From the NCBI GenBank assembly GCA_021776115.1, contig JAJFGN010000042.1:79000-142999 (forward strand): a DNA stretch of 64,000 nt, in the 5' to 3' direction. The stretch is from Kiloniellaceae bacterium (GTDB taxonomy: Bacteria; Pseudomonadota; Alphaproteobacteria; Kiloniellales; J153). The notes below the pieces were generated by a model. It ran no database searches. It worked only from the letters and a program-made list of their open reading frames with translations, and was not told the DNA's origin. A program made the translations under genes and the position numbers. This document shows, in pieces, positions 1 to 64,000 of the stretch (position 1 is the first letter of the stretch; every line of letters starts with the position of its first letter).

Positions 1-1
1 G

Positions 2-1414
2 ATCCTCGAATACCTTGCGGTCCAGCAGCGCATGGGCAAGGTCAAGGGTCCGATTCTGTGTCTGGTCGGGCCACCCGGCGTAGGTAAAACCTCGCTCGGC
101 AAATCCATCGCGCGGGCGACCGGGCGCAATTTCGTGCGCATGAGCCTGGGTGGGGTCCGCGACGAGGCGGAGGTGCGCGGTCACCGGCGAACCTATATTG
201 GCTCCATGCCCGGCAAGGTCGTCCAGGGTATGAAGAAGGCCAAGACCTCGAACCCGCTATTTCTGCTCGACGAGATCGACAAGCTGGGCGCCGATTGGCG
301 CGGCGATCCGTCGTCGGCGCTGCTCGAGGTTCTCGACCCGGAGCAGAACAGCACCTTCAACGACCACTACCTGGAAGTCGACTACGATCTGTCGGATGTC
401 ATGTTCGTGACCACGGCGAATACCTTGCGGATGCCACAACCCTTGCTCGACCGCATGGAGGTCATCCGTATCCCCGGCTATACCGAGGATGAAAAAGTCC
501 AGATCGCGCGGCGCCACTTGATGAGCAAGCTGATGAAGCAGCATGGTCTGAAGGACGAGGAGTGGTCGATCTCCGAGCAGGCCTTGCGCGACTTGATTCA
601 ACTTTATACCCGCGAGGCCGGAGTGCGGAATCTTGAGCGCGAGATCGCGGGACTGATGCGCAAGGCGGTAAAGGAAATCGCGATCAAGAAATGCGAGAAG
701 GTGCTTGTTAATCGGCGCAACCTGAAAAACTATGCCGGGATCGAGCGCTTCCGGCGCAGCGAGACGGAGCTTGAGGATTTGATTGGCGTGGCCACCGGCC
801 TAGCCTGGACCGAGGTCGGCGGTGAGTTGCTCTCGATCGAGACCGTGACGGTCCCCGGCAAGGGCAAGGTCACCTCGACCGGCAAGCTCGGCGACGTTAT
901 GAAGGAGTCGATCCAGGCGGCGGAATCCTACGTCAAGAGCCGTGCTATCGAGTTCGGAATCAATTCGGCCGACTTTGAAAAGAAAGACATCCACGTTCAC
1001 GTGCCGGAAGGCGCGACGCCAAAGGACGGGCCTTCCGCCGGTATCGCAATGGTTACCGCCATCGTGTCCACTTTGACCGGCATACCGGTGCGCTGCGACG
1101 TCGCCATGACCGGCGAGGTAACCTTGCGTGGCCGTGTCTTACCGATTGGTGGCCTGAAAGAGAAGCTGCTTGCGGCGCTGCGCGCGGGGATCAAGACCGT
1201 CATCATTCCCAAAGAGAATGAAAAAGATCTGGCGGACATCCCCGACAACGTCAAGCGTGCGATGGAAATCGTACCCGTGAGCCTGGTTGAGGAGGTTCTG
1301 CACATCGCGCTCGTTTCGCCGCTCACACAAATGGATTGGAGCGACGGCAGCGAAGTTGAAGCGTCGCCGAAGGCGCCGGAAGGCCAAGGGCGCAGCGGAC
1401 TCCTGACGCATTGA
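2..1414 (+). CDS. lon: ATP-dependent protease Lon, 3' part
   Basis: Cytoplasmic AAA+ serine protease that unfolds and degrades damaged and regulatory proteins. The gene is cut by the window edge: the frame is open from base 2, giving 470 visible residues, and the N-terminal substrate-binding domain lies outside. Visible are Walker A (GPPGVGKT), Walker B (LFLLDEID), the sensor region and the C-terminal protease domain. The catalytic Ser sits in PKDGPSAG (codon 1034-1036) and the catalytic Lys in GGLKEK (codon 1157-1159), so the Ser-Lys dyad is intact. A terminator hairpin follows and then hupB, which is the usual lon-hupB order in Proteobacteria. Confidence 0.97.
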
Positions 1415-1420
1415 TTAATG

Positions 1421-1453
1421 GGCCGGGTAGACGGGGTGCCCGGCCGACTTTTC
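1421..1453 (+). terminator. Probable intrinsic terminator of lon
   Basis: A perfect 7-bp stem GGCCGGG (1421-1427) / CCCGGCC (1439-1445) with an 11-nt loop is followed by ACTTTTCC. It lies just after the lon stop codon and upstream of the hupB promoter. The T-run is short, so termination may be partial. Confidence 0.6.
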
Positions 1454-1496
1454 CACGGAAAGCGCACAAATCCTGCGATTATTGTTAGGTGATTCA

Positions 1497-1526
1497 TTGA
1501 CGGCGCTGGATCGCACGATCTAATAT
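1497..1526 (+). promoter_or_regulatory. Probable sigma70 promoter of hupB
   Basis: A -35 hexamer TTGACG (1497-1502) and a -10 hexamer TAATAT (1521-1526) are separated by 18 nt. It lies 90 nt upstream of the hupB start and after the lon terminator, which supports independent transcription of hupB. Confidence 0.6.
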
Positions 1527-1615
1527 CGCGGCTTCTTCGAGATTCGCTTATCTGTCTCAGTGCATCTGACCTCACTTCAGAGCACCTCACTTTATCCATG
1601 TCAGGGGGGTTCATC

Positions 1616-1891
1616 GTGAACAAGAATGAATTGATTGGTGTCGTCGCGGACAAGACCGGGTTGTCGAAAGCGGACAGCACCAATGCGGTCGATAGCGTTT
1701 TCGACGCAGTTTCGGATGCGCTGAAGGGCGGTGACGAGGTTCGCCTCGTTGGTTTCGGAACGTTTTCCGTGAGCCAGCGCCGCGCGTCGGAGGGGCGCAA
1801 TCCACGCACCGGCGAAAAGATTCAAATTCCGGCTTCGAAGCAGCCGAAGTTCAAGGCCGGCAAGGGCCTGAAGGACCTGGTCAACAAGTAA
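1616..1891 (+). CDS. hupB: DNA-binding protein HU
   Basis: Small histone-like nucleoid protein, active as a dimer that bends DNA. The product is 91 residues, the normal HU length, and shows the family features: N-terminal helices (MNKNELIGVVADKTGLSK), the GFGTF turn and the beta-arm segment GRNPRTGEKIQIPAS. The start is taken as GTG at 1616, because AGGGGGG at 1603-1609 is a strong ribosome-binding site 6 nt upstream and the HU N-terminus begins exactly there. An in-frame ATG at 1598 would put that site inside the gene and add six non-family residues. The gene has its own promoter and terminator. Confidence 0.96.
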   Translation: MNKNELIGVVADKTGLSKADSTNAVDSVFDAVSDALKGGDEVRLVGFGTFSVSQRRASEGRNPRTGEKIQIPASKQPKFKAGKGLKDLVNK

Positions 1892-1917
1892 GACCGTTCT
1901 TCCTCGCGCCTTTCTAT

Positions 1918-1956
1918 CCGGCCGCCCGCTGTCCGTGCGAGGCGGCCGGTTTTATT
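1918..1956 (+). terminator. Intrinsic terminator of hupB
   Basis: A perfect 9-bp GC stem CCGGCCGCC (1918-1926) / GGCGGCCGG (1941-1949) is followed directly by TTTTATT. It lies 26 nt after the hupB stop. Confidence 0.85.
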
Positions 1957-1984
1957 GTCGACGTTGTTAGCGCCGCTTAGGCAA

Positions 1985-2060
1985 GGGCGATTAGCTCAGT
2001 TGGTAGAGCGTCTCGTTTACACCGAGAAGGTCGGCGGTTCGACCCCGTCATCGCCCACCA
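1985..2060 (+). tRNA. tRNA-Val (anticodon UAC)
   Basis: A 76-nt cloverleaf. The acceptor strands GGGCGAT/ATCGCCC pair, the D-arm contains AGCTCAGTTGGTAGAGC, the anticodon loop TTTACAC carries TAC, the T-loop is GGTTCGACCC, and CCA is encoded at 2058-2060. Confidence 0.96.
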
Positions 2061-2110
2061 GGACACCGGATTTCAGGCTGGGGTAGGAGGCTTGGATTGG
2101 GCCGCGCAGC

Positions 2111-2139
2111 TTGACACTCCCTAGACCCTGGAGTACATG
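2111..2139 (+). promoter_or_regulatory. Candidate promoter of tRNA-Asp
   Basis: A perfect -35 TTGACA (2111-2116) and a weak -10 TACATG (2134-2139) are separated by 17 nt, about 47 nt upstream of the tRNA-Asp 5' end. The weak -10 keeps this tentative. Confidence 0.4.
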
Positions 2140-2185
2140 ACGGCGGCCCTAGATGACGGCTTCTTGGTACTTTTGGGGCGCTTTT

Positions 2186-2262
<77 letters not shown>

Positions 2263-2351
2263 TATTTCCAGCCACTCGTTGAAGGCTTAGCGATGGCCAT
2301 GAAGACCGCTGAAATGGCAGGGCGTTGGTCGGTCTCCGGGTGGTTTGGTGC

Positions 2352-2380
2352 TTTCCACAGTCTGAAGTTGTTCTTATATT
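2352..2380 (+). promoter_or_regulatory. Probable promoter of the nuo operon
   Basis: A -35 TTTCCA (2352-2357) and a -10 TATATT (2375-2380) with a 17-nt spacer lie about 70 nt upstream of nuoA, in the only sizeable gap before the operon. Confidence 0.5.
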
Positions 2381-2449
2381 TCGAGTCGGGCCGCGCCATC
2401 GCGCGACGGTCCCATCAGACTGCGTGAGCGGAGGGCGAGCGGGAAAGCG

Positions 2450-2815
2450 ATGGAGCAACTCCTAGCCGAATACCTGCCGATCTTGATTTTTCTGGCCATC
2501 GCCATTGCCATGTCCGTTATGATGGTGATGGCCTCCTACATGATCGCGCGGCAGCGGCCGGATTCTGAAAAGGCCTCGGCCTACGAGTGCGGTTTCGAGG
2601 CATTCGACGATGCGCGCAGCAAGTTCGACGTGCGCTTCTATTTGGTGGCCATTCTCTTCATCATCTTCGATCTGGAGGTCGCGTTCCTATTTCCCTGGGC
2701 CGCGACCCTGGGCGATATCGGATTGCTGGGGTTCTGGTCGATGGTCGTATTTTTGCTCATTTTGACCATCGGTTTCGTTTACGAGTGGAAAAAGGGAGCC
2801 CTGGAATGGGAGTAG
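2450..2815 (+). CDS. nuoA: NADH-quinone oxidoreductase subunit A
   Basis: Small membrane subunit of complex I, placed at the junction between the peripheral arm and the membrane arm. It is 121 residues with three hydrophobic segments (about 8-32, 63-85 and 90-111). The cytoplasmic loop includes [10 protein letters not shown], which holds the conserved Cys of the family, and [21 protein letters not shown]. First gene of the complete nuoA-N operon; its 3' end overlaps the nuoB start by 10 nt. Confidence 0.97.
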
Positions 2816-3336
2816 ACCAACCCGTGCCGCCGGGCCCCGTGCAGGATGCCATTCTGAGACGCGCGACCGAGGAAATGCAGGACAAGGGATTTGTCGTCGC
2901 GCAGATGGATAAGTTGGCGGCTTGGGCTCAGGCCGGTTCGCTATGGCCCATGACCTTCGGATTGGCCTGCTGCGCCATCGAAATGATGCACACTTATGTC
3001 TCGCGCTACGATCTCGATCGCTTTGGGATCGTGCCCCGTGGCAGCCCGCGCCAATCGGATGTGATGATCGTCGCCGGCACGCTGACCAACAAGATGGCGC
3101 CCGCGCTGCGCAAGGTCTACGACCAGATGGCGGAGCCGCGCTGGGTCATCTCCATGGGGTCTTGCGCCAACGGCGGTGGCTACTATCATTATTCGTATTC
3201 GGTCGTGCGCGGTTGCGACCGCATCGTGCCGGTCGATATCTATGTACCCGGGTGCCCGCCGACGGCCGAAGCGTTGCTCTACGGGATCCTGCAATTGCAG
3301 AAGAAGATAAAACGCGAAGGCGGCATCGCGCGCTGA
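2806..3336 (+). CDS. nuoB: NADH-quinone oxidoreductase subunit B
   Basis: Peripheral-arm subunit that carries iron-sulfur cluster N2, the last electron carrier before quinone. It is 176 residues. Likely N2 ligands are the tandem Cys55-Cys56 (LACCAIEMM), Cys120 (GSCANGGG) and Cys150 (PGCPP), all present. The start is the ATG at 2806 inside the end of nuoA; longer readings upstream give non-family sequence. The short gap to nuoC fits operon expression. Confidence 0.97.
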
Positions 3337-3373
3337 TGGCGGGGTATCGTCGCATGGGATTGGGCGGTCTGGC

Positions 3374-4009
3374 ATGAGCGAAGCCCTGAGGGACCTGGGC
3401 GAGTACGTCGGCCTCGCGTTGGCGGAGGCTCTGATCGATGCCGATACCCGGTACGGGGAACTGATGCTGCGGGTACGGCGCGAGAGCATCGTGAAAGTCC
3501 TGACCTACCTTCGCGACGATCAGAATTGCCAGTTCAAGCAACTAATGGACGTAACCGCGGTCGATTATCCGGAGCGCGAGGAGCGCTTCGACGTGGTCTA
3601 CAATCTGCTGTCGCTCAAGCAGAACCAGCGTATTCGGGTCAAGGTTTCAACCGATGAGGCGACGCCGGTGGCGAGCGCCGCGTCGGTATTTAACTCGGCG
3701 ATCTGGTTTGAGCGCGAAGTGTGGGACATGTACGGCGTGCTGTTCACCGACCATCCGGACCTGCGCCGTATCTTGACCGACTACGGATTTGACGGGCATC
3801 CCTTACGGAAGGACTTCCCGCTAACCGGTTATGTCGAGGTGCGCTACGACGAGGATCAAAAGCGCGTTGTCTATGAGCCGGTCAACTTGGCTCAGGAATT
3901 CCGCCAGTTCGATTTTGTCAGCCCCTGGGAAGGTATGCTGCATTTGCCGGGCGACGAAAAGGCGGAGGATGCGGCGGCGGACGGCGAAGGCGAGGGGGCG
4001 AAATCTTAG
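3374..4009 (+). CDS. nuoC: NADH-quinone oxidoreductase subunit C
   Basis: The 30-kDa peripheral subunit of complex I (211 residues), which packs against NuoD near the quinone site. The family signature region is present as [11 protein letters not shown]...[26 protein letters not shown]. The C-terminal tail is Asp/Glu/Gly-rich. Its TAG stop (4007-4009) abuts the nuoD ATG with no gap, so nuoC and nuoD are separate genes but translationally coupled, unlike the nuoCD fusion of E. coli. Confidence 0.97.
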
Positions 4010-5188
4010 ATGGCCGAGATGGAGATCAAGCCGCTCAGGCTCAATTTCGGGCCGCAGCATCCCGCCGCGCACGGGGTGTTGCGCTGTGTGCTGGACATGG
4101 ACGGGGAGATCATAGAGCGGGCCGATCCACACATCGGCTTGCTGCATCGCGGCACCGAAAAGCTTATCGAATATAAGACCTATTTGCAGGCGGTACCGTA
4201 TTTCGACCGTCTGGATTATGTCGCGCCGATAAACCAGGAACATGCCTTTGCACTGGCGGTGGAGAAACTCCTGGGCATCGAGGTGCCGCCACGGGCCCAA
4301 TACATCCGCGTATTGTTTAGCGAGATCGGGCGAATCCTGAACCACATCTTGAACATCACGACCTTCGCCATCGATGTCGGCGCGATGACGCCGATCCTGT
4401 GGGGATTCGAAGAGCGTGAAAAGTTGATGGAATTCTACGAGCGCGCATCCGGCGCCAGACTCCACACGGCTTATTTTCGTCCTGGCGGCGTGCACCAGGA
4501 TCTACCGGCCGGCTTGCTCGACGATATCGGCCGGTTCTGCGAGACGTTTCCCCAGCACATCGAAGACTTCGAAGGCTTGCTGACAAACAACCGGATATTC
4601 CGTCAGCGCACCGTGGATATCGGTGTGGTCAGCCGACAAGACGCGATGGACTGGGGGTTCAGCGGCCCCATGGTGCGCGGTTCAGGCGTTCCCTGGGACC
4701 TGCGCAAGTCGCAGCCTTATGAGTGTTACGAAGATCTGGATTTCGATATTCCGGTTGGCAAGAAAGGCGATTGCTTCGACCGCTATCTGTGTCGGGTCGA
4801 AGAGATGCGTCAGAGTCTCGGTATCATGCGGCAGTGTATCGAGAAGATGCCCGACGGCCCGGTTGCTGTTGAGAACAACAAGGTAACCCCGCCCAAACGC
4901 GGCGCCATGAAGCAGTCGATGGAAGCCTTGATTCACCACTTCAAGCTCTATACCGAGGGCTATCATGTACCGCCTGGCGAGACCTACTCGGTCGTCGAGG
5001 CGCCCAAGGGTGAATTCGGCGTGTTCTTGGTTTCGGACGGCAGCAACCGGCCCTATCGTTGCAAGATCCGTGCGCCTGGGTTCGCGCACTTGGCGGCGAT
5101 GAATCATTTGTGCAAGGGCCACATGTTGGCCGACAGCGTCGCCATTTTGGGCTCAATGGACGTGGTGTTTGGCGAGATCGATCGATGA
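4010..5188 (+). CDS. nuoD: NADH-quinone oxidoreductase subunit D
   Basis: The 49-kDa subunit (392 residues), derived from the large subunit of NiFe hydrogenase, which forms most of the quinone-binding cavity together with NuoB. Seen are the N-terminal [14 protein letters not shown] motif with the conserved His residues, [12 protein letters not shown], and the C-terminal [12 protein letters not shown] and DVVFGEIDR. The length is typical. The last bases overlap the nuoE start as ATGA. Confidence 0.98.
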
Positions 5189-5838
5189 AGATTACGAGCT
5201 ACCGGCGCGATCAAGCTTCTGAGTTTTCGTTCACGCCTGAAAATCTGAAGAAGGCCAAGGCTTACATGGCGCGCTACCCGGAGGGCCGCCAAGCCAGCGC
5301 CGTTATCGCGCTTTTGTACATTGCCCAGGCCCAAAACGGGGGCTGGGTCTCGCCAGCAGCGATCGAACATGTCGCCGAAGTGCTCGACATGGCGCCAATC
5401 CGGGTCCATGAGGTCTCGACCTTCTACACCATGTTCAACCTCAAGCCGGTCGGCAAGCACCTGATTCAGGTTTGCCGGACCACGCCATGTTGGCTGCGCG
5501 GCGCGGCGGACCTGACCCGCACGTGCCAGAGTAAGTTGGGCGTTGGGCTAAAAGAGACGAGCGCCGATGGCCTGTTCACGGTGATGGAGGTGGAGTGCCT
5601 GGGCGCTTGTGCCAACGCGCCCATGGTGCAGATCAATGACGACTATTACGAGGATCTGACGCCCGCGCGCTTGAGCGAGATCATTGACGACCTGCGCGCC
5701 GGCAAGGAAGTTCCGGTTGGACCTCAGAGCGGACGCCTATGCTCGGCGCCCGAGGGCGGGCCGGCGACCCTTAAGGATCTTCCGGCGCCCGCCAAGAAGG
5801 GCGCTGAGAAAGACGCGGGCACGGAGAAGGGCGCTTGA
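5185..5838 (+). CDS. nuoE: NADH-quinone oxidoreductase subunit E
   Basis: The 24-kDa flavoprotein-arm subunit with [2Fe-2S] cluster N1a, a thioredoxin-like protein that pairs with NuoF. It is 217 residues. Cluster ligands are Cys97, Cys102, Cys138 and Cys142 (VCRTTPC and ECLGAC). The start is the ATG at 5185, which overlaps the nuoD stop; an in-frame upstream start would run inside nuoD. The C-terminal ~35 residues are a low-complexity Ala/Pro/Lys/Glu tail, which is common in alphaproteobacteria. Confidence 0.97.
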
Positions 5839-7127
5839 TGCTGCAGGACAAGGACCGCGTCTTCACCAACCTCTACGGTCTCCACGATTGGGGCTTGAAG
5901 GGTGCGCAACAGCGTGGCGTGTGGGACGGGACCAAAAAACTGCTGGAGCTGGGCCGAGATAGCATCGTCCAGCAAATCAAGGATTCACAGTTGCGCGGGC
6001 GTGGCGGCGCGGGGTTTCCAGCCGGCCTCAAGTGGTCGTTCATGCCCAAGGAAAGCGATGGCCGGCCGCACTACCTGGTGGTCAACGCCGACGAGTCCGA
6101 ACCGGGAAGCTGCAAGGATCGGGAGATCCTGCGTAACGACCCTCATCGCCTGCTCGAGGGCTGCCTTGTGGCTGGTTTCGCGATGGGGGCGAAGGCTTGT
6201 TACATCTATATCCGGGGCGAGTACGTGCTTGAGTCGCAGCGCCTGGAATCGGCCATCGCCGAGGCCTATGAGGCTGGACTGATCGGCAAGAACGCCTGCG
6301 GTTCCGGCTGGCCGTACGATATCTACGTTCATCGCGGCGCTGGGGCCTATATCTGCGGCGAGGAGACGGCCCTGCTGGAAAGCATGGAGGGCAAGAAAGG
6401 CCAACCGCGCCTGAAGCCCCCGTTCCCGGCCGCCATGGGCCTCTATGGCTGCCCGACCACGGTGACCAATGTCGAAACCGTCGCCGTGTCGCCGGAGATC
6501 CTGCGCCGGAGTGCCGACTGGTGGGCCGGCCTGGGCCGCCCTAACAACACCGGGACCAAAATTTTCAGCATCTCCGGCCACGTCAACACGCCGTGCAATG
6601 TCGAAGAGGAGATGGGTATCCCCCTAAAGGAGCTCATCGACACGCATGCGGGTGGGGTGCGCGGTGGATGGGACAACTTGCTTGCGGTTATTCCAGGCGG
6701 CTCTTCGGTACCCTGTCTTCCGAGAACGATTTGCGATTCCGTGTTGATGGATTTCGACTCGCTGCGCGATGTGAAGTCGGGCCTCGGCACCGCCGCGGTC
6801 ATCGTCATGGACAAGTCTACCGATATTGTGGCGGCGATCGCCAATCTCTCTCACTTCTACATGCATGAAAGTTGCGGACAGTGTACGCCGTGCCGGGAAG
6901 GCACGGGGTGGATGTGGCGGGTGATGACGCGGCTGGTGCGCGGCGACGCCCATGTCGAAGAGATCGACACCCTCCTGGAGGTGACTTACGAGGTTGAGGG
7001 CCATACGATCTGTGCGCTTGGCGACGCGGCGGCATGGCCAATTCAGGGCTTGATCCGGCATTTCCGACCGGAGCTTGAAAAACGGATACTTGACGCGAAG
7101 AAAAGCGACCAAGTGGCTGCGGAATAA
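5838..7127 (+). CDS. nuoF: NADH-quinone oxidoreductase subunit F
   Basis: The 51-kDa subunit (429 residues) that binds NADH and FMN and starts electron transfer into complex I. The Gly-rich nucleotide/FMN motif GRGGAGFP is at 54-61, NADESEPG follows near 83, and the N3 [4Fe-4S] ligands are Cys346, Cys349, Cys352 (ESCGQCTPC) and Cys392. The ATG at 5838 overlaps the nuoE TGA; a TTG one codon upstream is less likely. Confidence 0.98.
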
Positions 7128-7138
7128 GGGAACCGGCG

Positions 7139-9205
7139 ATGCCTAAACTCACCATCGACGGTCGCGAGATCGAGGTTGCGGACGGCTTGACCGTCTTGCA
7201 AGCCTGCGAGTTGGCCGGCGTCGAGATTCCGCGCTTTTGCTATCACGAGCGCTTGTCGGTGGCCGGCAATTGCCGCATGTGCCTGGTCGAGATGGAACGC
7301 TCGCCCAAGCCGGTTGCGTCCTGCGCCATGCCAGCGGGCGAAGGCATGGTGATTCGCACCGACACGCCGCTGGTCGAAAAGGCCCGTAAGGGCGTGATGG
7401 AGTTTCTGCTGATTAACCACCCGCTGGATTGCCCGATCTGCGATCAGGGTGGGGAATGCGATCTACAGGACCAAGCCATGGCCTATGGCTTCGACCGCAG
7501 CCGCTTTGACGAGAACAAGCGCGCGGTGAAGGAAAAATACATGGGCCCGCTGATCAAGACGATCATGACCCGCTGTATTCACTGCACGCGGTGCGTGCGC
7601 TTCGCGACCGAGGTCGCGGGCGTCGAGGAGATCGGCGCGCTCGGCCGGGGCGAGCACTTAGAAATCAGCACCCTCGAGAATGCGATCAATTCGGAGCTAT
7701 CGGGCAACTTGGTCGACGTCTGCCCGGTCGGCGCTTTGACCTCGCGGCCCTATGCCTTCACGGCCCGGTCTTGGGAACTGCGCAAAACGTATTCGGTGGA
7801 TACGCTGGACGCGGTTGGTTCGAACATCCGGATCGATACGCGCGGCCGTGAGGTGATGCGCGTCCTGCCGCGCCTGCACGAGGACGTCAATGAAGATTGG
7901 TTGGCGGATAAATCCCGCTATGCCTGCGACGGCTTGCATAGCCAGCGCCTGGACCGGCCTTATGTCCGCAAGAACGGGAAGCTGCGCGAGGCGTCCTGGG
8001 AGGAGGCCTTCGGCGCCATTCGCGACCGCTTGACCGGATTGGCCGGCGACAAGATTGCGGCCTTAGCCGGCGATCAGTGCGATGCCGAATCCATGTTGGC
8101 GCTCAAGGACTTGATGGCGAGTCTTAAGTCGACAAACCTGGATTGCCGGCAGGACGGAGCAAAGCTCGACGCGCGCTCGCGGGCGGGTTACCTGTTCAAC
8201 ACCGGTATTGCCGGGATCGAGCAGGCCGACGCGATCCTGCTGGTCGCGGCCAACCCGCGCTGGGAGGCCCCCTTACTCAATGCGCGAATTCGTAAGCGCT
8301 TCCTGGGGGGCGGTTTGACCGTCGGCTCAATCGGCGTGCCCAACGATTTGAGCTATCCGGTCTACGATTTGGGCTCGGGCCCGGACGTGCTGGCTGAATT
8401 GGCGGCGGGGAGGGGTGATTTCGCGAAGGCTCTAAGCGCCGCCGAGCGGCCGATGGTCGTGCTGGGCATGGCAGGCCTGGCACGCCCGGACGGGGGCGCG
8501 GTTTTGGACTTGGCGCGCCAGGTGGCCGAAACCTTCAAGATGGTGCGCGAGGGCTGGAACGGTTTCAACGTGTTACACACGGCGGCGGCGCGCGTCGCCG
8601 GACTTGACCTGGGCTTCGTGCCCGGATCGGGCGGGCGCGATACAGACGGTATCCTGAAGGGCGCCGCCGACGGCGAGATCGAGGCCCTGTACCTTCTGGG
8701 CGCCGACGAAATCGACATGAGCCGCTTGGGCGAAATGGCCTTTGTGATCTACCAGGGTCACCACGGCGATGCTGGGGCGCACCGCGCGGACGTCATCTTG
8801 CCCGGCGCCGCTTATACCGAGAAGAACGGCACTTACACCAACACCGAAGGGCGGGTACAACTGGGCCGCCTGGCCACGTTTCCACCCGGCGAGGCGCGGG
8901 AGGATTGGACCATCCTGCGGGCGCTGTCGGAAGTTGTCGGGACGCGGCTGCCCTACGACAGCTTGGGCGCCTTGCGCCAACGTTTGATTGCGGTCAATCC
9001 GGTCTTCGCGGCGCTCGATACAATCGAGCCGGCACCCTGGGGCGACTTCGGCGCGGCCGGGATGCTCGACAGCGCGCCCTTCGGCGCCGCAATCGATAAC
9101 TACTACATGACCGATCCGATTAGCCGGGCTTCGGAAACCATGGCCAAATGCAGCGCGGAACTCGGCCTTGGCCCGCTAACAAGGGCGACCGGCACCGATG
9201 GCTGA
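7139..9205 (+). CDS. nuoG: NADH-quinone oxidoreductase subunit G
   Basis: The 75-kDa iron-sulfur subunit (688 residues) that passes electrons from NuoF to NuoI. The N-terminal ferredoxin domain has N1b ligands Cys34, Cys45, Cys48 and Cys62; N5 is His94, Cys98, Cys101 and Cys107; N4 is Cys146, Cys149, Cys152 and Cys195. The molybdopterin-oxidoreductase-like domain that follows is non-catalytic in this family. I see no additional CxxCxxxC set for cluster N7, which fits the mitochondrial-type subunit. Overlaps nuoH by 8 nt. Confidence 0.98.
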
Positions 9206-10241
9206 GCCCTGGGTCCTTGAGCTTTGGGAAGGCTACGCCCTGCCGGGCGTCATCATCGTCGCGCAGATTCTGGCGATCACGGCCCCGCTGCTGTTTTTCG
9301 TCGCTTATTTGACTTATGCAGAGCGCAAGGTCATCGCCGCCATGCACCTGCGCAAAGGGCCCAACGTGGTCGGCCCCTTCGGTTTGCTGCAACCCATCGC
9401 CGACGCGGTCAAGCTGTTGTTCAAGGAGACCATCGTTCCGGCTGGGGCGAGCCCCGTGATCTTCCTGATGGCGCCGATGCTGACCTTCATCCTGGCCCTG
9501 ATCGGCTGGGCTGTGATTCCATTTGGCGCCGGGCTGGTATTGGCCGACATCAACGTCGGCATCCTCTATCTCTTTGCTATTTCATCGCTTGGCGTCTACG
9601 GCGTCATCATGGCGGGCTGGGCTTCCAACTCGAAGTACCCGTTCCTGGGCGCCTTGCGCTCGGCGGCGCAAATGGTGTCCTACGAAGTCTCCATGGGCTT
9701 CGTTATCATCACCGTGCTGCTGTGCGTCGGCTCGTTGAACCTCAGCGACATCGTACTCGCGCAGCAAGGCGATTACGGCATGTTCGGTTGGTTCTGGTTG
9801 CCCCTGCTGCCGATGTTCATCGTTTTCTTCATCTCGACCCTGGCGGAAACCAACCGCACGCCCTTCGATCTGCCCGAGGGCGAATCTGAATTGGTGGCCG
9901 GGTTCTTCTTGGAGTACTCGTCTTTTCCCTTCGCCCTCTTTTTTCTGGGCGAGTACGCCAACATGATTCTGATGAGCGCGATGACGACCATCCTGTTCCT
10001 CGGCGGATGGCTGCCGATCGTAGACATCGCGCCCTTCAATTGGATCCCGGGTCCGATCTGGTTCGCCGGCAAGATCGCCGTTGTCCTGTTTGTCTTCCTG
10101 TGGGTGCGCGCGACTTTCCCGCGTTACCGCTACGATCAACTTATGCGCCTGGGCTGGAAGGTCTTCCTGCCGCTGTCGCTGTTCTGGGTGGTCGCGACCG
10201 CTGGGTTCTTGATCGCTTTCGACCTGGTGCCGAATACATGA
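9198..10241 (+). CDS. nuoH: NADH-quinone oxidoreductase subunit H
   Basis: Membrane subunit (347 residues, about eight transmembrane helices) that forms the quinone chamber and the first part of the proton path. Conserved stretches include [33 protein letters not shown], the loop [20 protein letters not shown] with its acidic residues, and [17 protein letters not shown] near the C-terminus. Translation probably couples to nuoG through the 8-nt overlap. Confidence 0.98.
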
Positions 10242-10291
10242 GCGGATCATTGGAACATAGGGCGCTGCCCGAGGGAACGAGGTAGGCGACC

Positions 10292-10780
10292 ATGGCATTG
10301 TTGGAACGGGGCGCATACGGTTTCTGGCTTGGTGAGCTGGTGGGGGGCATGGCTCTAACGCTGCGCTACTTCTTCAAGCGCAAGGTCACGCTGAACTACC
10401 CTTACGAGAAAGGGCCGCTTAGCCCGCGCTTTCGCGGCGAACACGCCTTGCGCCGTTATCCCAACGGTGAGGAGCGGTGTATTGCCTGCAAACTGTGCGA
10501 GGCGGTCTGCCCGGCCCAGGCGATTACCATCGAGGCGGAACCGCGCGGCGACGGCAGCCGCCGGACGACTCGCTACGACATCGATATGACGAAGTGCATC
10601 TACTGCGGCTTTTGCCAAGAGGCGTGTCCGGTCGACGCCATTGTCGAGGGACCGAATTTCGAGTTTGCCACGGAGACGCGCGAGGAAATGTATTACAACA
10701 AGGAAAAGCTGCTCGATAACGGCGACCGCTGGGAAGCCGAAATCGCGCAGAACCTGGAACTGGATGCGCCCTACCGTTAG
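10292..10780 (+). CDS. nuoI: NADH-quinone oxidoreductase subunit I
   Basis: Ferredoxin-like subunit (162 residues) with two [4Fe-4S] clusters, N6a and N6b, linking NuoG to NuoB. The two CxxCxxCxxxCP motifs are complete: Cys63/66/69/73 and Cys102/105/108/112. The N-terminal amphipathic segment (about 1-30) anchors it to the membrane arm. Confidence 0.98.
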
Positions 10781-10838
10781 CGCGGGGGCGGCAGACGAAT
10801 CCGCGGCCGAATAATCGGATCGCGGCGAGGGGCAGGGG

Positions 10839-11453
10839 ATGATTGTACAGGGGTTAGTTTTTTACCTATTCGCGGCGATTACCGTGGCCTCGGCGGTCAT
10901 GGTGATTTCCGCGCGTAATCCGGTGCATTCGGTTCTGTTCCTGATTCTGGCGTTCTGCAACGCGGCCGGCCTGTTCGTGCTGATGGGCGCGGAATTCCTG
11001 GCCATGATTTTGGTCGTGGTCTACGTCGGTGCGGTCGCGGTTCTGTTTCTTTTCGTGGTCATGATGCTGGATGTTGACCTGGTCGAAATGCGCCAGGGGT
11101 TTCTACAATACCTACCGATCGGCGGTCTCATCGGCCTCATACTGTTGGTTGAACTGATCATGGTGTTCGGCGCCTGGATAACCTCACCGGAGGCCGGTGC
11201 GGTGGCCAGCGTGCCCATATTGCCACCCGATCAGGTCAGCAATGTCGAGGCGCTGGGTCGGGTGCTCTATACTAAATACATCTATCTCTTCCAGGCTTCC
11301 GGCTTGATCCTGCTGGTGGCGATGGTTGGCGCTATCGTGCTTACTCTGCGCCGGCGCGAAGGGGTGCATCGGCAATCGATTTCAGCACAGGTTTCACTTA
11401 AGCGTGAGGACGCGATCGAGATCAAAAAAGTACCCAGCCGGAGCGGGGTATAG
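10839..11453 (+). CDS. nuoJ: NADH-quinone oxidoreductase subunit J
   Basis: Membrane subunit of the proton-translocating arm (204 residues). Five hydrophobic helices are visible, including the segment [20 protein letters not shown] that matches the conserved third helix. The C-terminal ~35 residues are charged. It is separated from nuoK by 2 nt. Confidence 0.96.
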
Positions 11454-11455
11454 GT

Positions 11456-11767
11456 ATGCTGGAAATCGGTCTTTCCCACTATCTGAGCGTTGCGGCGATT
11501 CTGTTCACGCTGGGTATTTTCGGGATCTTCCTGAACCGGAAAAACGTGATCATTATCCTGATGTCGATCGAGCTTATGCTGCTCGCGGTCAACATCAACC
11601 TGGTCGCCTTCTCGACCCATCTGAACGATCTGGTGGGCCAAGTCTTCGCTATGTTCGTTCTGACTGTCGCGGCCGCCGAGGCCGCCATCGGCCTGGCGAT
11701 TCTGGTCGTCTATTTCCGCAACCGCGGCTCGATCGCGGTTGAGGATATCAATTTGATGAAGGGCTAG
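11456..11767 (+). CDS. nuoK: NADH-quinone oxidoreductase subunit K
   Basis: Small three-helix membrane subunit (103 residues), related to MrpC. The conserved membrane Glu residues lie in [14 protein letters not shown] and [12 protein letters not shown], which form part of the proton channel. Length and spacing are normal. Confidence 0.97.
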
Positions 11768-11792
11768 GGAACGCGATGAGAGGCTGGGTCCG

Positions 11793-13727
11793 GTGATCGA
11801 AACCCTGATCGTTCTTCTGCCGTTGCTCGGCGCGGCCATTGCCGGGCTGTTCGGGCGCTTTGTCGGCGACCGCGGCGCGCAGATCGTCACCTGCGGTCTT
11901 TTGGGCGTGTCCGCGCTGCTGTCGATCTTCGTCTTCAAGGATATCGCGCTCGACGGCAACACGCGGACCACGGAGCTTTTCACCTGGATCGATTCGGGCG
12001 AGTTCGAGTTGTCCTGGGCCATCAAGCTGGACACGCTCAGCGCGGTGATGCTGCTGGTCGTCACCAACATCTCGACCCTCATTCACGTCTATTCGATCGG
12101 CTATATGTCGCACGACAAGTCGATCCCCCGGTTCTTCTCGTATCTCAGCCTTTTCACCTTCTTCATGCTGGCCCTGGTGACATCGGACAATTTCGTCCAG
12201 ATGTATTTCGGCTGGGAAGGTGTCGGGCTCGCCTCCTACCTGCTGATCGGGTTCTGGTACGAACGGCCGAGCGCCTGCGCCGCCGCGATCAAGGCCTTCC
12301 TGGTCAACCGGGTTGGTGACGCCGGCTTCGCGCTGGGCATCGTCGGCACCTTCTTCCTGTTCGGCGCGGTCGGTTTCGAGCAGGTCTTTGCCGCCGTGCC
12401 AGCCATGGCCGACGCCCAATTCGAATTCATCGGCATCCAAGGGAATGCGCTCACCATCATTTGCCTGCTGCTGTTCATCGGCGCCATGGGCAAGTCGGCG
12501 CAGTTGTTTCTGCATACCTGGCTGCCGGACGCGATGGAGGGCCCAACCCCGGTTTCGGCCCTGATCCACGCCGCGACCATGGTGACCGCGGGTGTGTTCA
12601 TGGTCGCGCGTCTGTCGCCGATGTTTGAGTACGCGCCCTTCGCCTTGGAGGTCGTGACCGTGGTCGGCGCCTCGACCGCTTTCTTCGCGGCGACGGTTGG
12701 CCTCACACAGTTCGACATCAAGCGGGTCATCGCCTATTCGACCTGTTCGCAGCTGGGCTATATGTTTTTCGCGGCCGGTGTTTCCGCCTACAGCGCCTCG
12801 ATCTTTCATCTGATGACCCACGCCTTTTTCAAAGCGCTGTTGTTCCTCGGCGCGGGCTCGGTCATTCACGCGCTTTCCGACGAGCAGGACATGCGCAAAA
12901 TGGGCGGCATCTGGCGCATGATCCCGGTGACCTACGCGGTCATGTGGATCGGTTCGCTAGCCTTGGCCGGGGTTCCGCCCTTCGCCGGGTTCTTCTCCAA
13001 GGACATGATTCTGGAAGCGGCTTATGGTGCGCGCGGCATGGTCGGCGGATACGCCTTCTGGATGGGTATCGCCGCGGCCTTCATGACCGCGTTCTATTCC
13101 TGGCGCCTCTTGTTCCTGACCTTCCACGGCAACCCGCGGGCCGACGAGAAAACCATGTCGCACGTGCATGAATCGCCGAAAGTTATGTTGGTTCCGCTGA
13201 TCCTCCTGGCGACCGGGGCGGTCTTCGCCGGGTGGTTGGGTTACGACCTCTTCGTCGGCGAGGGACGAGCGGAATTCTGGGGTGAATCGATCCTGGTCCT
13301 GGCGGCGAACGACAGCGTCGAGGCGGGACATCATGTGCCTTTCTGGGTCAAGGTCTTGCCCTTGGTTATGGGCGCGACCGGCATCGCGCTGGCCTGGGTC
13401 ATGTATGTGCTGCGCCCGGACCTGCCGGCGCTGGTCGCCCGCAGCTTCCGGCCGATCTATCTGTTCTTCTACAACAAGTGGTATTTCGACGAGCTTTACG
13501 ACTGGCTCTTCGTGCGCCCGGCGATGTATCTGGGCCGCGGTCTTTGGAAGGGCGGCGACGGCGCGGTTATCGATGGCGTTGGGCCCGACGGAATCGCCGC
13601 TGCGACTCGCAGCCTCGCAGGCAGGATCAGCCGGGTTCAAACCGGTTATCTCTATCATTACGCCTTTGCTATGCTGATCGGCGTCGTCGCGCTGGTCTCC
13701 TGGTACCTTCTGACACGGGTCGGCTGA
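11793..13727 (+). CDS. nuoL: NADH-quinone oxidoreductase subunit L
   Basis: Antiporter-like proton-pumping subunit (644 residues) at the distal end of the membrane arm. Seen are [22 protein letters not shown], the channel segment [35 protein letters not shown] with the essential Lys and His, and a C-terminal lateral helix region. GTG at 11793 is used as start; the nearest upstream ATG (11776) opens only a six-codon frame. Confidence 0.97.
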
Positions 13728-13734
13728 GGGCGGC

Positions 13735-15264
13735 ATGGAAGACTGGCCAATCCTTTCTCTCGTTACCTTCCTGCCGCTGGTGGGCGCATTTTTCATTATG
13801 TGGATTCGGGGCGAGCCCGATGTCGTGGCTCGCAACGCGCGCTATATGGCGCTGTGGACCTCGCTCGCGACCTTCGTGATGTCGCTATTCATCTGGTTCA
13901 ATTTCGAGCGCGGCTCGGCCGAGTTCCAGATGATCGATGAGGCGGTTTGGTTCCCCGGTTACGATATCAATTACAAGATGGGCGTGGACGGCGTTTCGAT
14001 GCTGTTCGTCATGCTTTCGACCGTGTTGACGCCCTTGTGCATCGTCGCCAGCTGGGACGCGATCCGGACCCGCGTCAAAGAATACATGATCGCGTTCCTA
14101 GTGCTCGAAACCCTTATGGTCGGCATGTTCTGCGCCTTGGATTTCGTGCTGTTCTACTTCTTCTACGAGGGCGTGCTGATCCCGATGTTCCTGATCATCG
14201 GGATCTGGGGCGGCGAGCGGCGGGTCTATTCCGCCTTCAAATTCTTCCTCTTTACCCTGGCGGGGTCGGTCCTCTTGTTCCTGGCTTTGCTGGCCATGTA
14301 CTTCGAGGTCGGCACCACCGACATTCCGGCCATGCTGGAGTATGGCTTTCCGGCCTCCATGCAGACTTGGTTGTGGCTGGCGATGTTCGCCTCCTTCGCG
14401 GTCAAGGTGCCGATGTGGCCGGTCCACACCTGGCTGCCGGACGCGCATGTCGAGGCGCCGACGGCGGGCTCGGTGATTCTGGCGGGCGTTCTGCTGAAGA
14501 TGGGCGGCTACGGCTTCATACGTTTCTCGCTACCCATGCTGCCGCTGGCGTCGGAGTTCTTTACGCCGCTTGTGTTCACCCTCTCGGTGATGGCGATCAT
14601 TTATACCTCCCTCGTCGCCTTAGCGCAGGAGGACATGAAGAAGCTGATCGCTTACTCCTCGGTCGCGCATATGGGGATGGTGACGCTCGGCACCTTCACG
14701 GTCACACAGCAGGGTCTGGAAGGGGCTATATTCCAGATGCTGTCGCACGGCGTGGTCTCGGCTGCCTTGTTCCTCATCGTCGGCGTGATTTACGACCGCC
14801 TGCATACGCGCTTGATCGCGCGCTACGACGGCCTGGTCAGCCGCATGCCGGCCTATTCGCTGTTTTTCATGATCTTCATGCTGGCCTCGGTCGGTCTGCC
14901 GGGGACCAGCGGTTTCGTGGGAGAGTTCCTGGTTCTGGTCGGTATTTTCCAGGTCAACACCTGGGCCGCGCTGTTGGCGACCGCCGGCATGATCCTGGGC
15001 GCCGCTTACATGCTCTACCTTTATCGGCGGGTCATCTTTGGCGTCATGACCAAGCCCGACCTGAAGGCGATCCTCGACCTGACTCCACGCGAGGTTGTGG
15101 TTTTCGCGCCGCTCCTGGCGCTGGTGTTCTGGATGGGCATTTATCCCATGTCGTTCCTGGACGTTATGTCGGCCTCGGTTACGAACATAGTCGAATCGCA
15201 CCAGGCGGCCTTGCTCGAAGCGCCGGGGCGCACCTTTGCGTCATTGTTTTCGTTAGGTCAGTAG
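13735..15264 (+). CDS. nuoM: NADH-quinone oxidoreductase subunit M
   Basis: Second antiporter-like proton-pumping subunit (509 residues, about 14 helices). Diagnostic segments are [25 protein letters not shown] with the conserved Glu, and [39 protein letters not shown] with the channel Lys. Seven nt separate it from nuoL. Confidence 0.98.
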
Positions 15265-15274
15265 GGGCGCGGCG

Positions 15275-16732
15275 ATGGCAATCATTTCCTTCGATTTGAT
15301 GACGGCTTTGCCGGAGATCGTGCTTGCCTGCCTGGCCATGGCCCTGCTGATGCTGGGGGTGTTCCGCGGCGATGGTTCGGCGCCCGCGATCCTGGGTTTG
15401 TCGGTTGCGTCCCTGGTGATCGTGTTCTTCATGATTTCACTTGGCGGACGGGCGACGGCGGATGCCTTCGGTGGGATGTTCGTCCTGGATCGCTATGGCG
15501 ACTTCATGAAGAGTCTGGTGCTGCTGGGCGCTATCGTGACCTTGATCATGTCCCGGCGGTACTGCGAAGACGAGCAGATGCAGCGCTTTGAGTATCCGGT
15601 GCTGGCGCTATTCGCGACCCTCGGCATGTTGATGATGGTCTCCGCGAACGACTTGATTTCGCTTTATGTCGGCCTCGAGCTGCAAAGCCTGTCGCTTTAC
15701 GTCATTGCCGCGATCCGGCGCGATAACCTGCGCTCGACCGAAGCGGGTCTAAAGTACTTCGTCCTCGGCGCCTTGTCCTCGGGCATGCTGCTCTATGGTA
15801 GTTCGATGATCTATGGTTTCGCCGGGACTACCAGCTTCCCCGCTTTGGCTGGGGTCTTCACCAGCGCCCCACATGGCGAGGCGCCGCCCTTCGGCTTGAT
15901 CGTCGGTTTGGTTTTCCTGATCGCGGGGCTGGCCTTCAAAATTTCAGCGGTACCCTTTCACATGTGGACACCCGATGTCTACGAGGGCGCGCCGACCCCG
16001 GTGACGGCGTTCTTCGCAACCGCGCCCAAGGTCGCGGCGATGGCCTTGCTGGTACGGGTCATGATGGGGCCCTTCGGCGATTTGGTGGCGCAGTGGCAGC
16101 AGATTGTCGTCTTCGTGTCGATCGCCTCCATGCTTGTCGGCGCCTTCGCCGCGATCGCCCAGACCAACATCAAGCGCCTGATGGCCTATAGCTCGATCGG
16201 GCACATCGGCTATGCCCTGATCGGTCTGGCCGCGGGGACGGAGGAGGGGGTGCGGGGCGTCATCGTCTATATGACGATTTACATCGTCATGAACCTGGGC
16301 ACCTTCGGTTGCATCCTGTGCATGCGCCGCACCGGCGTGATGGTGGAGAGCCTGGAGGACCTGAAGGGCTTGTCGAAGACCAATCCCATGATGGCCTTGC
16401 CACTCCTGATCTTCATGTTCTCCATGGCGGGTATCCCGCCGCTGGCTGGGTTTCTGGCCAAGTTCTATGTCTTCATGGCGGCGATCGATGCCGGCTTGTA
16501 CACCTTGGCGGTGATCGGCGTGTTGACCAGTGTGGTCGGCGCTTTTTATTACCTACGCATCGTTAAGTTCATGTATTTCGACGAGGGGGGGGAGCCCTTC
16601 GACGGACCCATCGGCCGTGATATGGCGCTCGTTCTGGTCGGTACCAGCGCAGTCATCCTGCTTCTCTTCGCGGTTCCCGGGCCGATCTTGGACGGGGCGG
16701 CGGCGGCAGCGGCGTCGCTGCTGGCTGGATGA
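15275..16732 (+). CDS. nuoN: NADH-quinone oxidoreductase subunit N
   Basis: Third antiporter-like subunit (485 residues), next to NuoK in the membrane arm. Recognised by [22 protein letters not shown], the [33 protein letters not shown] channel segment, and [24 protein letters not shown]. It completes the 14-gene operon; its stop overlaps the birA ATG, which ties the next genes into the transcript. Confidence 0.98.
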
Positions 16733-17511
16733 CAGCGACGCCCTCGGACCGGGGGGCGGAAGTCAGGCTGCCGCCGGCGTATCGCCTGATAACTTTGGAC
16801 AGCGTGGAAAGCACGAATGACGAGGCTATCCGCTTGGCCGAAGCGGGCGCGGAGGATGGCACCCTGGTCTGGGCGCGCGAACAGACCAAGGGCCGGGGCC
16901 GGCAGGGGCGTAACTTCGCGAGCCCGCGCGGCAACCTCTATCTGTCCCTGGTGCTGCGGCCCGACTGCGACATCGCGACCGCCGCGCAGCTTAGTTTCGT
17001 GGCCGCACTGGCGCTCGGCGATGGCATTGGTAGCGTCGCACCGGCCCTGTTGGAAATCACATACAAATGGCCGAACGATGTGCTGCTGAACGGGCGCAAG
17101 GTTTCCGGGATCTTGCTCGAAACCCGGACCACGACGGGCGGTGAGATCGATTGGCTGGCGCTTGGGGTCGGCGTTAACGTGGCAAGTTATCCAGAGGATA
17201 CCGAATTCCCGGCGACCAGCCTGCACTTCGAGGGGACGCCCAAAACGGTCACCGAAGTGGAATTGCTTCAGGCGTTCTCGCGCCACCTTCTGACCTGGGT
17301 CAATCGCTGGCTGGATGACGGTTTCGCACCGGTGCGCCAAGCATGGCTTTCCCATGCCCAGGGGCGGGGCGAGGTCATTCAGGTTCGCTTGCCGAAGGAA
17401 ACGCTGTCGGGCACCTTTGTCGATCTGGACGAGACCGGCGCCTTGGTTCTGGACCTTCCCGGCGCCGGCCAGCGCCTGATAACGGCCGGCGACGTGTTTT
17501 TCCCCGGGTGA
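16729..17511 (+). CDS. birA: Biotin--[acetyl-CoA-carboxylase] ligase
   Basis: Attaches biotin to carboxylase carrier proteins through biotinyl-AMP. The product is 260 residues with the ATP/biotin loop GRGRQGR (55-61), KWPNDV (113-118) with the catalytic-site Lys, and a small C-terminal SH3-like domain. There is no N-terminal helix-turn-helix, so this is the monofunctional (group I) ligase rather than the E. coli repressor type. It overlaps the nuoN stop by 4 nt (ATGA). Confidence 0.95.
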
Positions 17512-17524
17512 CGTAGAGGCCGCC

Positions 17525-18310
17525 ATGCTGCTTGCGATCGATGCCGGAAATACGAACATATTATTCGCGGTCCACGATTCGGACGGCGTCAACCTAGGAT
17601 CTTGGCGAACCTCGACGGACTCAAGGCGAACAGCTGATGAATACGTGGTCTGGTTGACTCAGTTGATGAAGCTTGAAAACGTGAAGCCAGGGCAGATCGA
17701 CGCCGCAATCATCGCTAGCGTGGTGCCGGCAGCCATGTTCGCGCTCAAGTCCTTGTGCCGCCGGTATTTTCAAATCGAGCCCATGGTTGTGGGCGACCCG
17801 GGGGTCGAGATCGGGATCGACGTCCGCATTGCCCGGCCCGATCAGGTCGGGGCCGACCGTTTGGTCAATGGCGTCGCCGCCTTCAATCGCTTTGGTGGGC
17901 CGTTGATTGTGATCGATTTTGGAACCGCCACCACTTTCGACGTCATCGCGGCAGACGGTGCCTATGAGGGCGGCGTGATCGCACCCGGGATAAATCTTTC
18001 GCTGGAGGCTTTGGATCGTGCGGCGGCAAAACTACCGCGCATCGCGCTTAAGGGGCCGCCGGAGCGGGTTATCGGCAATGCAACAGTCCCGGCCATGGAG
18101 TCGGGCGCCTATTGGGGCTATGTCGGCTTGATCGAGGGCATCGTCAGCCGCATAAAGGACGAGTATGGACCGCCCATGAAAGTGATCGCGACCGGTGGCC
18201 TGGCGCCTTTGTTTGCGCAAGCGGCCGATTGTATCGACGAGATCGACCCGGACATCACCATGCGCGGGCTGTGCCATATCCACCGGATCAACGCGGAGCG
18301 CCGTGCGTGA
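17525..18310 (+). CDS. coaX: Type III pantothenate kinase
   Basis: First step of coenzyme A synthesis (pantothenate to 4'-phosphopantothenate). It is 261 residues of the ASKHA fold: the phosphate-1 motif MLLAIDAGNTNILFAV at the N-terminus, GADRLVNGVAA in the middle, and the phosphate-2 motif VIDFGTATTFDVI. CoaX enzymes are insensitive to CoA feedback and use a monovalent cation. The birA-coaX-rnj order is standard after nuo in alphaproteobacteria. Its TGA overlaps the rnj GTG. Confidence 0.95.
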   Translation: MLLAIDAGNTNILFAVHDSDGVNLGSWRTSTDSRRTADEYVVWLTQLMKLENVKPGQIDAAIIASVVPAAMFALKSLCRRYFQIEPMVVGDPGVEIGIDVRIARPDQVGADRLVNGVAAFNRFGGPLIVIDFGTATTFDVIAADGAYEGGVIAPGINLSLEALDRAAAKLPRIALKGPPERVIGNATVPAMESGAYWGYVGLIEGIVSRIKDEYGPPMKVIATGGLAPLFAQAADCIDEIDPDITMRGLCHIHRINAERRA

Positions 18311-19968
18311 AAGCGCCCGGTAAGGATGAGCTATTTTTCCTGCCACTAGGTGGGACCGGCGAAATTGGGATGAACCTCAATCTCTACGGCCATGCCGGGC
18401 AATGGCTCATGGTCGACCTCGGCGTGACCTTTGCGGACGCGAGCCTGCCCGGCGTCGACGTCCTCATGCCCGACCCGGCCTTCATCGAAGAGCGGCGGGA
18501 TGCCCTGGCGGGGCTGGTCCTGACTCACGCGCACGAGGATCACATCGGCGCGGTCGGGCATTTGTGGTCACGCTTGCGCTGCCCGGTCTATGCCACGCCC
18601 TTCACCAAGGCGATAGTCTACCCGAAGCTCGTCGAAGCCGGCATTGAAAACGAGGTCGAGTTGATTGAGGTGCCCATGTCGGGTCGCTTCTCGGTCGGGC
18701 CGTTCGAGATCGAGCTGATCACCCTGACCCATTCGATTCCCGAACCGAACGCGCTGGTCATCCGCACTCCGGCCGGGACGGTTCTGCACACGGGGGATTG
18801 GAAGCTCGATCCCGATCCCCTAGTGGGGGATAACTTCGACGAGGCGGCCCTGCGCGCCCTGGCCGACGAGAACGTGCTGGCCATGGTGTGCGATTCAACC
18901 AATGCCATGGTGGACGGGGATTCGGGGTCCGAATCGGAGGTCCGGGCCTCCATGATGGACCTGATCGGCGGCCTGAAGAACCGGGTCGCGGTCGCGTGCT
19001 TTGCCTCCAACGTGGCCCGCCTGGAAACCATGGCCAAGGTCGCGCAGGCCCATGGCCGGCGGGTTGCCCTGGTCGGCCGCTCCATGCAGCGCGTCTACCG
19101 CGCGGCGCGCGACTGCGGCTACCTCCAGGACCTGCCGCTGCCCATCGCGGACGAGCATATCGATTATTTGCCGCGCGAGGAGGTGCTGCTGCTGTGTACG
19201 GGCAGCCAGGGCGAGCCCCGCTCGGCCCTGTGGCGGATCGCCAACGACGACAACCCGAAGGTGAAACTGGAGGAGGGCGACGCGGTCGTCTTTTCTTCGC
19301 GGATCATCCCCGGCAACGACATTTCGATATTCCGGCTGCAAAACCAGCTGGTGCAGCGAGGCATCGAGATCATTACCGACGACGACCACTTCATTCATGT
19401 ATCCGGCCACCCGGCGCGCGAGGAACTGACTCAGATGTATCAGTGGGTGCGCCCGCAAATCGCGGTTCCGGTGCATGGCGAGGCCCGCCACCTGGCGGAG
19501 CATGCCCGGCTGGCGCGTACCTGTCAGGTGCCGGAGCAGATCGTGGGTGAGAACGGTGCCTTAATCCGATTGAGCCCCGGTCCGGCCAAGATCGTGGATC
19601 GCGTTCCCAGCGGACGCCTGGCCTTGGACGGCAACCGCTTGTTGCCCATGGGAAGCCCGGTGTTGCGAGGCCGCCAGAAGATGGCGTTTAGCGGCGCCGC
19701 CGCGGTCACCCTGGTCATAGGGCAGGACAACTTGTTTCAAGGCGATCCCATCGTCTCGGCCAGCGGTGTGTTGGACCCGCAGGACGAGGCCGACAAACTG
19801 GCGCTCATCGGCGATGGTGTGCGTGAGGCCCTTAAGTCGCTTTCGCCCGCAGCCCGGTGCGACGATGAAGCGGTCAAGGAAAGCGCGCGCCGCGCCGCGC
19901 GCCGGGCCTTTAACCGCATGCTCGGTAAGAAGCCCGTGACCGATGTGCACCTGGTGCGCTTACGCTAA
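18307..19968 (+). CDS. rnj: Ribonuclease J
   Basis: Metallo-beta-lactamase/beta-CASP RNase (553 residues) with 5'-3' exonuclease and endonuclease activity in RNA maturation and decay. The zinc motif HAHEDH is at 74-79, with further ligands in the THSIPEPNA and HTGDWKLD blocks and the beta-CASP segment VHVSGHPAREE. The start is GTG at 18307, overlapping the coaX stop (GTGA) where the family N-terminus (DELFFLPLGGTGEIGMN) begins; a longer reading would extend into coaX. Confidence 0.95.
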   Translation: MKAPGKDELFFLPLGGTGEIGMNLNLYGHAGQWLMVDLGVTFADASLPGVDVLMPDPAFIEERRDALAGLVLTHAHEDHIGAVGHLWSRLRCPVYATPFTKAIVYPKLVEAGIENEVELIEVPMSGRFSVGPFEIELITLTHSIPEPNALVIRTPAGTVLHTGDWKLDPDPLVGDNFDEAALRALADENVLAMVCDSTNAMVDGDSGSESEVRASMMDLIGGLKNRVAVACFASNVARLETMAKVAQAHGRRVALVGRSMQRVYRAARDCGYLQDLPLPIADEHIDYLPREEVLLLCTGSQGEPRSALWRIANDDNPKVKLEEGDAVVFSSRIIPGNDISIFRLQNQLVQRGIEIITDDDHFIHVSGHPAREELTQMYQWVRPQIAVPVHGEARHLAEHARLARTCQVPEQIVGENGALIRLSPGPAKIVDRVPSGRLALDGNRLLPMGSPVLRGRQKMAFSGAAAVTLVIGQDNLFQGDPIVSASGVLDPQDEADKLALIGDGVREALKSLSPAARCDDEAVKESARRAARRAFNRMLGKKPVTDVHLVRLR

Positions 19969-19994
19969 GGCGGGTTGGACGACGGAGAGGACGC

Positions 19995-20399
19995 ATGATC
20001 GGCAAACTGAACCATGTCGCTATCGCGGTGCCGGACTTGGCAGCGGCGGCCGCGCAATACCGCGATACCCTGGGCGCCAAGGTCTCGGCGCCGAACGATG
20101 AGCCCGATCATGGCGTCACCGTCGTTTTCGTCGAACTGCCGAACGCCAAGATCGAGCTCCTGCATCCTTTGGGAGAGGGTTCGCCGATCGCGCCGTTCCT
20201 GGAGCGAAACCCGTCAGGCGGCATTCATCACATCTGCTTCGAAGTCGACGACATTCTAGCTGCGCGCGATAAGCTCAAGGCCGATGGAGCCCGGGTGCTG
20301 GGCGACGGCGAGCCCAAGACCGGCGCCCACGGTAAGCCGGTCTTGTTCCTGCACCCCAAGGATTTCTGCGGCACCTTGATTGAACTCGAACAGGCCTAA
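19995..20399 (+). CDS. mce: Methylmalonyl-CoA epimerase
   Basis: Interconverts the 2R and 2S forms of methylmalonyl-CoA in propionyl-CoA catabolism. It is 134 residues, one vicinal-oxygen-chelate fold with two beta-alpha-beta modules. Likely metal ligands are His7 (LNHVAIAV), His79 (GGIHHICFEV) and Glu130 (GTLIELEQ). The ribosome-binding site is GGAGAGG. The mutase and propionyl-CoA carboxylase genes are not in this window. A glyoxalase-type relative cannot be excluded from sequence alone. Confidence 0.88.
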   Translation: MIGKLNHVAIAVPDLAAAAAQYRDTLGAKVSAPNDEPDHGVTVVFVELPNAKIELLHPLGEGSPIAPFLERNPSGGIHHICFEVDDILAARDKLKADGARVLGDGEPKTGAHGKPVLFLHPKDFCGTLIELEQA

Positions 20400-20426
20400 G
20401 GGCAGGCATCAGCGGGAGGACCGGCC

Positions 20427-20663
20427 ATCACCTGGTTCAATGGCATACTGGCGTATCTAATGATTTGGTGGGTGGTCTTGTTCGCCGTTCTGCCCTGGGG
20501 TGTGAAAGCGCCGGAGCAGCCGGCGCCGGGTCACGCGGCCAGCGCACCGGAACGGCCCATGATGTGGCGCAAGGCCGCCATTACCACACTTATCGCTGCT
20601 GTGATCTGGCTGGGTGTATTTGCGCTAGTCGAAAGCGGCTTGATCTCGATCCGGCCGGAATGA
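20427..20663 (+). CDS. DUF1467 family membrane protein, apparent ATC start
   Basis: A 78-residue inner-membrane protein with two hydrophobic segments (about 8-25 and 51-68) and the WWVVLFAVLPWGVK block typical of the alphaproteobacterial DUF1467 family; its function is unknown. The family N-terminus (ITWFNGILAYLMIWW) is encoded upstream of the first in-frame ATG (20460). No ATG, GTG or TTG lies in frame between the mce stop and this segment. The Shine-Dalgarno GGGAGGA (20414-20420) sits 6 nt before ATC at 20427, so ATC is the best start. A G-to-C base error is an alternative. Confidence 0.72.
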   Translation: MTWFNGILAYLMIWWVVLFAVLPWGVKAPEQPAPGHAASAPERPMMWRKAAITTLIAAVIWLGVFALVESGLISIRPE

Positions 20664-21005
20664 TGGTTAACGCGGACCTGTCCGGGCCGCTAAGTGCCCC
20701 ATAGGCAAAAAGAAAGGCAAGTACACAAAGTGCCTCGCCTCAACCAAAATGGCCGTAAGTGTTTATTTTTAAAGGAACTTTCGCTCCCAGTGATCGCCCT
20801 GCGGCGATTCCTCCCTAAGCTTGGGCCATGCTTTGGTTTCTGCATGGTTTTTATGGAATGAGCTTACCGTAAAAGCAACGCCTACGTCACGTTATTTCGA
20901 GATGGGTGACATAATCGCAAGAAACTTCCCGCCAAACCAGGCCTGTAAGATAGTTTGGCGGGCTTGGTTATAGCTTTCTTAAACGGGGCCCACCAAGTTA
21001 CAGGC
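20664..21005 (+). other. 342-base non-coding region with hairpins
   Basis: No protein-coding gene could be supported here. The sequence is visibly richer in A and T than its surroundings (for example 20757-20780). Seen are a 6-bp hairpin ATCGCC (20793-20798) / GGCGAT (20803-20808), a perfect 10-bp inverted repeat CCCGCCAAAC (20928-20937) / GTTTGGCGGG (20953-20962) with a 15-nt loop, and a 14-codon frame at 20828-20872 without a clear ribosome-binding site. It may hold a small RNA or the regulatory region of the next gene; neither is shown. Confidence 0.5.
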
Positions 21006-21461
21006 ATGGGCCCCCTGATCCGTTTTTGCCTTCTTGTTCTTCTCGCGGCTGTTCTCTGGCAGACCGCAGCGCTGGCGGCAGAGGCCGGTGGTACTGAGGT
21101 TCGGATCACCAAGCGAGACTGCCAGCGCCTAGCCGTGCACGTTCCGGACCCTGGCGTTACCTATCAATCGGGCGTGGACGTACGTGGCCGTCAGGTTGCC
21201 CCGGCGGATCTGGGCGGCGCGCCCAGGATCGCCCTACCGGAGATCATCGTGATCGATATCGAAGTCGACTTGCAGGACCGTTTCGGCATTCCCGCGAACG
21301 TGAATTCCTTCGAAGGCGACGCCCAAATTGGCCTAGTCGAGGTCGCGCCCGACGGCAGTGCCCGCTTCAACGGTCAACCCCTTCAAGACAAAACCCAGGC
21401 CGAATTAACCCGGCGCTGCCAGGAAATCCTCACCGGACGGTCCCAAGCCGCCCGGCCCTGA
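21006..21461 (+). CDS. Small exported protein of unknown function
   Basis: Not recognised. A 151-residue product with a clear Sec signal peptide: charged start, hydrophobic core (about 5-20) and a probable cleavage after ALA at residue 24. The mature part has two Cys (39 and 138), which could form a disulfide in the periplasm, and a central PEIIVIDIEVDLQDRFGIP segment with no known motif. ATG 21006 is chosen because the signal peptide begins there; the ribosome-binding site is weak. It follows a large non-coding region and precedes the proS promoter, so it is probably monocistronic. Confidence 0.7.
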   Translation: MGPLIRFCLLVLLAAVLWQTAALAAEAGGTEVRITKRDCQRLAVHVPDPGVTYQSGVDVRGRQVAPADLGGAPRIALPEIIVIDIEVDLQDRFGIPANVNSFEGDAQIGLVEVAPDGSARFNGQPLQDKTQAELTRRCQEILTGRSQAARP

Positions 21462-21468
21462 CCCGGCA

Positions 21469-21497
21469 TAGACATCGCCGCGGCCTTCTCCTATACA
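21469..21497 (+). promoter_or_regulatory. Probable sigma70 promoter of proS
   Basis: A -35 TAGACA (21469-21474, five of six consensus bases) and a -10 TATACA (21492-21497) have an exact 17-nt spacer, about 80 nt upstream of proS and immediately after the preceding gene. Confidence 0.6.
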
Positions 21498-21534
21498 TCT
21501 GCCGGTTAATTCTTCCGGTCCGATACCGGTCCAG

Positions 21535-21558
21535 GCGGGCAATCGCGCGCCTGCCCGC
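21535..21558 (+). other. Hairpin in the proS leader
   Basis: A perfect 7-bp stem GCGGGCA (21535-21541) / TGCCCGC (21552-21558) lies between the proS promoter and its start codon, 21 nt before the ATG. No T-run follows, so it is not a normal terminator; it may affect translation or may be chance in GC-rich DNA. Confidence 0.4.
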
Positions 21559-21579
21559 GCCTCAAGCCAGGGTTCAACG

Positions 21580-22899
21580 ATGCGCCTTTCCGCCTATTTC
21601 ATGCCGACCATCAAGGAAACGCCGTCCGAGGCTCAGATCGTCTCGCATCGCCTGATGCTGCGTTCGGGTATGATCCGGCAGGCCAGCGCCGGGATCTATT
21701 CCTGGCTGCCGCTCGGTTTTCGGGTCCTGAAGAACATCGAGCAAATTGTGCGCGAGGAGCAGGATCGCAGCGGCGCGCAGGAAGTGCTTATGCCGACGAT
21801 TCAGTCGGCGGAACTGTGGCGCGAGTCCGGCCGCTACGACGCCTATGGACCGGAGATGCTGCGTATCGAGGACCGGCACGGCCGCGAAATGCTATACGGC
21901 CCGACCAACGAAGAACTCATCACCGATATCTTCAAGGCCTCGGCCAAGAGCTACCGCGATGTCCCGAAAATGCTCTACCACATCCAGTGGAAATTCCGTG
22001 ACGAAGTGCGGCCGCGTTTCGGCGTCATGCGCGGGCGCGAATTCCTGATGAAAGACAACTACTCCTTCGACATCGATTTCGAGGGCGCTAAACGCGCCTA
22101 CAACAAGATGTTCGTTGCTTATCTGCGCACCTTCGCCCGTATGGGCCTGAAGGCGATTCCGATGGAAGCCGACACTGGGCCGATTGGCGGCGACCTCAGT
22201 CACGAGTTCATCATCCTGGCGGACACCGGCGAAAGCGCGGTCTATTGCCATCGCGATTACGTCGAATTCGATGTGCTTGGCCAAGATATCGGCTACGAAG
22301 CCGATTTGGAGCCGATTGTCGGTAAATGGACGTCGCTTTATGCGCGGACCGACGAAAAGCACGAAGCCGCTGCCTTCGAAAGAGAAGTGCCGGAGGGTAA
22401 GCGGGTTGAGCGCCGCGGCATAGAAGTTGGCCACATCTTCTACTTTGGCACCAAGTATTCCGAACCGCTGGGCGCTATGATAGCCAACGCAGCGGGCGAG
22501 CAGGTGCCGGTCCACATGGGGTCCTACGGCATCGGCGTGTCGCGTCTGGCCGGCGCGATCATAGAGGCTAGCCATGACGACGCCGGGATCGTCTGGCCCG
22601 AGGCGGTGGCGCCCTTCAAGGTCGGTCTGATCAATCTAAAGGCCGCCGACGCCGCTTGCGCCAAAGCCTGCGAGGATATCTACGGCAAGCTGCGCGGGGC
22701 CGGCGTCGAGGTGCTCTATGATGACCGCGACGAGCGCGCGGGTACGAAATTCGCCGACATGGATTTGATCGGCTTGCCCTGGCAACTCGTTGTCGGGCCG
22801 CGCGGCCTCGCCAACGACAAGATCGAACTCAAGCGGCGGCGCGACGGTGAGCGCGAAGAGCTGTCGCTAGACTCAGCCTTGTCGAAGGTGATGCCTTGA
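21580..22899 (+). CDS. proS: Prolyl-tRNA synthetase, short alphaproteobacterial type
   Basis: Class II synthetase that charges tRNA-Pro. It is 439 residues, much shorter than the ~570-residue E. coli form, because the editing insertion between motifs 2 and 3 is absent. Motif 1 region ([26 protein letters not shown]), motif 2 ([28 protein letters not shown]) and motif 3 ([10 protein letters not shown]) are clear, with a C-terminal anticodon-binding domain. It likely has little or no cis-editing of Ala-tRNA-Pro; a separate deacylase would be needed, and none is in this window. Confidence 0.97.
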
Positions 22900-22939
22900 A
22901 GGTGAAGACCGACGCCGCGCCTATGAGTCTCAATCTACC

Positions 22940-24202
22940 ATGATCCTTGGCCCCTTCGAACGCTTGGTCGCGATGCGCTACCTACGCGCGCGCCGCCAGG
23001 AAGGCTTTATCTCGGTCATTGCGGCTTTCTCGCTGTTGGGTATCGCCTTGGGCGTCGCGACGCTCATCATCGTCATGGCGGTCATGAATGGGTTTCGTGT
23101 CGAGCTGTTGAGCCGCATTCTTGGGGTCAACGGACACCTCTCAATCTATGGCGCCTCACGCCCGATCGAGGATTACCCGGATATCGTAGCGCGGATTCGA
23201 GCGGTGGATGGCGTGGTGAGCGCGACCGCCCATGTCGAGGGCCAGGTCATGGTCACCGCGCAGGGTACGGCCTCCGGCGGCATGATTCGGGGCGTCCTGC
23301 CGAGCGACCTGAAAGCGCGCGCCCTGATCGCGGACAACATCGTATCCGGGTCGCTGGACAACTTCGTGGACGGCGGGGTGGGGACAGGCGATCCGATCCT
23401 ACTCGGCAGCCGCTTGGCACAGCGCATGCGGCTTCGTGTCGGCGACGGGATCACTGTCGTCTCGCCGCAGGGCACGACCACGGTCGTTGGCACCATACCG
23501 CGCCTGAAGACCTACCGAATTGTCGGCTTGTTCGAGGTTGGCATGTTCGAGTACGACAACACCTTCCTCTATATTCCGCTTTCGGCCGCGCAGTTGTTCT
23601 TCAGGCTTCCAGAGCGTGCGAACGCGATCGAGGTATTCGTCGCCGACCCCGACAGCATAACCGCGATCAAGCAGCGTATCGCCGGTGTGGTCGGTCCCGA
23701 ATTCCGCATCCTCGACTGGCAGCAGTCGAACTCCAGTTTCTTTAACGCGATCCAGGTCGAGCGCAACGTGATGTTCCTTATTCTGTCGCTGATCATCCTG
23801 GTCGCTGCCTTCAATATACTTTCCGGCCAGATCATGCTGGTGAAGGACAAGGGGCGCGATATCGCGATCCTGCGCACCATGGGGGCGACGCGCGGCATGA
23901 TCTTGCGCATCTTCTTCGCCAGCGGTGCCAGCATCGGGGTCGTGGGAACCTTGATCGGTTTCATCCTGGGTCTCTTGTTCTCGGCCAACATCGAAACCAT
24001 TCGCGCCATTCTGCAGACTCTAACCGGCACGGAGCTATTCTCCGCCGAGATCTATTTCCTGTCCCGTCTACCGGCTGTGATCGATCCCCTTGAGGTTGCC
24101 CAGGTTACCTTGATGGCCCTGTTCTGGTCCTTTCTCGCGCCCATTTTGCCGGCGTGGCGGGCGGCTCGGCTCGATCCGGTCGAGGCGTTGCGCTATGAAT
24201 AA
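22940..24202 (+). CDS. lolC: Lipoprotein-releasing ABC transporter permease, LolC/E family
   Basis: Inner-membrane permease (420 residues) that extracts mature lipoproteins from the inner membrane and hands them to LolA. Layout: cytoplasmic start, one transmembrane helix (about 25-47), a large periplasmic domain and three C-terminal helices in an FtsX-like domain. The N-terminal motif [28 protein letters not shown] is typical. Only one LolC/E-type gene is present next to lolD, which suggests a single hybrid subunit working as a homodimer (LolF-like). Overlaps lolD by 8 nt. Confidence 0.93.
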
Positions 24203-24884
24203 CGAGGGCCCGGCCCAAGCGGTCTTAAGGCTGGACAACATCGTCAAGACCTTCCGTCAAGGCGAGCGGCCTCTGCACATCCTGAACGGCATTTCGGCCG
24301 AAGTCCGCGCCGGTGAGTTGGTTGGCCTGGTCGGCCCCTCGGGCGCCGGAAAATCGACGCTCTTGCATATCGCCGGGTTGCTGGAGCGTGCCGATTCCGG
24401 GGATGTCGTTATCGAGGGGCAGGTGGCGTCCCAACTCGACGACGGTGCGCGCACGGCCCTGCGCCGGGGGACCATCGGCTTCGTCTATCAGTATCATCAT
24501 CTCTTGCCCGAGTTTTCGGCTCAGGAAAACATCGCGCTGCCGCAGATGATCGCCGGCGCGCGAAAAGCCGAGGCCAATGCACGCGCGCTGGACCTGTTAA
24601 GCCAAGTCGGCTTGGCCGAGCGGGCGAACCATCGCCCGGCGCGCCTGTCAGGCGGCGAGCAACAAAGGGTCGCGATTGCCAGAGGCTTGGCCAACCGGCC
24701 GGCGATCCTTCTAGCCGACGAGCCAACTGGAAATCTCGATCCGCACACGGCCGAAGGCGTGTTCGATGTCTTGATCGACCTGGTCAAGAATTCCGGTCTC
24801 GCCGGCCTAATCGCGACCCACAACCCGGCCTTGGCCGGACGCATGGACCGGGTCCTGCACCTGGAGGATGGCGGTGTAAATTAG
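24195..24884 (+). CDS. lolD: Lipoprotein-releasing ABC transporter ATPase LolD
   Basis: Cytoplasmic ATPase (229 residues) that powers the neighbouring LolC/E permease. Walker [11 protein letters not shown]-loop [15 protein letters not shown] signature [16 protein letters not shown], Walker [13 protein letters not shown] and switch His (ATHN) are all present. It overlaps the permease gene, so the two are translationally coupled. Confidence 0.95.
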
Positions 24885-24989
24885 GCCTGCGGGTTGTAAT
24901 TGCGTTGACACGCCGCTGCGCTATGCTGGGTATTGGCTGGGGCGCGTTTTGGGGGATTCGTGCCTTGGCCGCTGTAAAACAATAAAAGA

Positions 24990-25040
24990 GGTGCGGGCGC
25001 CTTAAACAGACCTGCACCCGTCATCAAAGGCCTTGGGGAG
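24990..25040 (+). promoter_or_regulatory. Predicted H-type pseudoknot in the leader of the homocysteine S-methyltransferase gene
   Basis: Stem 1 is GGTGCGGG (24990-24997) with CCTGCACC (25011-25018), eight pairs including one G-U. Five bases of its loop, GCCTT (24999-25003), are complementary to AAGGC (25027-25031) just downstream, giving an H-type pseudoknot. The Shine-Dalgarno GGGGAG (25035-25040) starts four nt after stem 2. The layout resembles small translational riboswitches of the SAM-II class, but the A-rich core I remember for SAM-II is not evident. No covariation has been tested. Confidence 0.45.
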
Positions 25041-25045
25041 ACAGC

Positions 25046-25978
25046 GTGTCTAAGCTCGACGAGCGCCTTGCGAATGGCGAGGTGATCATAACCGACGGCG
25101 CCATGGGCACCGAGTTGCAGCGCCGTGGCGTTCCCATGGATAAAGTCGCCTGGAGCGCGGCCGCGATCGCGAGCCACCCGGACGTCATTCGGGATATCCA
25201 TGAAGACTACATTCGGGCTGGAGCCGAGGTGACGATCGCCAACACCTTTGGCGCCGCGCGCCATGTCTTGGCTCAGGCGGCTTTAGGCGAGCGTGTGGTT
25301 GAATTGAACCGCCGCGCCGTTGAATTGGCAAAGGAAGCGCGCGATCGAGCGGCAGGCGGCCGCGAGGTCTTGATCGCCGGGTCGATATCGAGCTTCCTGC
25401 CGGAAAACGCCAACGACAAACACATCATGCCCGATGTCGCGCTCGCCAGCTACCGGGAGCAAGCGGAGGTGTTTGCCGAGGCCGGGGCGGACCTGATTGC
25501 CTTGGAAATGATGATGGACGTGGCTTACACGGTCTATGCGCTCGAAGCGGCTTCGGCCACCGGCTTGCCGGTCTGGGTTGGCTTTTCCTGTCGCTTGGCC
25601 GCGGACGGCGAAACGGTTCTATTTTTCCGCAAAGATGTTGATACGCCGTTCGCGGACGCGGTCGACAAGGTCATGGCGGTCGGCGGTTCGGTCGCGGGGA
25701 TTATGCACAGCGATGTCGCGGTAACGGGGCCAGCCCTCGAGGCCTTGCGGGCACACTGGCCGGGCCCGGTGGCCGCCTACCCGCACAGCGGCCGCTTTAT
25801 CATGCCCGAATGGCAGTTCGTGGATATCATATCGCCCGAAGATTACCTTGCTGAGGCGCGGAAGTGGGTCGAGATGGGCGTGCAGATCGTGGGTGGGTGT
25901 TGCGGCATAGGCCCCGATCACATCAGGCTTTTGGCGGAGCAACTACCCAAGCGCTTGGCCGAGTCACCCGCCGCGTAA
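25046..25978 (+). CDS. Homocysteine S-methyltransferase family protein
   Basis: TIM-barrel methyltransferase (310 residues) of the family that moves a methyl group from betaine, S-methylmethionine or methylcobalamin to homocysteine. The N-terminal DGAMGTELQRRG and the C-terminal zinc motif GGCCG (Cys285, Cys286) are present. The third zinc Cys of the family, expected in a GxNC block near residue 222, is replaced by GIMHSDV (His221-Ser222). Starts at GTG 25046 with GGGGAG 5 nt upstream. The methyl donor cannot be deduced; a role in methionine synthesis or betaine use is likely. Confidence 0.85.
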   Translation: MSKLDERLANGEVIITDGAMGTELQRRGVPMDKVAWSAAAIASHPDVIRDIHEDYIRAGAEVTIANTFGAARHVLAQAALGERVVELNRRAVELAKEARDRAAGGREVLIAGSISSFLPENANDKHIMPDVALASYREQAEVFAEAGADLIALEMMMDVAYTVYALEAASATGLPVWVGFSCRLAADGETVLFFRKDVDTPFADAVDKVMAVGGSVAGIMHSDVAVTGPALEALRAHWPGPVAAYPHSGRFIMPEWQFVDIISPEDYLAEARKWVEMGVQIVGGCCGIGPDHIRLLAEQLPKRLAESPAA

Positions 25979-26042
25979 ACCACCGCGCCTCCGACCCGAT
26001 ATCCACAGTGACATCACGCTCCGGCGGTGCCAAGAATGAGGC

Positions 26043-29000
26043 ATGCCGCACGCTGGATTCGTTCACCTTCGCACCCATTCCGCCTATTCGCTCCTTGAAG
26101 GGGCGCTGAAGGTCGACGAACTCGTTGAGCTTAGCCGTAAGCACGATATGCCGGCGGTTGCGGTCACCGATAGCGGCAATCTCTTCGGCGCCCTGGAGTT
26201 CGCGCTCGCGGCGGCTAAGGGGGGTGTGCAGCCCATAACCGGCTGCCAACTCGGCCTCACCGCAGATTCGCCGCAGACAGCGGGCGGCCTTCAAGCCCCC
26301 CCCGATCCGCTGGTCCTCTTGGTGCAAAGCGAGACCGGCTACAAAAACCTGATGACGCTGACCTCCAAGGCGCACCTCGAGTCCGAGCCTGGCGAGGCGC
26401 CGCAGGTCGGTCTCGGCGATCTGGAAGCCCACCATGAGGGCCTGATCGCCCTGACCGGCGGGCCGGCGGGTCCGGTCGGCCGGCGTCTGCTCCAGGGACA
26501 GAATTCTGCTGCCGAGCAAATGCTGCAGGCGCTGGCAGGCATATTCCCAGGCCGACTCTATGTCGAAGTGATGCGTCACGGCCTGGATGAGGAGAAACGG
26601 ATCGAGGATCGCCTGGTCGACCTGGCCTACGCCCACGACTTGCCCCTGGTTGCCACCAACGAAGCCTTTTTCGCCGACGAAGGCATGTACCAAGCCCATG
26701 ACGCGCTGATCTGCATTGCCCAAGGCGCCTACGTGGCCAGCGAGGACCGCCGGCGCCTGACCCCCGAACACCGCTTCAAATCGGCCGAGGAAATGGCCGC
26801 GCTTTTTGACGACCTTCCCGAAGCGATTGAGAACACCTTGGTTGTCGCTCAACGCTGCGCCTATGTGCCCGGCGAGGTCGCCCCGATTCTGCCCGCCTTT
26901 CCAACCGAGGCTGGACGCAGCGAGGCGGACGAGTTGCGCGCGCGCACCGAAGCCGGCCTTCAGAAGCGCCTGAGCGCGCAGGTTTTCACGCCGGGCATGG
27001 ACGAAGAAACCCGTGTAGCCACCGCCCGGCGCTATGAGGAGCGTCGGGATTATGAGCTTGGCGTGATTGAGCAGATGGGATTCCCCGGCTACTTCCTGAT
27101 TGTCGCGGACTTTATCCAATGGGCCAAGCAACAGGATATTCCGGTTGGCCCGGGGCGCGGCTCCGGCGCCGGATCGGTCGTTGCTTGGGCCCTGACCATC
27201 ACCGATCTCGATCCCTTGCGCTGGGGCTTGCTGTTTGAGCGCTTCCTGAACCCGGAGCGGGTATCGATGCCTGACTTTGACGTCGACTTCTGCCAGGAAC
27301 GGCGTGACGAGGTGATTCGGTATGTTCAGGGCAAGTACGGTCGCGATCAAGTCGCCCAGATCATTACCTTTGGAAAGTTGCAGGCGCGCGCCGCGCTGCG
27401 CGACGTTGGGCGCGTGTTGCAGATGCCCTATCCGCAGGTTGACCGCATCTGCAAGCTGGTGCCGAACAACCCGGCCAGTCCGGTCACCCTGACCCAAGCC
27501 ATCGCGGGCGAGCCGCGCTTGCAGGAGATGCGTCGGGAAGACGAGACGGTCAAGCGGCTGCTCGGCATCGCGCTCAAACTCGAGGGGCTGTACCGGCATG
27601 CCTCGACCCATGCCGCCGGCGTCGTGATCGGCGACCGCCGCCTGGACGAGTTGGTGCCGCTCTACCGCGATCCGCGATCGGACATGCCGGTCACGCAGTT
27701 CAGCATGAAGTACGTCGAAAAGGCCGGCTTGGTGAAGTTCGACTTCCTCGGCCTCAAGACGCTGTCGGTCTTGGCCAAGACCCTGGCCCTGATCGAGGAA
27801 CGGGGCGGCGAGCTAGACCTGTCGCGCATACCGCTCGATGACGCCAAGTCCTACGAAATGCTGGGCCGGGCCGAGACGGTTGGCGTGTTCCAGATGGAAT
27901 CGTCCGGCATGCGCGACGTCCTGCGCCGCCTGCGCGCCGACCGGTTCGAAGACTTGATCGCGGTCGTGGCACTTTACCGCCCCGGCCCAATGGATAGCAT
28001 TCCCAGCTACATCGCGCGCAAGCACGGCAAGGAAGAACCGGACTATCTGTACCCAAGCCTGAAATGGATCCTGGAGGAAACCTTCGGGACCATCGTGTAC
28101 CAGGAACAGGTCTTGCAGATCGCTCAAGAGCTGGCGGGGTATTCCCTCGGCGGCGCCGACCTGCTGCGTCGCGCCATGGGCAAGAAGATCAAATCGGAGA
28201 TGGACGCTCAGCACCGGCACTTCATCGAAGGCTCGGTCGCGCGGGGCGTCCCGGAGGCCAAGGCGGAAATGATCTTCGAGCAGATCGCCAAGTTCGCCGG
28301 CTACGGCTTCAACAAGTGTCACGCCGCTCCCTATGCCCTGGTCGCCTATCAGACGGCGTATCTCAAGGCCAATTTTCCCGTTGAGTTCATGGCCGCGTCC
28401 ATGACCTTCGATATGGGCAATACAGACAAGCTGAATGTATTTCGCCAGGAGCTGGTGCGTCTGGGCGTCAAGCTTCTGCCGCCGGACGTGAACCGCTCGC
28501 GCGCCGATTTCAGCGTTGAGCAGTTGGAAGACGGATCGTGGGGTATCCGCTATGCCCTGGGGGCGATTAAGAATGTCGGCGAGGCGGCGATGAAGGGCCT
28601 GGTCGCGGAGCGCACGGAGAAAGGTCCATTCCGGTCCCTTGGCGACTTCGCGCAGAGGTTGGATCCGCGTGGCCTGAACAAGCGCCAGATCGAGAACCTA
28701 GCCCGTGCCGGGGGCTTCGACGGGCTCAACGCGAACCGCCATCAGGTCCATGAGGCCGCGGAGACGATTGTCCGGCACGCCGCCGCCGCCGCCAGCGAGC
28801 GGGCCAGCGCGCAGGTAAATCTCTTCGGAGGAGAGGCCGAGGATAGCGGGCCGGGCCTAATCCTCCCCTCGGTCGAGGATTGGCCGGGTATGGACCGCTT
28901 GCGGCACGAATTCGAAGCCATCGGTTTCTATCTCTCGGCCCATCCGCTCGATGCCTATGGCGCCGGCCTGGCACGCCTGCGGGTCGTCCCTGCCGCCGAT

Positions 29001-29507
29001 TTGCCCAGCGTTCTTGCCCGTAAGAGCGGGCGGCAGCGGGCGGCTGGAATTGTCATTGGCAAGCAAGAACGCACCTCGCGCCAGGGTAACCGTTTTGCTT
29101 TCGTCCAGATGTCAGATGCCACGGGGGTCTTCGAGGTCATGCTGTTCTCCGACCTCCTGGCGCGGTGCCGGGAATTGCTGGAGGGCGGGGCGCCGCTTCT
29201 GGTTACACTTGAGGCAAGGGGCGACGGCGAGGACTTGCGCCTGACCGCCCAGGACCTAGAGCCGCTGGACGCCGCCGTGGCGCAGGCTGGGATCGGGTTG
29301 AAGGTTTTCTTAGGCGACGCGCGGCCGTTGGATAGCCTCAAGAGCGTCCTGGCCCGCGACCGGCGGGGCCGGGGCCGGGTATCGCTGGTCCTCGACCTCC
29401 CGGAGCGCGACGAGGTCGAGATCGAGCTCGAGGGCCGATATCGGTTGAGCCCCGAGATCCGCCAGGCGATTAAGGCGATTCCGGGGCTCGAAGTCCAGGA
29501 AGCCTGA
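26043..29507 (+). CDS. dnaE: DNA polymerase III alpha subunit
   Basis: Catalytic subunit of the replicative polymerase (1154 residues). Domains in order: PHP (about 1-280), palm with the catalytic Asp411 and Asp413 in PDFDVDF and a third Asp at 567 (FDFLGLKTL), thumb and fingers (MGKKIKSEMDAQHRHFIEG), beta-clamp-binding region, OB fold (about 985-1070) and a C-terminal domain for tau binding. The length and motifs are those of DnaE1. The first PHP motif reads RTHSAYSLLEGA. Confidence 0.97.
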   Translation: MPHAGFVHLRTHSAYSLLEGALKVDELVELSRKHDMPAVAVTDSGNLFGALEFALAAAKGGVQPITGCQLGLTADSPQTAGGLQAPPDPLVLLVQSETGYKNLMTLTSKAHLESEPGEAPQVGLGDLEAHHEGLIALTGGPAGPVGRRLLQGQNSAAEQMLQALAGIFPGRLYVEVMRHGLDEEKRIEDRLVDLAYAHDLPLVATNEAFFADEGMYQAHDALICIAQGAYVASEDRRRLTPEHRFKSAEEMAALFDDLPEAIENTLVVAQRCAYVPGEVAPILPAFPTEAGRSEADELRARTEAGLQKRLSAQVFTPGMDEETRVATARRYEERRDYELGVIEQMGFPGYFLIVADFIQWAKQQDIPVGPGRGSGAGSVVAWALTITDLDPLRWGLLFERFLNPERVSMPDFDVDFCQERRDEVIRYVQGKYGRDQVAQIITFGKLQARAALRDVGRVLQMPYPQVDRICKLVPNNPASPVTLTQAIAGEPRLQEMRREDETVKRLLGIALKLEGLYRHASTHAAGVVIGDRRLDELVPLYRDPRSDMPVTQFSMKYVEKAGLVKFDFLGLKTLSVLAKTLALIEERGGELDLSRIPLDDAKSYEMLGRAETVGVFQMESSGMRDVLRRLRADRFEDLIAVVALYRPGPMDSIPSYIARKHGKEEPDYLYPSLKWILEETFGTIVYQEQVLQIAQELAGYSLGGADLLRRAMGKKIKSEMDAQHRHFIEGSVARGVPEAKAEMIFEQIAKFAGYGFNKCHAAPYALVAYQTAYLKANFPVEFMAASMTFDMGNTDKLNVFRQELVRLGVKLLPPDVNRSRADFSVEQLEDGSWGIRYALGAIKNVGEAAMKGLVAERTEKGPFRSLGDFAQRLDPRGLNKRQIENLARAGGFDGLNANRHQVHEAAETIVRHAAAAASERASAQVNLFGGEAEDSGPGLILPSVEDWPGMDRLRHEFEAIGFYLSAHPLDAYGAGLARLRVVPAADLPSVLARKSGRQRAAGIVIGKQERTSRQGNRFAFVQMSDATGVFEVMLFSDLLARCRELLEGGAPLLVTLEARGDGEDLRLTAQDLEPLDAAVAQAGIGLKVFLGDARPLDSLKSVLARDRRGRGRVSLVLDLPERDEVEIELEGRYRLSPEIRQAIKAIPGLEVQEA

Positions 29508-29709
29508 GATTTAGCCGGTTGGGCTAGACCTTCTGGGGGCCGAATTCGGCGGTATTTTGCTTGCAAATGGAGGCGTCCAGGGGTACACCCCGGCGCACTC
29601 AATATCACACGCGGGCGCGCGGCAATCGGGGGAGACATCCCCGGAGGTCGCTCCGGTGTCCGGATAACGGATGCATCGCCTGCGGCGGCACAACCGGAAA
29701 AGAGAGATC
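29508..29709 (+). other. dnaE-rpsB intergenic region, likely rpsB leader
   Basis: Contains a 12-bp palindrome GCCGAATTCGGC (29539-29550) followed by a short T-run, which could be a weak terminator for dnaE, and a perfect 6-bp hairpin CCGGAG (29641-29646) / CTCCGG (29651-29656) in the likely rpsB leader. Ribosomal protein operons often have autoregulatory leaders; I cannot match this to a known one. I could not place a clear promoter. Confidence 0.4.
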
Positions 29710-30618
29710 ATGGCCCTTCCTGAATTCACGATGCGCCAGCTCCTGGAAGCTGGCGTCCACTTCGGACATACGACGCGCCGCTGGAACCCGCAGATGGCGT
29801 CCTTCATCTTTGGCAAGCGCAACGGCGTCCATATCTTGGACCTCGAGCAGACGGTACCGATGCTGCATCAAGCCTTGGTTTTCGTCCGCGGCGTGGTCGC
29901 GGGCGGCGGACGGGTCCTGTTTGTCGGCACCAAGCGTCAGGCTAGCGAAAAGATCGCTGAGTCCGCCAAACGCTGCGCCCAGCATTATGTCAACCACCGC
30001 TGGCTGGGCGGGATGCTGACCAACTGGAAGACCATCTCGCTGTCGATCCGACGCTTGAAAGAGCTGGACACTCAACTCGGGGGCGAGGTCGAGGGCTTGA
30101 CCAAGAAGGAGCTGCTCAATCTGACGCGTGAGCGGGACAAGCTAGAGCGCGCCTTGGGCGGGATTAAGGAGATGGGCGGCCTGCCCGATGTATTGTTCGT
30201 GGTCGACACGAATAAGGAACATATCGCCATTGACGAGGCGAAAGTCCTGGGCATTCCCGTTGTGGCCGTTGTCGATTCGAACTCGAACCCCACCCGTATC
30301 GACTATCCCATCCCCGGCAACGACGACGCTTTGCGCGCAATTGGGATGTATTGCGAGCTTGTGTCCGACGCGGTGCTCGATGGAATTCAGGCCGAGCTGA
30401 TTGCTACGGGGGGAGATCGCGGCGAGGCAGAGGAAGCGCCGGTCGAGGCCCTTCCCACGACGGTGCCTGACGCCGTTCCCGCAACGATGCCCGACGCCGC
30501 TCCTACAACGGTGCCGGAAGCCGCTCCCACAACGGAGCCTAAAGCAGCTGCCGAGGCGGCGCCCGAAGCTGAACTCGCGATCAAGGCGGGCAGCGAGGAG
30601 ACGACGACCCCAGCCTAA
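29710..30618 (+). CDS. rpsB: 30S ribosomal protein S2
   Basis: Ribosomal protein S2 (302 residues), which joins the 30S subunit late. The core runs to about residue 240 with family signatures ([48 protein letters not shown]). The C-terminal tail is an Ala/Pro/Thr/Glu-rich extension in which an 8-residue unit (24 bp) is repeated four times at 30457-30552. Tails of this kind occur in alphaproteobacterial S2 but the repeat is striking. The ATG at 29710 is preceded by GAGAG. Followed by tsf, as usual. Confidence 0.97.
30457..30552 (+). repeat. Four 24-bp tandem repeats in the rpsB 3' end
   Basis: Four consecutive 24-bp units (30457, 30481, 30505, 30529) encode [24 protein letters not shown] and TTEPKAAA, residues 250-281 of S2. 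The units are imperfect but in register, consistent with past tandem duplication. Confidence 0.8.
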
Positions 30619-30689
30619 TCGCGGTTTGCACGGGCTCCGGATCGGCGCGCCGGGCGCAAACACTATCTGCCTAGGAGACTATTAGAGGT

Positions 30690-31610
30690 ATGGCTGAGAT
30701 TACCGCGGCGTTGGTCAAGGATCTGCGCGAAAAGACCGGTGCCGGCATGATGGATTGCAAGAAGGCACTGACCGAAACAACCGGCGATCTAGAGGCCGCA
30801 GTCGATTGGCTGCGCAAGAAAGGCCTGGCGGCGGCCGCCAAGAAGGCGGGCCGGGTCGCGGCCGAGGGTTTGGTGGGTGTGGCGGCCGAAGGGACGCTTG
30901 GCGCGATCGCCGAGGTTAATTCGGAAACCGACTTCGTCGCCCGAAATGAGGCCTTTCAAACTTTCGTCAACACCGTAGCACAACTCGCCATGGGCGCCGG
31001 CGGCGACTTGGAAGCGCTTTTGGCGGCTGACTACCCGGGCGGTGGCACGGTTGCCAGCACCGTCACCGATATGATTTCGAAGATCGGTGAGAATATGTCG
31101 GTGCGCCGGACCGCGATTCTTCAGGTCTCGGACGGCGTAGTGGCGGCCTACATGCACAATCAAGTTGCGCCGGCTCTCGGCAAGATCGGTGTTTTGGTCG
31201 CACTGGAATCGTCTGGAGATAAGGCCAAGCTAGCCGCCTTCGGGCGCCAGCTGGCGATGCACGTGGCTGCAACGAACCCGCAAGCGCTGGATGCGTCCGA
31301 CCTGGATCCGGTCGCTGTCGAGCGCGAGCGTAACGTGCTTGGCGAGCAGGCGCGCGCCAGCAGAAAGCCGGAAAATGTCGTCGAAAAGATGATCGAAGGC
31401 CGTCTGCGCAAGTTCTACGAGGAGGTCTGCCTGCTCGACCAAACCTTCGTGATAGATGGGGAGAACAAGGTACGCCAAGCGGTTGAACAAGCGGGAGAAG
31501 ATGCCGGCGGACCGATCAAGGTCACTGGTTTCTTGCGCTATCAGCTTGGCGAGGGGATCGAGCGGAAGGAAAGCGACTTCGCCGCAGAGGTCGCGGCCCA
31601 ACTAGCGTAA
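30690..31610 (+). CDS. tsf: Elongation factor Ts
   Basis: Guanine-nucleotide exchange factor for EF-Tu (306 residues). The N-terminal UBA-like domain carries [22 protein letters not shown] and the core carries the [10 protein letters not shown] signature that contacts EF-Tu. AGAGG precedes the ATG. It lies in the usual rpsB-tsf-pyrH-frr order. Confidence 0.98.
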
Positions 31611-31654
31611 CCTTCGCTGGGCGTTCTACCCAGCTTCTAGCATGCAGGAAATCC

Positions 31655-32386
31655 ATGGCCGGTACGCCGAGATATAAAAGGGTCCTGCTGAAGATTTCCG
31701 GCGAGGCCCTCATGGGCGGTCGCGACTACGGCTTGGATCCAGATACTGTCAACCGCATCGCAGAGGACGTCAGGGACGTCCTATTCAAAGGCGTCGAGGT
31801 TTGCATCGTCGTTGGGGGGGGTAATATTTTTCGCGGCATATCCGGCGCGGCGGCGGGGATGGAGCGGGCGACCGCCGACTACATGGGCATGCTGGCGACG
31901 GTGATTAACTCGCTGGCCCTGCAAGGCGCGCTGGAAAAGCTGGACGTCAACACGCGCGTTCTCTCGGCCATACCGATGGCCACCGTGGCGGAGCCCTATA
32001 TCCGGCGCCGCGCGGTACGCCATATGGAAAAGGGCCGGGTCGTCATCTTTGCCGCCGGAACCGGAAATCCCTTCTTTACCACGGACACGGCGGCGGCTCT
32101 GCGCGCCTCGGAGATGGGCTGCGCCGCCTTGTTGAAGGGCACCAAGGTCGACGGCGTATACGATGCCGACCCGGTCAAGAACCCCAAAGCCAAACGCTTC
32201 GAGCGGCTGAGCTACCGGGACGTCCTGACCCAGGACCTAGGGGTCATGGATCATGCCGCTATCTCCTTAGCGCGTGAAAATTGCATTCCAATTCTGGTAT
32301 TCTCGATCTACGAATCTGGAGCCTTTGCCGAGATTCTAAGCGGCGGCGGCCAGTATACGGAAGTATCCGACGAAGGCGTGACGTGA
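31655..32386 (+). CDS. pyrH: UMP kinase
   Basis: Hexameric bacterial UMP kinase (243 residues, amino-acid-kinase fold) that makes UDP. The motifs [28 protein letters not shown] and [17 protein letters not shown] are present. AGGAAA provides the ribosome-binding site. Confidence 0.98.
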
Positions 32387-32399
32387 CGAGGAGCGAATC

Positions 32400-32957
32400 G
32401 TGACTGATCCCGATCTAAGCGATATCACCCGGCGCATGGACGGCGCACAGGAGGCCCTGCGGCGCGAGTTCGCCGGTCTGCGCACGGGGCGCGCCTCAGC
32501 GGCCTTGCTCGAACCGGTGACGGTCGATGCTTACGGCGCGGCCATGCCCCTGAGCCAGGTGAGCTCCATAAGCGTCCCAGAGCCCCGCATGGTCACGGTT
32601 CAGGTTTGGGACCGCTCACTTGTCGGCGCGGTTGAGAAGGCGATCCGGAGCGCCGGGCTGGGCTTGAATCCAGCAGTGGACGGTCAGCTCATACGCGTTC
32701 CCATTCCGGCCCTCTCCGAAGAGCGGCGGGTCGAACTTACTCGGGTGGCGGCGAAATATGCCGAACAGGCCCGGGTGGCCGTGCGTAACGTGCGACGCGA
32801 CGGCATGGAAATGCTGAAGAAAATGGAAAAAGACAACGATATCTCCAAAGACGAACATCACCTCTGGTCGGAAGAAATTCAAACTCTGACCGACGATCAC
32901 ATCAAGGAAATCGATGCCGCCTTGGTGCAAAAAGACGAAGAGATCCTCCAGGTCTAA
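32400..32957 (+). CDS. frr: Ribosome recycling factor
   Basis: Splits post-termination ribosomes together with EF-G. It is 185 residues, the normal length, with the three-helix-bundle domain and conserved [19 protein letters not shown] and [14 protein letters not shown] segments. Start GTG at 32400, preceded by GAGGAG; 13 nt after pyrH. Confidence 0.97.
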
Positions 32958-32961
32958 CGAG

Positions 32962-33699
32962 ATGAACGTAGTTCCGTCGGAATTGGGCGACCCGGTCCCG
33001 GTCCACGTCGCCATCATCATGGACGGTAACGGGCGTTGGGCTAAGGCGCGCGGACTTCCGCGTACGGCCGGCCATCGGGCCGGAGCACAGTCCGTTCGCC
33101 GCACGGTTGCGGCGGCCATCGAACTCGGGATCTCTTATTTGACTCTCTACGGATTTTCTTCGGAGAACTGGAAGCGCCCCCTGGCCGAAGTCGATGAGCT
33201 CATGGGGCTCCTTCGCCGCCACCTGCAAGGCGAGATCGCGGAATTCCACAAGGAGCGCATTCGCCTACGCGTGATCGGCGATCGTGAGCGTTTACCAAAG
33301 GACATTGCGCGGCTGATCACAGAGGCTGAGTCGAGTACGGCGGGAGGTACCCGTCTGAACCTAACCATGGCGATTAGTTATGGTGGGCGCCAGGATATCG
33401 TCTCCGCCGCGCGCCATCTGGCGATGGAGGCCGCGGCCGGGCGCTTGGAGCCGGAGGTGATTGACGAAGAATTGTTCAATGCTTCGCTTTTAACCAATGG
33501 GATCCCGGATCCCGACTTGGTAATCCGCACCAGCGGCGAACAGCGCATCAGTAACTTCCTCCTGTGGCAGTCCGCCTACAGCGAATTCGTATTCGCTAAG
33601 AAACACTGGCCCGATTTCGGAAAAGACGATCTAGCAGATGCAATCAAGGAGTTCCGGCTGCGCGACCGGAGATACGGTGCGGCAGCCGGCTCCGGATAA
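32962..33699 (+). CDS. uppS: Undecaprenyl diphosphate synthase
   Basis: Cis-prenyltransferase (245 residues) that makes the C55 lipid carrier for peptidoglycan and polysaccharide synthesis. The catalytic Asp21 lies in IIMDGNGRWAKARG; the LYGFSSENWKRP and RTSGEQRISNFLLWQSAYSEF blocks are intact. ATG 32962 is used because it gives the family N-terminus 4 nt after frr. The 3' end overlaps cdsA by 23 nt. Confidence 0.97.
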   Translation: MNVVPSELGDPVPVHVAIIMDGNGRWAKARGLPRTAGHRAGAQSVRRTVAAAIELGISYLTLYGFSSENWKRPLAEVDELMGLLRRHLQGEIAEFHKERIRLRVIGDRERLPKDIARLITEAESSTAGGTRLNLTMAISYGGRQDIVSAARHLAMEAAAGRLEPEVIDEELFNASLLTNGIPDPDLVIRTSGEQRISNFLLWQSAYSEFVFAKKHWPDFGKDDLADAIKEFRLRDRRYGAAAGSG

Positions 33700-34510
33700 A
33701 TGGTCTGGACTTGGCCTCAGGGTCTTGACGGCGACGTTATTGGCGCCCCTGCTCCTGCTCGCGGTCTACGCTGGCCCACCCTATAGCGATGCCTTATTTG
33801 CCGTCGCTGGTGGCGCCGCGGCTTGGGAGTGGGTGCGTCTGTGTCAGAGCCAAAGCCTGGACCATGGCGGGTCGTGGGACTGGGCGGCCGGCTTGGCTGC
33901 TGCCAGTGTTTCCCTCAGCTTGTTTGCCGCGGCGGTGGGTCTGCTCGACGCGGCCTTGTGGCTGACCGCGGCGGGAGCCATGGCGGTTCTACTCTGGGTC
34001 GCGCGCAGCGGCCGGGAAGGCGATAGCGCTTGGTCGGCTCTTGGTGTCGTGTATATCGCATCCGCCTTTCTCTCCTTTCAGTGGCTTCTCGGCCAACCCG
34101 AAGACGGCATTTGGGCCGCCTTCTGGCTTATAATTCTGGTTTGGGGCACGGATGTCGGCGCCTATTTCGCGGGGCGCGCGATTGGCGGTCCGAAACTGAT
34201 GCCAACAGTCAGCCCGAAGAAGACCTGGGCCGGCCTCGCCGGCGGCATGATAGTCGCGGCGGGCGTCAGTGCCGGCGCCGCCTGGCTCGGGGATGGAGGT
34301 GCTCTGCGGCTGGCCGCAGCTGGTGCCGCGCTCGCGATCGTCGCACAACTGGGCGATCTCCTTGAATCGGGCCTGAAGCGACGGGTTGGCGCCAAGGATT
34401 CGGGCAACCTGATCCCCGGCCATGGTGGAATTCTGGACCGGATTGACGGGTTCCTGGCGGTATCTTTGGTGTATGGTGGAATTCGAATGATGGCGGGGGA
34501 TTCGGTTTAA
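33677..34510 (+). CDS. cdsA: Phosphatidate cytidylyltransferase
   Basis: Integral membrane enzyme making CDP-diacylglycerol, the precursor of all phospholipids. It is 277 residues and mostly transmembrane helices, with the C-terminal signature GLKRRVGAKDSGNLIPGHGG followed by DRIDGF. GTG at 33677 is chosen as start because GGAG (33668-33671) lies 5 nt upstream and only a short cytoplasmic segment precedes the first helix; longer in-frame readings run further into uppS. Confidence 0.92.
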   Translation: MRQPAPDKWSGLGLRVLTATLLAPLLLLAVYAGPPYSDALFAVAGGAAAWEWVRLCQSQSLDHGGSWDWAAGLAAASVSLSLFAAAVGLLDAALWLTAAGAMAVLLWVARSGREGDSAWSALGVVYIASAFLSFQWLLGQPEDGIWAAFWLIILVWGTDVGAYFAGRAIGGPKLMPTVSPKKTWAGLAGGMIVAAGVSAGAAWLGDGGALRLAAAGAALAIVAQLGDLLESGLKRRVGAKDSGNLIPGHGGILDRIDGFLAVSLVYGGIRMMAGDSV

Positions 34511-34512
34511 GC

Positions 34513-35697
34513 ATGGATGTTGCATCTCCAAGGACGATAACCGATCTGGCGCCGCGGCGAGTCAGTATTTTGGGCTCAACCGGCTCCGTCGGCTGCAATA
34601 CCCTGGATCTGATCGAAAGGCAGCCCGAGGCCTTCGAGGTCGAGGCGCTTACCGCGCACAGCAACGTGGGACGTCTTGCTGCCCAGGCCCGCCGCGTCGG
34701 CGCTAAAGTTGCAGTCGTCGCCGACGATGCCTGTTACGGGGAGCTTAAGGACGCTTTGGCGGGTAGCGGCGTGCAAGCGGCCGCCGGTTTGGAAGCGGTG
34801 GTGGAGGCCGCCCAGCGCCCGGCGGAATGGGTCATGGCGGCAATTGTCGGTGCAGCCGGCCTTGCTTCTACCATGGCGGCCGTGCGCCGTGGCGCCGTGG
34901 TAGCGCTGGCCAATAAGGAAACCCTGGTATGTGCGGGTGGCCTCATGACGGCCGAGGTGGCGCGTTGCGGTGCGACGCTCCTGCCGGTGGATTCGGAGCA
35001 CAATGCCATCTTCCAGGTCCTGGATTACGACCAGCTTGAATCGGTGGATCGAATCATACTCACAGCCTCGGGCGGGCCGTTTCGGGAGATGTCGCGCGAG
35101 GACATGGCCAAGGTCACGCCTGAACAAGCCGTGGCACACCCGAATTGGGATATGGGGGCCAAGATTTCGGTCGATTCCGCGACCATGATGAATAAGGGCC
35201 TGGAACTTATCGAGGCACACCACCTGTTTGGCCTGGCGGAAGAGCAGATCGATATCCTAGTCCATCCACAGTCTGTTGTTCATTCGATGGTCGCCTATGT
35301 CGATGGATCGGTTCTGGCGCAGATGGGCCAGCCGGATATGCGCACACCGATCGCCTACACGCTGGCGTGGCCAAAGCGTATGTCGGCGCCGGTTGAACGC
35401 CTGGACCTAGCGAAGATCGGCCAACTCACCTTCAAAGCTCCCGACTCCGAGCGCTTTCGCGCCTTGGCCATTGCGCGGCAAGCCTTGCAGAGTGGCGGTA
35501 CGGCCCCAACTATTATGAATGCGGCGAACGAAATAGCCGTGCAGAGTTTCTTGGACGGCAGAATTGGGTTCTTGCGTATCGCCGCGATCGTCGAGGAGAC
35601 ATTGTCGCGACTTCCCACAGGCGCGCTGCAGCGCCTGGAGGATGTTCACGCGATCGACCGCGAGGCCCGGCATATCGCCAGCGCGTTGGCGTGCTGA
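34513..35697 (+). CDS. dxr: 1-deoxy-D-xylulose 5-phosphate reductoisomerase
   Basis: Second step of the MEP isoprenoid pathway (394 residues). The NADPH-binding motif GSTGSVGCNTLDLI is near residue 20, metal ligands lie in LPVDSEHNAIFQ, and the substrate loop is in KISVDSATMMNKGLELIEAHHLFG. It starts 2 nt after cdsA and feeds precursors to the nearby uppS pathway. Confidence 0.98.
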   Translation: MDVASPRTITDLAPRRVSILGSTGSVGCNTLDLIERQPEAFEVEALTAHSNVGRLAAQARRVGAKVAVVADDACYGELKDALAGSGVQAAAGLEAVVEAAQRPAEWVMAAIVGAAGLASTMAAVRRGAVVALANKETLVCAGGLMTAEVARCGATLLPVDSEHNAIFQVLDYDQLESVDRIILTASGGPFREMSREDMAKVTPEQAVAHPNWDMGAKISVDSATMMNKGLELIEAHHLFGLAEEQIDILVHPQSVVHSMVAYVDGSVLAQMGQPDMRTPIAYTLAWPKRMSAPVERLDLAKIGQLTFKAPDSERFRALAIARQALQSGGTAPTIMNAANEIAVQSFLDGRIGFLRIAAIVEETLSRLPTGALQRLEDVHAIDREARHIASALAC

Positions 35698-35859
35698 CGC
35701 GTTAAGAAAATCCTTCAAACGATTGAATAGTATGCGCTTGTTTGAGGATCTGTATCCACCGAACAAGCTGCCTTGAGGCTTGTTCCTCCAGGAGCAATGC
35801 GGGTAGAGTGTGGGCCGCTCGAATCGGCCCCGCAGTATCCGCCCAAAAGTGAATAAACG
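35698..35859 (+). other. dxr-rseP intergenic region with two hairpins
   Basis: Hairpin 1 is a perfect 8-bp stem GAACAAGC (35761-35768) / GCTTGTTC (35778-35785) with a 9-nt loop. Hairpin 2 is GGGCCG (35812-35817) / CGGCCC (35825-35830) with a 7-nt loop. Neither is followed by a T-run. No clear promoter was seen. Confidence 0.45.
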
Positions 35860-36993
35860 ATGGAAATGATTAACGATTTTCTTGGGGTAATCGTACCTTT
35901 CCTGATCGTCTTGACGGTCCTGGTCTTCGTTCACGAGATGGGGCACTTCCTCGTCGCGCGCTGGAACGGCGTCCGGGTCGAAGTCTTTTCGATCGGCTTC
36001 GGGCGCGAGATTTTCGGTTGGACGGATAAAACCCAGACCCGTTGGAAATTTAGCCTTATCCCCTTGGGCGGTTACGTGAAGATGTTCGGCGATGCCAATG
36101 CGGCGAGCCAGCCCGATGGCTCGGTGGAAAAATTGAGCCCGGAGGAACGCGCGGTCGCGTTCCCCAGCCAGTCTTTGTCGGCGCGGACTTGGATCGTCGC
36201 CGCCGGACCTTTGGCTAACTTTCTGTTCGCTATCGTTCTCCTGGCGGGACTCTTCGCAACCGTTGGGCAGCCGTTCACGCCGCCGGTGGTTGGACAGGTC
36301 GTGGCCGGCAGCGCTGCGGAAGAGGCAGGTATCCAACCCGGGGACCGTATCGTCAGCCTGGAAGGCTCGGCTATCGAGCGTTTTGAAGACGTTCAACGGA
36401 TAATCCGGCCGAGCGCAGGCCAGTCGCTCGCGATCGAAGTTTTGCGCGATGGCGAGCGGATTGCCTTGGTCGGCACGCCAAAAGCGAGCGAGCAGACGGA
36501 CAGTTTCGGGAATACTCAAGTCATCGGCCTCTTGGGCGTGACGCGCAGCGGTGTCGACTATGCCCGCCACGATCCTTTAACCGCGGTTTGGCGCGCCGGG
36601 GTCGAGACCTGGGACCTGACCATTGGCACCTTGGACGCCGTAGGGCAGATTATCGTTGGCAAGCGTGGGGCCGAAGAGTTAGGCGGTCCGATCCGGATTG
36701 CGCAGATGTCGGGAACCATGGCGGCGTCGGGCCTGGTTCCGGTCATTTGGTTTATGGCCGTTCTTTCGATTAATCTGGGGTTGATCAATCTGTTTCCGAT
36801 CCCGATGCTGGATGGAGGGCACTTGCTCTTCTATGGCATCGAGGCGGTGCGCGGGCGGCCGTTAGGCGAACGGGCGCAAGAGTACGGCTTTCGGATTGGG
36901 CTGGCGCTCGTGCTCAGCCTGATGGTTTTTGTTACCTTTAACGACTTGGCAAATCTAGAGGTTTTCGATTTCATAAGAAACTTGGTCTCCTAG
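35860..36993 (+). CDS. rseP: Site-2 intramembrane zinc protease RseP
   Basis: Intramembrane metalloprotease (377 residues) that cleaves anti-sigma factors and leftover signal peptides. The active-site HExxH is at 25-29 (VHEMGHF) in the first helix and the third zinc ligand lies in NLFPIPMLDGG near the C-terminus; a PDZ domain spans about 125-215. The length fits the family. The ribosome-binding site is weak, and a second in-frame ATG lies two codons downstream. The neighbours dxr and bamA give the classic envelope-gene order. Confidence 0.95.
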   Translation: MEMINDFLGVIVPFLIVLTVLVFVHEMGHFLVARWNGVRVEVFSIGFGREIFGWTDKTQTRWKFSLIPLGGYVKMFGDANAASQPDGSVEKLSPEERAVAFPSQSLSARTWIVAAGPLANFLFAIVLLAGLFATVGQPFTPPVVGQVVAGSAAEEAGIQPGDRIVSLEGSAIERFEDVQRIIRPSAGQSLAIEVLRDGERIALVGTPKASEQTDSFGNTQVIGLLGVTRSGVDYARHDPLTAVWRAGVETWDLTIGTLDAVGQIIVGKRGAEELGGPIRIAQMSGTMAASGLVPVIWFMAVLSINLGLINLFPIPMLDGGHLLFYGIEAVRGRPLGERAQEYGFRIGLALVLSLMVFVTFNDLANLEVFDFIRNLVS

Positions 36994-37132
36994 CCGTAAA
37001 GGGGGCGTCATGGCCGATGGTGGTTAGGCGAGCCTGGGACGGCGCGGCGGGTTTTTATCGCCGGTGACCGGAATTTTGGGTGGTTTTGCGGATCGGTTGC
37101 GTTGGGGCGCAGCCTTTGGGGGGTGCGTTTAG

Positions 37133-39421
37133 GTGTCTTGGGGACGGCCTTGGGTTTTTCGTGTTGCGTTTATTTGCCTTGCCCTTGGGCTGGGGAGTCT
37201 TGACACCGCTTTGGCTCAGACAGCGAGCGGTCTCGCGATTGTCCGTGAGATCCGGGTCGAGGGAACGCAGCGAATAGAGCCGGAAACTGTTCGATCTTAC
37301 ATGAGGGTGAATCCGGGCGACCGTTTCGACCCGGCGCGCCTGGATCGCTCGCTCAAAAATCTTTACAGTTCCGGACTGTTCGCGGACGTCACTTTGCGCC
37401 AAGAAGGCGAAACCCTGGTTGTGTCCGTCGTGGAAAACCCCATTGTCAACCGGATCGCTTTCGAGGGTAATGATAAGCTCGAAGACGATACCTTATCGTC
37501 AGAGATTACCTTACGGCCGCGCGTCGTATTTACCCGAACCAAAGTGCAAAGCGACGTTCAGCGCCTCCTAGAAATCTACCGGCGCTCAGGACGATATGCA
37601 GCGACGGTCGAGCCAAAGGTTATTCAGCTCTCGCAAAATCGCGTGGACCTGGTATTCGAGGTTAAGGAAGGGCCGCAAACCACTATCGAAGCCATCAATT
37701 TTATTGGCAACCGGCGCTTCTCGGATTCCTCCCTTCGGGACGAGGTTACGACAAGCGAGTCCGGAATTTTCAGCTTTCTAAGCACGACCGATACCTATGA
37801 TCCGGACCGCCTCGCTTTTGACCGCGAGTTGCTCCGCCGCTTTTACCTGGATGAAGGCTACGCTGACTTTCGGGTGGTGTCCGTCTTGGCTGAATTGCTG
37901 CCGAATCGCGAAGGTTTCATCGTGACATTTACGGTGGAAGAGGGTGAACGTCAGAAGTTTGGCCGTATCGACATCGTGACGACCCTGCCCAATCTCGACC
38001 CTGAAACCTTGCGTGAGCATGTCGTTCCGGAAGAAGGCGAATGGTATAACGCAAAACAGGTGGAAAACACCGTCCAGGCCCTAACCGACGCCGTCGGGAA
38101 CTTGGGATACGCCTTTGTCGAAATTCGGCCCAAATTGAGTCGGGATCGGGAAAATCGGATAATCCACACGACGTTTAACATACAAGAAGGACCGAAAGTC
38201 TATGTGGAACGCATCGATATCGAAGGGAATGTACGCACCCTCGACCGCGTGATTCGGCGCGAGTTCCGGTTGGTCGAAGGAGACGCGTTCAATACCGCCA
38301 AGCAACGGCGGTCAAGGCAACGGATCCAAAACCTGGGGTATTTCCGGACTGTCAAGATTGAATCCGAGCCTGGAAGCGCCCCTGACCGGGCCGTCATCAA
38401 GGCAGAAGTCGAGGAACAGTCGACCGGCGACCTGACCTTCGGGGTCGGGTTTTCGACCAGCGCCGGCGTTCTGGGCAATGTCGGGCTGCGCGAACGGAAT
38501 TTCCTGGGCCGTGGCCAGGACGTTCGTCTGAGCACGACCCTGTCAAGCGAGCAAACCGCCTTCAATTTTGGCTTCACCGAGCCGTATTTTCTTGGCCGCA
38601 ACGTCGCGGCCGGGGTCGATTTGTTTCGGATCGAAAACGATTCGGACCGGCAAACATTCGACACGGTGCGCAACGGCGGGTCGCTACGCGCCGGATTTTC
38701 CTGGCGGGAGCGCATACGTCAGACGGTTCGATATACACTTGAGGATCAGGAGATCACAAACGTCGACAGCGATGCTTCGTTGCTCGTCAAAAGTGAGGAA
38801 GGGCGCTTTCTGGAATCGACGATCGGGCATGAATTGGCCTTCGATCGGCGCGACAGCCGCTTCGACCCTCACGAGGGCTTTGTCGTACGCTTACGAAACG
38901 ACGTTGCCGGGTTGGGCGGTGACGTCCGCTTCTTAAAATCCACCTTGGGTGGCGGGTACTACTATCCCGTGGCAGAGGATTTGACCCTCGCCGTCAAGGG
39001 AGAAATTGGCAATATCATTGGGTTAGGAGAAGATACGCGAATTAGCGACCGCTTTTTCATCGGCGGGCAGAATTGCCGTGGTTTCCAATTCGCAGGTGTG
39101 GGGCCGCGCGATCGCGTGACCGAGGATGCCTTAGGTGGTAAGAACTTCTATACCGGGACGGTGGAATTCAGTTTTCCCCTTGGTTTGCCTGACGAGTTTG
39201 CGATCCGTGGACGTTTGTTTAGCGACATTTGCTCGGCATGGGATCTGGATCGCGCCAATGCGGATACTATCGATGAGTCCACTCCCAGGGCCTCGGTCGG
39301 AGCCGGCCTAACGTGGCGCTCTCCGTTCGGGCCAATAGTCATCGATGTCGGTTTTGCCGTGAACAAGGAAGATTTTGACGAGACGGAGCTTCTGAACTTC
39401 AGCTTCGGAACGCAATTCTAG
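37133..39421 (+). CDS. bamA: Outer membrane protein assembly factor BamA
   Basis: Central component of the BAM complex, which inserts beta-barrel proteins into the outer membrane. It is 762 residues: signal peptide (cleavage after TALA, about residue 28), five POTRA repeats to about 420, then an Omp85 barrel ending in an aromatic residue (SFGTQF), the barrel targeting signal. GTG 37133 is used because the signal peptide begins there; no in-frame ATG lies close by. Confidence 0.96.
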   Translation: MSWGRPWVFRVAFICLALGLGSLDTALAQTASGLAIVREIRVEGTQRIEPETVRSYMRVNPGDRFDPARLDRSLKNLYSSGLFADVTLRQEGETLVVSVVENPIVNRIAFEGNDKLEDDTLSSEITLRPRVVFTRTKVQSDVQRLLEIYRRSGRYAATVEPKVIQLSQNRVDLVFEVKEGPQTTIEAINFIGNRRFSDSSLRDEVTTSESGIFSFLSTTDTYDPDRLAFDRELLRRFYLDEGYADFRVVSVLAELLPNREGFIVTFTVEEGERQKFGRIDIVTTLPNLDPETLREHVVPEEGEWYNAKQVENTVQALTDAVGNLGYAFVEIRPKLSRDRENRIIHTTFNIQEGPKVYVERIDIEGNVRTLDRVIRREFRLVEGDAFNTAKQRRSRQRIQNLGYFRTVKIESEPGSAPDRAVIKAEVEEQSTGDLTFGVGFSTSAGVLGNVGLRERNFLGRGQDVRLSTTLSSEQTAFNFGFTEPYFLGRNVAAGVDLFRIENDSDRQTFDTVRNGGSLRAGFSWRERIRQTVRYTLEDQEITNVDSDASLLVKSEEGRFLESTIGHELAFDRRDSRFDPHEGFVVRLRNDVAGLGGDVRFLKSTLGGGYYYPVAEDLTLAVKGEIGNIIGLGEDTRISDRFFIGGQNCRGFQFAGVGPRDRVTEDALGGKNFYTGTVEFSFPLGLPDEFAIRGRLFSDICSAWDLDRANADTIDESTPRASVGAGLTWRSPFGPIVIDVGFAVNKEDFDETELLNFSFGTQF

Positions 39422-39426
39422 GACAC

Positions 39427-40017
39427 ATGAAAACTACTGATCATTTAGCGCGCACGGGCCGCTTAGCAGTGACCGGATCGGCACTGCTTGTGGCCATGGC
39501 CTTGCAGATCCTTTTGCCTTCTGCCGCCGAGGCCCAATCAAGCTCCGCGCCAAAATTCGCCATCATCGACGTACAAGGTGTCCTGCGCCAGTCGACGGCT
39601 ATGAAGAGCTTGAACCAAGAGATTGAAAAGCTTCGCAATGCCTACCAGACGGAACTTCGCAAGGAGGAGGAAGCTCTGCGTGCCGCCGACCAAGAGTTGG
39701 CGCGGCAACGCACTATCCTTTCCGCCGAAGTGTTTGCTCAAAAACGGCAGGAATTGGAGCAGCGGGTCGCAACGCTCCAGCGGGAAGTGCAGGAGCGAAA
39801 ACGCTCTCTCGACCGCGGTTTCTCTAGCGGTTTAACCCGGGTTCAAGCTGAGATAGCCAAGATAGCCAAGGGGATAGCGGAAGAAATGGGGCTCGACCTC
39901 ATTTTCTCCAAGGCGACAGTCGTCATCGTAAAGCCAGAATTTGAGATCACGGGCGAGATATCGAAGCGCTTGAACCAGCGTCTGCCAGCGGTTTCGGTCG
40001 AGCTCCCTAAACAATAG
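39427..40017 (+). CDS. skp: Periplasmic chaperone Skp (OmpH family)
   Basis: Periplasmic holdase for unfolded outer-membrane proteins (196 residues). The signal peptide is cleaved after AEA at residue 36, followed by [13 protein letters not shown] and a long charged coiled coil (about 60-135) that forms the tentacles of the trimer. It starts 5 nt after bamA, whose clients it delivers. Confidence 0.9.
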
Positions 40018-40027
40018 GCGGTGGATC

Positions 40028-41059
40028 GTGGCTGACCCCCGGTTCTTTACGCGCGCGGGCCCTTTCCGCCTTTGCGAACTCGCGGAAATGGCTGAGGCTG
40101 AACTCTCGGCAGGGGCGGATCCGGATGCCGAAATTAGCGATGTCGCACCGCTCGATTCCGCGGAGCGCCATCAGGTCAGTTTCCTGGATAATCGGCGCTA
40201 TCTGGACGCCTTTGCAAAAAGCCGGGCCGGGGCCTGTGTGGCGATGCCCGAACACGCGGATCGGGCGCCCGATGGCATGGCCTTGCTGATTACCGACAAA
40301 CCCTACCGCGGTTACGCCCGAATCGCCACCAGCCTCTATCCTGAAGCGCCGGTTGTAGAGGGCCGCCATAAGAGCGCCGATGTGGACCCGACCGCGGTTG
40401 TGGGACCGGGGACCAGTATCGGTCCGGGGGTCACGATAGGCGCGGCGGCGGAAATAGGCGGAAACTGCCAGATCGGGCCCAACGCGGTGATCGGTGACGG
40501 TGTCGTCGTTGGGGATGGAACCCGTATCGGGCCGAACGTATCGCTGTCCCACTGCATTATCGGTCGCGGCTGCCAAATCCACGCCGGTGTGTGCGTCGGA
40601 AATCGCGGATTTGGATTTGCCATGGACCCGGAGGGGTTTTTGGATGTGCCACAGCTCGGCCGCGTCCTCGTCGAAGACGGTGTCGAAATCGGCGCTAACA
40701 GCACAATAGACCGTGGCGCCGGACCGGATACGATCATTGGCGCCGGATGTAAGATCGATAATCTGGTTCAGATCGGACATAACGTGCAACTAGGGCGAGG
40801 TTGCGTTCTGGTCTCGCAGTCGGGCATCGCGGGAAGTACGAAACTGGAGGACTTTGTCGTGGTCGCGGCTCAAGCGGGCGTGACGGGTCACTTGACCATC
40901 GGTCGGGGGGCGCAGCTTGCCGCCCAGAGCGGTGTTATGCGCGACGTGCCGGCTGGTCAGAGCGTCTGCGGCAGCCCGGCCATGCCGATACGCGAATTCA
41001 TGCGGCTTGCGAGCTCTTGGAGACGTCAGGTCAAGGCAAAGGACAAGCCCAATGAATGA
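40028..41059 (+). CDS. lpxD: UDP-3-O-(3-hydroxyacyl)glucosamine N-acyltransferase
   Basis: Third acylation step in lipid A synthesis (343 residues). The N-terminal uridine-binding domain is followed by a left-handed beta-helix of hexapeptide repeats and a C-terminal helix. The catalytic His lies in the region [17 protein letters not shown]. Start GTG at 40028. It overlaps fabZ by 8 nt in the standard lpxD-fabZ-lpxA order. Confidence 0.97.
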
Positions 41060-41522
41060 ACAGACAGCCGTGACGGAAGTCGTCGAAGCGTTAGATATCA
41101 TGGGAATCATGAAATTGATTCCGCATCGTTATCCGTTCCTGATGATCGACCGGGTTGTCGATATCGCTCTCGACCAAAGTGCTGTCGGCATCAAGAACGT
41201 ATCGATCAACGAAAACTATTTTCAGGGACACTTTCCCCGTCAGCCGGTTATGCCGGGCGTGCTGATTATCGAGGCGATGGCGCAGACGGCGGCTGTACTT
41301 GTGGTGCGGACCCTGGCGGGGGAGGCGGATGGTAAGCTGGTCTACTTCATGACCGTTGACGAGGGCCGCTTCCGCCGGCCGGTGGTTCCCGGCGATCAAC
41401 TGCACATCCATGTCAGCAAGATTCGAAATCGCCGCAACGTCTGGAAATTTCGGGGTCAGGCAAAGGTCGACGGTGGGTTGGTCGCCGAGGCCGTGTTTTC
41501 GGCCATGATCATGGACGATTGA
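41052..41522 (+). CDS. fabZ: 3-hydroxyacyl-[acyl-carrier-protein] dehydratase FabZ
   Basis: Dehydratase of fatty acid elongation, competing with LpxA/LpxD for 3-hydroxyacyl-ACP. It is 156 residues of the hot-dog fold with catalytic His60 (FQGHFP) and Glu74 (IIEAMAQ), and [11 protein letters not shown] near the N-terminus. ATG 41052 lies within the end of lpxD. Confidence 0.97.
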
Positions 41523-42322
41523 TGGCGCAGCGGCACCCCACGGCAATTGTCGCGGACGGCGCCAAGCTTGGGGCCGGCGTCGAGATTGGCCCCTATTGCG
41601 TGATTGGCGGCGAGGTCGAACTTAGCGACGGTGTTGTACTGCACAGCCATGTTGTGGTGGCGGGGCACACCCGGATCGGGCCACGCACGCAGGTGTTTCC
41701 CTTCGCCTCTCTCGGCCACAGGCCGCAGGACCTGAAATATGGCGGCGAGACCTCGGAACTCGTCATCGGCGCGGACAACATGATCCGCGAACATGTCACC
41801 ATGAACCCGGGGACCGAGGGTGGTGGCCTCCTGACCAAGGTTGGCGATCACTGCCTATTTATGATGGGCGCACACGTTGCGCACGATTGCACGGTTGGAA
41901 ACCGCGTCATCCTCGCGAACAACGCGACTCTGGCTGGACATGTGGTGGTTGAAGACGACGCAATTGTGGGCGGCTTGTCCGCAATTCATCAATTCGTGCG
42001 CATCGGGCGCGGGGCGATGATCGGTGGCATGTCGGGCATCGAGCACGATGTCATTCCCTATGGATTGGCCATGGGAGAGCGGGCCAGTCTCCAAGGTCTG
42101 AACATTGTCGGCCTAAAGCGGCACGGATTTGAGCGTGCGCAAATCAGAGACTTGAACGAGGCCTATAACTTCTTGTTCAGCGATGACGACACCATGGCCG
42201 AGCGAGTCGAACGCCTCGCAAAGGAGCGGGGCAAGGTCAAAGGGGTCGACGATATCCTCTCCTTCATTCAAACCGGCTCATCGCGCGCCCTCTGCCGGCC
42301 TAAGGCGGGCAATGGCGGATAA
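41522..42322 (+). CDS. lpxA: UDP-N-acetylglucosamine acyltransferase
   Basis: First step of lipid A synthesis (266 residues). Hexapeptide-repeat beta-helix with the catalytic His in MMGAHVAHDCTVGN and the conserved NIVGLKRHGF segment before the C-terminal helices. The ATG overlaps the fabZ stop; a TTG one codon upstream is less likely. Its 3' end overlaps lpxI by 11 nt. Confidence 0.97.
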   Translation: MAQRHPTAIVADGAKLGAGVEIGPYCVIGGEVELSDGVVLHSHVVVAGHTRIGPRTQVFPFASLGHRPQDLKYGGETSELVIGADNMIREHVTMNPGTEGGGLLTKVGDHCLFMMGAHVAHDCTVGNRVILANNATLAGHVVVEDDAIVGGLSAIHQFVRIGRGAMIGGMSGIEHDVIPYGLAMGERASLQGLNIVGLKRHGFERAQIRDLNEAYNFLFSDDDTMAERVERLAKERGKVKGVDDILSFIQTGSSRALCRPKAGNGG

Positions 42323-43133
42323 GCTTGGTATTCTGGCGGGCGGCGGTGACCTGCCCGCGCGTTTGGTTGAGGCATGCCGCGCAGCCGGGCGGGAGGTCTT
42401 TGTCTTGGCGTTCGAGGGGCAAACCGACCCGAGCGCCGTCCGAGGGGCCGAGCATGCCTGGAGCCGCCTTGGCGCTGTTGGTAGCGCACTCCGAACCTTG
42501 CGTCAGGCGGGGGTTAGCGAGCTTGTGATGGCGGGGCCGATACGCCGGCCAAGCATGCGCGAGCTGCGGCCCGATCTGCGCGGTATCCAATTCTTTGCTA
42601 GAGTCGGCGCCGAAAGTCAGGGCGACGACGGTCTCTTAAGGGCCGTGATATCTGCGTTGGAGGAGGAGGGCTTTAACCTCTTGGGGATCGACGATGTTCT
42701 ATCCGGCGTCTTGGCCGAGGAAGGGAAATTCGGGGAACATTCTCCGGACGAGCGGGCCGATCTCGATATCGCGCGTGGGGTGCGTGTGGCGCTGGCCTTG
42801 GGCGCGGTCGATGTCGGACAGTCAGTCGTGGTCCAAGAGGGAACCGTTCTGGGCGTCGAGGCCATTGAAGGCACGGACCGCCTGTTGGCACGCTGCAAGG
42901 ATCTGCGCCGGGCGGGCCCTGGCGGCGTTCTTGTCAAATTGAAGAAACCCAAACAGGAAACCCGCGCCGATCTGCCGACCATCGGTCCACAAACGGTTCG
43001 GAACGCCGCTTCCGCTGGGCTGCGTGGCATCGCGGTTCAAGCCGGTGGCGCTTTGGTCATCGACCGGGCCAAGGTGGTCGAGACGGCCGACCGGGCCGGC
43101 ATATTCGTGATCGGAATCCAGGTAACTGAATGA
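42312..43133 (+). CDS. lpxI: UDP-2,3-diacylglucosamine pyrophosphatase LpxI
   Basis: Hydrolyses UDP-2,3-diacylglucosamine to lipid X. It is 273 residues with the family start LGILAGGGDLPARL, the central MAGPIRRPSMRELRPD segment and the C-terminal GPQTVRNAASAGLRGIAVQAG. LpxI replaces the unrelated LpxH in most alphaproteobacteria, and its place between lpxA and lpxB is typical. Confidence 0.95.
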   Translation: MADKLGILAGGGDLPARLVEACRAAGREVFVLAFEGQTDPSAVRGAEHAWSRLGAVGSALRTLRQAGVSELVMAGPIRRPSMRELRPDLRGIQFFARVGAESQGDDGLLRAVISALEEEGFNLLGIDDVLSGVLAEEGKFGEHSPDERADLDIARGVRVALALGAVDVGQSVVVQEGTVLGVEAIEGTDRLLARCKDLRRAGPGGVLVKLKKPKQETRADLPTIGPQTVRNAASAGLRGIAVQAGGALVIDRAKVVETADRAGIFVIGIQVTE

Positions 43134-44353
43134 CGGCGCGCGCGCCAAGCGCCGCTTCGCACGAAACCGGAGCGGACAGTGAACTTGGACCGTTGGTTTT
43201 TTTAATTGCTGGGGAGCCGTCGGGCGATCTTCTCGGCGCGCGCCTCATGGCGGCGCTCAAGGCACGGTGTGGCGGTCAGGTTCGCTTCGCGGGCGTTGGC
43301 GGCGCGGCCATGGCGGAACAGGGATTGAACTCCCTGGTTCCCATCTCAGACTTGGCGGTTATGGGCCTGATCGAGGTCGTACCGCATCTTCCGCGCATCT
43401 TGGGGCATATTCGCCGGACTGTGGCCAAGGTTCGCGCGCTACGCCCGGCCATTCTGGTGACCATCGACGCGCCGAATTTCTCGCTCGAAGTCGCCAAGCG
43501 CCTGGCCGGCGAAGGCATTCCCTTGGTGCACTATGTGGCGCCCTCGGTTTGGGCCTGGAAGCCGTGGCGCGCCAAGCGGATGGCCCGGTACCTGGACCAC
43601 CTTCTGACCTTGTTGCCGTTTGAACCGCCGTACTTCGAGCGCCACGGTTTGGCCACGACCTTTGTCGGCCACCCGGCGCTGGAGGCGGCGGGGGCGGGTG
43701 GCGATCCGGCGGCATTCCGACATCGCCACGGCATTCCAGATAGTGCACAGATAGTCTGTATCCTGCCCGGGAGCCGGCGCGGCGAGGTTCGCCGGCTTTT
43801 ACCGATTTTTCGTGAAGCTCTAGAACGCTTGGCGCCGCGCTTTCCGGACTTATGGTTGGTTGTTCCGACGGTTCCCACGGTCGCCGACGAGATTGCCGAG
43901 TCTGTTAAGGCCTGGCCACTTCCGGTCGCGGTCCTACGCGGCGGGTCGGCCAAGTACGATGCCTTCGCGGCCGCGGATGCGGCGCTGGCGGCCTCCGGCA
44001 CGGTTGCGGTTGAGCTGGCGGTGGCCAGTGTGCCGACTGTGATTGCGTATCGCCTGGCGCCGCTCACGGGCTTCTTGGCGCGCCTCCTCCTTAAGGTGAG
44101 GTATGCCAGCCTGCCCAATATCCTGCTCGATCGCGAAGTTCAGCCGGAGTTTCTTCAGGGCGATTGCACGGCCGACAATCTGGCGGGTGCTTTGGAACGA
44201 CTTCTGAGCGATCCCGCGGCCCGTGAGGCCCAGAAGGAGGGCGCTCGGGCCGCCGTGGCAAAACTCAGTGCCTGCGAGGAGACACCCAGTGAACTGGCCG
44301 CGCGGACGATCTTGGCGATGATCGATGCTGGCGGCGCTTTCCGAAACGGTTAA
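43130..44353 (+). CDS. lpxB: Lipid-A-disaccharide synthase
   Basis: GT-B glycosyltransferase (407 residues) that joins lipid X and UDP-diacylglucosamine. The N-terminal GEPSGDLLGARLMAAL, the VHYVAPSVWAWKPWRAKRM block and the C-terminal ASGTVAVELAVASVPTVIAYR nucleotide-binding segment are clear. It overlaps lpxI by 4 nt and ends the lipid A run. Confidence 0.97.
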   Translation: MTARAPSAASHETGADSELGPLVFLIAGEPSGDLLGARLMAALKARCGGQVRFAGVGGAAMAEQGLNSLVPISDLAVMGLIEVVPHLPRILGHIRRTVAKVRALRPAILVTIDAPNFSLEVAKRLAGEGIPLVHYVAPSVWAWKPWRAKRMARYLDHLLTLLPFEPPYFERHGLATTFVGHPALEAAGAGGDPAAFRHRHGIPDSAQIVCILPGSRRGEVRRLLPIFREALERLAPRFPDLWLVVPTVPTVADEIAESVKAWPLPVAVLRGGSAKYDAFAAADAALAASGTVAVELAVASVPTVIAYRLAPLTGFLARLLLKVRYASLPNILLDREVQPEFLQGDCTADNLAGALERLLSDPAAREAQKEGARAAVAKLSACEETPSELAARTILAMIDAGGAFRNG

Positions 44354-44380
44354 GATACGGCCAATTGATCAGGAGGATTT

Positions 44381-44785
44381 ATGACTGACACCAGTAAGTA
44401 CCGGCTATTGCACACCATGATCCGCGTGAAGGATATGGACAAATCGATCGACTTCTACACCCGGCTCCTAGGCATGTCGCAGATGCGCAGGCAGGACTAT
44501 CCCTCGGGTGAGTTCACGCTGGCTTTCGTTGGCTACGGTGACGAAAAGGACAATGCCGTTATCGAGCTGACCCACAACTGGGGCCAGGAGACGCCTTATG
44601 ACTTGGGCTCAGGGTTTGGGCACTTGGCGATCGGCGTCCCCGACATCTATGGAACCTGTGCGGCATTGGAAAAGGAAGGCGTGAAGATTCCGCGCCCGCC
44701 AGGTCCGATGAAACATGGCGGCAGTGTTATCGCTTTCGTTGAGGATCCCGACGGCTACAAAATCGAATTGATCGAACGTAAATAA
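44381..44785 (+). CDS. gloA: Lactoylglutathione lyase (glyoxalase I)
   Basis: Converts the methylglyoxal-glutathione hemithioacetal to S-lactoylglutathione. It is 134 residues with metal ligands His11, Glu62, His81 and Glu129 in the positions known for the Ni-dependent bacterial enzyme. A strong AGGAGGA (44371-44377) precedes the ATG. It is followed by a terminator. Confidence 0.93.
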   Translation: MTDTSKYRLLHTMIRVKDMDKSIDFYTRLLGMSQMRRQDYPSGEFTLAFVGYGDEKDNAVIELTHNWGQETPYDLGSGFGHLAIGVPDIYGTCAALEKEGVKIPRPPGPMKHGGSVIAFVEDPDGYKIELIERK

Positions 44786-44810
44786 TCGGCGACAGGCAGC
44801 AACAAAGACA

Positions 44811-44847
44811 AAGGCGCCGAATCTGAATTCGGCGCCTCTCTTTTCTT
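44811..44847. terminator. Bidirectional terminator between gloA and gltA
   Basis: A perfect 9-bp stem GGCGCCGAA (44813-44821) / TTCGGCGCC (44828-44836) is followed on the plus strand by TCTCTTTTCTT. On the minus strand it is followed by TTTGTCTTTG. It serves the convergent gloA and gltA genes. Confidence 0.88.
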
Positions 44848-44863
44848 ACCCCTACCTGTAACT

Positions 44864-46195
44864 TCAGCCGCGATCGGCGATTTGCACGAAGGGCCGCTTT
44901 TTGTTGCCAGTGTAAAGCTGCCGGGGCCGGCTGATACGGTGATGCGGATCCTCGATCATTTCCTGCCATTGCGCGACCCAACCGACCGTGCGGGCGAGCG
45001 CAAAGAGAACGGTGAACATTGAGGTCGGAAAACCCATGGCTTGAAGGATGATCCCAGAATAGAAGTCGACATTTGGGAACAACTTTTTCTCGACAAAATA
45101 CTCATCTTCGAGGGCGATGCGCTCTAATTCCATCGCAAGCTCGAGGAGCGGCTCGTCACGCATCCCCAAGTCCTCCAACACTTCATGGCAGCTTTCCCGC
45201 AAAACCGCCGCGCGCGGATCGTAGTTCTTATAGACCCGGTGACCGAAGCCCATGAGGCGGAAGGGATCGTTCTTGTCCTTCGCGCGTGCCAGAAACTCCG
45301 GGATCTTGTCCTTGGTTCCGATCTCGTGAAGCATCTTCAGGACGGCCTCGTTAGCGCCGCCGTGCGCGGGGCCCCACAGCGAAGCAATGCCGGCCGCGAT
45401 GCAGGCGAAAGGATTGGCGCCGCTGGAGCCGGCGATCCGCACTGTCGATGTTGAGGCGTTCTGCTCGTGGTCCGCGTGCAGAATGAAAATCCGGTCCATC
45501 GCGCGGGCAACCGCCGGGCGGACTTTGAAATCCTCGCACGGTACCGCAAACGTCATGTAGAGGAAATTTTCGGCATAGTTCAGGTCATTCCGCGGGTACA
45601 CGAAGGGCTGGCCGACCGAGTATTTGTAGGCCATCGCCGCGATGGACGGCATTTTGGCGATGAGCCGGTGCGAGGCGACCATGCGTTGATGCGGATCGCT
45701 TATGTCGGTCGAGTCGTGATAGAAGGCCGAAAGCGCGCCAACCACGCCGACCATGATCGCCATGGGGTGCGAATCTCGGCGGAATCCGCGGTACAGGTTC
45801 AGCATCTGTTCGTGCAGCATCGTATGGTAGGTGATCGTGCGCTCGAACTTGTCGCGCTCCTTCTTGGTCGGCAGCTCTCCGTGCAGCAGCAGATAGCAAA
45901 CCTCCATAAAGCTGCTGTTGCCGGCTAGGTCTTCGATCGCGTATCCGCGATGCATCAGGACGCCCTCGTCGCCATCGATATAGGTGATCGCGGAATCGCA
46001 ACTTCCGGTAGAAGTGTACCCTGGATCGTAGGTGAAGAATCCGGTCTCGGCATACAGGCGTCGCACGTCGACGACGCGCGGGCCAACCGTACCCTGCAAG
46101 ATCGGTAACTCGCAGGTCTTGCCCGTCGAGTTGTCAGTCAAGGTGACGGTTTGTGCGCCCTTGGATTGCTTCGGATCAGATTTTTTGTCAGCCAT
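44864..46195 (-). CDS. gltA: Citrate synthase
   Basis: Entry enzyme of the TCA cycle (443 residues, hexameric type II family). Catalytic residues sit in [10 protein letters not shown] (His), [10 protein letters not shown] (His) and in [13 protein letters not shown] (Asp further along). The start is the ATG at 46195 (MADKKSDP), giving the usual N-terminus; an in-frame reading 25 codons longer adds no family sequence. Last gene of the glnS-gltX-gltA run. Confidence 0.96.
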
Positions 46196-46293
46196 ATGTC
46201 CGTGTTCCCCGTCCGTAATCCGCTCTCCCCGCGTGCGGTGCAGCATAGTGGCTAAACACGCTTTAGGCAAACCAACGGCGAACGTCGGAAAAG

Positions 46294-47691
46294 TTACTGA
46301 ATACGGTCGGCAATACGCGCTAGGGCCTCTTGTTGGCCGAGCACCAGCATGACTTCGAAGATCCCAGGCGATGTATGCGAGCCCGTCAAAGCAGCACGCA
46401 AGGGTTGTGCGACTAGGCCCAGTTTGACGCCTTCAGCCTCAGCGAAATTTCGCACCGCATCTTCGAGATTTGGCTCATCCCATACCGGAACATTTTGCAG
46501 GGACGGTAACAACCGCGCGAGGCGCGCGCAGGCTTCGCCGGACAACAGCGCCTGCGCCTTGGGCGTGAGAGCTAGGGGCCGGCTTGCAATGTAAAACGAC
46601 GCCTGTTGCGCCAGCTCTTTGAGTGTCTTGGCGCGCGATCTTAGCCCGGCCATGGCGCGGGTCAGACGCTCGCGTTGGTCGGCGGTCAGATCCTGTGCGT
46701 CCTCAAGATGCGGCTGCATGAGGTCCACCAGCCTAGACTCCTCGCATTCGCGAATGTAGTGCCCGTTCAGGTTCTCCATCCTGGCGAAGTCGAGCCGGGC
46801 TGGCGAGCGGCCAACGGCATCCAGATCGAACCAGTCAACGGCCTGGGCGTCGGAAATGATTTCTTCGTCGCCGTGGCTCCAGCCCAGGCGCAGGAGATAA
46901 TTGCGGAGAGCTTCGGGCAGATAGCCCATGTCGCGATAGGCCTCGATGCCCAAGGCCCCGTGCCGTTTCGACAGCTTCGCGCCATCGGGGCCGTGGATCA
47001 ACGGGATGTGCGCGAACTTGGGCAAGCTCCAATCCATGGCCAGGAAGAGTTGGGTTTGGCGGAATGCGTTGGTGAGGTGATCGTCGCCGCGGATGACGTG
47101 GGTTACACCCATATCGTTATCGTCGACCACAACCGAGAGCATGTAGGTCGGCGTGCCATCCGCGCGCAACAGAACCATGTCGTCGAGCTGTTGGTTCGCG
47201 ACCTCGACCCGGCCTTGAACCAGATCCTCGATGACGGTCTCGCCGTCCTGCGGCGCCTTAAGCCGGATGACCGGCGCGACGCCGGACGGCGCCTCCGCCG
47301 GATCGCGATCGCGCCAGCGCCCGTCGTAGAGCTTGGCCCGCCCTTCGGCACGGGCCTTCTGACGCATCTCATCCAGCTCTTCCGGCGAGCAATAACAGGG
47401 GTAGGCCTTACCGGCCGCCAGAAGCTGCTGCGCCACTTCGGCATGACGCTGCCGCCGCTCGAACTGATAGACAACCTCGTCATCCCAGGTCAGACCCAGC
47501 CACGTGAGGCCATCCAGGATGGTGGCGATCGCCTCGGGCGTGGAGCGTTTGCGGTCGGTATCCTCGATGCGCAGGCGGAATTGACCGCCGTGATGGCGCG
47601 CGAAAAGCCAGTTAAAAAGGGCCGTGCGCGCGCTGCCGATGTGCAGATAACCGGTTGGCGAGGGCGCGAAGCGGGTAACGACTTTTGTCAC
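46294..47691 (-). CDS. gltX: Glutamyl-tRNA synthetase
   Basis: Class I synthetase (465 residues). HIGS (17-20, the HIGH motif) in [19 protein letters not shown] and KLSKRHG (KMSKS motif) are present, with [11 protein letters not shown] in the connective domain and a C-terminal anticodon-binding domain. It starts 3 nt after the glnS stop. With GlnRS also present, this enzyme is probably specific for tRNA-Glu; that is an inference. Confidence 0.96.
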
Positions 47692-47694
47692 GGT

Positions 47695-49386
47695 TTACTT
47701 GCCGCCTTTGGCTTGGGTCTTGGCCCAACCGTCGCGCAGCGCGATGGTGCGATTGAAGACCGCGTGTCCCGTTTTTGAATCGGGGTCGAGGCAGAAATAG
47801 CCCTCGCGCTCGAACTGGATCGCCTCGCCGAGCCGCGCTTCGCCCAGGGCCGGTTCCAGGCGGCAATCTTGCAGCACGCTCAGGGACTCCGGGTTGATGT
47901 CCTCCAGGAAGTCGCCTTGCGCGCCAGGGTCGGGCCGGGCGAAGAGGTAATCGTAAACCCGCACCTGGGCCCGCAGGGCGTGCGCGGCGGAGACCCAGTG
48001 GATCGTGGCCTTGACCTTGCGCCCGTCCGGCGCGTTGCCGCCACGGGTTTCGGGATCGTAGGTACAGCGCAGTTCGACGACCTCGCCGGCCTCGTTCTTG
48101 ACCGCCTCCCGGCAGGTCAGGAAAAAGGCGTAACGCAGCCTGACCTCGCGGCCCGGTGTCAGGCGAAAGAACTTCTTTGGCGGGTCCTCCATGAAGTCAG
48201 CCTGGTCGACGTAGATCTCGCGGCCAAAGGGCACTAGCCGGGTCCCGGAATCGGGGTCGGCAGGGTTGTTGACGGCTTCAAGCTCTTCGCTTTGGCCTTC
48301 GGGGTAGTTTTCGATCACCACCTTGAGTGGGCGTAGAACCGCCATGCGCCGGGGGGCAACCTGGTTCAGATACTCGCGGATGCAATGCTCCAACGCCGCG
48401 ACCTCGACCAGGTTGTCACTTTTGGTCAGGCCAATTCGATGCACGAAATCGCGGATCGCGGCCGGCGGCACGCCGCGCCGGCGCAGGCCGGCCAGGGTGG
48501 GCATGCGCGGATCGTCCCAGCCCGTGACGTGGCGCTCCTGGACGAGTTGCGTCAGGCGGCGCTTGGATAGCACCGTGTGGGTCAGATTCAGGCGCGAGAA
48601 CTCGTACTGCCGGGGCCGGCTGGAGGTCGGCAAATTATCGATCAGCCAGTCGTAAAGAGGGCGATGGTCTGCGAACTCCAAGGTGCACAGCGAGTGCGTG
48701 ACGCCCTCGATTGCGTCCGACTGCCCGTGGGCGAAGTCGTAGGTTGGATAGATGCACCAGGCGTCGCCGGTACGCGGGTGCGTGGCGCGCAGGATGCGAT
48801 ACAGCACGGGGTCACGCAGGTTGATGTTCCCCGACGCCATGTCGATCTTGGCACGCAGAACCCGGGCGCCGTCGGGAAACTCCCCGGCGCGCATGCGGGA
48901 AAACAGGTCCAGGTTTTCCTCGGCCGTGCGGTCGCGGAACGGGCTATTCTTGCCCGGCTCGGTCAAGGTGCCGCGATGGGCGCGTATCTCCTCCGCCGAA
49001 AGATCGTCCACATAGGCGTGGCCATTGCGGATCAGGTGGCACGCCCAGTCGTAGAGCGTTTCGAAATTATCCGAAGCAAAGAACAGGTGCTTGCCCCAGT
49101 TAAAGCCAAGCCAGCGGACATCGGCCTGAATGCTCTCGATGTACTCATGCTCTTCCTTAACCGGGTTAGTGTCGTCGAAGCGCAGGTGACAGCGGCCAGC
49201 GAACTCGGCCGCGACTCCGAAATTGAGGCAAATCGACTTGGCGTGCCCGATATGCAGATAGCCGTTCGGTTCTGGCGGAAACCGGGTCACCACGGTGTCG
49301 CACCGTCCTTCCGCGAGGTCGGCGCGAATAATGTCCCGGATAAAATCGCGGGGCTCTTCGGGGGTTTTGGCTTCGACTTCGTTCAT
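47695..49386 (-). CDS. glnS: Glutaminyl-tRNA synthetase
   Basis: Class I synthetase (563 residues) that charges tRNA-Gln directly. [23 protein letters not shown] carries [15 protein letters not shown] carries the KMSKS equivalent, and the C-terminal two-barrel anticodon domain is complete to the end. Length and motifs match the gammaproteobacterial type. Many alphaproteobacteria lack glnS and use GatCAB transamidation, so its presence is notable. Three 10-bp repeats lie just upstream. Confidence 0.97.
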
Positions 49387-49416
49387 GCCTTGCCGTCGAT
49401 CTTTCTAAGCAATTTT

Positions 49417-49446
49417 GTCCGTGCTGGTCCGTGCTGGTCCGTGCTG
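49417..49446 (-). repeat. Three perfect 10-bp tandem repeats upstream of glnS
   Basis: GTCCGTGCTG occurs three times head to tail on the plus strand (49417, 49427, 49437). The block ends 31 nt upstream of the glnS start codon. The 10-bp period is about one helical turn. Confidence 0.85.
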
Positions 49447-49616
49447 GCGGGCCGGGCATTTGCCCGCCGGGAACGGCGCGCTCTTTAGCATATCCCCGGC
49501 GGCGCGGCCATGGCGATCAGTCCCGTGCACGGGCCTCGTCAGAATCCCCTAAGCTGCGTTAGGATGTTGCGCTGGGGTCGGCCTTTTGAGGGCGCCGGCT
49601 TCTCCGGGGGCAGGAA

Positions 49617-51827
49617 TTGACGCTTTCGCACCTTTCGGCGCGGCCAGTTGGTCTTGGGCTGCAACTGTATTCTTGGCCGCTTCTGCGCCAACTCTCCGAG
49701 CTGCTCGTGGCCGAGCGCGACCGCTGGGCTCTGTGGCTGCCGGTCTTTTTTGCTGTCGGCATCGGGCTCTATTTCGCCTTGGCGGTAGAACCGCCCTTGT
49801 GGCTGGGCCTCGGCGGCGTGATCGCCGCTGTCGGCCTCTACCTTGTGTTGCGCGGTACGCCGAGCGGGCCTGCGTTGAGTTTGTTGGCGCTCGCGCTCGT
49901 GGCCGGATTCCTGACCGCCCAGGTACGCAGCGCCTTAGTCCAGGCACCGGTCCTAGCCAAGCGCATCGGGCCGGTGTGGGTTTCAGGCGAGGTTGAGACC
50001 CTGGAGCCGCGCGCCAAGGGTGCGAGGATTACCCTGCGCCAGCCCGATATCGCCCGTCTTGGGTCCAGCGAAACGCCGGCTCGTGTCCGAATCGTCGTCT
50101 CGTCCGTAGCACCGGACCTGCGACCTGGCGATTGGGTTCGACTGCGCGCGGTTTTACGGCCGCCGCCAGGCCCGTCTGCCCCCGGCGCGTTCGACTTTGC
50201 CCGCCAAGCCTATTTCCAACGCCTAGGCGCCGTCGGTTTCGCTTATGGCGGTATCCACTCGGTAAAACGGCAGACACCACAGAAGCAGGCGGCGATCTTT
50301 ACGCCCTTTGACGCCTGGGCCACCGCTTGGGCCGGGCTGCGCACCGACCTCGCGCGGCGGATTATGGTGGCTCTGCCGGGCCGCAGCGGCGCGGTCGCGG
50401 CGGCCCTAATGACGGGCGAGAGAGGCGCTATCGCTGAGGCGGATATGGCGGCCATGCGCGAGTCGGGCCTGGCCCACTTGCTTGCCATCTCCGGATTGCA
50501 CGTCGGCTTGGTCGCCGGCCTCCTATTCCTAGGACTGCGTGTCTTTCTGGCCGCGATACCGTCTCTGGCGCTGGACTATCCGATCAAGAAGTGGGCCGCC
50601 GCGGGTGCGGTGTGCGGCGCCTTCGCCTACCTGATGCTAACCGGCGCCACGATCCCAACCCAGCGCGCGTTCCTGATGGTCTCGCTGGTCTTTACCGCCG
50701 TGATCGTGGACCGCAGCGCGCTGTCCATGCGGCTCGTCGCCTGGGCCGCCTTCGCGGTCCTGGTCGTCGCGCCGGAAAGTCTTTTGAGCGCAAGCTTTCA
50801 GATGTCCTTTGCCGCCGTCATCGCCCTGATTGCAGCTTATGAATTTGTCCGCGAGCGCTTCGGCGTGCGCTTTGCCAGTCAAGGAATTCTGGGCCGGATC
50901 GGGGTCTATGTGGGCGGCGTGGCGTCGACATCCCTGATCGCCAGCCTGGCGACAGCGCCCTTCGCACTTTTCCATTTCAACCGGATCGCCTGGTTCGGCC
51001 TAGCCGCGAACCTGGTGGCGGTGCCCTTAACTGCCCTCTGGATCATGCCTTGGGCCTTGGTCGCCTTTGGCTTGATGCCCTTTGGCGCTGAACGCTTCGC
51101 GCTTGTGCCTATGGGCTGGGGCATAGAGGGCATGCTTGGCGTGGCCCATACGGTCGCGGCTTGGCCGGGCGCGACCCTCGCCGTGCCCGCCATGCCGACC
51201 GCCGGTTTGGTCGCCATTGCGCTGGGTGGCGTTTGGCTGTGCCTCTGGCGGCGGGCTTGGCGCCTCGTTGGCTTGACCGCGATCCTTCTGGGCTTGCTCA
51301 GTGCCGCCGCGACCGAGCCGCCCGATGTATTGGTGTCGGCAGACGGTGGGCTGTTCGGTGTGCGCGCGGCGGATGGAGCCTTGCTCCTGTCCAGCCGTTC
51401 GCGGCAGCGGTTCAGCGGCGAAACCTGGCGCCGCCGCCTGGGCGAAGACGAGGCTGAGAACTGGACTAGCGCAAGCACCGAGCTAGGCAGCGGATTGAGC
51501 TGCGATTCGCTCGGCTGCATTTACCGGGCGGGCGGCCAGGTGGTCGCCCTGGTGTACGATAGCCGCGCGCTCACCGACGACTGCGCAACCGCGACTGTCG
51601 TGATTAGTCGCGAGCCGGTCCGGCGCGGTCAGTGCCGAAGTGTTCGGCGCATCGTCGATCGCTTCGATCTATGGCGTGGCGGCGCGCACGCCTTCTGGCT
51701 TCGTAAGGACGGTGTGAGGGTGGAGAGCGCCGCCGCTTATCGGGGGGTTCGGCCCTGGGCGCCACAGCGCCCGCCCGCCGCGCGGCGCCGACATCGCGAG
51801 AAGGCGCGAGGTGCGCCTGGCATCTAG
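49617..51827 (+). CDS. comEC: ComEC/Rec2 family competence protein
   Basis: Polytopic inner-membrane channel for DNA uptake (736 residues). N-terminal helices and an OB-like periplasmic domain (about 100-210) are followed by the Competence core (about 225-560) with AAALMTGERGAI and ESGLAHLLAISGLHVGLVAGLLF. The C-terminal 170 residues contain no HxHxDH motif, so a catalytic metallo-beta-lactamase domain appears absent, as in many alphaproteobacterial ComEC proteins. Start TTG at 49617, with GGGGG 6 nt upstream; a later start is possible. Convergent with lexA, 17 nt apart. Confidence 0.9.
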   Translation: MTLSHLSARPVGLGLQLYSWPLLRQLSELLVAERDRWALWLPVFFAVGIGLYFALAVEPPLWLGLGGVIAAVGLYLVLRGTPSGPALSLLALALVAGFLTAQVRSALVQAPVLAKRIGPVWVSGEVETLEPRAKGARITLRQPDIARLGSSETPARVRIVVSSVAPDLRPGDWVRLRAVLRPPPGPSAPGAFDFARQAYFQRLGAVGFAYGGIHSVKRQTPQKQAAIFTPFDAWATAWAGLRTDLARRIMVALPGRSGAVAAALMTGERGAIAEADMAAMRESGLAHLLAISGLHVGLVAGLLFLGLRVFLAAIPSLALDYPIKKWAAAGAVCGAFAYLMLTGATIPTQRAFLMVSLVFTAVIVDRSALSMRLVAWAAFAVLVVAPESLLSASFQMSFAAVIALIAAYEFVRERFGVRFASQGILGRIGVYVGGVASTSLIASLATAPFALFHFNRIAWFGLAANLVAVPLTALWIMPWALVAFGLMPFGAERFALVPMGWGIEGMLGVAHTVAAWPGATLAVPAMPTAGLVAIALGGVWLCLWRRAWRLVGLTAILLGLLSAAATEPPDVLVSADGGLFGVRAADGALLLSSRSRQRFSGETWRRRLGEDEAENWTSASTELGSGLSCDSLGCIYRAGGQVVALVYDSRALTDDCATATVVISREPVRRGQCRSVRRIVDRFDLWRGGAHAFWLRKDGVRVESAAAYRGVRPWAPQRPPAARRRHREKARGAPGI

Positions 51828-51844
51828 ACCTTGGCAGTTCCGGC

Positions 51845-52543
51845 CTAATACCGCCGCAGCAGGCCGACGAGCTGGCCCTGTATTTTGACCCGCTCCGGCG
51901 GAAATATGCGGGTCTCGTAGTTTCGGTTGGCGGGTTCGAGCGCGATTGTGCGGCCCTTGCGCCGGATACGTTTCAGGGTGACTTCCCGGCCGTCTATGAG
52001 AGCAACGACGATAGTCCCGTTTTCGGCCGTGTCGGCGCGCTGTATCACCACCGTGTCGCCGTCCAGGATTCCGGCCTCGACCATGGAATCCCCGTCGACC
52101 TCCAGGGCATAGTGTTCGCCCTTGCCCAGAATTGTCGCCGGGACATCGATGAAATCGTCCTCGTCGCGCAGGGCTTCGACCGGTGTCCCCGCGGCAATGC
52201 GGCCGTACAGCGGCAACTGCACGGCTTCGCCTGCCTGCGCCACATTGGCGCCAGGCAGGGCGTTGCCGAAGTTGCCCTGAATGACCTTTGGCGCGAACTT
52301 GCTTCCACTATCCGCGGACCGCTCGGCGCTTTCCGGCATGCGCAGGATTTCGAGCGCGCGTGCGCGGTGCGGCAGGCGGCGGATAAAGCCGCGCTCCTCG
52401 AGGCCCGTGATCAAACGATGAATTCCCGATTTGGACTTGAGCTTCAAGGCATCCTTCATCTCGTCGAAAGATGGGGATATGCCCTGCTGGCTCAGACGGA
52501 GATGGATGAAGAGCAAAAGTTCGTGCTGTTTGCGCGTGAGCAT
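51845..52543 (-). CDS. lexA: LexA repressor
   Basis: SOS repressor (232 residues). The N-terminal winged helix (1-65) is [20 protein letters not shown] onward; the peptidase domain has the Ala118-Gly119 self-cleavage site (GRIAAGTP), Ser153 (DGDSM) and Lys191 (VTLKRI). The start is ATG 52543, where the family N-terminus begins; a 22-residue longer reading has no homology. Self-regulation is indicated by the SOS box overlapping its promoter. Confidence 0.97.
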
Positions 52544-52642
52544 GGACTGCCTAAACGCCCCCTTATCGCTTGCGCCCCGGCCCCTAGAGGAGTTCGCCCG
52601 AGGACCCACAACATATAGAACAAAACAAAAACGCCGCTACAT

Positions 52643-52671
52643 GTTCTAGTTTAGTTCTTTTTTGCCGTCAA
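52643..52671 (-). promoter_or_regulatory. lexA promoter overlapped by an SOS box
   Basis: The alphaproteobacterial LexA site GTTC-N7-GTTC is perfect at 52643-52657. On the minus strand a -35 TTGACG (52671-52666) and a -10 TAGAAC (52648-52643) are separated by 17 nt, so the operator covers the -10 element. This is the geometry expected for autorepression of lexA. Confidence 0.85.
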
Positions 52672-52735
52672 GGGGTCTCGAGCCGCAGGATTGTATTTTT
52701 ATCGAGCTATGGCGGCGCCGCTTCGGGCAAACGCG

Positions 52736-53950
52736 CTAAATCGTCAGGATTCCGCCTTGGAGCGGAACGATAGAGACCGTTTCGCCGGCCCGCACGGGCT
52801 CGGCCAGTGGTGGGCGCACGATCAAGCAATCTGCCCGCGCTAAAGTGGCGAGCATCGAGCTGTCTTGCCGCTCAAAGGGCACCGCGACGCGCCGGCCATC
52901 TGCGTCCTTATCCAGCCGCGCGCGCAGATAGTCCTGACGCCGGTCGTTGGCGGGCAAATCGGCGCCCAGCCGAACCGTCTCCAAATCAGCCGGGGCATCG
53001 CCGCACCCCTGCATGACCGCCATGGCCGGGCGCAGGAAGAGGGCGGCGCAGACCAGGGCTGAGACCGGGTTGCCAGGTAGGCCGAGGATCGGCGTGGCGC
53101 CGATATGCCCGAAAAGCAGCGGTTTTCCCGGCCGCATGGCGATCTTCCAGAAATCGACGGCCAGGCCTTTGTCTCCCAGCGCTGCGCGCACCATGTCGTG
53201 CTCGCCGACCGAGACGCCGCCGCTGGTGACCAGAAGATCGGCGCCCCTCGCGCCGTCGGCCAAGCCGGCCAGGGCGGCCCGGTCATCGGGGGCGACGCCC
53301 AGATGGATGGAGACTCCGCCGCAAGCGGTCACGAAGGCGGCAAGGGAAAAGCCGTTTGAACTAACTATCTGATTGGGCCCGCGTGGTTCGCCGGGCAAGA
53401 CGACCTCGTCGCCGGTAGCCAGGATCGCAATACGCGGGCGGCGGTGGACCCTAAGCCAGGGCACGTTCATCGCCGCCGCGAGGCCAACGTCGCGCGAGGA
53501 GAGGCGGTGCCCGGCCAGAATGCCGGTATCGCCGGTCCGGAAATCCAGCCCGGCCGGCCGCACGTAACGGCCTTCGGACACCGTCTCCAAAACCAGCACT
53601 TCTTCGCCGTCTGCTTCCGTGTTCTCTTGGATCACGATCGCGTCGGCGCCAGTGGGCAGGGGGGCACCGGTGAAGATGCGGGCGGCTTCACCCGGTCCCA
53701 GAGTCCCCTCGAAGCTGGCGCCGGCGGCAATATGCGCAACGACGCGTAGTTTTGCTGGGGTCTGCGCCACGTCCTGCGCACGCACGGCATAGCCATCCAT
53801 GGCCGAAACGTTCGCGGGCGGCTGGGTCACCCGGGCCACAACATCCTCGGCCAATACCCGGCCCAGTGCCTCGCTCAGGCTCACGGTCTCGGCCGGCAGG
53901 GGCGCGAAGGCGCCCGTGATCCGGCTCAGGGCCTCCTCAACCGAGATCAT
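52736..53950 (-). CDS. moeA: Molybdopterin molybdenumtransferase MoeA
   Basis: Inserts molybdate into adenylylated molybdopterin (404 residues). The domains follow the MoeA order: N-terminal domains I-II (ANVSAMDGYAVRA), the MogA-like domain III (VTSGGVSVGEHDMV, GKPLLFG, LPGNPVSALVC) and the C-terminal barrel IV. ATG 53950 overlaps the moaC TGA (TGATG), so the two are coupled; the longer in-frame reading into moaC is rejected. Confidence 0.95.
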   Translation of the reverse strand: MISVEEALSRITGAFAPLPAETVSLSEALGRVLAEDVVARVTQPPANVSAMDGYAVRAQDVAQTPAKLRVVAHIAAGASFEGTLGPGEAARIFTGAPLPTGADAIVIQENTEADGEEVLVLETVSEGRYVRPAGLDFRTGDTGILAGHRLSSRDVGLAAAMNVPWLRVHRRPRIAILATGDEVVLPGEPRGPNQIVSSNGFSLAAFVTACGGVSIHLGVAPDDRAALAGLADGARGADLLVTSGGVSVGEHDMVRAALGDKGLAVDFWKIAMRPGKPLLFGHIGATPILGLPGNPVSALVCAALFLRPAMAVMQGCGDAPADLETVRLGADLPANDRRQDYLRARLDKDADGRRVAVPFERQDSSMLATLARADCLIVRPPLAEPVRAGETVSIVPLQGGILTI

Positions 53951-54426
53951 CAAACGGCCTCGTAAATGCCAGACTTGCCGCCAGATTTGTGCGTCAGATG
54001 AATATCGGCGATGCGCATGCCACGATCGGCCGCCTTGCACATATCGTAGACCGTCAGCGCGGCGACGGCGACAGCGGTCAGGGCCTCCATCTCGACCCCC
54101 GTACGTCCCGTCAGGGTACAGGTCGCGGTGATATCGACGGCGTTGCGGGCCGGCGCCAGGCTCAGATCGAGGGTGACCGAGCTAAGCGATAAGGGGTGGC
54201 ACAGCGGGATCAGGTCTGGCGTGCGCTTGGCGCCCATGATTCCGGCCAGGCGCGCGACCGAAAGCACGTCGCCCTTGGCCACCGCACCCTCGCGAATCAT
54301 GGTCAGGGTCTTGGGATCCATCACGATCGAGCCCTTTGCGGTCGCCACACGTTTGGTCTCGGACTTGGCCGAGACATCGACCATGGCCGCCTTGCCCTCG
54401 GCATCGAAGTGGGTGAATTCGGCCAT
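53950..54426 (-). CDS. moaC: Cyclic pyranopterin monophosphate synthase accessory protein MoaC
   Basis: Forms cyclic pyranopterin monophosphate in molybdenum cofactor synthesis, working after MoaA. It is 158 residues with LIPLCHPL, GVEMEALTAVAVAALTVYDMCKA and the C-terminal KSGGKSG. The position between trpC and moeA is the common alphaproteobacterial arrangement. Confidence 0.97.
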   Translation of the reverse strand: MAEFTHFDAEGKAAMVDVSAKSETKRVATAKGSIVMDPKTLTMIREGAVAKGDVLSVARLAGIMGAKRTPDLIPLCHPLSLSSVTLDLSLAPARNAVDITATCTLTGRTGVEMEALTAVAVAALTVYDMCKAADRGMRIADIHLTHKSGGKSGIYEAV

Positions 54427-54443
54427 GTGTGGACTCCCTACGC

Positions 54444-55259
54444 TTAGGCGTTGGCGGCTTGGCGCGCGGAACCGCCGATCAGGCTCGCGGTCGCGGCGGC
54501 CACGTCATTCTGGCGCATCAAGGATTCACCGATCAGGAAGGCGGAGGCGCCCACGGCGTGCATGCGCTCCAGATCCGCGCGGGTGAATAACCCGCTCTCG
54601 GCGACCATAAGGCGGCCTTTCGGGATTCGGGGCGCGAGGGCCTCGGTCGTGCGGAGATCGACTTCCAGGGTCTTGAGATTGCGGTTGTTAACGCCGATGA
54701 GCGTCGACTTGAGGTTCAAGGCACGTTCCAACTCGGCCGCGTCGTGGACCTCGATCAAGACGTCCATGTCCAATCCGTGCGCGGCCGCTTCCAACTCCGC
54801 GGCTTGCGCGTCGCCGAGGGCGGCCATGATGAGCAGAACGCAGTCGGCGCCCAAGGCGCGCGATTCGACAATCTGATAAGGGTCGAGCATGAAGTCCTTG
54901 CGTAAGCTCGGCAGCTCGACCGCCGCACGCGCGGCTACCAGGTATGCGTCTTCGCCCTGGAAGTACGGCGTGTCGGTCAAGATGGACAAGCAGGTGGCGC
55001 CGCCGGTCTGGTACGCCTTGGCCAAGGCTGGCGGATCGAAGTCGGGCCGGATCAAGCCCTTGCTGGGCGATGCCTTCTTAATTTCGCAGATCAGGCCGTA
55101 ATGCCCGGCCTGTGCGCGCCGGGCCAAGGCTTGATGAAAGCCGCGCGGCGGGGACGCGGCCTTTGCCTGGACCTCGAGATCGCTCAGGCTGGTCTGCGCC
55201 TTACGGGCGCGGATCAGTTCGGCCTTGTCGGCGCAGATGCGGGTCAGGATGTCACTCAC
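54444..55259 (-). CDS. trpC: Indole-3-glycerol phosphate synthase
   Basis: TIM-barrel enzyme of tryptophan synthesis (271 residues). The phosphate and catalytic motifs [15 protein letters not shown] (Lys), [12 protein letters not shown] and [13 protein letters not shown] are present. It is not fused to TrpF. Its start overlaps the trpD stop by 4 nt. Confidence 0.97.
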
Positions 55260-56305
55260 GCCGGGGCTTCATCCGCTAGACGCTCGTTGGTGATCGCGGC
55301 CAGACGGGCCAACACCCGCCGCGCGCTGCCGCTGTCGATGGCCTCGGTCGCCATCCCGGCCCCTTGTTTCAAATCCTCTGCCTTGTCCGCCACGATGAGG
55401 GCTGCGGCGCTCGATAGGATGACGATGTCCCTGAAGGGGCCATGTTCGCCGTCCAGCATGGCGCGCAAGACATGGGCGTTCCGTTCGGCGTCTCCGCCCT
55501 TGAGGTCGTCCAGTTTGGCCGTTGGCAGTCCGGCTTGGTCCGGCGACACCTCGAAGGTCGAGATCCGGCCGTCTTTGAGTTCGGCGACCTGGGATACGCC
55601 GGTGGTGGATAGCTCGTCCATGCCGTCCGCGCCGTGGACGACCCAAGCTCGCTCATGCCCCAGTTCTTTCAGAACCTGGGCCAAGGGCTCCACCCAGTCC
55701 GGGGAAAAGACACCGATCAACTGGCGCTTGACCCGGGCCGGATTGGACAAGGGGCCGAGCAGATTGAAGATGGTTCGGGTGCCCAACTCGACCCGGGCCG
55801 GGCCGACATGGCGCATGGCGCTGTGATGGCGCGGCGCCATCAGGAACGTAATTCCTGCTTCGTTCAGGGCGCGTTGGACCAAGCTCATGTCGGCATCGAT
55901 ATTCACACCCAGGGCCGTCAGCACGTCGGCCGCGCCGCTCTTGGACGAAAGGGCCCGGTTACCGTGCTTGGCGACCGGTACGCCGCAGGCGGCGACCACG
56001 AAGGCGCTGGCCGAGGAAACGTTGTAGGTACCCTTGCCGTCCCCGCCGGTGCCGCAGGTATCGATCGCACCCGCAGGTGCCTCAATGGTCAGCATCTTGG
56101 CGCGCATGGCGCGGGCCGCGCCGGTGATTTCCTCGACCGTTTCACCACGCACGCGCAAAGCCATCAGGAAGCCGCCCATCTGGGCCGGCGTGGCGTTGCC
56201 CGACATGATGATGTCGAAGGCTTGCTCGGCTTGGGCGCTGTCCAGCGCGCGGCCGTCCGCCACCACCCCCAGCAGCGCCTTCAGATCGGTCATATCTGCT
56301 GTCAT
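55256..56305 (-). CDS. trpD: Anthranilate phosphoribosyltransferase
   Basis: Second step of tryptophan synthesis (349 residues). The PRPP-binding [19 protein letters not shown], the [17 protein letters not shown] block and the C-terminal [15 protein letters not shown] are clear. It begins 7 nt after trpG; a second in-frame ATG lies four codons in. Confidence 0.97.
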
Positions 56306-56312
56306 ACGGCGG

Positions 56313-56921
56313 TCATCCCGCCGCGGCTTGGCGTGGCCGCTCGGTGACGTTGTGACCCGCCACGGCCAGGAAATTGCCGAGTAGCGCGTGGCCGTGCTCC
56401 GAGGCGATGCTCTCGGGATGGAATTGGACCCCGAAGATCGGGAAGTCGGTGTGCCGGATACCCATGATCTGGCCGTCTTCCGTTTCCGCGGTCACCTCCA
56501 GGCAACCCGGCAGGTTGTCGCGCGCCAATTCCAGGGAATGATAGCGCGTCGCCATGAAAGGCGACGGTAGGCCCGCGAATATGCCGGCCCCGTCGTGCCG
56601 CACCGGGCTCAGCTTGCCGTGCATGCAGACCGGCGCCCGCGTGACCTTGCCGCCATAGGCTTGACCAATTGCCTGATGCCCCAGGCATACGCCGAGCAGG
56701 GGCACTTGCCCGGTGGCCGCGCGCACAAGGTCCAAGCAAATCCCGGCACGGTCCGGATCGCACGGGCCGGGCGAGATCACGATCCCCTGCGGCCGCTTAG
56801 CCAGAACCTCTTCGACAGAGATCGCGTCATTACGCCAAACCCCGACGTCCGCGCCCAGTTCGCCCAGGAAATGGACCAGGTTGTAGGTGAAGCTGTCGTA
56901 ATTATCTATCAAGATAAACAT
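56313..56921 (-). CDS. trpG: Anthranilate synthase component II (glutamine amidotransferase)
   Basis: Supplies ammonia to TrpE (202 residues). Class I amidotransferase triad: Cys79 in [12 protein letters not shown], with His and Glu in [11 protein letters not shown]. TrpE is a separate gene 1.6 kb away with two opposite-strand genes between, rather than a TrpEG fusion as in rhizobia. AAGG precedes the ATG. Confidence 0.97.
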
Positions 56922-57050
56922 ATCAGTGCCTTAGAGTAAATTCCTTTGGCGAACCCTGAGGCTCTTCACCGCCATTTATATCAGCTAGATCCGACGGACG
57001 GAAGCGAGCAGAACTTGGCCTCGGACCATATTTCAGGGGACATCCCGACG

Positions 57051-57185
57051 ATGCGCGAACCTGCGGCCAAGAACGAAACGGCATACACCTGTCCGATTCA
57101 TCCCGAGGTGGTCAGCGAGGAGCGGGGCGACTGTCCTATTTTGACCGATCTTGCCGGGCTGAGTGAAGCCAAAATCGTTAAGTAA
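57051..57185 (+). CDS. Mini-protein with degenerate heavy-metal-binding motif
   Basis: A 44-residue product whose centre, YTCPIHPEVVSEERGDCPI, closely matches the start of the heavy-metal-binding domain found at the N-termini of copper and silver efflux proteins. The usual continuation (CGMxL) is missing and is replaced by LTDLAGLSEAKIVK, so one Cys of the metal site is lost. ATG 57051 is preferred over a TTG at 56946, with GGGGA about 10 nt upstream. It could be a functional peptide or the remnant of a larger gene. Lies on the plus strand inside the trp cluster. Confidence 0.5.
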   Translation: MREPAAKNETAYTCPIHPEVVSEERGDCPILTDLAGLSEAKIVK

Positions 57186-57275
57186 TCCCCAAGTTTAAGC
57201 AGTCATACTCGCCGGGTCGGCTGTCGGCTGCGGGGCGGCCCGTGCTAAGCTGACGTGTCTGATCCGGATTAATGC

Positions 57276-58490
57276 ATGCCCCGCGCCTCAATACGGCCTC
57301 GAATCGCCACCGCCGCCAAGGCTAGCCCGCCAAAGCGACGAATCGCGACCGCACCAAGGCAGACTCGCGCGCGTCAGGCCGGAATGGCCGTGAGCGTGTC
57401 TATCTTGACCGTGTTTTTGGGCGGCCTTGCCGGCGCCCATTTGGCCCTCTCCAATGTCCCGCAAGGTCTCTTGCCCGCGTCCCGGGCAGCGCTTGTGTCC
57501 GAAGGGCAAGCCAACCGCGAAATGGGTTGGGCCGGGGTGCCTATGGAAACGGCCGCGGCCCCGCCAAACAACGTCCCTAGCCTGGTGGCCGAGCTCAACG
57601 AGGCCGAGATGGCCCGTATCTATGAGGAGCCGCTGGAGTCGGCGCAGCGGGGTCCGGCAGGGGCGGGCGGATCCAGTATGGTCCAGTTGGCGAGCCTGCC
57701 CACGCCCCAAATTCCGAAGTTGGTGCCCGCCCGTCGCCCGCCACTTTGGCAGCGCTATGCCGTGCCCGTATCGGTGAAGGCCGGCCAACCGATGATCGCT
57801 ATCGTGCTGGACGATCTTGGCTTGAAGCGGTCGGCGGCCCGGCGGGCGATTAATTTGCCGGCGCCGCTTACGTTGTCGTTCATGACCTATGCTGAGGGTC
57901 TGCAGCGCTATGCCACCGATGCCCGTGCGGCGGGGCATGAACTGCTCTTGCATGTGCCCATGGAACCCAGAGATCCGGCTTACGATGCAGGCTCCAAGGT
58001 CTTGCGGAACGGACTGTCCAAAAGCGAAATTGCCAAACGCCTGGAATGGGGCCTCGGCCGCTTTGACGGGTATGTTGGTATCAATAATCACATGGGCAGC
58101 AAGTTTACGGCGGCGCCACGGGGCGTGACTCAGGTCATGCGCGAGCTGCGTGCGCGCGATCTCTTGTTTCTGGATTCGGTGACCTCGGCGGACAGCGTCG
58201 CCTGGCAAGCCGCGGCGCGCAGTGGAGTCCCTTTCGCCCGGCGCGATATCTTTCTCGATCACGATTGGCGCAATGCCAGTGCGATTGAGAGTCAATTAGC
58301 GGACCTAGAGCGTATCGCACGCCAGCGCGGTTATGCGGTCGGGATTGGTCATCCGCATCGCCTTACCTTAGATATCCTCGCCAAGTGGCTGCCCGAGGCG
58401 CGCCGGCGTGGCATTGCCCTGGTGCCCATCAGCGCGATCGTGAGTTACCAGATCGAGGTTGCCCAAGGCGTTGGCGGTTCGGCCGGGTAA
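57276..58490 (+). CDS. Divergent polysaccharide deacetylase family protein
   Basis: A 404-residue protein of the YibQ/DUF610 type. An Arg/Lys-rich start and one membrane helix (about 37-60) precede a Pro/Ala-rich linker, then a NodB-like domain from about 165 with IAIVLDDLGLKRSAARRAI, ELLLHVPMEP, GINNHMGSKFTA and AVGIGHPHRLT. The conserved Asp and His residues are kept; the substrate is unknown and is probably a cell-wall or surface polymer. This family usually sits near ctpA and rppH, so its place between trpG and trpE is unusual. Confidence 0.85.
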   Translation: MPRASIRPRIATAAKASPPKRRIATAPRQTRARQAGMAVSVSILTVFLGGLAGAHLALSNVPQGLLPASRAALVSEGQANREMGWAGVPMETAAAPPNNVPSLVAELNEAEMARIYEEPLESAQRGPAGAGGSSMVQLASLPTPQIPKLVPARRPPLWQRYAVPVSVKAGQPMIAIVLDDLGLKRSAARRAINLPAPLTLSFMTYAEGLQRYATDARAAGHELLLHVPMEPRDPAYDAGSKVLRNGLSKSEIAKRLEWGLGRFDGYVGINNHMGSKFTAAPRGVTQVMRELRARDLLFLDSVTSADSVAWQAAARSGVPFARRDIFLDHDWRNASAIESQLADLERIARQRGYAVGIGHPHRLTLDILAKWLPEARRRGIALVPISAIVSYQIEVAQGVGGSAG

Positions 58491-58509
58491 GAGCGACCCG
58501 CCTCTATTC

Positions 58510-60018
58510 TCAGTTCTTTCCGGCGGCAAAGGCGACCGCGGCTTCGGCGGCGCGGATAAGCGCGCGGGCTTTGTTGCGAGTTTCCTGGTACTCAGCCTCC
58601 GGGTCGCTATCGGCGACAACGCCGCCTCCGGCTTGGACGTAGATGACCTCGTCCTTGACCACTGCCGTACGCAGGGCAATGCAGGTATCCATATCGCCAT
58701 TGGCGCCAAAATACCCGATCGCGCCGGCATAGATGCCGCGCCGCTCAGGCTCTAGTTCATCGATGATCTCCATGGCGCGCACTTTGGGGGCGCCGGAGAC
58801 CGTGCCGGCGGGAAAGCCCGCGATCAGGGCGGCCAAGGCATCGAACTTGGGATCGAGCTCGCCCTCGACATTGGAGACGATATGCATGACGTGACTGTAA
58901 CGCTCGATCGTAAAACGCTCGGTGACTCTGACGCTGCCGATTTTGGAAACACGGCCGGTATCGTTGCGCCCCAGATCGAGAAGCATCAGGTGCTCGGCTT
59001 GTTCTTTAGGATCGGCGAGCAGTTCTTCCGCTAAGGCGTTGTCTTCCTCGGCCGTCGCGCCGCGTGGCCTGGTTCCGGCGATCGGTCGGATAGTGACCTT
59101 ATCGCCGCGCACCCGCACCAGGATCTCGGGGCTGGACCCAACAACCGAAAATGCACCGAAATCCAGAAAGAACAGGAATGGAGACGGGTTGAGGCGGCGC
59201 AGAGACCGATAAAGCGACAATGGCGGCAAGGCGAAGGGCACCTGAAACCGCTGGCTGGGCACGATCTGGAACGCGTCCCCCGCGCGGATGTAGGCCTTCG
59301 CGGCCTCAACCATAGCACGATAGGATTCGGGCGACACGTTTGAGACCGGCTCCGGCAAGGTCTGCGTTGGGCCTACCGGCTGGCGCGCGATCGGCGACGC
59401 GAACTCAATGTCGTCCAACGCTTTCTTCACATGCAAACACGCCGCGTCATAGGCCTCGCGCGCTGTCGTCTCCGGCTTTGGCCAGGCGGGCGAAAAGAGG
59501 GTTATTTGATCTTCGAGCCGATCGAATACCGCAATGATCGTCGGGCGCACGAACATGGCATCTGGCACACCCAAGACGTCCGGGTTAGCGTCGGGCAGAC
59601 GTTCCATAAGGCGAACCGTGTCGTACCCCAAATACCCGATCAAGGCGCTGGCCATGGGGGGCGTACGCGGAGGCAGTTCGATCCGTGACTCCTCGACTAA
59701 GGCACGCAACGATTCCAGCGCGCCCTTGGCGCAGGGTTTGAATTCGCCGTCCTCACGCTCGGCATCGCGATTGATTTCAGCCTTCTCGCCATGGCAGCGC
59801 CAAATCACATCGGGCTTGATACCGATGAAAGAGTAGCGGCCAATTGTCGAGCCCCCCTCGACGGATTCGAACAGCGAACTGTAGGCCTGCCCGCCTGCCA
59901 GCTTGATAAACACGGAAACCGGCGTTTCCAGGTCCGCGATCAGAGTCGTAAAGACTACCTGCGCTTTCCCGGCGTTATAAGCCGCCGCGAAATCATCGAA
60001 GGCGGGCGAGGCTTCCAT
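58510..60018 (-). CDS. trpE: Anthranilate synthase component I
   Basis: Converts chorismate to anthranilate (502 residues). The N-terminal domain has the Trp-feedback element LLESxE-like LFESVEGGSTIGRYSFIG; the C-terminal chorismate-binding domain has PIAGTRPRG, LLDLGRNDTGRV, FPAGTVSGAPKVRAMEII and YVQAGGGVVADS. It starts 6 nt after ppiD, so it is transcribed with it. No leader peptide with Trp codons is seen before it. Confidence 0.97.
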   Translation of the reverse strand: MEASPAFDDFAAAYNAGKAQVVFTTLIADLETPVSVFIKLAGGQAYSSLFESVEGGSTIGRYSFIGIKPDVIWRCHGEKAEINRDAEREDGEFKPCAKGALESLRALVEESRIELPPRTPPMASALIGYLGYDTVRLMERLPDANPDVLGVPDAMFVRPTIIAVFDRLEDQITLFSPAWPKPETTAREAYDAACLHVKKALDDIEFASPIARQPVGPTQTLPEPVSNVSPESYRAMVEAAKAYIRAGDAFQIVPSQRFQVPFALPPLSLYRSLRRLNPSPFLFFLDFGAFSVVGSSPEILVRVRGDKVTIRPIAGTRPRGATAEEDNALAEELLADPKEQAEHLMLLDLGRNDTGRVSKIGSVRVTERFTIERYSHVMHIVSNVEGELDPKFDALAALIAGFPAGTVSGAPKVRAMEIIDELEPERRGIYAGAIGYFGANGDMDTCIALRTAVVKDEVIYVQAGGGVVADSDPEAEYQETRNKARALIRAAEAAVAFAAGKN

Positions 60019-60023
60019 ACCAG

Positions 60024-61895
60024 CTAGTACGCAGCCATCACATTGTCGATCACACCTTGATCGATCGTGACTCCATACTCGCCGCGCAGGGTTTCGACGA
60101 ACTGCTCCAGGAGGTCGTTGCGCATGGCATTGGAGAGGCCTTCGCGGAGCGCCGCGACTTCGGTTTCCTTGCTCGCAGGATCGACCTTGGTGACCTCCAC
60201 CAACTCGAGGACGATGTGGCTGTCGGATGCGGCGACGGTGTCGACCTCTCCTGGCGCGAGATCGAAAAGCTTGCTCGTGAGCGCCGGAGCGAAGCTGCGG
60301 GCGGGATCGCTTTCGAACCGCGACAAGGGTTCGCTGATTTCGACCTTGTACCCTTCCGCTTTACCGATTTCCTCAAGGCTTTGGCCTAGGCGGGCGCGTT
60401 CCGCTAAGGCGTTGCCGATCTCACGTGCCTTTTCCGCCCGCCGGGCGTCCCGCCAAAGTTCTACGACTTCAGCGCGCACATCGCCAAGCGGACGAAGCTG
60501 AGACGCCGTCACGCTGTCCACGTGCAAGATAAAGAAGTCGCCGTTGCTGGTTTCGGTCATAAGGCTGTCCTGGCCGGGAGCGGTATCGAACGCAATCTCC
60601 AAGAAGCGCTCGGCCGGGAAGCCCTCTACGGCGGCTCCCTGGTCGTCGCGACCGTCCCGGTCGATCGCCCGAATGCGGCGTGCCGGTAAATTCAGACTAT
60701 CCGCGGCCTCGCTAAGCGTGTTTCCTCCGGCAAGCTCGTCATCGAGTTGATTGGCGATAGAAACCAAGCTTTCGATAGCGCGAGACATCGCCATGTCCTG
60801 GGCAAGTTCCTCTTGAACCTTCTCAAAGTCCGCTTCCTCGCGAGGCAGAATCTCCCGCACGCGCAAGATGTGCCAGCCGAAGCTCGTCTTGACCGGCTCC
60901 CCGATCTCACCCTCGTTGAGATTGAAGGCAGCGTCGCTCAGCTCATTGGGCAGCTCGCCGCGCTCCACCGTGCCTAGGTCGACTGGCGGTTGACCGGTCC
61001 GATCCTGCGCAACCGCTTCAAAATTGGCGCCATCGCGAAAGCTGTCCATGGCAGCGTTCGCTGCGGCCTCATCGTCGAACACAATCTGCTCTATGCCGCG
61101 GCGTTCCGGGACTGTGAAGTCTTCCCGCCGGGCCTCGAATTCCGCCTGCAGTTCGGTTTCCTGGATCGCGACCTCGGCGGCGAGGTCTTCGGCACGCAGG
61201 TGAACAAATTCGATGGCCCGGTATTCAGGCGCCATAAATTTACTAGAAAACTCTTTGTGAAATGCCTGAAGTGCGGGTTCGTCCGGTTCCGGCAGATCGA
61301 CGATCGAATTGTTGGGCACGCTCAACACGCGCGCGACCCGGGTCTCTTCCCTATAGGAATAGAGTGTTTCCGCAAGCCTGCGCGGCGCCGGCGCGGATTT
61401 CGTGATTGCGCTGAGTAACTGCTGGCGGAGGACATCGCGGCGCAAGCCCTGCACAAATTCTTGCTCCCCCACATTCGAAACCTGAAGCGCTTGAATGAAA
61501 CGGTTCGGGTCGAACTGGCCTGCGTCGTTCTTGAACGAAGGTTCTTCCGAGATTCGCCGCTTCACCAAATTGTCCGACACAGTGAGGCCCAGATCGGCGA
61601 TCTTCTGATCGAAAAGGGCGCCCCCCACCATCTGGCTGACAATTTGATCGACGACGCCCAGGGCGCGTGCCTGCTCTATATCGAAGCGGCTGCCCAGGCG
61701 GGCGCTGAGGCGATTTACTTCCCGGGTCAAATTCCTGGTGAATTCCTGCTGCCCTATCTCGATGTCGCCAACTTGTGCAACCGGGGCATTGGGCGAGGAG
61801 ACTTGGAATATGTCGCCAATGCCCCAAACCGCGAAGCTGGCGATAAGGATACCGAATATGATGAAAGTGACGGCCTTGATGACAAATTTGCGCAT
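60024..61895 (-). CDS. ppiD: Membrane-anchored periplasmic peptidyl-prolyl isomerase (PpiD-like)
   Basis: Folding factor at the SecYEG exit (623 residues). An N-terminal anchor helix (about 8-30, VIKAVTFIIFGILIASFAVWGIG) precedes a SurA_N-like chaperone region and one parvulin domain (about 250-360, ending GEIGEPVKTSFGWHILRVREI). Its place directly upstream of trpE is conserved in alphaproteobacteria. It is divergent from tpiA. Confidence 0.93.
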   Translation of the reverse strand: MRKFVIKAVTFIIFGILIASFAVWGIGDIFQVSSPNAPVAQVGDIEIGQQEFTRNLTREVNRLSARLGSRFDIEQARALGVVDQIVSQMVGGALFDQKIADLGLTVSDNLVKRRISEEPSFKNDAGQFDPNRFIQALQVSNVGEQEFVQGLRRDVLRQQLLSAITKSAPAPRRLAETLYSYREETRVARVLSVPNNSIVDLPEPDEPALQAFHKEFSSKFMAPEYRAIEFVHLRAEDLAAEVAIQETELQAEFEARREDFTVPERRGIEQIVFDDEAAANAAMDSFRDGANFEAVAQDRTGQPPVDLGTVERGELPNELSDAAFNLNEGEIGEPVKTSFGWHILRVREILPREEADFEKVQEELAQDMAMSRAIESLVSIANQLDDELAGGNTLSEAADSLNLPARRIRAIDRDGRDDQGAAVEGFPAERFLEIAFDTAPGQDSLMTETSNGDFFILHVDSVTASQLRPLGDVRAEVVELWRDARRAEKAREIGNALAERARLGQSLEEIGKAEGYKVEISEPLSRFESDPARSFAPALTSKLFDLAPGEVDTVAASDSHIVLELVEVTKVDPASKETEVAALREGLSNAMRNDLLEQFVETLRGEYGVTIDQGVIDNVMAAY

Positions 61896-61961
61896 ATTCT
61901 TGACTGGACCTGGTTTGACGGTGCGGGGGAGGCGTGGATCGCGCCGTCCGGCGAAATCCTC

Positions 61962-61981
61962 GTCTCAAGCTGTCTCAAGCT
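61962..61981. repeat. 10-bp tandem repeat upstream of ppiD
   Basis: GTCTCAAGCT occurs twice head to tail (61962-61971 and 61972-61981), followed by a further partial GTC. It lies about 65 nt upstream of the ppiD start, in the divergent ppiD-tpiA region. Confidence 0.8.
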
Positions 61982-62057
61982 GTCATATGGCGACGGCGCG
62001 GCATCTTAGGAAGACGTCTCGCACCCGGCAACAGGGAAAAACCTGCCCGGCGTGGCG

Positions 62058-62077
62058 CGCTTGGCCCGGGCCAAGCG
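62058..62077. promoter_or_regulatory. Perfect 20-bp palindrome between ppiD and tpiA
   Basis: CGCTTGGCCC (62058-62067) is followed directly by its exact reverse complement (62068-62077). No T-run follows on either strand, so it is not a terminator. A binding site for a dimeric regulator of ppiD and/or tpiA is possible; this is inferred only from symmetry and location. Confidence 0.5.
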
Positions 62078-62129
62078 GCGTGCTAGTACCCGATCCCGAA
62101 GCCAATGAACAAAATCGCAAGGTTTACGA

Positions 62130-62879
62130 ATGGGTCGCCAGCTAATCGCCGGCAATTGGAAGATGAACGGACTATTTGGGCCCGGATCGGCACAAGCCAA
62201 GGAATTGGCCGCGCGGGCATCGGCCGGGACCCCGCTGGCGGCCGAGCTTCTCGTGTGCCCGCCCGCCCAACTCCTACTTCCATTTGCTGAGATCTTTCAG
62301 GACTCTGGCATTGCTCTAGGCGGCCAGGATTGCCACACAGCGGCCCGTGGCGCCCATACCGGGGACATTAGTGCCGAGATGCTGGCCGACGCCGGCTGCA
62401 CCTATGTGATCGTCGGCCATTCGGAGCGGCGCGCCGACCACGGCGAGAGCGATGCCGAGGTCAAGGCTAAAGCGGAGGCCGCGCGCGGCGCCGACCTGAT
62501 ACCCATCGTTTGTGTCGGCGAGACCGAGGACCAGCGGCGCTCCGGCAAGGCGTTAAGCGTGATCGAAGGACAAATTCGGGGATCTCTACCCGAAAACCCG
62601 GAAGACAGCAGGCTGGTCATCGCCTACGAGCCGGTTTGGGCGATTGGCACGGGGCTCACCGCCAAACCCTCCGACGTCCAGGAAGTGCATGGCCATATCC
62701 GGGACTTGTTGAGCGGCCTGTTCGGCCTGGAAGCCGGCGCGGCCGTTCGCATACTCTACGGTGGCTCGGTCAAGCCGGCCAACGCGGCCGAACTTCTGGC
62801 GGTGCCGAACGTCGATGGCGCCTTGGTCGGGGGGGCAAGTTTGCTAGCCGAAGATTTTTGGGCCATTGCGGCCACTTGA
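62130..62879 (+). CDS. tpiA: Triosephosphate isomerase
   Basis: Interconverts dihydroxyacetone phosphate and glyceraldehyde 3-phosphate (249 residues, TIM barrel). Catalytic Lys11 (GNWKMNG), His97 (VGHSERR) and Glu167 ([11 protein letters not shown]) are present, and the phosphate-binding [12 protein letters not shown] loop is intact. The tpiA-secG-pyrG order is conserved in alphaproteobacteria. Confidence 0.98.
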
Positions 62880-62978
62880 TCCTGGCGAGCCCGGTGGTGA
62901 GGGACTACATAGCCAATGGTGCCTTTATGGGCCCCGCCGCGATAGTTTGGCCACGGTTGAATAGGAAAGACGGCAGGT

Positions 62979-63311
62979 ATGATTAACGTATTGCTCGCGA
63001 TTCACCTCATGCTGGCCATCGGCATGATTGGGGTGGTCTTGCTCCAACGGAGCGAGGGCGGAGGTCTGGGCATCGGCGGCGGAGGCGGCGGAGGCGGAGG
63101 TGGTATGGGCGGCTTTCTGACCGGGCGCGGCGCGGCGAACCTAATGACCCGCACAACGGCGATCTTGGCGGCGTTATTTATGGTGACCAGCATCCTGCTC
63201 AGCATTCTCGCCGGGCAGGGCCGCGAGAGCCGCTCGATCATCGAAGATATTCCAACCACCAGCGCTCCTGCGGAACAAGTCCCAAGCGCGCCCAGCGTGC
63301 CGGTTCAGTAA
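62979..63311 (+). CDS. secG: Protein translocase subunit SecG
   Basis: Small auxiliary subunit of the SecYEG channel (110 residues) with two transmembrane helices (about 2-21 and 52-75) and a cytoplasmic loop. The loop holds QRSEGGGLGIG followed by ten Gly in a row (63075-63104), then FLTGRGAANLMTRTTAIL. Gly-rich loops are common in this family. The C-terminal tail is Ser/Pro-rich. AGGAAAG is upstream of the ATG. Confidence 0.95.
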   Translation: MINVLLAIHLMLAIGMIGVVLLQRSEGGGLGIGGGGGGGGGGMGGFLTGRGAANLMTRTTAILAALFMVTSILLSILAGQGRESRSIIEDIPTTSAPAEQVPSAPSVPVQ

Positions 63312-63512
63312 TGCGGGAATCGGACCGCGGATTTTTGGCGGCTAAAATCGAGTCGCGATCGCCTAGCGCTCAAACCCAAGGCGCCCGGCCGTCCGAATTC
63401 TGACTCTCGCAGCGCTTATCCAGCGGAAAATCTAAGCCTTGCAGCGGTTACGCAATTTTCTGGCTCGTGGAGGGCAAAGGAAGCTTGCCCGAGGGGCCGC
63501 GAGCCATAATAG

Positions 63513-64000
<488 letters not shown>

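Follow-up and report, generated by a model that had tools for sequence, protein, structure and literature searches.

In the window, by which we mean the whole 64-kb stretch of DNA from a Kiloniellaceae bacterium that was analysed, an intergenic gap of 161 nt follows a lolD-like ABC transporter gene, which stops at 24884, and leads up to the GTG start codon of a gene for a 310-amino-acid protein (Table 1). A domain match places this protein in the homocysteine S-methyltransferase family (PF02574). Its matches to NCBIfam equivalog models are all under the cut-off, and its closest solved structures are methionine synthase, MmuM-type and betaine-homocysteine methyltransferases. The same genome encodes two further relatives of the methyltransferase, one of which lies within a 1200-amino-acid frame that fits MetH. 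By our reading, the next gene downstream is dnaE. After dnaE, at 29606-29710 of the window (+ strand), there is an rpsB motif RNA (RF01815, 47.1 bits); a dnaE-rpsB placement of this motif is likewise listed for Pelagibacter (PMC2704228).

Just before the methyltransferase gene, two pairings can be read directly from the sequence, and both are exactly as a preliminary description of this DNA had claimed. P1 has 8 base pairs, including one G-U pair, and P2 has five Watson-Crick pairs. The Shine-Dalgarno sequence lies three nucleotides past P2 and just upstream of the homocysteine S-methyltransferase gene.

Table 1. Features of the leader and its gene, leaders with the same layout, and SAM-II elements elsewhere in the same genome. 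Plain coordinates are positions in the window.
Feature	Position	Strand	Remarks
Promoter-like pair TTGCGT (24900-24905) / 16-nt spacer / TATGCT (24922-24927)	24900..24927	+	conservation only
5' hairpin A	24935..24970	+	predicted fold; 12-bp stem 24935-24946/24959-24970 with several G-U pairs, loop TTTTGGGGGATT
A-rich linker between the two hairpins	24971..24989	+	read from sequence
P1 5' strand GGTGCGGG	24990..24997	+	pairs with 25011-25018
Proposed P2 5' strand GCCTT	24999..25003	+	pairs in window; relatives without compensatory change
P1 3' strand CCTGCACC	25011..25018	+	pairs with 24990-24997
Proposed P2 3' strand AAGGC	25027..25031	+	duplex energy -5.1 kcal/mol in window
Shine-Dalgarno GGGGAG	25035..25040	+	GGGGA invariant in 4/4 leaders
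Homocysteine S-methyltransferase family gene (PF02574)	25046..25978	+	310 aa, GTG start
Leader L032	G002:C31		same layout
Leader L033	G001:C68		same layout
Leader L034	G002:C35		second gene, 81% identical, same assembly as L032
SAM-II element L141	G000:C44:36273-36350	-	RF00521 match
SAM-II element L142	G000:C4:35720-35797	+	upstream of OsmC-like gene (named from translation)
SAM-II element L143	G000:C72:6950-7024	+	directly before cysG-like gene (named from translation)

The preliminary description had raised the possibility of a SAM-II type sensor and had suggested a search with the SAM-II, SAM/SAH and SAM-V covariance models. We searched the region 24700-25200 with all 4227 Rfam families, at E up to 10. 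SAM-II (RF00521), SAM-V (RF01826), SAM/SAH (RF01727), and the other riboswitch families gave no match there, so the proposed assignment to SAM-II fails; the three matches at this threshold are to other families and are at chance level. As a positive control, the RF00521 model does detect SAM-II in this genome, at three other loci that score 28.7-36.1 bits. A single one scores above the Rfam gathering score, and the two that are under it still keep most of the core. The three elements carry the core motifs GATTTGA, GCTTGC, and GCTAAAG, in slightly altered form in one element. By reading, these motifs are absent from 24885-25045, which agrees with the earlier remark that a SAM-II core was not obvious. 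Among 60 ortholog loci, an Rfam scan gave no riboswitch match at the gathering score. For SAM/SAH, there was no match in 58 related genomes, and the control genomes gave no match either. The genus does use SAM-II, and the position of the pseudoknot and the function of the gene fit in outline, but with no match at E of 10 and no core motifs, it is extremely unlikely that our search overlooked a SAM-II, SAM-V, or SAM/SAH riboswitch. As a separate observation, a match to PYLIS_3 (the pyrrolysine insertion sequence of mttB, RF02510, 44.8 bits) lies at 237-335 (+) of L101, at most about 1.3 kb away from a relative of the methyltransferase gene.

We looked for similar leaders in 58 related genomes and in the GTDB contig collection. 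Just three more leaders have the same layout (L032, L033, and L034), and all of them are from the same Kiloniellaceae genus. The gene behind L034 may be paralogous to the one behind L032, or it may come from a contaminant. In that assembly, each copy of the methyltransferase gene has the tail of a lolD-like gene upstream of it; either the region was duplicated or the bin is mixed. We compared the four leaders, three of which are closely related, in a trimmed alignment. P1, a GGCGYC block, AGGG (AAGG in the window), and GGGGA are common to all four. The GGCGYC block covers the inner end of the 5' strand of P1 and the start of the loop. Conservation of the leader compared to four-fold sites was 0.74 vs. 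0.59 for L032, 0.63 vs. 0.54 for L033, and 0.47 vs. 0.47 for L034. The distance to the start codon is not conserved in L034, whose likely start codon comes a few nucleotides earlier, immediately after GGGGA; in that leader, the Shine-Dalgarno sequence may instead be AGGG.

In the sister genus (L035 and L036), the leader is absent: the methyltransferase gene is almost directly behind lolD in L035 and behind unrelated sequence in L036. The regulation of this gene therefore probably differs between neighbouring genera. We also built a covariance model (R1) from the four leaders and ran it on the 58 relatives, on 61 genomes of the order, and on 385 genomes sampled from the class. Beyond the four leaders, it gave weak matches only (best 26.1 bits, E = 0.007), and none of these were convincing given their sequences and downstream frames. 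Known riboswitch classes do not show such a distribution, limited to a single gene in a single genus.

TATGCT is invariant in the four leaders, and the upstream block of the promoter-like pair is largely kept in three of them. A scan with the sigma-70 consensus gave no site over threshold, so it is conservation that points to a promoter here. Hairpin A is strong in the window and in L032 (z = -3.65 and -3.47 relative to shuffles), moderate in L034 (z = -1.73), and no better than shuffles in L033 (z = +0.88). The A-rich linker of the window has an A/T-rich counterpart, in the same position, in each of L032, L033, and L034. The fold of the window's whole leader is similar to that of shuffles (z = -1.23). 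We rejected an open frame of 20 codons (24923-24985) as a leader peptide: its ATG is inside the putative -10 box, and the frame shrinks to seven codons in L033 and stays open further in L034.

Judged by its chance rate, P1 is unremarkable by itself. Stems of this class arose in 70 of 5000 shuffles, and there are about 0.1 of them per 66 nt of the window. What raises P1 above chance is that it is retained in the relatives. It is present in all four leaders, with one mismatch in L033, and 93.5% of its cells in the four-leader alignment are paired, vs. 26-56% with the partner strand moved out of register. Double (compensatory) changes affect two pairs, in L034 only, which is the most diverged leader; a perfect 7-bp stem at the matching place in L034 arose in just 4 of 5000 shuffles. 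In each of the four leaders, the P1 segment folds better than shuffles do, with z between -2.2 and -3.8. In the part of the window's leader that is near the ribosome-binding site, the predicted fold favours P1, with pair probabilities above 0.9. If the letters of the 3' strand are permuted, 28 of 500 permutations match the covariation score of P1, which is not extreme, as expected with only four sequences. We found no intrinsic terminator in the leader and no run of T past P1.

An inverted repeat such as 24990-25018 might instead be a DNA operator that is bound by a transcription regulator of methionine genes, and it does lie downstream of the promoter-like site. But the arms of the repeat in L034 change in sequence and stay complementary, so an RNA helix fits better than a DNA site that is read by a protein. 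Also, the repeat is more than 60 bp beyond the putative -10 box, and R1 did not find a second copy in the window's own genome. We consider an operator very unlikely.

The relatives do not lend P2 the same support. In the relatives, P2 decays to weak pairing that is rich in G-U (duplex energies of 0.2, -2.5, and -1.3 kcal/mol, vs. -5.1 kcal/mol in the window). With G-U pairs allowed, 18 of the 20 P2 cells (90%) are paired, vs. 30-60% with the partner slid, but P2 reaches 90% because G-U pairs are counted. The permutation control was flat, as 500 of 500 shuffles equalled the observed percentage. Since sliding the partner lowers the pairing, P2 is unsupported by these four sequences rather than disproved. 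The preliminary description had held that its proposal would fall if the leaders of close relatives lacked compensatory changes in both stems. P1 has such changes, at two pairs in L034, and P2 has no double changes across the four leaders, which counts against P2. In other words, both pairings of the H-type pseudoknot are present in the window, but P2 does not covary in the relatives. P2 may form in the window's genome; as a conserved feature it is unsupported.

As a chance test, we counted pseudoknots with 8 bp, of which at most one was G-U, plus 5 Watson-Crick base pairs. When the 66-nt leader was shuffled 4000 times with its dinucleotides kept, a pseudoknot of this quality came up once; the 64-kb window has nine, both strands counted. 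Given these nine in a GC-rich window, the presence of the pseudoknot is only modest evidence: it is uncommon but not decisive. The preliminary description had mentioned chance in GC-rich DNA as an explanation. P2, and perhaps P1, would then be chance complementarity, the likeness among the leaders would reflect their kinship, and a purine-rich ribosome-binding site would pair with any pyrimidine-rich loop. The nine pseudoknots, the background rate of P1-class stems, the flat control for P2, and the ordinary fold of the window's whole leader all point this way. Against this, P1 persists in the most diverged leader, where two of its pairs have changed on both sides, and its segment folds better than shuffles do in four of four. 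This explanation is possible, but it is not the one that we prefer.

Alternatively, the leader might be a riboswitch of a new class, in which P1 and P2 would fold around a metabolite (SAM, SAH, homocysteine, or methionine) and P2, beside the Shine-Dalgarno sequence, would block the ribosome. In the window, the H-type geometry is in the right place; the gene belongs to the methionine cycle; P2 pairs better in register than when slid; and there is a precedent in Pelagibacter, where pseudoknots of the SAM-V and SAM-II/SAM-V kinds lie in front of mmuM and bhmt genes (PMC2704228). But P2 has no double changes and is weak in all of the relatives, the loops of the four leaders have no extended conserved core, and the leader is seen in one genus and with one gene family only. 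Such a riboswitch is unlikely.

A different pairing is predicted in two of the relatives. The lowest-energy fold computed for L032 and for L033 has the 3' strand of P1 paired to the G-rich region of the Shine-Dalgarno sequence; with P1 formed, the best fold is just 0.4 kcal/mol (L032) or 1.0 kcal/mol (L033) worse. In the window and in L034, P1 is ahead by several kcal/mol and the alternative fold is weak. Because P1 is dominant in these two leaders, a switch between two folds is not conserved. Furthermore, a C-rich strand beside a G-rich ribosome-binding site pairs readily, so the competing fold is suggestive rather than shown.

Our preferred reading, which we give a probability of about 50%, is that the leader is a genus-restricted structured 5' UTR whose hairpin near the ribosome-binding site tunes the initiation of translation of the homocysteine S-methyltransferase gene. 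Because the hairpin is kept in three close relatives, the leader is probably a real control element. Transcription would probably start just past 24927. The resulting leader, about 110 nt long, would carry a hairpin at its 5' end, followed by a single-stranded A-rich linker and by P1. P1 would occupy the C-rich strand at 25011-25018, which otherwise can pair with the Shine-Dalgarno region (as predicted in two relatives), and the balance of the two folds would affect how open the start site is, and presumably translation. Of the regulatory RNA that had been proposed, a conserved structured leader with a hairpin near the ribosome-binding site is supported, but evidence for a ligand was not found and the leader is not a SAM-II member.

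If the hairpin controls translation, then a genus that has SAM-II also places a different, locally evolved RNA before another methionine-cycle gene. This would be a small example of how a leader RNA originates, as one ortholog in the sister genus is placed directly after lolD and lacks the leader. It is distinctly unlikely that the leader represents a new and very small class of riboswitch, confined to one Kiloniellaceae genus, that responds to a methionine-cycle metabolite via the P1/P2 pseudoknot or via a switch between P1 and a sequestered Shine-Dalgarno sequence. The discovery of a ligand would make the leader a new riboswitch class, but that is not where the present evidence points.

The leader can be compared to three known systems. 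Like SAM-II (RF00521, SAM_alpha), it has the layout of a short H-type pseudoknot before a sulfur-metabolism gene in an alphaproteobacterium, but it differs in lacking a match to the model and the core motifs, and the conservation of its P2 is unsupported. SAM-V (RF01826) is reported as a compact pseudoknot in front of mmuM and bhmt in Pelagibacter (PMC2704228), which are genes of the kind that follows our leader. SAM-V has many of SAM-II's ligand-contacting bases in common (PMC2704228), whereas our leader has no match to SAM-V at E of 10 and no SAM-II core motifs. The third comparison is to leaders with competing folds and a hairpin near the ribosome-binding site. Although the alternative fold is weak in the window and in L034, our leader resembles these in having a hairpin just upstream of the Shine-Dalgarno sequence and, in two relatives, a rival pairing to it.
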